Below are positions 1 to 45,316 of a DNA stretch of 45,316 nucleotides, piece after piece. The stretch's first letter is position 1. Each line of letters starts with the position of its first letter. The notes beneath the pieces were generated by a model. It ran no database searches. It was not told the origin of the DNA and saw nothing but the letters and a program-made list of their open reading frames with translations. The translations under genes were made by a program, and so were the position numbers. The stretch comes from Balnearium lithotrophicum (GTDB lineage: Bacteria; Aquificota; Aquificia; Desulfurobacteriales; Desulfurobacteriaceae): the NCBI RefSeq assembly GCF_900182585.1, contig NZ_FXTM01000017.1, positions 1 to 45,316 of the forward strand. Direction: 5' to 3'.

Positions 1-205
1 ATTTAGGTATCTGAACTTTTACAACTTCGTTAGGCCTCATCAAAGTCTCGGTTATAAGACTCCAGTAGAGAAGTTTGAGGAATATATTAAAAAACTCCAG
101 GGTGTCCACCATGTATTGAACGAGAACACTTCCTTGAATGTAGGAAATTTGAGTATTAATTTAAAGTGTGAATTAATTGGAAGAAAGGGGCTATGGGTAT
201 CGTAA
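1..205 (+). pseudogene. C-terminal end of an IS transposase (rve/integrase core), cut by the window edge
   Basis: Reading frame 2 is open from the window edge to a TAA at 203-205. It encodes a tail containing FYNFVRPHQSLGYKTPVEKF, the typical end of the DDE integrase core of IS3/IS481-type transposases, where the tyrosine-asparagine and RPHxSLGYKTP residues follow the catalytic glutamate. About 67 residues are visible; the catalytic DDE residues would lie upstream, so I cannot tell whether the full gene is intact. The stop codon falls 10 bases inside the antitoxin gene that starts at 193. No terminal inverted repeat could be identified. It marks the left of the window as a mobile, accessory region. 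Confidence 0.75.
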
Positions 206-453
206 AGAAGACTGTTTCGTTACCTCAGAGTTTATACAGGGAAGTGGAAAGAATTGAGAGCTCCAAAAACTTTAGTAAGGTGGTTCAGAGAGCTCTCAAG
301 GAGTATTTGGAAAAGAGAAAGAGAGAAAAAATTTTATCCTTTGCGGGAAGCCTTAGAGATTGGGAAGTTGAGGACGGAAGGGAATTTGTAGAAAAACTTA
401 GGGAAGAAGAAATTGAAGCAGAGAGGGAAAGGGAAAGCAGTTGGGATACATAA
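193..453 (+). CDS. Ribbon-helix-helix antitoxin of a VapBC-type pair
   Basis: An 86-residue protein with an N-terminal ribbon-helix-helix pattern: a short beta strand (VKKTVSLPQSLYREVERI) followed by helices with NFSKVVQRALKEYLEKR. Such proteins dimerise through the strand, bind the operator of their own operon, and neutralise a partner toxin with the C-terminal part, which here is highly charged (KLREEEIEAERERE). The stop overlaps the next gene by 13 bases, so the two are translationally coupled. A GAAAGGGG ribosome site precedes the ATG closely. The start lies inside the transposase tail, so expression may depend on a promoter within the insertion sequence. Antitoxin identity is inferred from fold and position. 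Confidence 0.8.
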   Translation: MGIVKKTVSLPQSLYREVERIESSKNFSKVVQRALKEYLEKRKREKILSFAGSLRDWEVEDGREFVEKLREEEIEAERERESSWDT

Positions 454-842
454 TTGATACTGATGTATGTATTGATTTTTTAAAGGGGATGGATTTTGCA
501 GTAGAGTTGTTTTCAGAGTTGCTTAGAGAAGGAGAAGTTTTTCTGAGCATATTAACCCACTATGAGCTTCTTAAAGGAGCTTACACCGAAAAAGAGAGAA
601 AAATTATTAAAGATTTTGTCAGTATGTTTAAGATTTTAAATTTAAACGGTAACATTATTTTTACCGCATCGGAATTTTATAGAAAATATAGAAAAAGAGG
701 AATTACTCTTTCAAATATAGACTGTCTTATTATGGCAACTGCTAAGGAATACGGTTTAAGAATAGTAACAAGAAATGTAAGACACTATCCTGAAAACGAA
801 CTTCTGTCGGAATTTTCAAGGAAATTAAAAGGAATTGAATAG
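441..842 (+). CDS. vapC: PIN-domain ribonuclease toxin, VapC family
   Basis: A 133-residue PIN domain. The four acidic/polar residues that bind Mg/Mn in VapC nucleases are visible: D6 in IIDTDVCIDFL, E42 in HYELLKG, D94 in SNIDCLIMATA, and N112 in TRNVRHYP. Family members cleave tRNA or rRNA when their antitoxin is degraded. The start is a TTG at 441 overlapping the antitoxin stop, with a purine-rich GGGAAAG just upstream; TTG starts occur elsewhere in this window (galU, nikO). hsdS follows after 3 bases, so the pair sits within a type I restriction operon and may help to keep it. The RNA target cannot be read from sequence. Confidence 0.85.
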   Translation: MGYIIDTDVCIDFLKGMDFAVELFSELLREGEVFLSILTHYELLKGAYTEKERKIIKDFVSMFKILNLNGNIIFTASEFYRKYRKRGITLSNIDCLIMATAKEYGLRIVTRNVRHYPENELLSEFSRKLKGIE

Positions 843-845
843 AAA

Positions 846-2153
846 ATGGAATTGGGAAAGAATGAAGAATTTAAAGAGACCGAAATAGGGCTTATTCCAA
901 AGGATTGGGAAGTTGTGAGGTTGGGGGATTATATAACGCAATCTAAAGAAAAGAATAAACAAAATTTGAATATTCCTGTTTATACTGTATCTAAGGTGTA
1001 TGGATTTGTGTTGTCAGAAGAATTTTTTAGCAAAAAAGTTTATAGTAAAAACTTGAGTAACTATAAAATAGTTAGAAATAATTATTTTGCTTACAATCCA
1101 TATCGTATTAATGTAGGCTCTATAGCTCTATTTATGGATAATATTGGTTTAGTAAGTCCAGCTTATCTTGTTTTTAAAGTCAAAGATGCCAAAAAGTTAA
1201 ACTCAAGATTCCTATTATATTTGTTAAGAACTACTAAATATACACAGGAAATTAAAAGATTTTCAATGACTCGAGGAAGTGTTAGAAGGAGTTTAAGTTT
1301 CAAGGACTTATCTGAATTTAAAATTCCTCTTCCGCCGATTTCGGAGCAGAAGGCAATTGCAGCTGTTTTGGATAAGGTCAGGGAAACGATAGATAAAACG
1401 GAAGAAGTTATAAATTCATTAAAAGAGTTTAAAAAATCATTAATGAAGCACCTTTTTACATACGGAGCAGTCCCTGTTGACGAAGTTGACAAAGTTAAAC
1501 TTAAAAAAACGGAAGTTGGGTTAATTCCTGAACATTGGGAAATAAAACAGTCCAAAGATGTTTTTTATAAAATCACTGATGGAACTCATGATACTCCTAA
1601 GAAATTAGACAAAGGTATTCCTTTAATTAAATCAAAACAAATAAAAAATGGAAAAATAGATTTTAGAAAAGTAGATTACTTTATAAGTCAAAATGATTAT
1701 GAACTTATAAATAAAAGGAGCAAAGTTAATAAAGATGATATTTTAATTTCTATGATAGGAACAATAGGAGAGGTTGCTTATGTGGAAGATGAACCTAAGT
1801 TCGCAATAAAGAATGTAGGATTATTTAAAACTAATTTTGGTGATAAGAGAATTTCAAAATTTCTATTTTACTATTTCCAAAATACGAATTGCCAAAATTG
1901 GATATGGAAAAATATCTCTGGAACAAGTCAAAAATATTTAACTTTAACTAAATTAAAGCAACTTCCTATTCCTCTTCCGCCGATTGATGAGCAGAAAGAA
2001 ATCGCGGAGATTCTGACCAAGTTGGACGATAGAATCGAAGCAGAGGAGAGGAAGAAGGAGGCTTTGGGGGAGCTCTTTAAAACCCTCCTCAACGAGCTTA
2101 TGACCGGAAAAAAAAGATTAAAAAAGGAATTTGTTGAGAAATTTGGGGAGTAA
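846..2153 (+). CDS. hsdS: Type I restriction-modification specificity subunit HsdS
   Basis: A 435-residue protein with the classic two-fold HsdS layout. Each half begins with a matching segment (TEIGLIPKDWEVVRLGD near residue 13, TEVGLIPEHWEIKQSKD near 222), continues with a variable target-recognition domain, and ends in a conserved helix starting PIPLPPIxEQKxIAxxL. The two recognition domains bind the two halves of a bipartite DNA site and the helices set the spacing. DNA of the recognition domains is clearly more AT-rich than neighbouring genes, which fits horizontal exchange. The gene starts 3 bases after vapC and ends 1 base before hsdR. The methyltransferase subunit HsdM is not in the window and is expected upstream of the insertion sequence. 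Confidence 0.93.
   Translation: MELGKNEEFKETEIGLIPKDWEVVRLGDYITQSKEKNKQNLNIPVYTVSKVYGFVLSEEFFSKKVYSKNLSNYKIVRNNYFAYNPYRINVGSIALFMDNIGLVSPAYLVFKVKDAKKLNSRFLLYLLRTTKYTQEIKRFSMTRGSVRRSLSFKDLSEFKIPLPPISEQKAIAAVLDKVRETIDKTEEVINSLKEFKKSLMKHLFTYGAVPVDEVDKVKLKKTEVGLIPEHWEIKQSKDVFYKITDGTHDTPKKLDKGIPLIKSKQIKNGKIDFRKVDYFISQNDYELINKRSKVNKDDILISMIGTIGEVAYVEDEPKFAIKNVGLFKTNFGDKRISKFLFYYFQNTNCQNWIWKNISGTSQKYLTLTKLKQLPIPLPPIDEQKEIAEILTKLDDRIEAEERKKEALGELFKTLLNELMTGKKRLKKEFVEKFGE
1323..1985 (+). repeat. Direct repeat pair flanking the second recognition domain of hsdS
   Basis: The 18-mer ATTCCTCTTCCGCCGATT occurs at 1323-1340 and identically at 1968-1985, encoding the IPLPPI start of each conserved helix. 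Identical DNA at these two points is the classic substrate for recombination that swaps or deletes a recognition domain. Only these two copies were seen. Confidence 0.8.
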
Positions 2154-2154
2154 A

Positions 2155-5052
2155 ATGGAGTTTGGAAGTGAGAGAGGAGCGGTTCAGAACAGAATAATCA
2201 AGTACTGCTCAGATATTGGCTGGGAGTATTTAAGTCCAGAGGAGGCTCTTACCTACAGGAACGGAGAGGGAAACATTCTCCTAAGGGAGATATTTATAAG
2301 ACAGATTCTCAATCTAAATCCAAAGTTGGAATATGAAAACGCTGAGGAAGTTGTTAGAAAGTTAGAGAGAATTCCCTCGAACGTAGAGGGAAACCTTACG
2401 GCATGGGAGTACCTGAAGGGATTAAAACAGGTGTTCGTTCAGGACGAAAACAGGGAGATAAACGTAAGGCTCTTAGATACGGAAAACTTCAGGAACAATG
2501 TCTTTCACGTAACGGATGAGCTTAAATTTGTAAGTGGTAACAAAACAAACAGGTACGATTTAGTTTTCTACGTAAACGGCTTCCCTATTCTACTGATAGA
2601 GACAAAAGCGGCTTACAAAATAAATGGACTCTCCGAAGCCTTTGAACAGATTAAGAGATACCACTGGGAAACGCCGGAAGCCCTCTCGCTTTTACAGCTC
2701 TTTTCGATAACTCACTTAATAGACTTTTACTACTCGGCAACCTGGAATCTGTCTGCAAAGGATTTAAACAGGTGGAAGCACAAAGAAGAATTTGATTTTG
2801 AGCACCTTATAAAGACGTTCTTTGACAGAAAAAACATTCTGAAAATTGTTACAGACTACATTCTCTTTGTTAAAAAGGACGATAGGCTCAGCAAGGTTGT
2901 TTTAAAGCCTCACCAGATTAGGGCAGTTGGTAAGGTTGTTGATAGGGCAAGGGATAGGAGGAAAAGGAGGGGACTTGTATGGCACACTCAGGGAAGCGGT
3001 AAAACCTACACAATGATAACTGCCGCAAAGCTCATACTTGAAAGCCCTGAATTTGAAAACCCTACGGTTATAATGCTTGTTGATAGAAACGAACTTGAAC
3101 AGCAGCTTTTCAACAACCTCTCCTCCGTTGGGCTTGAAAACGTAAGGGTTGCAATGTCTAAAAGGGACTTGAAAAAACTCCTCATTGATGATTACAGGGG
3201 GCTCATAGTTTCAACAATTCACAAGTTCCACCTGATGCCAAAGGATGTGAACAGGAGGAGAAACATTTTCGTTTTTATAGACGAGGCTCACAGAACAACG
3301 GAGGGGGATTTAGGAACCTACTTAATGGCAGCCCTTCCTAATGCAACGATTATAGGGTTTACAGGAACGCCGAGGGATAAGACTAAACACGGAAAGGGAA
3401 CCTTTGTTACGTTCGGTATAGATGACCCTCCTTACGGATACTTGGACAAGTACAGCATTTTGGAGTCAATAGAGGATGGAACAACCTTAAAAATAAACTA
3501 CACGCTTGCCGAAAATTCACTCCTTCCGTCAAAAGAGGTTCTTGAAAGGGAATTTTTAAACCTAAAGGAAATTGAAGGGGTCAGCGATATAGAGACGCTG
3601 AACAGAGCTCTCTCTAAGGCAACAACTTTAAAGAACCTCCTCAAAAACAGGGAGAGGATAGACAGAATTGCTCAGTTTATCTCAAAGCACTTTAGGGAAA
3701 ACGTTGAACCTATGGGATACAAGGCTTTTATTGTTGCAGTTGATAGGGAAGCCTGCGCAATCTACAAGGAAGCCCTCGATAGATACCTTTCTCCCGAATA
3801 CTCGGAGGTTGTTATAAGTAAAAACCACAACGACCCTCCAGAGCTAAAGAGGTACCACCACACCGAGGAGGAGGAAAGGTTAATAAGGCGGAGATTCAAG
3901 GAGGAGGAAACTCCGAAAATACTGATAGTTACCGAAAAGTTACTGACGGGATTTGATGCTCCTATTCTCTACGCCATGTACTTGGATAAACCTATGAGGG
4001 ACCACGTTCTGCTTCAGGCAATAGCAAGGGTAAACAGGCCTTACGAGGATGAAAATGGTAGAAAGAAACCTGCCGGATTGATTGTTGACTTTGTTGGGAT
4101 ACTTGACAACCTTGAGAGAGCTCTCTCATTTGACAGCAGCGATATCGAAGGGGTTCTGACCGATTTAGAGGTTTTAAAGGGACACCTGAAGGACTTAATG
4201 GAGGAGGGAAGGGTCGAGTACCTTTCCATTTTAAAGGGAAAGAGGGGAGATAAGGCCGTTGAGGAGGTTTTAAATGTCTTCAGAGACCAGGAAAAGAGAC
4301 ATAAGTTTTATCAATTCTTCAACGAATTAAAGGCAATCTACGAAATCTTAACGCCAGACCCGTTTTTAAGGCCTTACATAGAGGACTTTGCGCTCTACAC
4401 GAGAATCTACAGCATTCTGAAGCAGGCCTACGAGAGTGTTGACGTTGGAAAAAAGATACTTGAAAGAGAGTTGAGTGAAAAAATAAAGGAGCTGATAAAG
4501 GGAGCTCCTGTTAATGCCACAATAAAGGAAGAGTTGGAGATTGTAGAAATAGACGAGAATACGCTGAAAAAGCTCCTTTCGAGCAAAGCAACCGATACGG
4601 AAAAGGTCTTTAACCTCTTAAAGAGTGCCGAACTGACCATCAACAGGAATTTAGAAAAAGAACCCTACCTAATACCCCTTGCAGAGAGGCTTGAGGAGCT
4701 TACAAGGGAGTACCACAACAGACAGAAAAATACAAAGGAGATGTTAAACGAGCTGAAGGAATTATCAGAGGAGATAGTAAGGGTAAGAAAGGAGATGAGA
4801 GCTCTGGGATTGAGCGTTGAAACATTCACTGTTTATTGGATTTTGAAGAAAATGGGAGTTGAGAGAGCTCTCGACTTTAAGGATAAAATTGAGGAAATTT
4901 TTAACGAGCATAAGCTCTGGAAGGTAAATAAAAGCGAAGGTAGAAAGTTGAAAATTGAGCTTACAAAGCTCTTTTTAAATCTCTTGGGAAGTGAGAGGAT
5001 AAGGGAAGTTACAGAAACGGTTAACAAAATTCTTGAGATACTAAGGAAGTGA
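2155..5052 (+). CDS. hsdR: Type I restriction endonuclease/translocase subunit HsdR
   Basis: A 965-residue motor-nuclease. The N-terminal PD-(D/E)xK nuclease shows D135 (RYDLVFYVNG) and E149-T-K151 (LLIETKA). The superfamily 2 motor follows, with Walker A QGSGKT (280-284), DEAH box IDEAHR (376-379), motif III GFTGTPRDKTKHG, and late motifs TGFDAPILYAMYLDKPM and QAIARVNRP. It translocates DNA towards the HsdM/HsdS complex and cuts at a distance. The ATG at 2155 is chosen over an upstream in-frame start at 2131 because TTGGGGAG lies just ahead of it and the upstream one is deep inside hsdS. Length is near the usual 950-1050. It looks intact. Confidence 0.95.
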   Translation: MEFGSERGAVQNRIIKYCSDIGWEYLSPEEALTYRNGEGNILLREIFIRQILNLNPKLEYENAEEVVRKLERIPSNVEGNLTAWEYLKGLKQVFVQDENREINVRLLDTENFRNNVFHVTDELKFVSGNKTNRYDLVFYVNGFPILLIETKAAYKINGLSEAFEQIKRYHWETPEALSLLQLFSITHLIDFYYSATWNLSAKDLNRWKHKEEFDFEHLIKTFFDRKNILKIVTDYILFVKKDDRLSKVVLKPHQIRAVGKVVDRARDRRKRRGLVWHTQGSGKTYTMITAAKLILESPEFENPTVIMLVDRNELEQQLFNNLSSVGLENVRVAMSKRDLKKLLIDDYRGLIVSTIHKFHLMPKDVNRRRNIFVFIDEAHRTTEGDLGTYLMAALPNATIIGFTGTPRDKTKHGKGTFVTFGIDDPPYGYLDKYSILESIEDGTTLKINYTLAENSLLPSKEVLEREFLNLKEIEGVSDIETLNRALSKATTLKNLLKNRERIDRIAQFISKHFRENVEPMGYKAFIVAVDREACAIYKEALDRYLSPEYSEVVISKNHNDPPELKRYHHTEEEERLIRRRFKEEETPKILIVTEKLLTGFDAPILYAMYLDKPMRDHVLLQAIARVNRPYEDENGRKKPAGLIVDFVGILDNLERALSFDSSDIEGVLTDLEVLKGHLKDLMEEGRVEYLSILKGKRGDKAVEEVLNVFRDQEKRHKFYQFFNELKAIYEILTPDPFLRPYIEDFALYTRIYSILKQAYESVDVGKKILERELSEKIKELIKGAPVNATIKEELEIVEIDENTLKKLLSSKATDTEKVFNLLKSAELTINRNLEKEPYLIPLAERLEELTREYHNRQKNTKEMLNELKELSEEIVRVRKEMRALGLSVETFTVYWILKKMGVERALDFKDKIEEIFNEHKLWKVNKSEGRKLKIELTKLFLNLLGSERIREVTETVNKILEILRK

Positions 5053-5318
5053 TGATTTCTAAGGACGAGTTCAAAAGGGAAGTCATCAGGTGGGCTGTTA
5101 AGTTAAACGTTCAACCTAAGGAGATTCAGATTAGGAAAATGAGGAAAAAGTGGGCAAGCTGCTCCTCGAGGGGAAGACTGACATTCTCATCCGACCTTCT
5201 CCTTCAACCTAAGGAGTTCAGGGATGAGGTAATAGTTCACGAACTTTTGCACCTGAAGTACCCAACCCACAACAGGTTGTTTAAAACACTGGTTAAAATT
5301 TACACAAAGAAGGATTAA
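5052..5318 (+). CDS. Short YgjP/DUF45-like zinc metallopeptidase linked to hsdR
   Basis: An 88-residue protein with the hallmark [20 protein letters not shown] and [18 protein letters not shown] segments of the YgjP/DUF45 (WLM-like) metallopeptidases. HExxH (HELLH) gives two zinc ligands and the catalytic glutamate; the later H of PTHNRLF is the likely third ligand. Family members are usually 160-240 residues, so this is a minimal form lacking most of the N-terminal part. The ATG overlaps the hsdR stop (ATGA; a GTG one codon earlier is possible), with AAGGAAG ahead. Such peptidases recur beside type I restriction genes. A role in proteolytic control of restriction is inference. It overlaps the convergent trpG end by 4 bases. 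Confidence 0.75.
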
Positions 5319-5884
5319 ATCTGTTTCAGGAAATTCTCAATTATCTTTATTCCATCCTCGGTTAATATTGATTCGGGGTGAAACTGAACTCCAAATATTG
5401 GAAGCTTCTTATGCCTTATTCCCATTATCTCCCTATCGTCTTCGCTCTCTGCGGTTATTTCAAACTCCGAAGGTAGAGTTTCTCTATCTATAACGAGGGA
5501 GTGGTACCTTATTGCAGAAAAGGGGTTCTTCATTCCCTCAAACAGAAATTTCCCATCGTGGTGAATCAATGAGGCCTTCCCGTGCATGAGCTTTTTAGCC
5601 CTCTTAATTTTCGCTCCGAATGCAAATCCTATCGACTGGTGGCCCAAGCATATTCCTAAAATGGGAAGTTTCCCTGAAAAGTGTCTTATAGCCTCAACAG
5701 AAACTCCGGCTTCCCTTGGAGTACATGGACCCGGCGAAATTACAAGTGCTTCAGGCTTCTTTTTCTCAATCTCTTCTACTGTAATTTTGTCGTTCCTGTA
5801 AACCTCGATTTCTGCTCCTAACTTTCCAAAGTACTGAACAACGTTGTACGTGAATGAATCGTAGTTGTCTATCATTAAAATCAT
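5315..5884 (-). CDS. trpG: Glutamine amidotransferase subunit of anthranilate/aminodeoxychorismate synthase
   Basis: A 189-residue class I glutamine amidotransferase of the TrpG/PabA type. It begins [19 protein letters not shown], contains the oxyanion region ISPGPCTP, the nucleophile elbow GICLGHQ with the catalytic cysteine, and the His/Glu pair in [10 protein letters not shown]. It releases ammonia from glutamine for tryptophan (anthranilate) or folate (p-aminobenzoate) synthesis; with no trpE/pabB neighbour I cannot decide which, and one protein often serves both. The start has AAGGAG six bases upstream. It follows the metal-binding lipoprotein gene by 3 bases on the same strand, an odd pairing with no evident functional link. 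Confidence 0.9.
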
Positions 5885-5887
5885 TCT

Positions 5888-6721
5888 CTACTCCTTTAGA
5901 GCTCTGCAGATTTTACTTCCCCACTCAGAGAGGGCTCTAACGTAGTCCTCAGATGGTATGGGGTTTAAAACTAAAACTCTTCCGCCAATCTCCCTTGCTA
6001 TCAGTTTGGGAATTTTCTGGTTTGCAAAACTTTCACTTATAACAACCTTTGCTCCTTTCCTTTTGGCCTCCTCTATGACCTCTTTGATCCTTCCAGGTGT
6101 AACCTGTTCCTCGGGAGTTCTTGCTATCTCAATTACATCAATTCCAAAGGTTTTAAGGAGAGGCTTCCAGACGGGGTGGAAAATAACAACAGCATTTTCC
6201 TTCCTACCCTTTAAACACTCATTAATCCTTCCTAAAAGCTGCTCAATCATCTCTGCGTAGTCGTCAGCCCTCTTCTTGTAGTAGGTCTCCCTTTTTGGAT
6301 AGAAACTTACGAGCCTCTCTGCCACTTCAAAGTAAACGTCCTCCATCAGAACGGGGTTCATCCAGAGGTGGTAGGCAGGTTCCTTAACTTGAGGGTACTT
6401 TTTGGAAAAGAGCACCCCCAGATTGAGAACCTTTTTCCTGTCACTCACGCCCTTTAATGCCCAATCGTCAAGTCCCAATCCGTGAACGATTATTAGCGAT
6501 GCCTCCTTTTCCTTTTCAATGTCGGATGGCTTTGGTTCGTATCCGTGGGGTGATTCTCCTCCCTTAAGTATTGAGTAGTACCTAAAGTCCGTTCCGCCTA
6601 TATACTCGGCAACGCTCTTCCAGACTGGGAGGGATGTGACTATCAGGGGTTTATTTCCCTTCTCTGAAATACAGCTAAAGGTTAGGAGAGAAATAAAAAA
6701 CAGCAGTAGAAACCTCAACAT
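5888..6721 (-). CDS. Zinc/manganese-type ABC transporter substrate-binding lipoprotein (cluster A-I)
   Basis: A 277-residue exported binding protein of the ZnuA/TroA family. The N-terminus (MLRFLLLFFISLLTFSC) is a lipoprotein signal with lipobox TFSC. Likely metal ligands are H59 in GESPHGYEPKPSD, H118 in AYHLWMNP, and a further His in VVIFHPVWKP; the family's final acidic ligand region is near VISESFANQKIP and ARxxGGRVLVLNP. The His-rich loop typical of true ZnuA proteins is absent. No permease or ATPase gene lies nearby, so it must use partners encoded elsewhere. A GGGAGG ribosome site precedes the ATG. Metal identity (Zn, Mn or Fe) is uncertain. Confidence 0.82.
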   Translation of the reverse strand: MLRFLLLFFISLLTFSCISEKGNKPLIVTSLPVWKSVAEYIGGTDFRYYSILKGGESPHGYEPKPSDIEKEKEASLIIVHGLGLDDWALKGVSDRKKVLNLGVLFSKKYPQVKEPAYHLWMNPVLMEDVYFEVAERLVSFYPKRETYYKKRADDYAEMIEQLLGRINECLKGRKENAVVIFHPVWKPLLKTFGIDVIEIARTPEEQVTPGRIKEVIEEAKRKGAKVVISESFANQKIPKLIAREIGGRVLVLNPIPSEDYVRALSEWGSKICRALKE

Positions 6722-6730
6722 TTAAGCCTC

Positions 6731-6758
6731 CCGACAACAAATAAACGTAGTATATAAT
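6731..6758 (+). promoter_or_regulatory. Promoter for the carA operon in a divergent spacer
   Basis: The 81-base spacer between the divergent binding-protein and carA genes contains TATAAT at 6753-6758 and a weak -35 CCGACA at 6731-6736, 16 bases apart, facing carA. A TATACT on the opposite strand (6749-6754) could serve the minus-strand gene, so the two promoters would overlap. Confidence 0.55.
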
Positions 6759-6802
6759 ATGCCATTAAACGAAATAAATCAAAAGGTTTATGAGGTTAGA
6801 GT

Positions 6803-7942
6803 ATGCTTAAGAGGAAAAAGGCAATTTTAGTCCTTGAGGACGGTACCTACTTTGAGGGATTGAGCTTCGGTGCAGAAGGAGAGACTTCCGGAGAAGTTGT
6901 ATTTACAACCTCAATGACGGGATATCAGGAGGTCGTTACAGACCCATCTTTTAAGGGTCAGATTGTTACGATGACCTATCCCTTGATAGGAAACGTTGGA
7001 GTGAACAGGGAGGACGTTGAATCAGATGGCCCTAAGGCTGAAGGCTTCATCGTTAAGGAGATTTCTGAAATCTACTCAAACTGGAGGGCAGAGGACTCCT
7101 TTGAGAACTACCTAAAGAAGCACGGAGTTGTCGGGATTTGTGAGATTGATACAAGGGAACTTGTTAAGAAGCTGAGAAGTGCCGGAACGATGAGGGGGGT
7201 CATATCAACCGTTGACCTTGACGTTGACAGCCTCATCTCAAAGGCGCGCTCAATTCCTCCTATGGAGGGCTTAAACTTGGTTGACGAGGTTTCTTGTAAG
7301 GAGCCTTACGAGTGGGAGTACGGGACCTGGAGACTTGGGGAAGGTTATCCCAAGAGAGAGGACTTTAAGTACTCTGTAGTCGTTTTAGACTTTGGTATAA
7401 GGTACAACATTCTGAGAAACTTGGTGGACGTTGGAATAAAGCCTATCGTTGTTCCGGCAAAAACTCCACCGGAAGATATTTTAAAGATGAACCCGGATGG
7501 GATTTTCCTCTCCTGCGGTCCAGGAGACCCTGCTGCAGTTACTTACGCAATTGAGACAATAAAGTATCTGATAGCGACGTACAGAAAGCCAATCTTTGGA
7601 ATTTGTTTGGGACATCAGCTCACTGCCCTTGCAATGGGAGCATCCACGTACAAGCTGAAATTCGGACACAGGGGAGCAAACCAGCCTGTTAAGAATAAAA
7701 GAACCGGAAAGGTTGAGATTACTGCCCAGAACCACGGATTTGCAGTTGACGAGTCAACACTCCCTGACGATTTGGAGGTAACTCACTACTCCTTGAACGA
7801 TGGAACCGTAGAGGGGTTGAAACACAAGTCAAAACCTCTATTTACGGTTCAGTACCATCCGGAGAGCTCTCCAGGTCCACACGATTCAAGATACCTCTTT
7901 AGAGAGTTTGAGAGGTTAATCTCAGATTACAAGGGTAGGTAG
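6803..7942 (+). CDS. carA: Carbamoyl-phosphate synthase small subunit
   Basis: A 379-residue CarA. The N-terminal domain has the characteristic FTTSMTGYQEVVTDPSFKGQIVTMTYPLIGNVG; the C-terminal glutaminase has SCGPGDP, the nucleophile elbow GICLGHQ and the His/Glu pair in VQYHPESSPGP. It hydrolyses glutamine and channels ammonia to CarB to make carbamoyl phosphate for pyrimidines and arginine. Length is the usual 360-390. carB is not adjacent, and pyrE lies about 27 kb away, so pyrimidine genes are scattered. It is the first gene of a five-gene plus-strand run; the next gene begins 1 base after its stop. Confidence 0.96.
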   Translation: MLKRKKAILVLEDGTYFEGLSFGAEGETSGEVVFTTSMTGYQEVVTDPSFKGQIVTMTYPLIGNVGVNREDVESDGPKAEGFIVKEISEIYSNWRAEDSFENYLKKHGVVGICEIDTRELVKKLRSAGTMRGVISTVDLDVDSLISKARSIPPMEGLNLVDEVSCKEPYEWEYGTWRLGEGYPKREDFKYSVVVLDFGIRYNILRNLVDVGIKPIVVPAKTPPEDILKMNPDGIFLSCGPGDPAAVTYAIETIKYLIATYRKPIFGICLGHQLTALAMGASTYKLKFGHRGANQPVKNKRTGKVEITAQNHGFAVDESTLPDDLEVTHYSLNDGTVEGLKHKSKPLFTVQYHPESSPGPHDSRYLFREFERLISDYKGR

Positions 7943-7943
7943 T

Positions 7944-9050
7944 GTGTACGATGTCATAGTTGTAGGATTGGGGCCGGGGGGGATTTCCCTACTAAAGTCC
8001 TTGGAGAATTCAAACTTAAAAGTTCTTGCTGTTGAAAGGGGAATTTTTCCTAAAAAGAAGCCCTGTGCCGGAGGGTTAACTCCAAAGGCATACTCTATCT
8101 TAAAGGAGAAGTTTCCTGAAATTGATAGAGTTGTCAGAGAAAGAGCCTACGAGTTTTTCCTTTACAACGGTAACAGGGAAGTTGTACTCTCATCAAGGAG
8201 GGTTTTAACATACTTAACGGATAGAGCCGAACTTGACCATTTTCTTTTCAACTCTTTGAACCACAGTAAGTTTAGTCTTCATTTAGGTGAGAGTGCTCTC
8301 TCGGTAGAAATTGAAGAAGGAAGGGTAAAGCTGAAAACGGAAAAAGATTCCTATGTAGGAAGGGTTTTAGTTGACTCCTCAGGTGTGAACAGCAGAATAG
8401 CAAGACAGTTAAACGTTAATAGGGAAATTGGATTTACATACGAAAGGGACCTTAAAGTAAGGAAGAACGAGCTTATAGTTGACTTTTCCAACTTTAACTG
8501 GGGATACTACTGGGTTTTCCCAAAGGGGGAGTGGGTAACCTCAGGACTTGGGGAGTTTAAAAAGTGGAGTAATCTAAGAGGTAAGCTAATTGAATTTGAA
8601 AGAAAACACGGAATTTACGGAAACGTCCTCTGGGAATCAGGCTTCCCCATTCCTGCAGGAAAAAGAAAAAACGATGTTCTAAGAAAAAACGTTCTGTTTG
8701 TTGGAGATTCGGGAGGGCTGGTTGACCCTTTAACTGGTGAGGGGATATTCTACGCAGCAAGAAGTGGTATTTTGGCAGGTGAGTGTTTAAAGAGGTTCTT
8801 TGAAAAGTTGGATGCAGAGGAGCTCAAAAGCTATAAAAGGAAAATTGACAGGGAGTTTGGTGGGGAATTTTTCTGGGCAAGGGTTGTTGGGAAATTGTTT
8901 TTTTCCTTTAGAGGTTTAAATCTTTCGTTGGTTGAAAGGTCTGAGAAAATTGCTAACTTAACGGCAGAGCTCCTTTCTGGTGAAGTTCCGTACAGAAAAG
9001 CTCTAATGAGGTACGCGGGAATTTTACTTAGAGCTCCCTTCAGGAGGTAG
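7944..9050 (+). CDS. Geranylgeranyl-reductase-family FAD oxidoreductase
   Basis: A 368-residue flavoprotein. The N-terminus has the dinucleotide fold VIVVGLGPGGISLLKSL and an acidic ribose-binding residue in LAVERG. KKPCAGGLTPKAYSIL is the family's conserved PC-GG motif, and NVLFVGDSGGLVDPLTGEGI is the second FAD-binding motif. Members reduce isoprenoid double bonds in archaeal lipids, chlorophyll or menaquinone side chains. In a bacterium of this type a quinone or lipid prenyl chain is the likely substrate; that is inference. Start is GTG at 7944, one base after the carA stop, with AAGGGTAGG ahead. It ends 1 base before rlmI. Confidence 0.8.
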   Translation: MYDVIVVGLGPGGISLLKSLENSNLKVLAVERGIFPKKKPCAGGLTPKAYSILKEKFPEIDRVVRERAYEFFLYNGNREVVLSSRRVLTYLTDRAELDHFLFNSLNHSKFSLHLGESALSVEIEEGRVKLKTEKDSYVGRVLVDSSGVNSRIARQLNVNREIGFTYERDLKVRKNELIVDFSNFNWGYYWVFPKGEWVTSGLGEFKKWSNLRGKLIEFERKHGIYGNVLWESGFPIPAGKRKNDVLRKNVLFVGDSGGLVDPLTGEGIFYAARSGILAGECLKRFFEKLDAEELKSYKRKIDREFGGEFFWARVVGKLFFSFRGLNLSLVERSEKIANLTAELLSGEVPYRKALMRYAGILLRAPFRR

Positions 9051-9051
9051 T

Positions 9052-10251
9052 ATGCTTCAGGTTTCAATAAAGAGGGGAAGGGAAAAGAGGATAAGGGGAT
9101 TTCACCCCTGGGTTTATAAACACGAGATTCTATCATTTTCGAGAAAGCCCAAGCCGGGAGAGCTCTGCATTGTCAGGGATTACAGGGGAGGCTTTCTTGC
9201 TAAAGGTTACATAAATCCGGAGAGCTACATTTCTGTGAGAATTCTCACGTTTAAGAAGGAAGAGGAGATTGACTACGACTTCTTTGTAAGGAGAATTTCG
9301 GAAGCCCTTGAGTACAGAAGGAGTTTGGTTCCTGAGGACTGTACAGCCTTCAGGCTCATCCACTCTGAGGGAGACTACCTTCCAGGTCTGATAGTTGATT
9401 ACTATTCTGGCTACTTGGTCGTTCAGGTAACCACACTTGGAATGGAAGTTTTAAAGGAGAAAGTAGTTAGAGCTCTAATAGATGTTGTAAAACCAAAGGG
9501 AATCTACGAAAAGTCAACCGTTCCTACGAGGGAGCTTGAGGGGCTTCCCTTAGTTGAAAAGCCCCTGTACGGGGAGATTCCTGAAAGGGTTGTAATCTTA
9601 GAGAATGGAATAAAGTTCAACGTTCAGATAGTTGGGGGACAGAAGACGGGCTACTTCTTGGACCAGAGGGAGAATAAGCTTCTCTTTTCAAGGGAGTTTG
9701 TAAGTGAGGGAGATAGGGTTTTGGACGCCTTCTGCCACCTTGGGGGATTTGGACTCCATGCAGCCGTAATAGGAAAGGCTTCTGAGGTTGTTGCCCTCGA
9801 TAGTTCTCAGCTTGCACTTGATTTGGCGAGGGAAAATGCAGCTCTAAACGGGGTTGAGGACAGATTTACCTTTGTAAAGGGTGATGCTTTTAAAGTTTTG
9901 AAGGAGATGTCCTTAAAAGGTGAAAAGTTTGATTCAATAGTTATTGACCCTCCGGCATTTGCAAAGAGTAAAAAGGTTTTAGAGCAAGCAAAAAGAGGAT
10001 ACAAGGAGCTTTTCTTAAGAGGGTTAAAGATGTTAAAACCCGGAGGGAGCATTGTCGTCTGTTCCTGCTCTCACCACGTTACTCCTCCGATTTTAGAGGA
10101 GATTCTCCAGTCTGCAGCCTTTGATACGAGAACACCGTTAAAGGTTTTATACACAACGTACCAATCAAAGGACCATCCGTTTGTCCTACAGATTCCCGAG
10201 TCGAGGTACTTAAAGTGCATATTTGCAAGGAGTTTCCCTTGGGAGGTTTGA
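9052..10251 (+). CDS. rlmI: 23S rRNA cytosine methyltransferase, RlmI-like (PUA + SAM methyltransferase)
   Basis: A 399-residue protein. An N-terminal PUA domain (about 1-75, with RIRGFHPWVYKHEI and GGFLAKGYINPES) is followed by a Rossmann methyltransferase. Motif I is DRVLDAFCHLGGFGLHAA, the acidic residue of motif II is in VVALDSSQ, and motif IV IDPPAFAKSKK and CSCSHHV give the catalytic region. E. coli RlmI makes 5-methylcytosine in 23S rRNA; this family (COG1092) is best described as RNA m5C methyltransferases. A central QKTGYFLDQRENK is family-typical. The gene sits between two genes by 1-base spacing and overlapping ribosome site, so co-transcribed. Confidence 0.88.
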   Translation: MLQVSIKRGREKRIRGFHPWVYKHEILSFSRKPKPGELCIVRDYRGGFLAKGYINPESYISVRILTFKKEEEIDYDFFVRRISEALEYRRSLVPEDCTAFRLIHSEGDYLPGLIVDYYSGYLVVQVTTLGMEVLKEKVVRALIDVVKPKGIYEKSTVPTRELEGLPLVEKPLYGEIPERVVILENGIKFNVQIVGGQKTGYFLDQRENKLLFSREFVSEGDRVLDAFCHLGGFGLHAAVIGKASEVVALDSSQLALDLARENAALNGVEDRFTFVKGDAFKVLKEMSLKGEKFDSIVIDPPAFAKSKKVLEQAKRGYKELFLRGLKMLKPGGSIVVCSCSHHVTPPILEEILQSAAFDTRTPLKVLYTTYQSKDHPFVLQIPESRYLKCIFARSFPWEV

Positions 10252-10252
10252 A

Positions 10253-11155
10253 TTGATTAGGAAGGCCGTTATTCCTGTGGCGGGATTGGGAACGAGGTTT
10301 TTGCCGGCAACGAAGGCCCAGCCTAAGGAGATGCTTCCTTTGGTGGATAAGCCTGTAATCCAGTACATAGTCGAGGAGGCTGTAGCTTCAGGAATAAAGC
10401 AGATAATATTTGTTACGGGAAGACACAAGAGGGCAATTGAGGACCACTTTGATAGAAACTTGGAGCTTGAGAGAAACTTAGAGGAAAAGGGGAAGTTGGA
10501 GCTCCTGAAAGTAGTCAAGGAGATTCCGGAGGTTGCCGATTTTATCTACATAAGACAGAAGGAGCCTTTAGGTTTGGGACATGCAATCTTGACGGCTGAA
10601 CCCGTTGTGGGAAACGAGCTCTTTGCAGTTTTGTTGGGTGACGACGTTATGGTTTCAGAGGTTCCTGCGACAAGTCAACTTATCGAGGTTTTTAACAGGT
10701 ACAAGTGTTCAGTTTTGGGCCTTCAGGAGGTTCCGAAGGAGGATGTCAACAAGTACGGTATAGCCTCAGGAAAGGAGATAGAGGAGGGAATATTTAAGTT
10801 GGATGAGCTTGTTGAAAAACCAAACATTGATGAGGCTCCATCAAACTTAGCCATTGCAGGAAGGTACATTTTAACTCCCGGCATATTTGATGCCTTAAGG
10901 AGAACGCCAGTTGGGAGGGGAGGAGAGATTCAGCTTACAGATGCCATTAGGATACTATCTGAGAGGGAAGCTGTATATGGTAGGATTTTAGAGGTTAAGC
11001 GTTACGATACAGGAGACAAGTTGGGCTTTCTTGAGGCAACAGTTGATTTTGCTCTAACGAGGGAGGATTTGAGGGAACCGTTCCTCAAGTTCCTAAAAGA
11101 AAAAATTGAAAAGGAGTTAAGAAATGGCAGAGATAATTCAGGAGGGAATGGTTAA
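10253..11155 (+). CDS. galU: UTP-glucose-1-phosphate uridylyltransferase
   Basis: A 300-residue GalU. The protein starts [20 protein letters not shown] with the nucleotide-binding loop [19 protein letters not shown]; other motifs are [34 protein letters not shown] and [11 protein letters not shown]. It makes UDP-glucose for cell-surface polysaccharides. The start is set to TTG 10253, one base after the rlmI stop, because GGGAGG lies 6 bases ahead and the protein then begins exactly at the family consensus; an upstream ATG at 10223 would lie in rlmI without a ribosome site. The end overlaps lon by 32 bases. Confidence 0.95.
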
Positions 11156-13535
11156 TCAACCAAACCTACCAGAGGAGCTCCCTCTACTACCGTTAAGGGA
11201 CGTTGTTGTTTTTCCAATGATGATAGCTCCCCTCTTTGTTGGAAGGCCCTTTTCACTAAATGCAGTTGAAGAGGCATTGAGGGAGCACAAGTTAATTTTT
11301 CTGGCTACTCAGAAGAACAAGGAGATTGAGGAGCCGACGAGGGAGGAGCTCTACGACTACGGTACAGTTGCAGTAATCCTCAAAGCAATGAGGATGGGGG
11401 ACGGTAGAGTAAAGATTTTGGTTCAGGGGCTCGGAAGGGCAAAGATAAAAGAACTGAAAAAGGAGGACGGCCTCTATAGAGCTCTCTTAGAGCACGTTGT
11501 TGAGCCGGAGTACAGGGCAAGGAGCATTGAGGAGGAAGCCCTCATAAAGTTAGTAAAGGACCAGATTGAGAGGGTCGTTGCATTAGGAAAGCAGATTCCA
11601 CCCGACATGGTTGCAATTCTCCGTTCGATAGAGGACCCTGGAAGGCTTGCAGACCTCATAGCCGCTCAGATTGACCTTTCAACCGAGGAAGCTATTGAGA
11701 TTCTGTCAACAGAGGACCCCATAGAGAGGCTCAAAAAGGTAAGTGAGAGGTTGGAGCACGAGATAAAGGTTCTTGAGGTTCAGGAACTCATAAGGACAAA
11801 AGCCCGTGAGTCTATGGAGAAGGAACAGAGGGAGTACTTCTTAAGGCAACAGTTAAAGGCCATTAGGAAGGAGTTAGGAGAGGAGGAGGAAAGGAGCAAG
11901 GAGATTGAGGAGTACAGGGAGAAGATAAAAAAGGCAAAAATGCCTAAAGAAGTGGAGGAGTCGGTTTTAAAGGAGCTCTCAAGACTTGAGAAGATGCACC
12001 CCGAATCTGCAGAGGCAGCCGTTTTAAGGACCTGGCTTGAGTGGATGATTGAGCTTCCCTGGTCTAAGAGGACAAAGGACAGGTTGGACATAGAGAGGGC
12101 AAGGAAGATACTTGATGAGGATCACTACGATTTAGAAAAGCTGAAAAATAGAATCTTAGAGTACTTGGCAGTTAAATCTCTCATAAAGAAGAGAAGGAAG
12201 AGGATAAAGGAGGTAAAACAGCCTACAATTTGCTTCGTCGGTCCTCCGGGAGTAGGAAAAACATCCTTGGCCCGCTCAATAGCAAGGGCTTTGGGAAGGA
12301 AGTTTGTGAGAATTTCCTTAGGTGGCGTCAGGGACGAGGCTGAAATAAGGGGACACAGGAGAACCTACGTTGGAGCTATGCCTGGAAAGATTATTCAGGC
12401 TTTGAGGAAAGCCGGAACGAAGAATCCCGTAATTCTCCTTGATGAGATAGATAAGATGTCCTCCGACTTTAGAGGGGACCCTGCTGCAGCCCTCTTGGAG
12501 GTTCTTGACCCCGAACAGAACAGGGAGTTTGTTGACAACTACATAAACCATCCTTTTGACCTTTCGGAGGTTCTCTTTATTGCAACGGCAAACACCCCAC
12601 ACACGATTCCGGAGCCTCTCTACGATAGGTTAGAGGTTTTAAACATTCCCGGATACACAGAGTACGAGAAACTCCAGATAGCAAAGAGGTACATCGTTCC
12701 TAAGCAACTTAAAAATCACGCCCTTACAGAGAACGACATAGAGTTCACAGATTCGGCAATCCTCCACATCATAAGGCACTACACGAGGGAGGCAGGAGTA
12801 AGGAACTTAGACAGGAGAATTGCCGCCGTCTGCAGGAAGGTGGCTCTCTGGATAAGTGAGGGTAAGGAGAAGAAGTACAGAATAACTAAAAAGTTGGTCG
12901 AGAAGATTTTGGGAGCTCCAAAATTCATCCCGGAGGTTGAGCTTGGGGAGGATGAAGTAGGAGTTGCAACAGGCCTTGCATGGACGCCTGTTGGTGGGGA
13001 CGTTCTGTTTATTGAGGCAATAGTAACAAAGGGAAGTGGAAGACTAATCTTAACGGGAAGACTTGGTGACGTTATGAAGGAGTCTGCCCAGGCTGCCTTG
13101 GGATTCATAAAGGCCAATGCAGATAAGTACGGGATAAAGAAGGACTTTTCAAAGATAGACATTCACGTTCACGTACCCGCTGGTGCAATTCCAAAGGATG
13201 GGCCGTCTGCAGGAATAACAATTGCAACTGCAATGCTCTCGGCCCTAACTGAGAGGAAGGTTAGGAAGGAAGTTGCAATGACGGGAGAGATAACCCTTGG
13301 AGGAAAGGTTCTTCCCGTGGGGGGACTAAAGGAAAAGATACTTGCAGCCTTAAGGTACGGAGCTAAAACCGTTATCCTCCCTGAGAAGAACAAACAGGAG
13401 GTCATGGAGGAGCTCCCCGAGGAGGCCAAGAAGAAGATTAAACTCGTATTTGTTAACAGAGTTGAACCTGTCTTTGAACTTGCTCTTTACCCTGAGGAAA
13501 AGAAAGGAAGAACTAAGAGGAAAAAATCCTCCTGA
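11124..13535 (+). CDS. lon: ATP-dependent protease La (Lon)
   Basis: An 803-residue LonA. Order: N-terminal substrate domain ([15 protein letters not shown] onward), coiled-coil region rich in Glu/Lys, AAA+ module with Walker [14 protein letters not shown] and Walker [11 protein letters not shown], then the protease domain with catalytic serine in [14 protein letters not shown] and lysine in [16 protein letters not shown]. Length is typical. The ATG at 11124 has AAGGAG seven bases ahead; an in-frame ATG at 11148 also follows AGGAGG but at only 2 bases, so the upstream start is preferred. It ends the carA run and overlaps the convergent hydrogenase protease gene by 23 bases. Confidence 0.97.
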
Positions 13536-13950
13536 TTATTCCTTTAACTTCCGGGAGGGAACGTTTTACCCTCTCGGAGAGTCCCTTCTTAAATGTATTA
13601 ATGTTCTCAGCTTCAACACCTATAAAGTAGATTTCCATTGACATTTCATCTCTGAAAAGTTCGTATCCAAGCTTTAGAACAGAGTTTAAAGAGAGTGTAT
13701 GACTTTTGGAGTTATTTACTTTGAGATTTTCAGAACTTAATTTAAAGAAAATTATCTCTCCAGGTTTTTTTCCCAACTTTACTGCATCAACGAAAACAAC
13801 TTTTTCCTTTTTCAGGATTTTGTTTATGAGGTCGGACGTAGGAGCAAGGAAGTGAAGGGAGGGAAATTCCTCCCTCAAACTCTCAACAACGTAGTATCCG
13901 AAACCATCATCAGAAAAGTTCGGATTTCCAAAGCCTATTAAAAGGTTCAT
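13513..13950 (-). CDS. [NiFe] hydrogenase maturation endopeptidase (HyaD/HycI family)
   Basis: A 145-residue protein beginning [23 protein letters not shown], the signature GxGNxxxxDDGxG of the peptidases that clip the C-terminal tail of the hydrogenase large subunit after nickel insertion. The later acidic ligand is in [10 protein letters not shown] and the His in [11 protein letters not shown]. It follows mvhA with a 1-base stop-start overlap, so it almost certainly processes that subunit, whose C-terminus carries a 26-residue tail after CATH. Length is typical (140-165). Last gene of the hydrogenase operon. Confidence 0.9.
13551..13577 (+). terminator. Strong hairpin just after lon
   Basis: CCGGGAGGG at 13551-13559 pairs with CCCTCTCGG at 13569-13577 (nine pairs, one G-U), loop of nine, 16 bases after the lon stop. 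There is no clear U-run, so it may be a structural end or only a coincidence of the convergent coding strand. Confidence 0.4.
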
Positions 13951-15410
13951 TAGGTATTTCTAATCCTTTTGATAAGTTTCCCATCCTTTGAGTAGATTAG
14001 GAGCTCCGTTCCATACTGGCTCGGATAGGCATGGGTTGCACATGCAAGACACAGGTCGTAAGGTCTGTGAGCCATCTCTATTAGGTTGAGCTTCTCAGGT
14101 TCGTACTTTCCATCGTTTAAGTAGTACTCTGCCGCCCTCTTAACGGCCATTTGAATTGAACCGTTGTTGAACGTAGTTGGAACAACCATGTTGGCATCAG
14201 TTACCATGGCATTTTCGTCGGTTCTGTAGTGGTGTATGAGCGTTCCCCTTGGAGCTTCAATAATTCCAACACCTTCTCCCACAACTTCCTTTAACTGGGT
14301 ACAGGTATCGGAATTTGTAATTTCAGGGTCCTCAATGAGTCTCTTAATTTCCTCTGCGTGGTTGAGAATCTCTATAGCCCTTGCCCAGTGATAGGCAAAT
14401 ATGTTGTATATTGGTTTTCCGCCGAAGAAATCAACCATTTCCTCATAGGCAGCCTGGGCTAACGGAGTTGAGAATCCATTTGAGACGTTGACCCTTGCAA
14501 GTGGACCAACACTGCAGAACGGAGTTTCCTCTCCATCAACAAATCCCTTCCAGCCTACCTTCTTTAAGTAGGGAAACTTAGCGTAGCTCCAGGGAAGCGT
14601 TTTCTCTGAGAAAAACTCAAGGTAATCCTTGCCTGTAAATCTTCCAATTTCCTCCCCTGAAGGTGAGATTATTCTCTGAACTCCTTCGTAGTAGGCTACG
14701 TTACCGTTTTCATCAACAGTTCCCATGTAGTTCGTTCTTACGTTAAACTTTTCCTCCCTGAGGAGCTTTGAGTACTCCGGATTGTTTACAACAACCTCCT
14801 TAAAAAGCTCCACGCTCCTCTTACCAAGTTCCAAACACTCATCGGAGAGTTTTCTAATTTCCTCAACCTCCTCGGGTTTTAGCGACTTAGCCCATCCTCC
14901 CGGAATGGCCGGAGCCGGGTGGGCAGTTTTACCTCCCAATATTTCAACTATTCTGGCAGCTGCAAACCTCTTATTTAGAATGTCCTTAACAACATCCTTT
15001 CCTATTTTCTCTGCAACTCCAAGGAGATTCCTCTTTTCAGGAGGTGCAGTTGGACCGACTATGAAATCTGGGAGTCCCATTGCATATAGGATTTCCGTGT
15101 GGTCCTCAATGTGATGGGCTGAAAGTAGTAGTTTTCTTAATTTCTTTGCTACAGGAGGAGGCTCAACCCCAAAAACACCGTCTCCTGCCTTGAGAGAAGC
15201 CATAAAGTGGACAGCCCTGCAAACTCCGCATATTGTACTTGCTATTCTTGGAACTTCCTCTATGGGAGCTCCCTCAACCATCTTCTCGTAACCCATAAAT
15301 TCAACGACCTGAAAGAAGACCTCATCAACCTTTCCGTTATCGTCAAGGAAAATCGTTATTTTTCCGTGCCCTTCAAGTCTCGTAATTGGTTCTATTACAG
15401 CCTTTTTCAT
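13950..15410 (-). CDS. mvhA: [NiFe] hydrogenase large subunit, group 3c-like (MvhA type)
   Basis: A 486-residue catalytic subunit. N-terminal motif L1 includes EPITRLEGHGKI with the proton-transfer E13 and the nickel cysteines C61/C64 in STICGVCRAVH. Motif L2 is DLCLACATH (C454, C457, H460), followed by a 26-residue tail that the maturation protease would remove. The usual proline of DPCxxC is Leu here. Sequence style (CGVCRAVH, YEGVQRIISPSGEEIG) matches methyl-viologen-reducing / F420-non-reducing hydrogenases that pass electrons to HdrA. Cytoplasmic: no signal or Tat motif on the partner small subunit. Overlaps nothing upstream and follows mvhG by 2 bases. Confidence 0.93.
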   Translation of the reverse strand: MKKAVIEPITRLEGHGKITIFLDDNGKVDEVFFQVVEFMGYEKMVEGAPIEEVPRIASTICGVCRAVHFMASLKAGDGVFGVEPPPVAKKLRKLLLSAHHIEDHTEILYAMGLPDFIVGPTAPPEKRNLLGVAEKIGKDVVKDILNKRFAAARIVEILGGKTAHPAPAIPGGWAKSLKPEEVEEIRKLSDECLELGKRSVELFKEVVVNNPEYSKLLREEKFNVRTNYMGTVDENGNVAYYEGVQRIISPSGEEIGRFTGKDYLEFFSEKTLPWSYAKFPYLKKVGWKGFVDGEETPFCSVGPLARVNVSNGFSTPLAQAAYEEMVDFFGGKPIYNIFAYHWARAIEILNHAEEIKRLIEDPEITNSDTCTQLKEVVGEGVGIIEAPRGTLIHHYRTDENAMVTDANMVVPTTFNNGSIQMAVKRAAEYYLNDGKYEPEKLNLIEMAHRPYDLCLACATHAYPSQYGTELLIYSKDGKLIKRIRNT

Positions 15411-15412
15411 TT

Positions 15413-16363
15413 TTACCCCCTTGGTTTAACTAACTTTGACTTTGGAAGTGAATACCTGTAAAAGAGCCTTACAGGGTCGGGTACCTTCTTGAGAAGGCTT
15501 TTATCGGATAGAGTTGTTGCAATAGTGCTTATTGCCTTAACCGCAAAGTCACTTACTCCCGGTATGGGACCTCCACATCCCCTGCACGGCATGTTTGCCT
15601 TTAGACAGGCTGCCTGACAGTCTCCCTGTGTAACGGGACCAAGACACAAAAATCCTGCTTCAAGGAGGCAGGCATCCTCAGGAGGTTTCTCCAGCGTTCT
15701 TTTTACTTCAGTTGGTTTTTTCTTTACTCCTCCGTGTCTTATGGGGTTCCTAGGACAGACGTCACACACGGCGGTTCCCATTGTTAACCAGCTGCCTTTT
15801 GGGGGTAAATCACCATTTAAAAGTTTTTCTAGAATCCACTTAATGTGGTTGTAGTGGGGAGGACAGCCCCCAACGTAGTAGTCAACTTCAACTACCTGGT
15901 CTAAAGCCCTTGCCGGCATTAGTTTTGGAAGTTCTAAATCGTACTTTCCATCAACCTTGTACTCTGGTTGAGGAGTTATTCTTTCCGGATTATCTGTTGT
16001 AACGGTTTCTATGTAAGCTTTTTTAACTATTTCTTCTTGAGGAAATAGGTTTACAAGTCCTTTTATCCCCCCTAAACTTGCACAGATTCCAAAGGCTATC
16101 AGTGTTTTACACTTTCTCCTCATTAACCTTGCCATTCTTTCGTGTTCGGAGTTTCTAACGTTACCTGTAAAAAATCCAACATCTATTGAACCGTCAGGAA
16201 TATCCTCAAAATCTCTGTACTTGACGTCTATGAGCGTTGGAGCAAAAAAGGTTAGGTCGACATGCTCTAAAAAATCAACAAGTTTTCCTGCAGTATCTAA
16301 GAGTGACGTGTCACAACCGGCACATCCACCGGCCAAATAGTAGGCCATTTTAATTTTGGACAT
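15413..16363 (-). CDS. mvhG: [NiFe] hydrogenase small subunit, MvhG type
   Basis: A 316-residue iron-sulfur subunit. The proximal-cluster motif is at the N-terminus (YYLAGGCAGCDTSLLD), with further cluster cysteines in GICASLGG, VDYYVGGCPPHY and the ferredoxin-like stretch from TAVCDVCPRNP through CLLEAGFLCLGPVTQGDCQAAC to CRGCGGPIPGV. There is no Tat signal, so the enzyme is cytoplasmic. It relays electrons from the NiFe site to the MvhD-like part of the HdrA fusion upstream. The ATG at 16363 has AAGGAGGGG ahead and overlaps the end of hdrA by 14 bases, tight translational coupling. Confidence 0.93.
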   Translation of the reverse strand: MSKIKMAYYLAGGCAGCDTSLLDTAGKLVDFLEHVDLTFFAPTLIDVKYRDFEDIPDGSIDVGFFTGNVRNSEHERMARLMRRKCKTLIAFGICASLGGIKGLVNLFPQEEIVKKAYIETVTTDNPERITPQPEYKVDGKYDLELPKLMPARALDQVVEVDYYVGGCPPHYNHIKWILEKLLNGDLPPKGSWLTMGTAVCDVCPRNPIRHGGVKKKPTEVKRTLEKPPEDACLLEAGFLCLGPVTQGDCQAACLKANMPCRGCGGPIPGVSDFAVKAISTIATTLSDKSLLKKVPDPVRLFYRYSLPKSKLVKPRG

Positions 16364-18647
16364 AACTCCCCTCCTTAATAGCTGTTAACTCCCTGTTCAT
16401 CTCCTTAATTGCATTTGCCAGTTTTAACCAGTTAGGAACACCTATGTACTCCCACCTTACTTTTTTGTCAGTTACACCCAAGAGCTCAAGACTTTCGTTG
16501 AGGGTTTCTATTCTCCTCTCCTGCATGTAGTTACCCCAGGCGTGATGGCAGTTATCAACCGGACATCCAGCAACGATTATTCCGTCTGCCAAGTCCCTGG
16601 CAAGAATTTCTGAAATAACGTCGAGGCTTAAAGAAGCAGAACACCTAACCCTTATAGTCCTTACGTTTTCAGGGATTTTTACATTGTTGTAGCCCATCAG
16701 GTCTGCTGCACCGTAAGCACACCAGTAACAGAGAAAGGCAAGGATTCTCGGTTTACCTTTTGGCAGGTGCTTGAAAGCGACCTCTGCCATTTTGAGAATC
16801 TGCTCATCCTCGAGATTTGAAAACCTTATTGCCTTTGAAGGACATGCAGCATAACAGAGCCCACAACCCCTACACAGGTTCGAGTCTATAACTACTCTGT
16901 TTTCTTCCTTTTCTTCCTTTATAGAGATTGCTCCGTGTGGACAGCACATCAGACAGGTCTCACACCTTGAACACTTGTCCTGGTCTATTTCAGCGTAGTA
17001 CTTTTTCTCCCTTCCCTTTAAGTCTCTGTAAATTTTCGGAGCTGCTCCTAAGGCAGATTCAATACTTTCCTGGACGTCCTTAAATCCCTTAGCAGCTCCA
17101 ACAACGTAAACTCTTTCAACAAAGGTTTCCAATGGATTGATAACCCGTGGCTGGAATTCAAGGGGGAAACCGTAAATGTCCGTAAACACCTTGAGCATCT
17201 CCGTAATCCTGTACTGAGCTGGAATCAGTGGGTCTGCTACAACTGCAAGATTTGAGTAGTATTCTCCATTTTCCGTCTTTATAAGGAGCTCCCCCTCTCC
17301 TTTTCTTTCAATTTTCTCAACCTGAGTTTGAATAAACTCAACACCTAACTTTTCAGCTCTCCTTCTATACTCTTCAAATGCCCTTCCCGTTGTCCCTAAA
17401 CTTTTATAGAAAATCTTTACTTTTACATCGGGCACTTGTTTTGCAAGCATAAAGGCCGCTTTTACCGTTTCTAAACAGCAGAGTCTTGAACAGTAACCAA
17501 CACTGTCCTTCTTACACAGAACAAAAGAAATTTCCCTCGGTTTTTTTCCAAAGAAGTTGTTTGCTCTGTATCTTTGATACTCCGTAAGGGTTATAACTTC
17601 TGGAAATTCGTATCCCAATTCTTTGTAGACCGATACATCCCCTCCCTTTAGTCCTGTTGCTATTACTACTGCTCCAAACTCGTCCTCTATAGTGTCTCCC
17701 TCTCTGCTTAAGTCTATTGCACTTGTTGGACAAACCTTTTCACACTCACCACACAAGGTGCAGTTTTCCTCATCTATCTGGTAAACATCAGGTAGAGCAA
17801 GTGGGAAAGCTTTATAGATAGCCCTTCTCTTTGTTTTTCCTAAGTTGAATTCGTTAGGAACTTCAACTGGACAAACCTCCTCACACTTTCCGCAGCCTAT
17901 ACATTTTTCAGGGTCAACTTTTAAAGTTTTCCTTCTTATCCTAACTTTGAATTTACCATTTTCCTTTTCGATTTTTTCTACGGTTGAATTTGTATAAACA
18001 GTTATCCCGTCCTTAAGGAGGGTTTCCCTTCCGACAACGGGGATAACACACTGACTTGTACAAACTGAAGGATAACTTTCAGACTGCCAGAGAGCAGGAA
18101 TGGAAGCAGCAAATCCGCCCAAGTAAGGTTTCTCTTCAACAATAACTGTATCGATTCCCATATCTGATAGAGCCTGAGCACAGGACTGCCCTGCAACACC
18201 ACCACCAACAATTAAAACTCTCTTTTTAAGATTTTCCTTCAGGGCTTCAACGTTCGTTTTAAGTTTCTCGTAGGCCATTAAAAATTGGTCTTTAGCTCTT
18301 TGATTCATTCCTTCAGTGTCATCGTGAACCATTAAACACTGTTCTCTAAGGTTGACTGTTTCAAACATTGCTGGGTTAATTCCCAAGTTCTTGAGAAGTT
18401 TTGTTATTCTGTCCTCATTAAACTTCAGAGAAGACCTTTCAGAGCATCCACAGAAAATTAGACCGCTAAACTCCTTTCCCAATCTCTTAACCTGTTCCTC
18501 TGGATTGATGCAGAAATCCTTGGTCTCAAGAACCTCTGCTACTCTTTCCTGTTTCTCTGCTAATTCCTTTAACTCCTTAAAGTTAATTTTCTCTGAAATT
18601 TTTCCTCCACAGTTACAAAGGACAACGAGGAACTTTTCCTTTTCCAT
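16350..18647 (-). CDS. hdrA: HdrA-type flavin/iron-sulfur protein fused to an MvhD-like domain
   Basis: A 765-residue multi-cluster flavoprotein. An N-terminal Cys-rich HdrA domain (VVLCNCGGKIS, DFCINPEEQ, IFCGCSERS, REQC) is followed by a thioredoxin-reductase-like FAD fold (KRVLIVGGGVAGQSCAQAL, EKPYLGGFAA) with an inserted two-cluster ferredoxin (CIGCGKCEEVCP and CTLCGECEKVCP). A C-terminal two-cluster ferredoxin (CSRCETCLMCCP, CRGCGLCYAACP) comes next, then from about residue 640 an MvhD domain (ILAFLCYWCAYGAADLMG, VRCSASLS, AGCPVDNCHH). HdrA flavins bifurcate electrons in methanogens. The fusion puts the hydrogenase adaptor MvhD on HdrA. HdrB and HdrC are absent here, so the second acceptor is unknown. 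Confidence 0.92.
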   Translation of the reverse strand: MEKEKFLVVLCNCGGKISEKINFKELKELAEKQERVAEVLETKDFCINPEEQVKRLGKEFSGLIFCGCSERSSLKFNEDRITKLLKNLGINPAMFETVNLREQCLMVHDDTEGMNQRAKDQFLMAYEKLKTNVEALKENLKKRVLIVGGGVAGQSCAQALSDMGIDTVIVEEKPYLGGFAASIPALWQSESYPSVCTSQCVIPVVGRETLLKDGITVYTNSTVEKIEKENGKFKVRIRRKTLKVDPEKCIGCGKCEEVCPVEVPNEFNLGKTKRRAIYKAFPLALPDVYQIDEENCTLCGECEKVCPTSAIDLSREGDTIEDEFGAVVIATGLKGGDVSVYKELGYEFPEVITLTEYQRYRANNFFGKKPREISFVLCKKDSVGYCSRLCCLETVKAAFMLAKQVPDVKVKIFYKSLGTTGRAFEEYRRRAEKLGVEFIQTQVEKIERKGEGELLIKTENGEYYSNLAVVADPLIPAQYRITEMLKVFTDIYGFPLEFQPRVINPLETFVERVYVVGAAKGFKDVQESIESALGAAPKIYRDLKGREKKYYAEIDQDKCSRCETCLMCCPHGAISIKEEKEENRVVIDSNLCRGCGLCYAACPSKAIRFSNLEDEQILKMAEVAFKHLPKGKPRILAFLCYWCAYGAADLMGYNNVKIPENVRTIRVRCSASLSLDVISEILARDLADGIIVAGCPVDNCHHAWGNYMQERRIETLNESLELLGVTDKKVRWEYIGVPNWLKLANAIKEMNRELTAIKEGSYVQN

Positions 18648-18686
18648 CTTCCTCTCCTCTTAAGATTAATTGGTAACTGAGAATTT

Positions 18687-18715
18687 ATTATATGTATAAT
18701 ATTGGGAAAATGCAA
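18687..18715 (-). promoter_or_regulatory. Promoter of the hydrogenase operon
   Basis: On the minus strand TTGCAT (18710-18715) and a perfect TATAAT (18687-18692) are exactly 17 bases apart, about 35-40 bases upstream of the hdrA ATG, which has GAGGAGAGGAAG as its ribosome site. The rest of the 136-base spacer is AT-rich and holds no other gene. Confidence 0.75.
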
Positions 18716-18783
18716 TTGAATTGACAAAAAAGAAAACTGATATACGAATTCAGAAATTAAGTTTAATCGAAAAGAGTTAGGAA

Positions 18784-19434
18784 TTATCTAACTTGACTGA
18801 GAGCTCCGTTTTCCATCTTAAACACAGGCCAGTTAAGGGAATCTAAGAGCTCCCTATCGTGGGTAACTACAAGGAGAGAAACCTCTGTTGATTCAAAAAA
18901 TTTTTTAAGGAGCTTCCACCTCTCCGAGTCAAGTCCCGCTGTAGGTTCATCCAAAAGAATGAGCTCCGGCTCCATGGTCAGAACACAAGCAACAGAAACA
19001 ATTCTCTTTTCTCCCCCTGACAGCTTGTATGTTGGTTTATCTCTCAAGTTCTCAATGGAGAAGAGTTTTAATGTCCTTTCAACAATTTCCTTTACCCTTT
19101 CTCTCTTTAAACCCTTTATAAGCGGAGCAAACGCAAGTTCCTCCTCAACAGTTGGGGCAAATAGTTGATCATCTGGATTTTGGAAGACGTATCCGACTTT
19201 TCCCCTCAAAATTTTAAAGTCCTTTTCTTTCTTTAACTCCTTTCCTCTATAGAAAACTACTCCTTCTTCTATTTCAACAAATCCCATTAGAGTTTCAAGA
19301 AACGTAGTTTTTCCAGCACCGTTTGGTCCCGTTATGAATACTTTTTCTCCCTCCCTTATCGAAAAGTTAACTCCCCTTAAAACTTCTCTATTGTCTAAAC
19401 TTACCTTTAAGTTCCGTGTAGATAAAATTTCCAA
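18784..19434 (-). CDS. nikO: ECF nickel/cobalt transporter ATPase
   Basis: A 216-residue ABC ATPase. Walker A is FITGPNGAGKTTFLE, the Q-loop region VGYVFQNPDDQLFAP is typical of CbiO/NikO, the signature is YKLSGGEKRIVSVA, Walker B LILLDEPTAGLD, and the switch His is in LLVVTHDRELL. It is somewhat shorter than usual CbiO (about 270) and lacks the C-terminal extension. The start is a TTG with GGGGGA seven bases ahead, 28 bases inside nikQ. It powers nickel import with NikQ and NikM; the hydrogenase operon directly downstream on the same strand supports nickel over cobalt. Confidence 0.9.
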   Translation of the reverse strand: MEILSTRNLKVSLDNREVLRGVNFSIREGEKVFITGPNGAGKTTFLETLMGFVEIEEGVVFYRGKELKKEKDFKILRGKVGYVFQNPDDQLFAPTVEEELAFAPLIKGLKRERVKEIVERTLKLFSIENLRDKPTYKLSGGEKRIVSVACVLTMEPELILLDEPTAGLDSERWKLLKKFFESTEVSLLVVTHDRELLDSLNWPVFKMENGALSQVR

Positions 19435-20111
19435 GTTACAATCCCCCAGTATAGAAGAACTGAGAACAGAAAAATTATGTCCTTCTGTTTTAGTTCAAAG
19501 TGTCTGTAAACGGGAAAATACCCGTTGAATCCCCTGGAAAGTAGGGCTTTGTAAATTCTTTCAGATTTAAAGTAACTCTTTATAATTAGGTTCCCTATTA
19601 TATAGGCGTACGTTCTGTAGGTCTCCCTGCTTGTTTTAGGTGTAAAACCCCTGGAGTATGTAGACTTTAACGTCAACTTGTACTGTTCGTACAGACTGAA
19701 GAGGTACCTGTAAAAGAAAAACAGGAGCTGGAGGAGTCTGTTTGGGATTTTAAGGTGATGGAGAGCATGGAGTAGGTCAAAGACTGAAGAGGTAGATAGG
19801 AGAAAGAGAGAAAGAGCGACAATGATTGTAGATTTAAAAAAAATAAGAATCCCTAAGTAAGGAGAACCGAAGAGAAACTGTGTAACGACAACAAACAACA
19901 GAAACAGGTCGGCAAAGAGAAGATACTTTAGTATCTTTGCCGACTCACTTAAAAGTGGAAGGAAAAATAGGAGGGCAAGGGGAAGGAATACCAGGGCTTG
20001 AGTTAGATTCTTCGAAAGAGCTATTGTCCAAGCTAAAATTAGAAAGGTAACTATTTTTATCCTCGGATCTATTTGGCTTAAAAAACTCTTACCGTTAAGC
20101 GGCGTTTCCAT
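19407..20111 (-). CDS. nikQ: ECF nickel/cobalt transporter transmembrane coupling protein
   Basis: A 234-residue integral membrane protein of the CbiQ/EcfT family. It opens METPLNGKSFLSQIDPRIKI, the DPR(I/T)K being the usual entry, then has several hydrophobic helices and the coupling motif TYSRGFTP near residue 145, with a second YKALLSRGF near 190; the Ala-Arg-Gly-type motifs contact the ATPase. The ATG at 20111 is chosen because AGGAGAAGGA precedes it and it matches the family start; an upstream in-frame start would extend 64 bases into nikL. Overlaps nikL by 17 bases. Confidence 0.88.
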   Translation of the reverse strand: METPLNGKSFLSQIDPRIKIVTFLILAWTIALSKNLTQALVFLPLALLFFLPLLSESAKILKYLLFADLFLLFVVVTQFLFGSPYLGILIFFKSTIIVALSLFLLSTSSVFDLLHALHHLKIPNRLLQLLFFFYRYLFSLYEQYKLTLKSTYSRGFTPKTSRETYRTYAYIIGNLIIKSYFKSERIYKALLSRGFNGYFPVYRHFELKQKDIIFLFSVLLYWGIVTWKFYLHGT

Positions 20112-20670
20112 TCCTTCTCCTGTAGCAGTATCCAAACATAAAGGCTCCGAATATTCCAACTATCCATCCAAGTCCACCAAAGATGTCCTTGTAGGAAATG
20201 GAGCTCTCCTCTTCTTCCAACTTTAAGAGCTCTACGTGGATTGGATGGAGCTCCTGTCTGATAATTTTTCTCAGCTCCTCAGTGTTTATACTGTTCTCCT
20301 CTGTCCTTTTTGTACTCTCCGTGCTTTTTACCTCGTTAGATTTTGTCACTTGACTTTCTCCAGAAACCTCCCCTACCTGAAAGGTTGTTTCTGCCCTGTG
20401 ACCTAACTCTGCATTGACAACTGCCCTGTAGGTTCCAGGTTTTGATATTTTAAAACTGAACTCTCCTTCCTTGTCTGTCTTCCCTCTCAGGACAACGTTT
20501 CCCTTTGAATCGTAGACGATAACCTCAGCGTGTTTTACAGGTGTTCCGTCGCTGAAGTAGCTCTCAATGGAGACGGTGTTTCCCTCAACATCAACGAATG
20601 CAGAAATTTTATGGGCAAAGGAGAGGGAGGGAAAGAGAACAAGGAAGATTAGTATGAGTAGCTTTTTCAT
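20095..20670 (-). CDS. nikL: NikL-like accessory protein of a nickel ECF transporter
   Basis: A 191-residue protein with a signal peptide (MKKLLILIFLVLFPSLSFA), a mature N-terminus starting HKISAFVDVEG, an Ig-like carboxypeptidase-regulatory fold (GTPVKHAEVIVYDSKGNVVLRGKTDKEGEFSF), a charged low-complexity spacer (about residues 110-150) and one C-terminal membrane helix (GGLGWIVGIFGAFMFGYCY) followed by arginines. This matches NikL/CbiL-like subunits that replace NikN in Nik(K)MLQO systems. The histidine exposed at the processed N-terminus may bind metal. Sits between nikM and nikQ with an overlap at each or a direct junction. Confidence 0.8.
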   Translation of the reverse strand: MKKLLILIFLVLFPSLSFAHKISAFVDVEGNTVSIESYFSDGTPVKHAEVIVYDSKGNVVLRGKTDKEGEFSFKISKPGTYRAVVNAELGHRAETTFQVGEVSGESQVTKSNEVKSTESTKRTEENSINTEELRKIIRQELHPIHVELLKLEEEESSISYKDIFGGLGWIVGIFGAFMFGYCYRRRNGNAA

Positions 20671-21267
20671 TTAAACCTCCAGACTGATAGAGCTCTTTTT
20701 AAGGTAGAGAAATACAAATGAGTTAACAACAGATTCAACTGCAAAGACAGGTATGTGGGCTAAGAATGCAAGTTCTGCAGTTTTTGTAAAGGAGCTCCCC
20801 GTTGCAAGGAGTTCTAAACTTACAAAGGTTGCTGCCAAAAATACGCCTATGAAGGCTGCCAAAACTCCTGCGACTACCGTATACAGGTAGCTCTCCTTCT
20901 TGAGAAGTGGTCTAACAATGTAGTAGGCAACAACTCCAGGAAAGGCCATGTTGAACGTGTTGACTCCCAAAACTGTAAGCCCTCCAAACTGAAAGAGAAT
21001 TGCCTGAAATAGGAGAGCAACAAACAGTGCTGGGAAGACAGCCCAACCTAAAAGGGCTCCGGCAAGTCCGTTTAACAGAAGGTGAACACTTGTAACTCCA
21101 ACTGGAACGTGGATGAGGGAGGCTATAAAGAAGACGGCCGAAAGTAGGGCCGTCCTCGGAATTTTCTCTCCTTCTAAGTTTCTAAAACCCAAATAAAGTC
21201 CTACCGAGGTTAATCCCCAACCTGTAACCAAGAGCCAGCCAGGCAGAACGCCTTCTGAAATATGCAT
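20671..21267 (-). CDS. nikM: ECF nickel-specific substrate-binding membrane component
   Basis: A 198-residue membrane protein beginning MHISEGVLPGWLL, the hallmark N-terminus of CbiM/NikM in which the amino group, His2 and a further His coordinate the metal. Further motifs are SLIHVPVGVTSVHLLLNGLAGALLG, where the two His complete the site, and FGGLTVLGVNTFNMAFPG. It has six to seven hydrophobic segments. Stop and start overlap by one base with nikK upstream (TAATG), and nikL starts immediately after its stop. Nickel rather than cobalt is inferred from NikK/NikL partners and the hydrogenase next door. Confidence 0.92.
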   Translation of the reverse strand: MHISEGVLPGWLLVTGWGLTSVGLYLGFRNLEGEKIPRTALLSAVFFIASLIHVPVGVTSVHLLLNGLAGALLGWAVFPALFVALLFQAILFQFGGLTVLGVNTFNMAFPGVVAYYIVRPLLKKESYLYTVVAGVLAAFIGVFLAATFVSLELLATGSSFTKTAELAFLAHIPVFAVESVVNSFVFLYLKKSSISLEV

Positions 21268-22052
21268 TATTTAACCCCCTCTGGTTTTGGATAGGCCTTG
21301 ATCCACATAACAGCATCGAACTCTACAGGGTAGAGCTTTCCATCCTTGTACCTTTTTTTTCCTCCGTAACCAATTGCTGAGAATCCCCACCATCCTGCCC
21401 ATGGAATTGTGTAAACAAAGTATCCATCGTTGTCTGTCCTAACAACCTGTGTTACAAAGGCATCTGCTGGAACCTTAATCCCCTTTGTATTAAGGTATTC
21501 AATCTCCACCCTTACGTTACGGGCAGGTTTACCGTTAAAGTAAACCCTTCCCTTAAATGTGTTTCCTTCCCAAAGTCCAAAAGGCCTCGTTACGGGAACT
21601 ATTTCAGCCTTTAATCCTATTGGTTTGTTCCAGCCGTCCTCCATTCCGAAACCCTCAACCTCAACCTTCGTTACCTGCTGTATAAACTTCTCCTCTGCCG
21701 GTTCAAAGTAGGCACTCGGATAGATGAAGAACTGGTAAACGCCCGGTCTCCTCAGTTTGTACTCTGCCTTGTACATTGGAACTTTCTTGTTGGAACCTGG
21801 AGCTGCGGGAATCATTATCTTTTTCCAGTGAAGTTTCTCCACGTGGCCGTTTATAAAGACTCCGCTTTTGAGGATTTTGAAGGGCATGTTTGGAGCTCCT
21901 TCCATCGGGTGGGTGAACTTAGCCTCAATCTCTATCGTTTTGGCATGGTTCCCCTCAACAATGTCTGTTGAAGGTTTGAGGAGCATAAAGTGGGCAGAAG
22001 CTCCGGTTGTTCCTGCAAGGAAAAGGCTTAGAGTCAGAAGAAGCTTTCTCAT
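21267..22052 (-). CDS. nikK: NikK-like periplasmic nickel-binding/transport protein (DUF4198)
   Basis: A 261-residue secreted protein with signal MRKLLLTLSLFLAGTTGASA and a mature N-terminus HFMLLKPSTDIV. It is a DUF4198/NikK-type two-domain Ig-like protein, seen in the ending PVTRPFGLWEGNTFKGRVYFNGKPARNVRVEIEY and DNDGYFVYTIPWAGWWGFSA. The N-terminal His and clusters of His/Met in the first domain are candidate nickel ligands. The start is set at 22052, where GGGAGGTG lies three bases ahead; an in-frame ATG at 22067 would place that ribosome site inside the gene. First gene of nikKMLQO. Confidence 0.85.
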   Translation of the reverse strand: MRKLLLTLSLFLAGTTGASAHFMLLKPSTDIVEGNHAKTIEIEAKFTHPMEGAPNMPFKILKSGVFINGHVEKLHWKKIMIPAAPGSNKKVPMYKAEYKLRRPGVYQFFIYPSAYFEPAEEKFIQQVTKVEVEGFGMEDGWNKPIGLKAEIVPVTRPFGLWEGNTFKGRVYFNGKPARNVRVEIEYLNTKGIKVPADAFVTQVVRTDNDGYFVYTIPWAGWWGFSAIGYGGKKRYKDGKLYPVEFDAVMWIKAYPKPEGVK

Positions 22053-22090
22053 TTTCACCTCCCACATTTAAATTCTGATTCTTGTCGAAA

Positions 22091-22120
22091 ATTCTAATAG
22101 TTTGTTATGATTTTTGTCAA
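22091..22120 (-). promoter_or_regulatory. Promoter of nikKMLQO
   Basis: Minus strand: perfect -35 TTGACA (22115-22120), 18-base spacer, -10 TAGAAT (22091-22096), about 38 bases before the nikK ATG. No recognisable NikR operator (GTATGA half sites) was seen, so nickel control, if any, uses another route. Confidence 0.65.
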
Positions 22121-22234
22121 GCTTTTTATGAACAATTTCTAATTTTTTACTAAATAGATATGATAAAGCGATAGGTATTGATAAAAAAGTTTGTATATGC
22201 TAAGTTTAAGGTTAACAAAATTCAGGAGGAAGTT

Positions 22235-22522
22235 TTGAACATTTTAGGAATTTTAATCATTACAGGAGTACTTCTCTTTTCTGTTTACTTAATCTGGAAA
22301 CGCCTAAAAAACCCTTGTATAGACTGCTCCAAGAAAAACTTCTGTAGGAGGGAAGATGAGAAAGGGACTCATTTTAGCTACTCTTTTTACTCTCTCAACA
22401 ACAAACTCCTTTGCCCAAACGGACGAGGAGGTTTTGAGGGAGCTCCAGCTCCTAAAACAGAAAATTCAAATGTTGGAGAAGCAGTTAAAGGAAAAGAACA
22501 AAAAAGAGGAGGAAGTAGCTAA
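22235..22522 (+). CDS. Small Cys-rich single-TM protein overlapping the porin gene
   Basis: A 95-residue frame opening with one membrane helix (ILGILIITGVLLFSVYLIW), then KRLKNPCIDCSKKNFCRRED. The helix followed by a CxxCx5C cluster resembles the FeoB-associated Cys-rich membrane proteins, which are about 45-60 residues. TTG 22235 is proposed as start because AGGAGGA sits four bases ahead; a TTG at 22178 has no such site. From 22356 to 22522 the frame overlaps the porin gene, so the last 55 residues (Gly/Lys-rich) look like read-through rather than designed protein. The function is unknown; metal or redox binding is inferred from the cysteines. Confidence 0.5.
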   Translation: MNILGILIITGVLLFSVYLIWKRLKNPCIDCSKKNFCRREDEKGTHFSYSFYSLNNKLLCPNGRGGFEGAPAPKTENSNVGEAVKGKEQKRGGSS

Positions 22523-23648
22523 AGAGGTAAAGGAAATCAAGGAAAAATTAGGCTCCTTGGAGATTCACGGAGGAGCAACACTCTACTATCAAGGAGCTAC
22601 AGTTGACAAAATAGACGGTCAGAAGTACAAGGATCCGTCAGGAACAGGTTATACCGCAGACTTGGAAATTTCCTTCAAACCCACAGATACTGGAGAGTTC
22701 TACATGAGACTCCACGGAGGACAGGGAACGGGAGCAGATGGAAATGGAGTCTCTGATGTTCTCTATGCAAATCTCAACACATTAGCAGATGACAACCCTG
22801 ACAATGACAGATTTGACCTACTTGAAGCTTACTACGCTCAGGAACTTCTAAACGGAAAGCTAAACGTATTTATTGGAAAAACAGAGCCCTTTATACTCAT
22901 AGACGACAACGAGTATGCAAACGATGAGGTTTCCCAATTTGTAGGAAAGCCCTTTGTTAATAACCCTATTTTAGATGGAGAGGACATTTTTGCCCCAATG
23001 GCAGGCTTAACCTTCTCCCCCTTTGATAGGATTGAATTGGCAGCAGTTGTTCAGAGCAACGACCAGAGCTCTGTAAGCTGGAACGGAAAGGAGTGGGTGG
23101 TTAAGGATAAGGATATTTACAGTGATGTATTTGATAAACCATTCTATGCCGTTCAGCTCAAGTATTCTCCTGAGATAGGAGGACTTCCTGGGAACTACAG
23201 GATTTACTACTGGAACGATAGTGCAGACCATATAAAAATAAACGAGCCTACTGATAATCCAAACAGGAAACCGTCAACAGGAGATGGTTGGGGAGTAGGT
23301 ATTTCAATAGACCAAAAGGTAGCAAATAACGTGGGGTTATTTGCAAGAGCAGCTTGGGCAAACGATGATGTTTACGAAGTAGAGCAGTTTTACTCGGTAG
23401 GAGCAAGCATAGATGGGTTAATACCATCAAGGCCAAAGGATACGTTAGGAGTGGGAGTTGCAGCTTTAATAACAAATGATAAATTAAAGAATGATGATAC
23501 GGAGTACCACCTTGAAGGGTACTACAGGATAGAAGTCTCGGAGAACTTCCACATAACACCTGACATTCAGTACGTAGTTAATCCACATGGAAACAGTGAC
23601 AACGATAATATATTTGCAGGAATGGTTAAAGCTGAGTTTAGTTTTTAG
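22356..23648 (+). CDS. Outer-membrane porin-like beta-barrel protein
   Basis: A 430-residue exported protein: signal MRKGLILATLFTLSTTNSFAQ, a coiled-coil segment (EEVLRELQLLKQKIQMLEKQ and on to about residue 68), then a long alternating, aromatic/acidic beta-rich region ending MVKAEFSF with terminal phenylalanine, the usual outer-membrane insertion signal. The barrel has many Asp/Asn turns (DDNPDNDRFD). Substrate is not evident. A GGAGGGAAG site precedes the ATG, inside the small Cys-rich gene, so the two are probably coupled. It ends 11 bases inside the convergent CLC gene, followed by a good terminator. Confidence 0.8.
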   Translation: MRKGLILATLFTLSTTNSFAQTDEEVLRELQLLKQKIQMLEKQLKEKNKKEEEVAKEVKEIKEKLGSLEIHGGATLYYQGATVDKIDGQKYKDPSGTGYTADLEISFKPTDTGEFYMRLHGGQGTGADGNGVSDVLYANLNTLADDNPDNDRFDLLEAYYAQELLNGKLNVFIGKTEPFILIDDNEYANDEVSQFVGKPFVNNPILDGEDIFAPMAGLTFSPFDRIELAAVVQSNDQSSVSWNGKEWVVKDKDIYSDVFDKPFYAVQLKYSPEIGGLPGNYRIYYWNDSADHIKINEPTDNPNRKPSTGDGWGVGISIDQKVANNVGLFARAAWANDDVYEVEQFYSVGASIDGLIPSRPKDTLGVGVAALITNDKLKNDDTEYHLEGYYRIEVSENFHITPDIQYVVNPHGNSDNDNIFAGMVKAEFSF

Positions 23649-24924
23649 TTTCCTTCTGGGGCCTCCCCGCCCCTTTTAAATAACCTTTTCTCAGGTTAAA
23701 CGTTAAGTTTGTTAGAAAACCTGCTATTGAAACAACTATTCCTACAGGAACAACTACGTTGTAGTCGTACGTCGTTTCAAGAGCCAAAACAACAGCTGTA
23801 AATGGGATTTTCATCACAACTCCAACAAAGACAGAGGCGCCTATTGCTGCAAAGTAGAAGGGCTCAACGTTAAATCCAAAGTACTTCATACTTTCTCCAA
23901 ATCCGTATCCTACGAGAGCTCCTATACTCATAAGAGTGATGAAGAGTCCTCCTACTGCATTTGAGTAGAGGGAGATTGCATTTGAAACTATTCTAAGGAG
24001 TGTCAGCAAAAATATTGTAGTTAGAGGAATTTTGAACTTACCGTTTATGAGTTCTTCAACTACCTCATGTCCAGAAAAACCGGCAAAGGGTGATATTTTT
24101 AAAAGGAAAGCAATGGAGATTCCACCTAAAATGGATATTACTGTTATTCTCATAAATGGGGAGAATTTCCTCTGAGCAATGCCATTTAAGTAAAAGAGGA
24201 GTTTGTCCCTTAGTAATAAATACATATATATTCCTAAGGTTACAACAGGAATGAAGAGAAAAATTGAAAATATGTAGTCAAACTGAATCGATTTCCCTAT
24301 TGAGAACTCAAAGATTAAAGGTTTTAAGATTAAGAGGGCAACTAAGAAGGCAGAGAAACTTCCAATTATCATAAACCCTACAAAATCCCTTATCAACTGG
24401 TAGGCAACATTTTCAACTGCAAAGAGAATTCCCGTTATCGGAGAAACAAAGACAGCTGCAATTCCGCTGCTTGCTCCTATTCCTATTGAAACCTTTAAGA
24501 GGTTTTTCGGTAGATTAAAAAACTTGTGAAACCTGTAGGCAATCATTGCTCCTATTGCAGCAGAGGGACCTTCGTTTCCAACTGCAAATCCGCTTCCAAT
24601 TGACAGTGCAGAGGCAACAATTTTGTGTGCAAGGTCGCCAAGTGAAAACGTTATTCTGTTTTCATCGAGAGCTCTTGCAATTTCCCTTACTCCGTACTCC
24701 CTTGCCTTTTCGTTGTTGAGTATTATCAGATTCACAATGAGGATTGATGACGTCGTTATAAATGCAACGTACCAGAAGGGCAGCTTCGGTATTGTCTCTG
24801 TTGGATTTCCAAGATAAAAGGCGTAGGCAAATCCCTTTGACAGGAGAACGTAGAATGAGACGGCAAGCCCCGTTGAGAGGCCTGCAACGATAGAAAAGAA
24901 GAATAGTCTCTTTAAGTTTTCCAT
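23638..24924 (-). CDS. CLC-family chloride channel/transporter
   Basis: A 428-residue CLC membrane protein with about 10-12 hydrophobic segments. Selectivity motifs are present: SIGSGFAVGNEGPSAAIGA (GxEGP, with the gating glutamate), SSGIAAVFVSPITGILFAVE, and AIGASVFVGVVMKIPFTAVV. The retained gating glutamate is compatible with either a channel or an exchanger. No C-terminal CBS domains. It is the last gene of the TPR-AOR-pepA run and starts directly at the pepA stop. Ion identity (chloride or fluoride) is not proven; the fluoride subtype would normally show a Met in the selectivity loop, and I see none there. Confidence 0.9.
   Translation of the reverse strand: MENLKRLFFFSIVAGLSTGLAVSFYVLLSKGFAYAFYLGNPTETIPKLPFWYVAFITTSSILIVNLIILNNEKAREYGVREIARALDENRITFSLGDLAHKIVASALSIGSGFAVGNEGPSAAIGAMIAYRFHKFFNLPKNLLKVSIGIGASSGIAAVFVSPITGILFAVENVAYQLIRDFVGFMIIGSFSAFLVALLILKPLIFEFSIGKSIQFDYIFSIFLFIPVVTLGIYMYLLLRDKLLFYLNGIAQRKFSPFMRITVISILGGISIAFLLKISPFAGFSGHEVVEELINGKFKIPLTTIFLLTLLRIVSNAISLYSNAVGGLFITLMSIGALVGYGFGESMKYFGFNVEPFYFAAIGASVFVGVVMKIPFTAVVLALETTYDYNVVVPVGIVVSIAGFLTNLTFNLRKGYLKGAGRPQKETKN
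23658..23677 (+). terminator. Rho-independent terminator of the porin gene
   Basis: GGGGC (23658-23662) pairs with GCCCC (23669-23673), six-base loop, followed by TTTT, ten bases after the porin stop. It lies inside the C-terminal codons of the convergent CLC gene. Confidence 0.75.
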
Positions 24925-26352
24925 CTATTCTTTTATTAGGAGCTCCGTAATTGTTCTAACCGGCTGACCTGTAGCTCCACTGGTATAGTACTTCCAAGGT
25001 GAATCAAGGAAGGCAGGTCCTGCTATGTCTATGTGAGCCCACGATTTAACGCTCTTTGAATCAACAAAGTTCTGTAGAAACAGTGCTGCAGTTATTGCCC
25101 CACCGTATCGGCTCTTTCCGACGTTCTGTAAATCGGAGTACTTTCCTTTTATGTCTTCCTTCAAATCCTCGTCCAATGGCATTCTCCACATCTTTTCTCC
25201 TGTCTCCTCAGACAGGGAAAGGAGCTCCTTGGCCAATTTTTCGCTGTTGGAGAAGAGACCTGAAGTGTAGTGACCTAAGGCAACAACACACGCTCCTGTA
25301 AGGGTGGCCATGTCTATCATTACATCTGGAGAGAGCTCCGAACCGTAGATGAGAGCATCTGCGAGGATTAACCTTCCCTCTGCATCCGTTGAGTGAACCT
25401 CTACGCTCTTTCCGTTTCTAAATACAATTATGTCATCCGGCCTGTAGGCGTTACCGTCTGGCATGTTTTCAACGGTTGGAATGAGTGCATGGACTTCAAC
25501 GTTCGGTTTTAACTCTCCAACTGCCCTCATTATTCCAAGTACTGCACAGGCTCCGGCCTTGTCGGACTTCATCGTCTTCATGTACTGTTCAGGCTTTATG
25601 TTCAGCCCTCCACTGTCAAACGTTACTCCTTTTCCTACTAAGACAACCCTCTTCTCTGCTTTTTTAGGTTTGTAAGTTATGTGGATAAACCTTGGTGGAT
25701 TCTTGCTTCCCTTTCCAACGGTTAGTATTCCGACCATTTTGTTCTTTTCAAGCTTCTTCTCATCAAAGACCTTACACTCAAAGCCGTACTCCTCTGAGAG
25801 CTCCTTCGCTTTTCTTGCCAAGACATCTGGAGTGATAACGTTACCGGGCTCGTTTACCAGGTCCCTTGTAAAGTTTGCAGCCTCTGCAAGAACTCTTCCC
25901 AACTCAAACTGCTTTTTATATTCCTTAACACCTGCTACGTAAACTTTTTCCACTTCCTTTTTATCTTTCTCTTCAGATTTGTACTTTTTAAATTCGTAAC
26001 TTCCTAAAATCAATCCCTCTGCAACTGCCTTCGCAGACCTTTCCTTCAGTTTTTCAACTCCTAAAAGTTCACAGACAACCCTTTTAAACTCTCTCCTCTT
26101 TGCCTCTTGGATTCCCTTGGCAGAGGCAAGCCTAACAACATCTTCGGAAATCTCTCCTTTTTTCCCAAGTCCTACGTATACAACTGCCTTAAATCCCTCT
26201 CCAGGCAGGACAGCAATCTCTCCCTTTTTACCTGAAAAGCCTAAGGATTTGATTTTCTCCTTTTCCTCTACATCCTGTAAACCCTCATAGACTCCTGTTA
26301 TAAGAGCATCTGCTTTCTTCCCTTTTATCTCTGTTGAATATGTTATCTTCAT
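24925..26352 (-). CDS. pepA: Leucyl aminopeptidase (M17)
   Basis: A 475-residue cytosolic aminopeptidase. The C-terminal catalytic domain has VGKGVTFDSGGLNIKPEQYM with metal-binding Lys and Asp, KSDKAGACAVLG, VEVHSTDAEGRLILADAL with Asp/Glu ligands and catalytic Arg, and DMATLTGACVVALG. The N-terminal domain is divergent, as usual. It removes N-terminal residues from peptides using two metal ions and in some bacteria binds DNA. It follows the aldehyde oxidoreductase gene by 10 bases and ends at the CLC start, so it is likely co-transcribed. Confidence 0.95.
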   Translation of the reverse strand: MKITYSTEIKGKKADALITGVYEGLQDVEEKEKIKSLGFSGKKGEIAVLPGEGFKAVVYVGLGKKGEISEDVVRLASAKGIQEAKRREFKRVVCELLGVEKLKERSAKAVAEGLILGSYEFKKYKSEEKDKKEVEKVYVAGVKEYKKQFELGRVLAEAANFTRDLVNEPGNVITPDVLARKAKELSEEYGFECKVFDEKKLEKNKMVGILTVGKGSKNPPRFIHITYKPKKAEKRVVLVGKGVTFDSGGLNIKPEQYMKTMKSDKAGACAVLGIMRAVGELKPNVEVHALIPTVENMPDGNAYRPDDIIVFRNGKSVEVHSTDAEGRLILADALIYGSELSPDVMIDMATLTGACVVALGHYTSGLFSNSEKLAKELLSLSEETGEKMWRMPLDEDLKEDIKGKYSDLQNVGKSRYGGAITAALFLQNFVDSKSVKSWAHIDIAGPAFLDSPWKYYTSGATGQPVRTITELLIKE

Positions 26353-26362
26353 CTTCCACCTC

Positions 26363-28396
26363 CTAAATGTTCCAGTTTACATCCAAAATTCTGCTGTACT
26401 CCTCAAGTGTCCTTGATATGTACTCACGGACAAACTTTATTTTATTTTCGCTAAACTTCTCCAGCCACTTGTTTCCTTTAAATTCCTTACTTGCAGAAAC
26501 AATAAGGTCAACTACCCTTTCACTGTCAGGAAACACGGGATAGCAGTCCACCTTCAGTGCGTAATCGACAAGTTCGGCCAAAACTTTCTTTCCGTGCTCC
26601 TCTGCATTGAGCTTCTCACCGTAAGCCCTCAGGAAGAGGAGTTCAACAACAGATTTTGTCCACTTGACGGGAACGTTGCAGCTCTTTCCTTCAGAAAGCT
26701 CACACTCAACACTTGCCAAGCTCCTCATCCACCTCCTGTGGAACCTGCACCACCCTACGTTGTCGTACCAGTACTCCCCTACTGAGCTCTCAACAATCTT
26801 CTCTGCAAGTTCCTCAGGCTCCGGAAAGACTCCAAACTTGTAGTATGTCCAGTACTTTCCCTGAACGGGAAGCGGAATAAAGTTTCCCATGGCCCAGTAC
26901 ATTGTAGGGTTAACTTCTCCTTTCTTTCCAAGGGGGACGAAAACGGCAAAGTCCTTAAAGCTCTTTCCTTCTGGTAGTCTATCTTTAAACTTTTCATCAA
27001 GAATTTCTGACGCCCTCCTCTTTCCAAGTCCAATTAGTTTCGGTATATCACCATCGGCATAGGCAACCTTTTCTGCAAGCTGACAGAGAAGGTCTGCATT
27101 CTTTTCACTCGTCCTTACAGGGTCGTTTAAAATTGAACTAACATCAAAATCGGGCTTATCCGATATTCCGACCTCTTCAGGTTTTAACATTCCCCTGTGG
27201 ACAACTTCAAATATCCAGGCTGCAACCCCTCCAAACTCAATAGCATCAAAGCCCAAAGAGTCAACCTTTTTAACTGCTCTGTCGCTTGCCTTCAACCAAA
27301 AACTTCCGGACAGTGGACCGTTGGCGTTGTAGGGCTCGTAGTCTGTTTTGTAACCCTCCCTAACCTTTTTACAGACTGCAGGGCACGGCTCTCCACACGT
27401 TGTCCACTTCTTAGTTTCAATGCTCTCAGAGTTAAAGACTTTAACGTAAAACTCCTCAATTACCCTGTAGAGCTTCTCTCTGTCTCCCCTGTCCATGTAG
27501 GCAATCTGCCAGTTGAGAACGGGAGTCTTATCCTTCTCTGATAGGTAATCCCCTCCAAAGGTTCCTCCGGTTTTGAGTTTTGGATTGTACCTGTACTTCT
27601 CCGTCTTTTCGGCAATTACCTTGAAGAGGGGTTTATCGTAGACCTCAGAAAAGAGCTTTTTGACAAAGTCGTAGTTCGAAAGGTCTAAGGCCTTAAACCT
27701 CTTTCCTTCCCAGTTTCCACCAAAGACAATTCCTACAACGTTGTGAGCCCTTGCAAGGACTGAACCACCTCCTCCCCTCGCTGCCCAATCCTCAGCTCCT
27801 TCAACGAACTTTCCATCCCTGACGTCCTGAGAGAATATTGAGGCGTAGTTTGTCGTGTATGCAGCAGGCCCTACACATGCCATTCTAAATTTCTTCCCAT
27901 CAAACAAGTCAGAAAATCTGTCCAATAGATAGTGGCTGAAGGCGTAAACTCCTTCCTTTTCCTTGTAGTTTTTCCAAATTTTGTAAAGGAGTTCCTCCTC
28001 AACAAACTCTATCGATACCGAAACGTTTGATGGACTTCCGTTTATGACCAAAATGGCAGGTTTCTCAGACCTTCCTGTAATCGAGATGATATCAATGCCC
28101 GTTCTTAAAAACGTGTAAGCTGCACCTCCCATCGTTGAGGGGTAGAGGGTTCCGTAGAGTGGAGAGCGGAAGAAAAATGTTAGTCTGTGAGAGCCCGGTA
28201 AAACCGAACCGGCAAAGGGACCAATCCCAACCACAACTGCATTCTTTTTATCGTAGGGAGGGAATTTGTAGCTTTTGAGGACGTTCTTATGGAGGTATAT
28301 TCCGTAGTCTATTACTCCGTAAATTCCTTCCTTTTCGAATGGTTTAAAGATTACCCTTTCGTTGCTTAAGTCAAACTCTAACGTTTTAAATTCCAT
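26363..28396 (-). CDS. Aldehyde ferredoxin oxidoreductase family tungsten/molybdenum enzyme
   Basis: A 677-residue AOR-family protein. The N-terminal pterin-binding region includes VVVGIGPFAGSVLPGSHRLTFFFRSPLYGTLYPSTMGGA; RGGGGSVLARAHNVVGIVFGG is the other pterin contact. Cluster cysteines are C334, C338 and C342 (TTCGEPCPAVCKK) with C550 (GWCRFHRRW) the likely fourth. Spacing Cx3Cx3C differs from the Cx2Cx3C of Pyrococcus AOR, so it may be a distinct branch. Members oxidise aldehydes to acids or run in reverse with ferredoxin. Ferredoxin coupling would link it to the HdrA hydrogenase. Length (about 600-690) is typical. Confidence 0.88.
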   Translation of the reverse strand: MEFKTLEFDLSNERVIFKPFEKEGIYGVIDYGIYLHKNVLKSYKFPPYDKKNAVVVGIGPFAGSVLPGSHRLTFFFRSPLYGTLYPSTMGGAAYTFLRTGIDIISITGRSEKPAILVINGSPSNVSVSIEFVEEELLYKIWKNYKEKEGVYAFSHYLLDRFSDLFDGKKFRMACVGPAAYTTNYASIFSQDVRDGKFVEGAEDWAARGGGGSVLARAHNVVGIVFGGNWEGKRFKALDLSNYDFVKKLFSEVYDKPLFKVIAEKTEKYRYNPKLKTGGTFGGDYLSEKDKTPVLNWQIAYMDRGDREKLYRVIEEFYVKVFNSESIETKKWTTCGEPCPAVCKKVREGYKTDYEPYNANGPLSGSFWLKASDRAVKKVDSLGFDAIEFGGVAAWIFEVVHRGMLKPEEVGISDKPDFDVSSILNDPVRTSEKNADLLCQLAEKVAYADGDIPKLIGLGKRRASEILDEKFKDRLPEGKSFKDFAVFVPLGKKGEVNPTMYWAMGNFIPLPVQGKYWTYYKFGVFPEPEELAEKIVESSVGEYWYDNVGWCRFHRRWMRSLASVECELSEGKSCNVPVKWTKSVVELLFLRAYGEKLNAEEHGKKVLAELVDYALKVDCYPVFPDSERVVDLIVSASKEFKGNKWLEKFSENKIKFVREYISRTLEEYSRILDVNWNI

Positions 28397-28398
28397 AA

Positions 28399-28890
28399 CT
28401 ATCCCCTTTGGTCAAAGGTTTTAAGTGCAGGGGAGCTTTTTCCTCTCCTGTAGTTTTCCATTTCTGAGGGAAGTATCCTTTTAAACTTTCTCTGAATGAG
28501 GAAATTGAGGACGAATATTGTAAATACGGGAAGTGATGCACCTACAAATGCACTCTTTATGTTCATAGATAGTGTAAACAGTTCCTTTCCGGAGTTTTGG
28601 ACGATAAAGTCAACCATCAAAAAGAAAATGTATAGGGAGATTATGTAGTAAACCTGCTTTACGTACTCAACGTAGTCAAGGATAACCGCCGTTAGAAACG
28701 TTATCTTGAAGCTGAACGTCAGTGCGTAGGCAAATCCCCCCGGCTTTATAGCATTTAACGGGTTGTAGCTGTCGGTCTTTGTCTTTTCCAAAAATTTAAG
28801 GGCTGACAGTATCCTCATCAGTCCAGTAATTGTTGGAAGTGAAATTACTAAGAAGGCTATCAATCCCCAGAGAAGCATCTGCCAGTTCAC
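28399..28890 (-). CDS. Small integral membrane protein of unknown function
   Basis: A 163-residue protein with about four hydrophobic segments: LLWGLIAFLVISLPTITGLM, FAYALTFSFKITFLTAVIL, VYYIISLYIFFLMVDFIV and FVGASLPVFTIFVLNFLI, ending in a basic tail (RRGKSS). I do not recognise a family. Its ATG overlaps the TPR gene stop by 4 bases (ATGA) and it ends 2 bases before the oxidoreductase start, so it is firmly in that operon. It might anchor the lipoprotein or the oxidoreductase at the membrane; that is inference only. Confidence 0.7.
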   Translation of the reverse strand: MNWQMLLWGLIAFLVISLPTITGLMRILSALKFLEKTKTDSYNPLNAIKPGGFAYALTFSFKITFLTAVILDYVEYVKQVYYIISLYIFFLMVDFIVQNSGKELFTLSMNIKSAFVGASLPVFTIFVLNFLIQRKFKRILPSEMENYRRGKSSPALKTFDQRG

Positions 28891-30683
28891 TTTTTCCTCC
28901 CCGATTCGTTAGTTTTTATTTCCTTTAGAGCTCCCTCAATCTTTTCTAAGATTCCCGGCTCTTCAGATTCGACATCTGGATTTTCCCTTACAATTTTAAG
29001 AGCTTCCTCCAAATACTTCCTCGCTTCCTTTTTACTTCCAGCTTTTAAGAGACAGCTTCCGTAGTGGTACATGATAACTGCGTCGTTTGGCTTCATTGAA
29101 AGTGCCCTTTTCAAGAGGGAGCAGGCCTGTTTGTAGTTCCCCATTTTGTAGAGTATCCAGCCCTTTGTATCTATGTAGGCAGGACTGTTAGGTTTTGACT
29201 TGAGAGCTCTATCAACCAACCTTAGAGCTTCTTTTAAGTTCTTATTCCTTAGGGCATAGAAGTAGGCCAAATAGTTGTAAATGTCTGGAGATGGCTTCAA
29301 TTTTAAAAGTTTTTTTAGACCTTCTTCAGCTTCCTCGTCCTTTCCCAACTTGTCTGCAAAAAATGAATAGTAGAAGAGAAAGTCCGGATTGTTTTCCAAG
29401 TCCTTTTTAAAATCTGAAAGTAGCTCAAATGCCCCTTCAGTATCTCCCAACTTATCCTTTAAAATAGCTGCCTTTATGAGGTAGTCGGGATTTCCAGTAA
29501 GCTCCCAGAGCTCCTCGTAAACCTCCTCCGCCTCACCCAATTTTTTAAGCTTGTACTTGACCAGTGCCAGTCTTTCAAGAACTGTTGGATTTTTACGGTA
29601 GTACTTTAGCGAAGTCTCGTAGGCCTTTTCTGCTTTTTGGAGGTCTCCCGACATTTCGTAAGCAAGTCCCAACATAAAGTAAACGTTAGGATTGTCCGGA
29701 TTGAGCTTAGAAATCCTCTCAATTATCGGAATTACCTTTTTGTACTCCTTCATCTGAAACAGGTTTGCAGCAACCCACGATAGAAGCTTAAGGTTGTAAG
29801 GGTGGAGGGAGACCAACTTGTTTATCAGTTTAACAGCTTCGTCTGTCTTTCCCTCAGATATGTAGACCGTTAGGAGCTCTCTCAGAGCATAAACGTTGTC
29901 CGGAGAGTCCTTTAGAACCTTCTTTAAAAACTCCTCTGCTTTTTTGTAGTTTTTTGTTTTTTGATAGACCTTTCCAAGGAGGATGTATGAACTCTCAAAA
30001 TCCGTGTTTTCTGAAATTGACTTCTCCAAGTACTTCTCAGCTTTTTTAATTTCTCCCTTCAAGTAGAAAACCTGACCCAAGAAGTAGTCTATTAGATAGT
30101 CATTCCTAAACCGTTTTTCTGCCTCCTTTAAAAACTTTAAGGCTTCGTCGTACTTTTTCTCATTTATAAATAGGTTTGAGAGGAATACGTACGTATCCCT
30201 ATCCTTTTTCTCGTTTAAAACCTTCCTGTAGAGCTCCTCTGCACACCTAAAGTCCCTCTCAACCACGCAGGTTCCTGCAAGGAGTTTAAGGGCATCAACA
30301 TTTTTCGGTTCCTTTTTTAGAATACTCTGTAGAATCTCCTTTGCTTCATCAAACTTGTGTAGGGAGGCTGCAAGCCTTGCAGTTTCTATTCCTAAGTCCG
30401 TTCTTTTACTCAGTTCGTAGGCCTTCTTTATTGCCTTGTAGGCGTTTAAGTTGTCTCCCTTCGATGTAAAATTTAAGTAAAGGGCGTAGTAGTAGGTGTA
30501 GTCTAATTTTATCCTTACGGGTTTAGCCCCCTTCTCTTTTACCTCCCTTACCTTTTTCCTCTGAGAGGTTTTTTCAGAATTACTTTCTTTTTTTACTTCC
30601 TTCGGATTTACCCTTGGTTTTGGAAAGTTTACACAGGAGCCGATGAAAATTGATGTTAACAGGAGAATCCCTAATCTCTTCAT
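28887..30683 (-). CDS. TPR-repeat lipoprotein
   Basis: A 598-residue protein. The signal MKRLGILLLTSIFIGSC carries a lipobox (IGSC), followed by a Lys/Glu-rich linker (to about residue 60) and then roughly 13-14 tetratricopeptide repeats (for example EKKYDEALKFLKEAEKRF, KTKNYKKAEEFLKKVLKDSP, YKQACSLLKRALSMKPND), ending in a charged tail. TPR lipoproteins serve as scaffolds for protein complexes in the envelope (secretion, type IV pilus, polysaccharide export). No specific partner is evident; first gene of a five-gene operon that includes an aldehyde oxidoreductase. Confidence 0.85.
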   Translation of the reverse strand: MKRLGILLLTSIFIGSCVNFPKPRVNPKEVKKESNSEKTSQRKKVREVKEKGAKPVRIKLDYTYYYALYLNFTSKGDNLNAYKAIKKAYELSKRTDLGIETARLAASLHKFDEAKEILQSILKKEPKNVDALKLLAGTCVVERDFRCAEELYRKVLNEKKDRDTYVFLSNLFINEKKYDEALKFLKEAEKRFRNDYLIDYFLGQVFYLKGEIKKAEKYLEKSISENTDFESSYILLGKVYQKTKNYKKAEEFLKKVLKDSPDNVYALRELLTVYISEGKTDEAVKLINKLVSLHPYNLKLLSWVAANLFQMKEYKKVIPIIERISKLNPDNPNVYFMLGLAYEMSGDLQKAEKAYETSLKYYRKNPTVLERLALVKYKLKKLGEAEEVYEELWELTGNPDYLIKAAILKDKLGDTEGAFELLSDFKKDLENNPDFLFYYSFFADKLGKDEEAEEGLKKLLKLKPSPDIYNYLAYFYALRNKNLKEALRLVDRALKSKPNSPAYIDTKGWILYKMGNYKQACSLLKRALSMKPNDAVIMYHYGSCLLKAGSKKEARKYLEEALKIVRENPDVESEEPGILEKIEGALKEIKTNESGRKK

Positions 30684-30722
30684 TTTCCACCTTTTTTAAG
30701 CTTAAAATTGACTACAGGTGTA

Positions 30723-30750
30723 ATTATAAAACCGAAGAAGTTAATTTTAA
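30723..30750 (-). promoter_or_regulatory. Promoter for the TPR-AOR-pepA-CLC operon
   Basis: Minus strand: TATAAT at 30723-30728 with a weak -35 TTAAAA at 30745-30750 (16-base spacer), about 40 bases before the TPR gene and immediately after the thiC terminator hairpin. Confidence 0.5.
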
Positions 30751-30758
30751 GAGAGGAA

Positions 30759-30780
30759 GAAGTAGGGAGCTCCCTACTTC
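30759..30780 (-). terminator. Perfect palindrome overlapping the thiC stop
   Basis: Eleven bases GAAGTAGGGAG at 30759-30769 are followed directly by their exact complement CTCCCTACTTC at 30770-30780, giving a hairpin or cruciform that covers the last thiC codons. On the minus strand it is followed by TTCCTCTCTT, a weak U-rich tail. Its centre is GGGAGCTCCC, one of the window's abundant GAGCTC sites. Confidence 0.55.
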
Positions 30781-32075
30781 CTCTTAAGATACTCTTCTAC
30801 CCTCTTTATCGAACAGAGCTTTCCGCACATTGTACAGGTCTTTTCATCCTCCTGAGGAGCCCTCTCCTCCCTGTACCTTCTTGCAGTTTCAGGGTCTATT
30901 GCGAGTTCAAACTGTTTTTCCCAGTCCAAGTTTTCCCTTGCCTTTGCCATTTCAATATCCCACTCAAGGGCTCCCGGGACTCCCTTGACAATGTCTGCAG
31001 CATGCCCCGCAATTCTCGCAGCTATAACTCCCTGTTTAACATCCTCAACATCTGGAAGGGCTAAGTGTTCTGCCGGAGTTAGATAGCACAGAAAATCGGC
31101 TCCTGCCCTTGCTGCAATAGCCCCTCCAATTGCACCTGTTATGTGGTCGTAACCCGGTGCAACGTCGGTTACTATCGGTCCCAAAACGTAGAAGGGAGCT
31201 CCGTGGCACAGTTTTTTTTGAAGGAGTATGTTTGCCTCCACCTGGTCTAAGGGAACGTGACCCGGACCCTCAACCATTGCCTGAACGTCCGCTTCCCTTG
31301 CCCTATCAACCAACTCTCCCAACGTTATGAGCTCCTCTATCTGACACCTGTCCGTTGCATCTGCTATACATCCAGGTCTCATTCCATCACCCAAGGACAG
31401 GGTAACGTCGTACTTCTTGGCTATCTCCAACAGCCTATCGTAGTGTTCATAGAGTGGGTTCTCAGCATCGTTGTAGACCATCCACTCGGCCATAAGAGCT
31501 CCACCCCTTGAAACGATGTTCATTATTCTTCCTTCTCTCCTCAACCTCTCCAAGGAGCTCTGTGTAACGCCGCAGTGGACCGTTATAAAATCAACTCCAT
31601 CCTTACAGTGCCTCTCAATAACGTCAAAGAGGTCGTCAACGGTCATCTTTCCTATAAACCCGTACTTCTCTGCTGCCTCCCTTGCAGCCTGGTATATTGG
31701 AACTGTTCCAACCATGACAGGTGAATTTTCAACAATCTTTTTTCTCGTTTCGTCTATGAACTTTCCAGTAGATAGGTCCATGACAGCATCTGCACCGTAC
31801 TTCACTGCAACTCTGAGCTTTTCGATTTCAAGTTCTATGTTCTCAATATCTCCGGATGTTCCAATATTTGCATTTACCTTTGTCTTAAGTCCTTTACCTA
31901 TTGCTCTCGGTGTGAAATCGCTTCTCTCCCTGTGGTAGATGTTTGCAGGAATTACTATTGTTCCCTCTATAAGTCCGTTTACTATGTATTCAACAGGCCT
32001 CTTCTCATAGTCTGCACAAAACTCTATCTCCCTTGTAACAATTCCCTTTTTAGCAAGTTCAACTAACGTTGCCAT
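30774..32075 (-). CDS. thiC: Phosphomethylpyrimidine synthase
   Basis: A 433-residue radical-SAM ThiC converting aminoimidazole ribotide to the thiamin pyrimidine. Motifs include [63 protein letters not shown] and [10 protein letters not shown]. The cluster cysteines sit at the C-terminus in [12 protein letters not shown]. It lacks the N-terminal extension of plant/E. coli-type ThiC (about 600 residues) and is the short form common in archaea and thermophiles. The start overlaps the thi4 stop by one base, with GAGGAGG ahead, so both are under the TPP riboswitch. Confidence 0.97.
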
Positions 32076-32881
32076 TACTCCTCCTCATTCTGTTTAAGCC
32101 TCTCTGATATTTGAGAGGCAACCTTTTTGCCTGACATCAACATTCCTCCGAAAACGGGACCCATCCTATGGGAACCGCACGTTGCATTTGCTGCCATTCC
32201 GCTGACAAATATTCCTGGGAAGACCTCACGGGAGTTTTTAACTGTATCCTCCTCCCCAACAGACGCCCACAGGGGTTTCTCTCCAACTACACAACCGGTT
32301 TCTGTATCCAACCTTATCCCAGCCTTTCTCTGGAGGGTTGAAACAACCGTCGCATCGTGTCCCGTTGCATCGATAACGTACTTTGAGGTTACAACTAAAG
32401 GGTCAACCATCAGGTGTGCCATATCAACGGTACTCCAGTTTATCACAAGGCCACATACCCTGTACTGGCTGTTTACCCTTTTCAGAACAACGTCCTCGGC
32501 AGTTACACCGTTAAATACAGTTGCTCCAGCCTTTACTGCCTTTGATGCAATCGTTGTTACGGCCTCAACGGCATCAGCAACGTAGTAACCGGGTTTAAAC
32601 TCCCTGTAGTTAACGCCAAACTCATCAAGAATTTCCCTTCCCATCTCCTGAACAACAATTTCGTTGAAAAACATCGCTCCTGCCCACATTCCACCACCGA
32701 TTGAGAGCTTTCTCTCAAAGAGGGCTACCCTGTAACCTTCCTTTGCTAAATAGTAGGCAGCAACGAGTCCCGAAGGACCTCCTCCAACAATTGAAACGTC
32801 ATTTTCCAAGTGATTTTGGAGCTTTTCCATAAAAGAAGAGATGATTGCCTGAGAAATGGTTACCTCACTTAAGTTTTCCAC
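32075..32881 (-). CDS. thi4: Sulfide-dependent thiazole synthase (Thi4 family)
   Basis: A 268-residue Thi4. The FAD/NAD fold starts [19 protein letters not shown], then [16 protein letters not shown] and, at the end, [17 protein letters not shown]. Thi4 makes ADP-thiazole from NAD and glycine plus sulfur. In yeast the sulfur comes from Cys205, two bases before a metal-binding Asp; the matching stretch here (residues 153-161, DMAHLMVDP) has Met158, with H156 nearby and D160 as the metal ligand. So it must use free sulfide catalytically. DATGHD (H175) is the other metal region. Start is GTG with CAGGAGG upstream, after a TPP riboswitch. Confidence 0.92.
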
Positions 32882-32946
32882 TTCTGCCTCCTGAAATTGT
32901 ATTTTTTACCACGAGGGAGGCTGTAAGGAGGGAAAGGGGAACCTTT

Positions 32947-33033
32947 GCCGCTCCCTACGCCGGCATTACCCGGATCAGGTTCCAGGGGTTCCTGCATCGC
33001 AGGTCTCAGGAGCTCCGCTCCACCCCCGCGGCA
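32947..33033 (-). promoter_or_regulatory. TPP (THI-box) riboswitch upstream of thi4-thiC
   Basis: Read on the minus strand, the aptamer has a P1 stem (GCCGC with GCGGC), the GGAGCGGAGCTCC arm, the invariant CTGAGA, a second arm around CTGCGATGCAG, and the conserved AACCTGATCCGGGTAATGCC followed by GGCGTAGGGA. These are the thiamin pyrophosphate-binding elements. There is no U-run after it. Between aptamer and GTG lie CCCTCCTT and GCCTCCC, able to pair with the GGAGG ribosome site, so control is probably at translation (inference). Confidence 0.95.
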
Positions 33034-33039
33034 CTATTA

Positions 33040-33067
33040 ATTCTATATTATTGAGAAAAATTTTCAA
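33040..33067 (-). promoter_or_regulatory. Promoter of the thi4-thiC operon
   Basis: Minus strand: -35 TTGAAA (33062-33067), 16-base spacer, -10 TAGAAT (33040-33045). A start seven bases downstream would fall at about 33033, exactly the 5' end of the TPP aptamer, which supports the call. Confidence 0.7.
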
Positions 33068-33077
33068 TAAAATTGAA

Positions 33078-34283
33078 TTATTTTCCTTCCTCCAACCACT
33101 TAACTGCCAAGTAAGTTTCGACGGCAACACCTACAGGGAGAGCATCCTCATCGATGTCAAACCTTGAGTTGTGGAGTGGATAGTTCGTTCCCTTCTCTTC
33201 GTTTCCCGTTCCAAGCCTTATGAACGTTCCGGGAACGTGCTGGAGGTAAACGGAAAAGTCCTCCCCACCCATTGACGGCTTTTCAAGGACTACGACCCTT
33301 TCACTTCCCAAGAGTTCTGCCATCTTTAAAAGGGCAAACTTCGTTGTCTCCTGGTCGTTTATTAGGGGAGGTGTTCCCTCCTCAAACCTAAACTCGTAAT
33401 CTCCACCGTAGGCAGATGTTACTCCCGAAAGGACTCTCTCTATGAGTTTTGGGAAGTTTTCTCTAACCTCGTTTGAGAGGGCTCTTACCGTTCCCTCAAA
33501 GGAAACCTCGTCGGGGATAACGTTCTCTGCAAATCCCCCCTTAATCCTACCTACCGTTAAAACTGCCGGTTCTAAAGGGTCAACGTACCTGCTGACGATG
33601 TGGTGGAGTGAAGTTATCGTCTGTGATGCAACAACTACAGGGTCTATTCCCAAGTGGGGGCGGGAAGCATGGGAGCTCCTTCCCTTTATCTTTACTCTGA
33701 AAACGTCAGAGGAGGCAAGGAGAGGCCCAGGCCTTGTCCCTACAAATCCCGTTGGGAGCTCCGGATAGACGTGTAGGCCAAATATGGCTGAAACTTTTGG
33801 ATTTTCCAAAACCCCGTTTTCGACCAACCACTTTGCTCCCTTACAGTCGTGCCTCTCCTCACAGGGCTGGAAGATTAGTTTTACATTTCCCCTTATGTGC
33901 TCTCTCAGATTACACAGGAGCTTTGCAGCCCCCAAGAGAACTGCAGTGTGGGCATCGTGACCGCAGGAGTGCATAATCCCCTTGATTTTAGAGGAATAAG
34001 GCTTTCCCGTTTTTTCCTCCGTTGGTAGGGCATCCATATCCGCCCTAAGTGCAACGGTTCTTCCCTCCTTCTTTCCCCTTATTAATCCAACAACTGCAGT
34101 GGAGTCTGCAAAGTTTTCAATTACCTCATCGACCCCGAACTCTCTAAGCTTGTTTGAGACAAACTCTGCCGTGTTAAACTCCCTTCCTGAGAGCTCCGGG
34201 TACATGTGGATGTGCCTTCTCCAGGATGTGACCTCTTCCTTTATCTCCTCGGAGTTCTTCAGAATAATTTCCCCTAATTCCAT
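33078..34283 (-). CDS. M20-family amidohydrolase (N-acyl-amino-acid deacylase type)
   Basis: A 401-residue metallohydrolase of the HipO/AMA subfamily. Metal residues are in ALRADMDALPTEE, HSCGHDAHTAVLLGAA and FQPCEERHDCKGA, with further family motifs GLHVYPELPTG and the C-terminal KPSMGGEDFSVYL. A dimerisation domain fills the middle (about 180-295). These enzymes deacylate N-acetyl or hippurate-type amino acids or N-acetyl-diaminopimelate; the substrate cannot be told from sequence, and no lysine or arginine genes lie near. It stands alone on the minus strand, divergent from pyrE. Confidence 0.9.
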   Translation of the reverse strand: MELGEIILKNSEEIKEEVTSWRRHIHMYPELSGREFNTAEFVSNKLREFGVDEVIENFADSTAVVGLIRGKKEGRTVALRADMDALPTEEKTGKPYSSKIKGIMHSCGHDAHTAVLLGAAKLLCNLREHIRGNVKLIFQPCEERHDCKGAKWLVENGVLENPKVSAIFGLHVYPELPTGFVGTRPGPLLASSDVFRVKIKGRSSHASRPHLGIDPVVVASQTITSLHHIVSRYVDPLEPAVLTVGRIKGGFAENVIPDEVSFEGTVRALSNEVRENFPKLIERVLSGVTSAYGGDYEFRFEEGTPPLINDQETTKFALLKMAELLGSERVVVLEKPSMGGEDFSVYLQHVPGTFIRLGTGNEEKGTNYPLHNSRFDIDEDALPVGVAVETYLAVKWLEEGK

Positions 34284-34347
34284 TCCAAACTCTCCTTTTT
34301 AGGATAAATTTTGACTAAACAGAAATTTAAGAATTGCCGGAGGAGAT

Positions 34348-34941
34348 ATGCTTACAGAGGAGGAGATAAAGGAAATATTCCTCAAGGCAGATGCCTTTCT
34401 GACAGGACACTTCTTGCTGTCAAGTGGCCTTCACAGTCCTTACTACCTTCAGTGTGCAAAGGTTCTTCAGTATCCGGAGTACTCAGAAGTTCTATGTAGG
34501 GAGCTTGCCGAGAGGATAAAGGAATTGGGAGTTGACTACGATTTCGTAATAGCTCCTGCCATAGGTGGAATTATTGTTTCCTACGAAACTGCAAGGCACC
34601 TAAAGGTGAGAGGAATTTTTGCAGAGAGGGTAGATGGAGAGTTGACGCTGAGAAGGGGATTTGAGATAAAACCGGGAGAGAGGGCTGTTGTTGTTGAGGA
34701 CGTTGTTACAACGGGAAAGTCAACGAGGGAGACTATTGAAGTCGTTAAATCCCACGGTGGAGAGGTTGTTGCAGTTGGAAGCTTAGTTGACAGGAGCGGT
34801 GGAAAGGTGGATTTTGGAGTCCCATTCGAAACCCTTTGGAGGTTGGAGGTTCCTGTATATCAACCTGACGAGTGTCCGCTGTGTAAAGAGGGAAAGGAAC
34901 CCTTGGTCAAACCGGGAAGTAGAAACATACCCTTAAAGTAG
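34348..34941 (+). CDS. pyrE: Orotate phosphoribosyltransferase
   Basis: A 197-residue OPRTase making OMP from orotate and PRPP. The PRPP loop is VVVEDVVTTGKSTRETIEVV; the hood region is AERVDGELTLRRGF with conserved Lys/Arg, and LLSSGLHSPYYLQCAKV is the N-terminal signature. The ATG has GGAGGAG directly ahead. The C-terminus CPLCKEGKEPLVKPGSR is a short Cys-containing tail (CxxC) sometimes seen in thermophile PyrE. It is followed after 15 bases by the polyprenyl synthase gene, probably in one transcript. Confidence 0.95.
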   Translation: MLTEEEIKEIFLKADAFLTGHFLLSSGLHSPYYLQCAKVLQYPEYSEVLCRELAERIKELGVDYDFVIAPAIGGIIVSYETARHLKVRGIFAERVDGELTLRRGFEIKPGERAVVVEDVVTTGKSTRETIEVVKSHGGEVVAVGSLVDRSGGKVDFGVPFETLWRLEVPVYQPDECPLCKEGKEPLVKPGSRNIPLK

Positions 34942-34956
34942 GTTAAAATAGCAGGG

Positions 34957-35931
34957 ATGAAGATTTTTAAACCCTTTGAAGTTATAAAGGAAGAGCTCTT
35001 TAAGAGTGAGGAGTTTTCAAGGGAGCTCCTTTCAACAAAGGTTTCCCTCGTTTTAAAGGCTGGTGGGTACATTTTAGACAGCGGTGGAAAGAGGATAAGG
35101 CCGGGACTTACGATTCTCTCTGGAAAGTTGGTTGGAGCTCCCCTTGAGAGGTTAATTCCCGTTGCAACCGTCATGGAGTACATGCACACTGCAACCCTCC
35201 TTCACGATGATATAGTTGATGGAGCAAAGCTTAGGAGGGGAAAGCCTTCTGCAAACGACGTTTTTGGAAACGATGTTGCCGTTTTGGTCGGTGACTACAT
35301 GTTTGCAAAGGCAATTTACGTACTGGCAGTTTACGGGGGAGAGGAAGTTTTAAAGGTAGCTGCAAAGACCGTTCAGGACATGTCTGAGGGAGAGCTCCTT
35401 CAGCTTGAAAATGTTGGAAATACTGATGTTGACGAAGACTACTACTTTGATGTTATATACAGGAAAACGGCTTCTCTGCTTTCCACCTGTTGTGAGTGCG
35501 GAGCTCTCTTGGGAAATCCCTCAGACGAGAAGAGGGAATCTCTAAGGAAGTTTGGTGAATTTATAGGTTATGCCTTTCAGTTGGTTGACGATGCATTCGA
35601 TTACGTTTCCCATTCAGAGAGGATAGGGAAACCTGCAGGAAACGATATTAGAGAGGGGAAAGTTACGTATCCCCTCCTTTCCGTTTGGAGCGAGCTGTCA
35701 GATAAGGAAAGGGAGTTTATTAGAAAGGTTTTCTCTGAAGTAGAACCGAGCAGAGAGGAGATAGACAGAGTAAGGAAGATTGTTCTGAGTAAGGGGGGAG
35801 ACAGGAAAACGTTTCAGCTTGCAAGGGAATACGTTGAGAGGGCAAAGGAGCTCCTAAAACAGTTCCCCGAATCAGAGTACAGGGGAGCTCTCTGTGAGGT
35901 TGCCGACTTTATAGTTGAGAGGACCTACTAA
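34957..35931 (+). CDS. Long-chain polyprenyl diphosphate synthase
   Basis: A 324-residue trans-prenyltransferase. The first aspartate-rich motif is LLHDDIVDGAKLRRGKP (DDxxD), the second QLVDDAFDYVSHSERIGKP. YKTASLL (here YRKTASLLSTCC) and GGKRIRPGL bind pyrophosphate and isopentenyl diphosphate. It makes a C35-C50 chain for quinones (menaquinone in this group); chain length is set by residues before the first motif and cannot be called here. The end overlaps the convergent recG stop by 4 bases. The geranylgeranyl-reductase-like flavoprotein at 7944 could act on its product; that is inference. Confidence 0.9.
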   Translation: MKIFKPFEVIKEELFKSEEFSRELLSTKVSLVLKAGGYILDSGGKRIRPGLTILSGKLVGAPLERLIPVATVMEYMHTATLLHDDIVDGAKLRRGKPSANDVFGNDVAVLVGDYMFAKAIYVLAVYGGEEVLKVAAKTVQDMSEGELLQLENVGNTDVDEDYYFDVIYRKTASLLSTCCECGALLGNPSDEKRESLRKFGEFIGYAFQLVDDAFDYVSHSERIGKPAGNDIREGKVTYPLLSVWSELSDKEREFIRKVFSEVEPSREEIDRVRKIVLSKGGDRKTFQLAREYVERAKELLKQFPESEYRGALCEVADFIVERTY

Positions 35932-38384
35932 CCAACCCCTACAAGGTCAAACTTTTTACCGAACCTTAAACTCAACAGTTTCCTTAGGTTATCGAGTCCC
36001 TCAAGCTCGGGATTTTTCGATACTAACTCCTCAGCTGCTTTCCTTGCCAACTTTAGGACTTCGTAGTCCCTCCTGAGGTCTGCTACTTTGAAGTCTCCAA
36101 GCCCAGACTGCCTTGTTCCAAAGATTTCACCTGGCCCCCTAAAGAGAAAGTCCGCCTCTGCAATCTTAAATCCGTCATTTGTTGACTCTAAAACCTTTAG
36201 TCTCTTTACCGAATCTTCACCAATTCCCCTCGAGGTTACTAAAAAACAGTAGGATTTCCTATCTCCTCTTCCTACCCTTCCTCTAAGCTGGTGGAGTTGA
36301 GCAAGTCCAAACCTCTCGGCATGTTCGATTACCATAACTGTAGCTTCTGGAACGTCAACTCCAACTTCAATTACAGTTGTTGAAACCAAGACGGAAAACT
36401 CACCCCTCTTGAACTTCTCCATTACGCTGTCCTTCTCCTCCTGCTTCATCCTGCCGTGGAGAAGTCCCACAGGATAGGGCTTTAGCTTCTCGTTCCAGTA
36501 GTGAAACATCTCAGTTGCAGCCTTTAGTTCCAACTTCTCCGATTCCTCAATGAGTGGATAGACTATGTAAACCCTGTTTCCCTTTGAAAGCTCCTTCCTT
36601 AAGAACTCAACCAAACTTCTCCTCTCATCCTCAAAGACAATTTTCGTCTCTATCGGCTTCCTTCCCGCCGGAAGCTCGTCTATTACAGAAACATCAAGGT
36701 CCCCGTAGGCAGTCATTGCAAGGGTTCTCGGAATCGGTGTTGCCGTCATAACCAAAACGTCGGGCATCCTTCCCTTTTTCTTAAGCTCTGCCCTCTGTTT
36801 AACGCCAAACCTGTGCTGTTCGTCTATAACTACAAGTCCTAAGTTCTTAAATTCAACACCCTCTTGAATGAGGGCATGAGTTCCAACAACAACCTGAAAA
36901 TAACCTTCCTTTATTGCCTTGTACATTGTTTCTTTCTGCTTCTTTGAAAGGCTTCCAGTTAGAAGACCAACCCTTATCCCGTAGGGGTTTAGAAACTCCT
37001 TGAACTTTTTAAAGTGCTGATTTGCTAAAATTTCCGTTGGGGCCATAACAGCAGTTTGATAGCCACTCCTTGCAGCAAAAAAGGCTGCAGCTGCAGAAAC
37101 AACGGTCTTTCCACTTCCAACATCTCCCTGGACGAGCCTGTTCATCGGCTCAGGGCTTTTCATATCGTTAACAATTTCCCTTAAAACCTTCTCTTGGGCT
37201 CCCGTTAACTTAAACGGAAGAACCTTTTTAAACTCCTCTATCAGTCCCTCATCTATTGGAAAAGAGATACCCTTTTCCTTCTTTACTTTCTGTTTGTAGA
37301 GACCTATTGCAAGCTGGAACAGGAAAAGCTCATCAAAAATTACTCTTTTCTGCGAGGGAGACTTAAAATTTTGGAGCTCCTCAACGTCTTCATCTTGGGG
37401 AAAGTGAACCCTCCAGAATGCCTCGTGGGCTTCTGGAAAGTTGTACTTTTTGAGAATCTCCTTAGGGAGGTACTCGGGAAAGTAGGGAAGGACCTTCTTT
37501 ATCAGAAAGTGAATGTCCTTTCTAACTGTTGTCTGCTTTATTCCCTCTGCACAGTGGTATACGGGGAGAATCGTTCCCAACTTTTCAAGCTTTCCCTTAT
37601 GAGGGTCAAGAATCTCAACCTCCGGATGGACAATTTCGAATCCAGAGGTTTTTCTCTTAACCGTTCCAAAGGCAAGGACTTCCCTCCCTAACTCCTTTAC
37701 CTTTTTAAACAGGCTCTTGTAGTAGTTTAAGACCCTCTCCTGAAGAAAGAGGAGTGTTACAGAGCCGGTTCTGTCGTATAGAACTACCTTTAGAATTCTC
37801 TTCTTCTTTTTGGAGGTTTGGAGCTCTGAGACGTTTACAACCTTTCCCTTTACTAAGAACTCACCGTTTGGCTTTAGATATGCCATCGGAGTCACTGTTG
37901 TCCTGTCCTCGTACCTGAAGGGAAGGTAGTAAATTCCGTCTATTATCCTTTCAATTCCTAACTTCTTAAGCCTGTTTAACCTCCTTTTGTCAATTCCCTT
38001 TACTTTTTCTACTTCCTGAAAGAATGCCTCAATAGGATAGGTTTTTTTCCTCTCTATTTTTTCCCTCTTGGATATTATTCTCTCCCTTGGAATTTCCCTT
38101 TCCCTTGCCCTTTCAATCTCTTCGGGGAGGAACTTTAGTGTAAAGACTGTGTGGAGCTCCTTTAATAGCTCCTTTTTCCTCTTTTCAGGCAGTCCTTTAT
38201 AGTTTTCTAAAACCTTTAAAACCCTGTTTAGCCAAGATTTCCTCTTTCTATCAAGGTAAGGAAGAAGTTCCTTAAAGAGCTTTGATAGGACTACATCTGG
38301 ATCTTTTACCCTGTTAAAGTACTTAAAGTTGTCCCGTGTAACTAAAAATAGGAGCTCTTTAATTCTCTTTAAGGTCTGTTTCAT
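35928..38384 (-). CDS. recG: ATP-dependent DNA helicase RecG
   Basis: An 818-residue RecG. A wedge/OB domain (FLVKGKVVNVSELQTSKKKKR) precedes the superfamily 2 helicase: Walker A QGDVGSGKTVVSAAA, DEQH box VIDEQHRFGVKQRAEL, motif III MTATPIPRTLAM, motif V STTVIEVGVDVPEATVMVIEHAERFG and motif VI LHQLRGRVGRG, then the TRG region FKIAEADFLFRGPGEIFG. It remodels stalled forks and Holliday junctions. The first 120 residues are a Lys/Arg-rich extension (VKDPDVVLSKLFKEL and on) typical of Aquificales-type RecG. Alone on its strand. Confidence 0.95.
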   Translation of the reverse strand: MKQTLKRIKELLFLVTRDNFKYFNRVKDPDVVLSKLFKELLPYLDRKRKSWLNRVLKVLENYKGLPEKRKKELLKELHTVFTLKFLPEEIERAREREIPRERIISKREKIERKKTYPIEAFFQEVEKVKGIDKRRLNRLKKLGIERIIDGIYYLPFRYEDRTTVTPMAYLKPNGEFLVKGKVVNVSELQTSKKKKRILKVVLYDRTGSVTLLFLQERVLNYYKSLFKKVKELGREVLAFGTVKRKTSGFEIVHPEVEILDPHKGKLEKLGTILPVYHCAEGIKQTTVRKDIHFLIKKVLPYFPEYLPKEILKKYNFPEAHEAFWRVHFPQDEDVEELQNFKSPSQKRVIFDELFLFQLAIGLYKQKVKKEKGISFPIDEGLIEEFKKVLPFKLTGAQEKVLREIVNDMKSPEPMNRLVQGDVGSGKTVVSAAAAFFAARSGYQTAVMAPTEILANQHFKKFKEFLNPYGIRVGLLTGSLSKKQKETMYKAIKEGYFQVVVGTHALIQEGVEFKNLGLVVIDEQHRFGVKQRAELKKKGRMPDVLVMTATPIPRTLAMTAYGDLDVSVIDELPAGRKPIETKIVFEDERRSLVEFLRKELSKGNRVYIVYPLIEESEKLELKAATEMFHYWNEKLKPYPVGLLHGRMKQEEKDSVMEKFKRGEFSVLVSTTVIEVGVDVPEATVMVIEHAERFGLAQLHQLRGRVGRGDRKSYCFLVTSRGIGEDSVKRLKVLESTNDGFKIAEADFLFRGPGEIFGTRQSGLGDFKVADLRRDYEVLKLARKAAEELVSKNPELEGLDNLRKLLSLRFGKKFDLVGVG

Positions 38385-38489
38385 GTTAGAGTTAATTTAA
38401 CTTATAAAAATTTCGTTTCAACATATTGTAGCTAAGTTGGGTTAGAATTCTACCTATGAAGTCATTATTGGAGTTAAGATAGGTTAGAA

Positions 38490-39863
38490 ATGAAAACGTA
38501 CGTTTTGCAAATTATAGCTACTAAATCAAAGGATGAAGCTGTAAGGGTTTTTGAGTCGTTAAAGAAGAAGAACTTACCTGTACGTATAGATAAGGTAAAT
38601 GACTGGTACAAAGTAAGAATTGGAAACTTCAAAAGTTATGAGGAAGCAAAGAAATTTGTTCTAAAACACAATCTTGAAGGAAAGGGATATATAAGCTTAA
38701 TTAATTACGAACCTCGAAGAACAGTTTTAGCTTCGAACCTGGAAAAGAAGAACCTAGAAAAGAAGAAAAAGCTCATTCAGACAATAGATAATATTACGTC
38801 TGAAAGTTTTGATAAAGTTAGTAATAGTAAAGAAACCTCTTTAAAAAAAGAAAACAGTTATCAAAGTACAAATTACACTACTCTGATTAAAAAGGTTGAT
38901 TATCTCGGTAATTTAAAAGCAATTAATAGAGAAAGTCAAAATAAAGAGGAGAAAAGTAACGGTACTCTTCACATTCATAAAATAACAAATCTGAATACCA
39001 AAAAGGAGGGGAGGATGAATTTTGAAGTTATTGCTGTTTTATTAGTCTTTTTAATTGTCTTTCTAATAATTATTAGATATCTAATTAAAAAACTCAGGGA
39101 AAAAACTCACATTGAGGATGAAACGGTAAGTCATCAAATGGAAGATGAAAGTATTGAGAATTCTGAAGAAAATGAAAAATATGATGAAATAGAATTAAAA
39201 AACTTGGAAACAGAAGATAGCAGGGAAATTCAAGAAACACTTCAAATTAAGAACCCGGTAGAGGAAGAGAAGTTTCAGGAAACAAAATTTACTCACGAAA
39301 AAGGAGGAATCTTAGTTTCCTACGGGAAATTAGTTATAGGGGAATCCACTTCTATAACAGGAGATGTAGTATCAAAGGATTCTGTTATTGTAGAGAACAA
39401 TTCCAGAATAACAGGAAGTATAACCGCAGAAAAGTACGTAAAACTTGAAAAGAATGTTAAAACAGGAAAAATATTGGCTCCTATTGTTCATACCATAAGG
39501 GACGAGGAGCTCCCTAAAATTCCAGAAACTGAAGTTCCCGTATCTGGTGGTTTGAAGAGTAATGGAGACTTGGAACTTTCCGATGGACTGCTGATTCAAG
39601 GAAGTGTGGAGGTTGGTGGTAATCTTAAAATAGGAAAAAATAGCAAAATATTGGGTAACGTTTCTGCAAAGAATGTTGTGGTAGATGAGGGGACATTTAT
39701 CTACGGGAAAATTTCCTCTCTACAGGACGTAGAAATTAGGAATAGAGTTATTGTTGGAAGTGGACCTGGTAAGGGAGGCATTAAGGCTGGAGGAAGGGTA
39801 AAATTGGGAAGTAGCGTAGTTATTTTAGGAAACATTGATGCTAAAGAAATTGTGGCTGAATAG
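38490..39863 (+). CDS. SPOR-TM-bactofilin fusion protein
   Basis: A 457-residue protein. Residues 1-75 look like a SPOR domain (TYVLQIIATKSKDEAVRVFESL, DWYKVRIGNFKSYEEAKKFV), which binds denuded septal peptidoglycan. A polar Asn/Lys-rich linker follows; one membrane helix is at about 180-198 (VIAVLLVFLIVFLIIIRYLI); then an acidic linker and, from about 270, bactofilin-type beta-helix repeats (LVIGESTSITGDVVSKDSVI, LKIGKNSKILGNVSAKNVVV, VKLGSSVVILGNIDAKEIV). No N-terminal signal peptide. The DNA is more AT-rich than its neighbours. An internal ribosome site at 39004 may yield a second protein. Fusion of SPOR with bactofilin is not an arrangement I know. Confidence 0.78.
   Translation: MKTYVLQIIATKSKDEAVRVFESLKKKNLPVRIDKVNDWYKVRIGNFKSYEEAKKFVLKHNLEGKGYISLINYEPRRTVLASNLEKKNLEKKKKLIQTIDNITSESFDKVSNSKETSLKKENSYQSTNYTTLIKKVDYLGNLKAINRESQNKEEKSNGTLHIHKITNLNTKKEGRMNFEVIAVLLVFLIVFLIIIRYLIKKLREKTHIEDETVSHQMEDESIENSEENEKYDEIELKNLETEDSREIQETLQIKNPVEEEKFQETKFTHEKGGILVSYGKLVIGESTSITGDVVSKDSVIVENNSRITGSITAEKYVKLEKNVKTGKILAPIVHTIRDEELPKIPETEVPVSGGLKSNGDLELSDGLLIQGSVEVGGNLKIGKNSKILGNVSAKNVVVDEGTFIYGKISSLQDVEIRNRVIVGSGPGKGGIKAGGRVKLGSSVVILGNIDAKEIVAE
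39004..39017 (+). promoter_or_regulatory. Strong internal ribosome site and ATG inside the SPOR-bactofilin gene
   Basis: AGGAGG at 39004-39009 (within AGGAGGGGAGG) stands five bases before an in-frame ATG at 39015. That start would give a 282-residue protein beginning MNFEVIAVLLVFLIV: membrane anchor plus bactofilin part, without SPOR. It is a far better ribosome site than the one at 38490, which has only AGGTT. Confidence 0.65.
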
Positions 39864-40013
39864 TTTACTTACTGGAACGTATAAGGAGAGATACACCTAC
39901 GGCTAAATCGCCGTTTAACTCTATTAATGTTTTAACCAAGCAGTATTGGAAATCCCGAAGCCTGTACGAGAGTTCGCTGGAGTAAGGAGTTCCTCAATTT
40001 AATGAGGATTAGC
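39864..40013. other. 150-base convergent spacer with hairpins, possible structured RNA or IS remnant
   Basis: Non-coding spacer between two convergent genes. Hairpins: ACGGC-TAAATC-GCCGT (39899-39914) and TCCTCA-ATTTAA-TGAGGA (39991-40008). Between them is a G/C-richer stretch with ATCCCGAAGCC and GAGTTCGCTGGAGTAAGG. Neither hairpin has a U-run, so plain terminators do not explain it. No known riboswitch consensus was matched by eye. The second hairpin near an edge recalls right ends of IS200/IS605 elements, but no transposase or tnpB is present. Confidence 0.35.
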
Positions 40014-40691
40014 TCAAACTTCTTTTGTTAGTTTGTACCCGAGCCTTGGAAGGGTTTTTAAATATTTTCCCTTCTCTCCCAACTTCTTTCTCAAACGGCT
40101 TATGTAGACATCAACAGTTCTTGTAGTTTCATCGTGGTCTGCACCCCAGATTTTCTCAAGGAGCTCCTCCCTCGAAAATAGTTCCTCGGGATGCTCCAAA
40201 AAGAACTCTAAGAGCTGGAGCTCCGTCTTTGTTAGCTGAATCGGTTTTCCATCAACAGTTACAGACTTTGAACGCTTATTTTCAACAATTCCCTCAAACT
40301 CCAAAATGTCCTTCTTTCCCTTTCCCGTTCTCCTTAAAACTGCCTCAATTCTTGCAAGGAGTTCCTTTATGCTAAACGGCTTTGTTATGTAGTCGTCCGC
40401 CCCCGTCGTTAATCCTTTAACCTTCGTATCCTCATCTCCTAAGGCTGTTAACATTATTACTGGTGTATCAAAGTTAATCGTTTCCTTCCTTATTCTCCTA
40501 CAGAGCTCTATTCCTTCAATTCCCGGTATCATGAGGTCCAAAATAACAACGTCGTACTTTCTCTCCTTCAACTTATCGTAAGCTTCCTTTCCGTCTGTAA
40601 CCCAGTCAACGTAGTACCCGTTATCCTCAAGCCTTTCCTTTACCATTTCTCCGATTACTTCATCGTCCTCAACCAAGAGAACTTCAACCAT
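40014..40691 (-). CDS. OmpR/PhoB-family response regulator (orphan)
   Basis: A 225-residue two-domain regulator. Receiver: acidic pocket VEVLLVEDDEVIG, phospho-acceptor Asp in VVILDLMIPGIEG (about 52), switch Thr in PVIMLTALGD, Lys in DDYITKPFSIKELLARI. A winged-helix DNA-binding domain follows (LTKTELQLLEFFLEHPEELFSREELLEKIWGAD, TRTVDVYISRLRKKLG). No histidine kinase gene is adjacent, so its partner is elsewhere. It lies 9 bases after the cytidine deaminase gene on the same strand. Confidence 0.93.
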   Translation of the reverse strand: MVEVLLVEDDEVIGEMVKERLEDNGYYVDWVTDGKEAYDKLKERKYDVVILDLMIPGIEGIELCRRIRKETINFDTPVIMLTALGDEDTKVKGLTTGADDYITKPFSIKELLARIEAVLRRTGKGKKDILEFEGIVENKRSKSVTVDGKPIQLTKTELQLLEFFLEHPEELFSREELLEKIWGADHDETTRTVDVYISRLRKKLGEKGKYLKTLPRLGYKLTKEV

Positions 40692-40700
40692 TCTTCCTCC

Positions 40701-41075
40701 TTAGAGTTTAAAGTTGAAGGGAAGGAGCTCTCCCAACGTGAAGGACTCCTCACTCCTTCCATCTGTAACTATTACCTCAAAGTCCTCAGGAAAAAACTCC
40801 GATAGAACCTGTCTGCATGCTCCACATGGATAGGGGAAAACGTCAGGAGAGTATATTAACATCTTTTTAAAGTTTTTCTTTCCTTCAGAAACTGCCTTAA
40901 AAACGGCTACCCTCTCTGCACAGACAGTTAATCCGTAGGAGGCATTCTCAACGTTCACTCCCGTATAGATTCCGTCATCTCCGAATAGAACTGCAGAAAT
41001 CCTAACATTTGAGTAGGGAGAGTAAGAGTTTTCTAAAGCCTTTTTTGCTACTTTTAAGAGTTCAACAGTCCTCAT
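40701..41075 (-). CDS. cdd: Cytidine deaminase
   Basis: A 124-residue zinc deaminase. Zinc ligands: Cys in TVCAERVAVFKAV (with catalytic Glu) and the two cysteines of PCGACRQVLSEF. N-terminal AKKALENSYSPYSNVRISAVL and GVNVENASYGL are the usual substrate segments. It converts cytidine to uridine in nucleoside salvage. The start is set to ATG 41075, overlapping the upstream stop (ATGA) with GGAGGTG ahead, rather than an in-frame TTG at 41090. The upstream gene is a phosphoribosyltransferase, which fits salvage. Confidence 0.93.
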   Translation of the reverse strand: MRTVELLKVAKKALENSYSPYSNVRISAVLFGDDGIYTGVNVENASYGLTVCAERVAVFKAVSEGKKNFKKMLIYSPDVFPYPCGACRQVLSEFFPEDFEVIVTDGRSEESFTLGELLPFNFKL

Positions 41076-41728
41076 TTCACCTCCGGCCAAAAGAGGTTTT
41101 CCCTCTTTAACTCCTCAATCAACTCTAAAACCTCCTCATCGCTTAAATCGTGGAAGTCCTGGTAAAAGGAGGCAACTGCAAAGGGAAGCTCCCTACTCTC
41201 AATTAGACAGTAGACACCGTCGTAGTATCTCTCTAAGAGCTCCTTTGTGTGAACGGGACACACCGGTGATACTGCAAAGACCTTTTCAGGGTTCAATTTC
41301 CTTAAAAACTTAACGGCGGCAATTGCCGTATAACCTGAAGCAAATCCGTCGTCGACAACAACTGCAACCTTTCCGTTTAGTTTTTTATAACCCTTTCCAC
41401 TTCTGTAAACCTCGTTTCTCCTTAAAACCTCCCTGTAAACCTCCCTTGCTATCTCCTTAATCGTCTTCGGAGATAGGTAATCCTTAAAATCGGGATTTAG
41501 AACAACCTCCCCATCAAGGGTTATAGCCCCAAAACCTGCCTCTGGATTCCAAGGTATAGGTAGTTTTCTGACAACTATAATGTCTAAAGGTAGTTTCTTT
41601 TTCTTTGCCATTGCATAACCTACAGGAACTCCTCCCCTTGGAATGGCAAATATTACGCTGTTTTTAGGGAGCTCTATCTTTTTAGAGACCTCTATTCCCC
41701 CGTGGAGCCTGTCCTTAAATATGGCCAT
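41072..41728 (-). CDS. Predicted phosphoribosyltransferase (COG1926 type)
   Basis: A 218-residue PRTase fold. The PRPP loop is VAVVVDDGFASGYTAIAAV; the N-terminal FAIPRGGVPVGYAMAKK and LPLDIIVVRKLPIPWNPEAGFGAI are conserved in this family, which has no settled substrate. Some members carry an extra hydrolase domain, absent here. The gene heads a run with cdd and the response regulator; coupling with cdd by ATGA overlap suggests a nucleobase or nucleoside salvage role (inference). Divergent from the DUF104 gene. Confidence 0.85.
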   Translation of the reverse strand: MAIFKDRLHGGIEVSKKIELPKNSVIFAIPRGGVPVGYAMAKKKKLPLDIIVVRKLPIPWNPEAGFGAITLDGEVVLNPDFKDYLSPKTIKEIAREVYREVLRRNEVYRSGKGYKKLNGKVAVVVDDGFASGYTAIAAVKFLRKLNPEKVFAVSPVCPVHTKELLERYYDGVYCLIESRELPFAVASFYQDFHDLSDEEVLELIEELKRENLFWPEVK

Positions 41729-41784
41729 CTCTCCCTCCTCAAAATAAATTTTCTACGTATTCAATATGTGGAGAATTACAGAAA

Positions 41785-42219
41785 ATGAAAAGCTTAAAGG
41801 TTGTCTTTAAAAACGGTGTGTTCGTTCCGTTAGAGCCCGCACCAATTCCTGAGGGTACCGAGGGTATTGTTGTCTATTTGAAAAAAGAGGAGAAAGCAGA
41901 GAAACCAAGCTGGTGGGATAAGCTTTCGGTAGACGAGGAGAAGAGGAGAGCCCTCTTAAGGTTTTCAGTGAATATAAGGAAAAGGATAAGCTACATTGAT
42001 GTAAAGGTTGTTGAAGAGGACGAGGGATTTGAGGTCTTTCTGCTTGTTGATGATGAAACCTCCTCACTAAAACCTGCAATGGAGGAGGCCCTTAAGGTTT
42101 ACGAGGAAATGAACGTTTACATCCCCCTTCAGGTTATATCAAAGAGGAGACTTAACAGGTGGAGGGAGATGGGGAGCTCCATATACAAACGCATTGAGGA
42201 AGGAGTTTCAATAGGATGA
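41785..42219 (+). CDS. DUF104 (AF2212-like) domain fused to a nucleotidyltransferase-like tail
   Basis: A 144-residue protein. Residues 1-35 (LKVVFKNGVFVPLEPAPIPEGTEGIVVYL) match DUF104/AF2212-like antitoxins. The rest (about 65-144), with GFEVFLLVDDETSSLKPAMEEALKVYEEM, VYIPLQVISKRRLNRWREMGSSIYKRIEEGVSIG, resembles the second half of small MNT nucleotidyltransferases, whose tails read like this, but the catalytic GSxxxGxxxxxSDxD loop is missing. So it is a fusion or a decayed nucleotidyltransferase joined to an antitoxin-like strand. No toxin gene adjoins it; the stop overlaps the spoVG start (ATGA). Confidence 0.65.
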   Translation: MKSLKVVFKNGVFVPLEPAPIPEGTEGIVVYLKKEEKAEKPSWWDKLSVDEEKRRALLRFSVNIRKRISYIDVKVVEEDEGFEVFLLVDDETSSLKPAMEEALKVYEEMNVYIPLQVISKRRLNRWREMGSSIYKRIEEGVSIG

Positions 42220-42551
42220 CACGTAAGGAGATTGAGAGACTCCCTGTTATGAATTTAGAGGTTACGGATGTAAAAATTTATCCCTTTGATACCTCTGGTA
42301 TAGGTGGAAATGTGAAAGCAGTTGCAACAGTGAAGATTAACAACATTTTGGAAATCAGGGATATTAAGGTTATATATTCAAACAAGGGCTACTTTATACA
42401 GATGCCCTCTAAAAGGAGCAGGACGGGGGAGTTTGTCCCGATAGTTAATCCCTTGAGTAAGGAGCTCTACCTCCACATAAGGAGGAAGGTTCTCGATGAG
42501 TACAAACGGATTATGGAGAAGTACAATGAAAAGGTTAGTTTTGGCACTTAG
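42216..42551 (+). CDS. spoVG: SpoVG-family nucleic-acid-binding regulator
   Basis: A 111-residue SpoVG. Recognisable as NLEVTDVKIYPF, VKAVATVKINNILEIRDIKVIYSNKGYFIQMPSKRSRTGEFVPIVNPLS, with the conserved MPSK segment. SpoVG binds RNA and DNA and acts as a global regulator in Firmicutes and Borrelia; it also occurs in Aquificota and Deltaproteobacteria, where its role is unclear. Translationally coupled to the DUF104-type gene. The end overlaps the lipoprotein gene by 26 bases. Confidence 0.88.
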   Translation: MTRKEIERLPVMNLEVTDVKIYPFDTSGIGGNVKAVATVKINNILEIRDIKVIYSNKGYFIQMPSKRSRTGEFVPIVNPLSKELYLHIRRKVLDEYKRIMEKYNEKVSFGT

Positions 42552-42867
42552 CGTTTCAGGGCTCTTAATTTCAGGGTGCACCTCAACCCAGCTTTCAAAG
42601 ACCGATGCTGCAATGCTTGGAGCTTTAGGAGGTGCTGCCGTAGGAGCTGCAACACACAAACACTACAAGACAAAGGCAAAAGATGCTGCCATTTACGGAG
42701 CAGTTGCCGGTGGAATTTTAGGCTACGTCTTTGGAAGCGACCAGCAAAACACCCATACGGTCAGTGCAGATACAGACTACGATGTAAAGACAAAGGATGG
42801 TAAGGTTATCCACGTTCACGAAAACTGGTACACAGTCGACAGTCAACCTGCTCCATCAACGAAGTAG
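42526..42867 (+). CDS. Glycine-zipper outer-membrane lipoprotein
   Basis: A 113-residue lipoprotein: signal MKRLVLALSVSGLLISGC with lipobox ISGC, then a glycine-zipper region (MLGALGGAAVGAATHKHYKTKAKDAAIYGAVAGGILGYVFG) of the Rick_17kDa/OmpA-2TM type, and a hydrophilic C-terminus (TVSADTDYDVKTKDGKVIHVHENWYTVDS). The start at 42526 has GGAG ahead and fits the lipoprotein signal; an upstream in-frame start at 42496 would add ten non-signal residues. Coupled to spoVG by a 26-base overlap; envelope integrity role is inferred. Its end overlaps the convergent TrmB gene. Confidence 0.82.
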   Translation: MKRLVLALSVSGLLISGCTSTQLSKTDAAMLGALGGAAVGAATHKHYKTKAKDAAIYGAVAGGILGYVFGSDQQNTHTVSADTDYDVKTKDGKVIHVHENWYTVDSQPAPSTK

Positions 42868-43575
42868 GCTTTCAAAGTAGACCTTAAATGGTTCAATAAC
42901 CGAAGGGTTCTCAGTAAACAGAGCAGAGGAATTGCTGTAAACAATCATTGCTTTTTCTCCGTCCGCTATTAACAGGTAGGGAAGTTTAACCTCCCTTTCA
43001 ATGTAGACTCCCCCCAACTTCTTTATCTCATTTTTGCATGGAAAGTCAAAAATTCCAACGGCAGTTAGTTTAACGGATGGATTTAAGTATCTGTCCAAGT
43101 TCCCCCTGCATCCAAACTTAAAAAGTGGACGAACTCCGGCTATCCATAGAAACTCTTTTGCCTCCGATATCAAGTTTACTGCCTTTGAAACGATACTTTC
43201 CTCTCCTACTATGTTTATCACTCCGGTAAAACTTTCCCTCTCATCACCTTTTGGAAGGAGCTCCTCTATCTCTCCAATGAGCTTCCTTAAAAACTTTTCC
43301 CTCTTCTCAAACTCAGTTTTTAAATGGTAGATTCTACCAAGGAGGGCTTCCCTAACGGGGACGGGGATGTAAACCTTTGGCTTTTCATTGATTGAGTGAA
43401 CGAATCCCTTTTCCTCAAGCCCCTTTAGGGAGTCGTAAATCCTCTGAGGAGGAACTCCCGACCTTCCGGAAATTTCGGTAGCTGTTCCCCTTGAGATGGT
43501 AAGGAGAGAAATATAAGCCTTTGCCTCGTAGGAATTAAGACCAAACTCCTTTAAAAGTTTCACTGCCTTTTCCAT
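42856..43575 (-). CDS. TrmB-family transcriptional regulator
   Basis: A 239-residue protein with an N-terminal winged helix (LKEFGLNSYEAKAYISLLTISRGTATEISGRSGVPPQRIYDSLKGLEEKGFV) typical of TrmB, then a coiled-coil dimer helix (TEFEKREKFLRKLIGEI) and a C-terminal sensor domain (INIVGEESIVSKAVNLISEAKEFLWIAGV) resembling the PLD-like TrmB effector domain. TrmB proteins, mostly archaeal, sense sugars or redox signals. The start is set to 43575 (AGGAAGT ahead), avoiding a 36-base upstream extension. It is divergent from the split-Soret-like gene and may regulate it via the inverted repeat at 43604. Confidence 0.85.
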   Translation of the reverse strand: MEKAVKLLKEFGLNSYEAKAYISLLTISRGTATEISGRSGVPPQRIYDSLKGLEEKGFVHSINEKPKVYIPVPVREALLGRIYHLKTEFEKREKFLRKLIGEIEELLPKGDERESFTGVINIVGEESIVSKAVNLISEAKEFLWIAGVRPLFKFGCRGNLDRYLNPSVKLTAVGIFDFPCKNEIKKLGGVYIEREVKLPYLLIADGEKAMIVYSNSSALFTENPSVIEPFKVYFESLLR

Positions 43576-43603
43576 ACTTCCTATGATACAATAGAATAAA
43601 TTC

Positions 43604-43619
43604 ACCACCAATAAGTGGT
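43604..43619. promoter_or_regulatory. Inverted repeat between TrmB regulator and split-Soret gene
   Basis: ACCAC-CAATAA-GTGGT is a perfect five-base inverted repeat with a six-base centre, between the two divergent starts and just before the ribosome site AAGGAGGG. TACAAT at 43587-43592 could be the -10 for the plus gene. Likely an operator or 5' hairpin; operator use is inference. Confidence 0.4.
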
Positions 43620-43632
43620 TAAGGAGGGTACC

Positions 43633-44367
43633 ATGGAAAGGAGAAAGTTTTTAAAGGATGTTTTAAAGGCAGGAGTAGGGGTAACTGCCGGACTTACAGT
43701 AGGTTCAGCTTTGAGCTTTGCCTCTCAAGGGAAAATAGAACTTCCCTTACCTTACGTTAAACTTGACCCAAAAAAGGTTGCCGATAGGGCTTACGATGGT
43801 TACTACGAGCACGAGTGTGCCTACGGTGTTTTTAACGCAGTAATCGGTGAACTCCAGAGAAAGGTAGGTGGACCCTACCTTGGAATTCCAACACTCATGT
43901 TCTGGTATGGAGGTGGAGGAGCAGCAGGATGGGGAACTCTCTGCGGAACTCTGAATGCTGCAGGTGCTATTTTTAACCTGACGTGTAAACAAAAGGACTT
44001 TAAAGCTATGATTGATACACTTTACGAGTGGTACCAAACTACTCCTCTACCCACCTACATTCCGTGTAAGGGTAACTGGTGCAAGCAACCTTTCCCAAAA
44101 GGTGTTTCTCACTCACCCTTATGCCACGTTTCAGTTCAGAGGTGGTGTAAAAATGCATCTGTTTACTTCGGAAGGCCAATTCTATACAACAGCAAGGAGC
44201 GTTCTGAAAGGTGTGCAAGGCTTTCAGCAACGGTTGCAGCAAAGGTTGTTGAGATGTTGAACGATTACCACTTTGGTAACTTTAAGCCACATAAGGTTAA
44301 GGGTAGCCAGAAGACAAAGATGGACTGCAGATTGTGTCATGAGGTAACTATGAAGGAACTATCTTAA
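43633..44367 (+). CDS. Tat-exported C_GCAxxG_C_C (split-Soret cytochrome-like) redox protein
   Basis: A 244-residue protein. Twin-arginine signal (ERRKFLKDVLKAGVGVTAGLTVGSAL), then the C_GCAxxG_C_C domain: HECAYGVFNAVIGELQRKVGGPYLGIP, YGGGGAAGWGTLCGTLNAAGAIF. A single CxxCH heme site, C232-R-L-C235-H236, is at the C-terminus. This is the layout of split-Soret cytochromes c and related periplasmic redox proteins of sulfate reducers. Extra cysteines (KGNWCKQP, PLCHVS, RWCKNA) may bind a cluster. The ATG has AAGGAGGG ahead. A rhodanese gene follows by 11 bases. Confidence 0.85.
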   Translation: MERRKFLKDVLKAGVGVTAGLTVGSALSFASQGKIELPLPYVKLDPKKVADRAYDGYYEHECAYGVFNAVIGELQRKVGGPYLGIPTLMFWYGGGGAAGWGTLCGTLNAAGAIFNLTCKQKDFKAMIDTLYEWYQTTPLPTYIPCKGNWCKQPFPKGVSHSPLCHVSVQRWCKNASVYFGRPILYNSKERSERCARLSATVAAKVVEMLNDYHFGNFKPHKVKGSQKTKMDCRLCHEVTMKELS

Positions 44368-44378
44368 GGAGATAAAAA

Positions 44379-44792
44379 ATGGAGCTTGATAGGGAACTTT
44401 TAAAGAGAATCCAGGCTATCTTTTCAGAGTTTACTCCTCAGAAGCTCACGAGAAATCCCTGTATTGTTGAAGCAGAACAGGTCGTCAGAATGATTAAGGA
44501 GAAGCAACCTTTTGTTATTCTGGACATCAGAACACCTCTTGAACAGGAATTTATAGCTCCAAGATTAAAGGATACTCTCTACATTCCTATGCACGAGCTC
44601 TTTAAGGAGGAAAATTTAGAGAAACTCCCTAAGGATAGAACCATAATTGTCCTCTGTCATACAGACAGGAGAGCAACTGCTGTAGTTATAGCACTAAGGC
44701 TATTAGGATTCGGAAACACGTTTGTTCTAAAGGATGGCATTAAGGGACTTGCAGAGAGAATAGGAAAGGATATATACAGGGAGCTCCTTTAG
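44379..44792 (+). CDS. Rhodanese-domain sulfurtransferase
   Basis: A 137-residue single rhodanese domain with LDIRTPLEQEFIAPRLKDTLYIPMHEL and the active loop VLCHTDRRATAVVIALRLLGF, whose cysteine would carry the persulfide. GNTFVLKDGIKGLAE is the usual end. A 40-residue N-terminal helical part precedes it. No signal peptide: cytoplasmic. It follows the split-Soret-like gene and faces a DsrE gene, suggesting a sulfur-relay or sulfur-respiration context. The end forms a terminator hairpin. Confidence 0.88.
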   Translation: MELDRELLKRIQAIFSEFTPQKLTRNPCIVEAEQVVRMIKEKQPFVILDIRTPLEQEFIAPRLKDTLYIPMHELFKEENLEKLPKDRTIIVLCHTDRRATAVVIALRLLGFGNTFVLKDGIKGLAERIGKDIYRELL

Positions 44793-44800
44793 AGCTCCCT
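44778..44800. terminator. Bidirectional terminator between rhodanese and DsrE genes
   Basis: AGGGAGCTC (44778-44786) pairs with GAGCTCCCT (44792-44800), nine base pairs and a five-base loop CTTTA, followed by TTTAAAA. It overlaps the rhodanese stop and abuts the DsrE stop, and each arm carries a GAGCTC. Confidence 0.7.
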
Positions 44801-45160
44801 TTAAAACGTTAAAACCTTGTTGCTGTCTAAAACCCACTCTGTAAGGTCGTTCATTGTAGCCTTTTCAGCTCCCTCAAAGTAGGGTTTTCCCTTGTGAATC
44901 CCACACCTCGCCATACACGTCCCGCAGACCTTTACAGGCACTCCCCTTTCGATTAGTTCCTTTAACATTACTACCAAATCCTGGTCGTAGTTTTCAGGTT
45001 TTACCGTTTCGTTTCTTGCAAGGTCAACTGCATCGTTCATGAGGAAAATCCTGACAATTGCTCCCTTTTCAAGGAGCTTTCCTGCAAGCCTTAGGGCATT
45101 CCAGGTTACATCTGTTCCATCGTAGGGCTCCCTGTTTAGGATTAGGAGAACCTTCTGCAT
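44801..45160 (-). CDS. DsrE/DsrF-like sulfur-relay protein
   Basis: A 119-residue DsrE-fold protein: MQKVLLILNREPYDGTDVTWNALRLAGKLLEKGAIVRIFLMNDAV, and a Cys-rich loop VKVCGTCMARCGIHKG. The first cysteine sits where DsrE/TusD-type proteins carry persulfide; three cysteines are close together. Usual length (110-130). It is convergent with the rhodanese gene, a common functional partner. No dsrAB is in view. A GGAGGAAGG ribosome site precedes the ATG. Confidence 0.88.
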   Translation of the reverse strand: MQKVLLILNREPYDGTDVTWNALRLAGKLLEKGAIVRIFLMNDAVDLARNETVKPENYDQDLVVMLKELIERGVPVKVCGTCMARCGIHKGKPYFEGAEKATMNDLTEWVLDSNKVLTF

Positions 45161-45316
45161 CCTTCCTCCTTAGAGATTTTAATAATTTAGTAAATTCTAA
45201 CAAACTTTTTACACTATCGATGAGGGTGTTTGAAAATTGCCATAGGAAACAAAAAAGCCTATCCTCTCCGGTATGAGAGCTAAAATTCTCAACTTCAGAA
45301 AAGTTTTCAAACTCAC
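45161..45316. other. Right-edge intergenic region with a string of short hairpins
   Basis: No gene is seen. Short inverted repeats follow one another on the plus strand: ATAGG...CCTAT, CTCTC-CGGTAT-GAGAG, GAGA...TCTC (competing with the former) and AACTT-CAGAA-AAGTT. This could be a leader RNA of a gene beyond the edge; an ATG near 45274 has no ribosome site. On the minus strand it is the DsrE upstream region. Confidence 0.3.

Follow-up and report, generated by a model that had tools for sequence, protein, structure and literature searches.

In Helicobacter pylori, the Csd5-CcmA pair joins a periplasmic peptidoglycan binder, through one helix, to a cytoplasmic bactofilin, and CcmA depends on Csd5 to reach the envelope (PMC9507126). 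FimV/HubP proteins have a comparable order, with a peptidoglycan-binding domain, a transmembrane (TM) helix and a cytoplasmic effector, and here the wall binder drives placement (PMC12918733). Bactofilins with an N-terminal TM helix form a small known class of about 3.2% (PMC12448750). Among them, CcmA of Proteus mirabilis, with N-terminal TM segments, is a membrane-inserted bactofilin for which two lengths were reported, the short form lacking the membrane part and being called a processing product (PMC12448750). Lastly, in the SPOR proteins FtsN, DedD, DamX and RlpA, the SPOR domain normally follows an exporting N-terminal anchor or signal peptide.

Here, we describe a gene of the heat-loving bacterium Balnearium lithotrophicum that encodes a SPOR domain, a linker, a TM helix, a second linker and a bactofilin, in this order. 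It spans positions 38490-39863 of the plus strand in the window (the whole analysed stretch of 45,316 nt), as an ORF of 457 aa with an ATG start and the stop included. As in Csd5-CcmA, a wall binder, one helix and a bactofilin are combined; unlike that pair, which is made of two proteins with an SH3 wall binder, the fusion is one chain and uses SPOR. Whereas FimV/HubP proteins have LysM, TPR and a signal peptide, the fusion has SPOR and bactofilin and no signal peptide, and Pfam found in it neither a LysM nor a C-terminal TPR/FimV domain: we read it as working like FimV/HubP without being a member of that group. It shares with the known SPOR proteins the domain, its fold and the glycan-contacting Gln, but places them at the extreme N-terminus, behind neither anchor nor signal peptide. 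Two product lengths are proposed here, as were reported for P. mirabilis CcmA, which has no SPOR; in contrast to that case, both predicted forms keep the helix and differ by the SPOR. The preliminary description of this DNA knew of no described protein with this layout, and our literature search likewise turned up none: of 5.39 million papers only 2 mention bactofilin together with the SPOR domain, in both cases outside title and abstract.

Domains of the fusion protein

At the N-terminus, Pfam placed a SPOR domain (PF05036) on residues 2-57 (E 1.3e-10, 41.9 bits against a cut-off of 21); the only relative found, L042, scored 42.2 bits. Including a C-terminal extension, the domain covers residues 1-81 (38490-38732, plus strand), as delimited by Pfam, the model, Foldseek and an alignment of 12 SPORs. 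In the full-length model (pLDDT about 70-82 in this part), the elements E2-11, H14-25, E31-36, E39-47, H50-59 and E67-72 follow the RNP-like beta-alpha-beta-beta-alpha-beta order of the SPOR fold. Coherently, Foldseek against the PDB matched CwlC (TMt 0.75), RlpA (0.65), DedD and FtsN with probabilities of 0.97-1.00 (entries 1x60, 6i09, 6ztg and 1uta). In RlpA, Q270 contacts denuded glycan next to a basic patch, R302/R309/R311 (PMC6895207). This glutamine corresponds to Q7 of the fusion protein, and Q7, K41 and R43 (Q5, K39 and R41 in alignment numbering) are invariant in the 12 aligned SPORs; the register of the basic positions relative to RlpA (K41, R43 and, as the third, K35) was set by eye, without a computed RlpA alignment. 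The preliminary description had read this end as SPOR and suggested a profile search and a structure prediction as checks: both returned SPOR, and profile score, fold and glycan-contacting glutamine all agree.

Two further SPOR-like matches, both below the Pfam cut-off, were seen elsewhere. One (L039, G000:C3:~109250-110950) combines a signal peptide and a weak SPOR (15 bits) with an OEP outer membrane efflux protein (80 bits). The other (L034, G005:C5) has a C-terminal SPOR of 17 bits after a TM helix, and its N-terminal cytoplasmic domain, to which Pfam gave no name, looks PilZ-like by eye.

The SPOR is followed by linker 1 (residues 82-175, 38733-39014, plus strand), which is fast-evolving and probably disordered (24% identity to the relative, pLDDT < 50 over residues 72-176). 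By hydropathy and in the model, the protein has one hydrophobic segment, followed by the basic flank RYLIKKLREK (residues 196-205, 39075-39104). The TM helix takes about residues 180-199 (39027-39086), within a model helix of residues 178-212. Linker 2 (residues 206-272, 39105-39305), acidic in B. lithotrophicum, is also 24% identical to its counterpart, with pLDDT < 50 over residues 205-273.

The C-terminus scored as bactofilin (PF04519) with E 3.4e-10 and 40.5 bits in B. lithotrophicum and with 48.9 bits in the relative, against a cut-off of 27.9. The profile matched in two stretches, the best at residues 349-419. Accordingly, we distinguished block 1 (residues 274-333, 39309-39488, plus strand; second Pfam stretch, genome match 39318-39455, and model strands) and block 2 (residues 349-457, 39534-39860; best Pfam stretch, model, and 66% identity to the relative), separated by a break of 15-20 residues around residues 334-350. 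A compact single domain of ~100 aa, common among bactofilins and not required by the profile, is absent: the two blocks span ~180 residues. Modelled alone, residues 270-457 folded with a pLDDT of 92.6 into a beta-helix that makes about nine coils, every ~18 residues contributing three strands.

A left-handed hexapeptide enzyme of the LpxD type was considered for this domain and rejected, the LpxD/hexapeptide models scoring far below their own Pfam cut-offs. The fold search also spoke against it, as its best matches were right-handed helices and bactofilin: the PDB match of best probability was the Thermus thermophilus bactofilin 6ria (0.69, TMt 0.54, E 0.43) and left-handed LpxD reached only 0.02, with nothing found at E <= 0.001. 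In hhalign, a weak pairwise test, bactofilin and LpxD scored similarly. The bactofilin assignment of the preliminary description stands on the Pfam scores of both genomes, but in a changed form. Instead of the canonical ~100-aa domain, the protein has an elongated and divergent bactofilin interrupted by a break; the structure prediction gave a confident beta-helix with 6ria as the most probable match, but no match at E <= 0.001. Elsewhere, the same genome encodes an ordinary bactofilin of 123 aa (L001, 88 bits).

With both Pfam scores above their cut-offs and one helix in between, SPOR, helix and bactofilin do lie in one chain, as first described, and we consider this three-part architecture of the 457-aa protein practically certain.

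Conservation and the cysE-linked SPOR proteins

A survey of the fusion in Aquificota, suggested in the preliminary description, was run with the bactofilin part as query on 136 genomes of the phylum and returned one full-length relative (50% identity, genome G017). The whole-protein query of the 120 nearest genomes gave the same single relative, and a pattern search through 84,980 species, which reaches close relatives only and leaves room for fusions in other phyla, again found the same gene (L042:207-1496), in an uncultured Desulfurobacterium MAG of a different genus. A first contig scan with a single protein query and a scan of viral sequences found no relatives.

Between the two fusion genes, identity is 68% in the SPOR, 66% in the bactofilin and 24% in both linkers, which are disordered in the full-length model. 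In this genome pair, RecG reaches 65% identity over its N-terminal third, so SPOR and bactofilin evolve like a housekeeping gene; the sequences suggest purifying selection on both end domains while the linkers drift. Even the charge of linker 2 differs, with 7 basic and 21 acidic residues in B. lithotrophicum vs 13 and 11 in the relative.

The neighbourhood was discarded as a functional clue. The start of recG lies 105 nt upstream of the fusion ATG on the opposite strand, and the flanking recG and response regulator lie apart in the nine relatives searched; the relative's fusion gene sits by mnmA/atp genes. The window also holds a SpoVG homologue (42216-42551, 82.5 bits), in a Gram-negative, non-sporulating lineage, and, where the contig begins, the specificity and R subunits of a Type I restriction system (846-5052).

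The family carries a second SPOR layout, directly after cysE: a signal peptide and a SPOR, then a linker, a TM helix and, on the cytoplasmic side, a TPR-like part, the TPR assignment being weak, with scores below the Pfam cut-offs. It was found in 18 of the 20 family genomes for which cysE was available (L085-L099, L080, L082 and L083), always with an N-terminal hydrophobic segment. These genes are the nearest relatives of the FimV/HubP-like layout, SPOR replacing LysM, and one literature search turned up no account of such a layout.

The two exceptions among the 20 are exactly the two fusion genomes (chance 1/190, p = 0.005), a statistic that rests on two events because only two fusion genomes exist. 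In B. lithotrophicum, the post-cysE protein (L075/L084, G000:C2:12774-13938, minus strand) keeps signal peptide, helix and TPR in 174 aa but no longer has a SPOR. G017 lacks the gene altogether: its cysE stop lies ~10 nt from that of the convergent ilvC. The two genomes come from separate genera, in which the remaining members have retained the gene intact. A direct transfer of the SPOR from the genus's own SPOR-TM-TPR gene was rejected: in the SPOR tree, whose deeper support is weak, the fusion SPORs group together, outside type I. As the best reading of these gene comparisons, the fusion would now fill the SPOR role that the FimV-like protein had. The apparent exchange of a TPR for a bactofilin cytoplasmic module suggests that the SPOR-TM part is a portable adaptor. 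This linked loss of a SPOR, like the internal start described below, goes beyond the observations of the preliminary description.

Topology, export and the internal start

No signal peptide or N-terminal anchor was found in either fusion genome, the SPOR starting at residue 2. Only four in-frame codons separate the fusion ATG from an upstream stop; in both genomes the ORF start and upstream stop leave no coding room, which bears out the earlier statement that a signal peptide is lacking and excludes a hidden upstream one or a mis-called start.

The basic run after the helix had been taken to favour a cytoplasmic bactofilin, and the charge counts agree in both genomes: in stretches of 15 residues on either side of the helix, K+R number 3 before and 5 after it in B. 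lithotrophicum, and 2 and 7 in the relative. By the positive-inside signal, these flanks favour a cytoplasmic C-terminus for both the long form and a predicted short one. The opposite orientation, with a cytoplasmic SPOR and a periplasmic bactofilin-like beta-helix, has in its favour that an N-in helix requires no signal peptide and that the N-side flank, KKEGR, is basic too. We hold it to be very improbable, however, given that the C-side flank is the more basic in both genomes, that the relative's N-side is net negative, and that this orientation makes poor sense of conserved glycan-binding SPOR residues or of a polymerising bactofilin.

The SPOR had also been placed outside, which is plausible: the replacement of a SPOR-TM-TPR protein with a signal peptide supports it, but the ~175-residue N-terminus is charged (38 basic and 22 acidic residues in B. 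lithotrophicum) and has no signal peptide. The crossing of the membrane by ~175 charged residues, maybe with a prefolded domain, from an N-out helix would be unusual. SPOR export is thus the weak point, since both fusions lack a signal peptide. Either the N-tail of the long form would cross by some uncommon route, or the SPOR stays inside with another role; on balance, we lean towards a periplasmic SPOR in the long form.

Just before the helix, the computed ribosome sites point to a probable second start. An internal Shine-Dalgarno (SD) sequence, AAGGAGGGGAGG (39003-39014, plus strand), precedes the in-frame ATG of Met176, and the relative has AAGGAGGAAGGG and an ATG in the same register. The predicted duplex with the anti-SD has -12.1 kcal/mol in B. 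lithotrophicum and -11.6 in the relative, and the main starts of the two genes have -4.6 and -8.3 kcal/mol. In 445 kb of the genome, internal in-frame ATGs as strong number 5 of 1268 (0.4%, Met176 included), and 12-19% of gene starts reach this strength. SD strength depends partly on coding: this level was reached at 5-8% of positions in K/E/R/G-rich control stretches, and in 31% of synonymous recodings of the peptide. An internal promoter was rejected, promoter-like matches being no more frequent than in shuffled sequences.

If the internal SD were a by-product of the K/E-rich linker, only the full-length tether would matter and the gene would have essentially one product. In its favour, purine-rich codons readily create SDs, and the bases around the relative's internal start are not unusually unstructured. 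Against it, SD register and ATG are the same in two genes with linkers 24% identical, and the site is missing in 22 controls: an SD-ATG at the helix is present in 2/2 fusions vs 0/22 SPOR-TM-TPR genes. We judge a single product quite unlikely.

It seems somewhat more probable than not, judging from the conserved in-frame ATG, that the gene makes a second, short membrane-bactofilin without SPOR. This predicted product (39015-39863, plus strand) would have 282 aa from Met176, with a tail of four residues before the helix, hence an ordinary N-out arrangement. Its likely history is the fusion of a SPOR module to an N-terminal-TM bactofilin gene whose own start was kept. In another family of the phylum, L044 (G088:C79) is a bactofilin that has a TM helix at its N-terminus but no SPOR, and the ancestor before the fusion may plausibly have looked like it.

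The short product could even be the main one, the SPOR being a cytoplasmic extension, regulatory or with a new ligand, that never reaches the wall. Since one helix cannot keep both termini cytoplasmic, the long form would then be non-spanning or inverted. Several findings speak for a main short product, namely the lack of a signal peptide in both genomes, an internal start that far exceeds the main one in strength, the known class (~3%) of N-terminal TM bactofilins (PMC12448750) and the Aquificota example L044, of the same layout without SPOR. Yet the SPOR is as well conserved as the bactofilin, glycan-contacting residues included, and the replacement of exported SPOR proteins would be left unexplained; we find this reading rather unlikely.

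A possible one-chain tether between wall and bactofilin

For the tether as a whole, we see an even chance that one chain links peptidoglycan to bactofilin, takes the place of the FimV-like protein in its SPOR role and comes as long and short subunits that co-polymerise. In this model, the SPOR in the periplasm would bind glycan strands that lack peptide stems, the helix would cross the inner membrane and the elongated bactofilin would polymerise on the cytoplasmic face. The gene would have arisen when a SPOR module was joined to the front of a gene for an N-out membrane-bactofilin; with the old ribosome site and start codon kept, it would therefore make two subunits. The wall-bound long form and the membrane-bound short form would then share one polymer. 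More tentatively, and at rather less than an even chance, the conserved internal start would provide wall-anchored and wall-free subunits, the ratio of the two starts setting how tightly the polymer is held to the wall, and the long form would deliver its SPOR to the periplasm without a signal peptide. By analogy with Csd5-CcmA and FimV/HubP, the periplasmic wall binder would set the place and the cytoplasmic bactofilin polymer would act there, possibly in placing wall growth, division or polar functions.

The coupling of filaments to the wall is known mostly from multi-protein systems, such as Csd5-CcmA, or from organisers that do not polymerise, such as FimV/HubP. A single chain doing both would make this coupling directly testable through the SPOR, the linker or one start codon, and the export of a SPOR without a signal peptide, if true, would be a surprise in itself.
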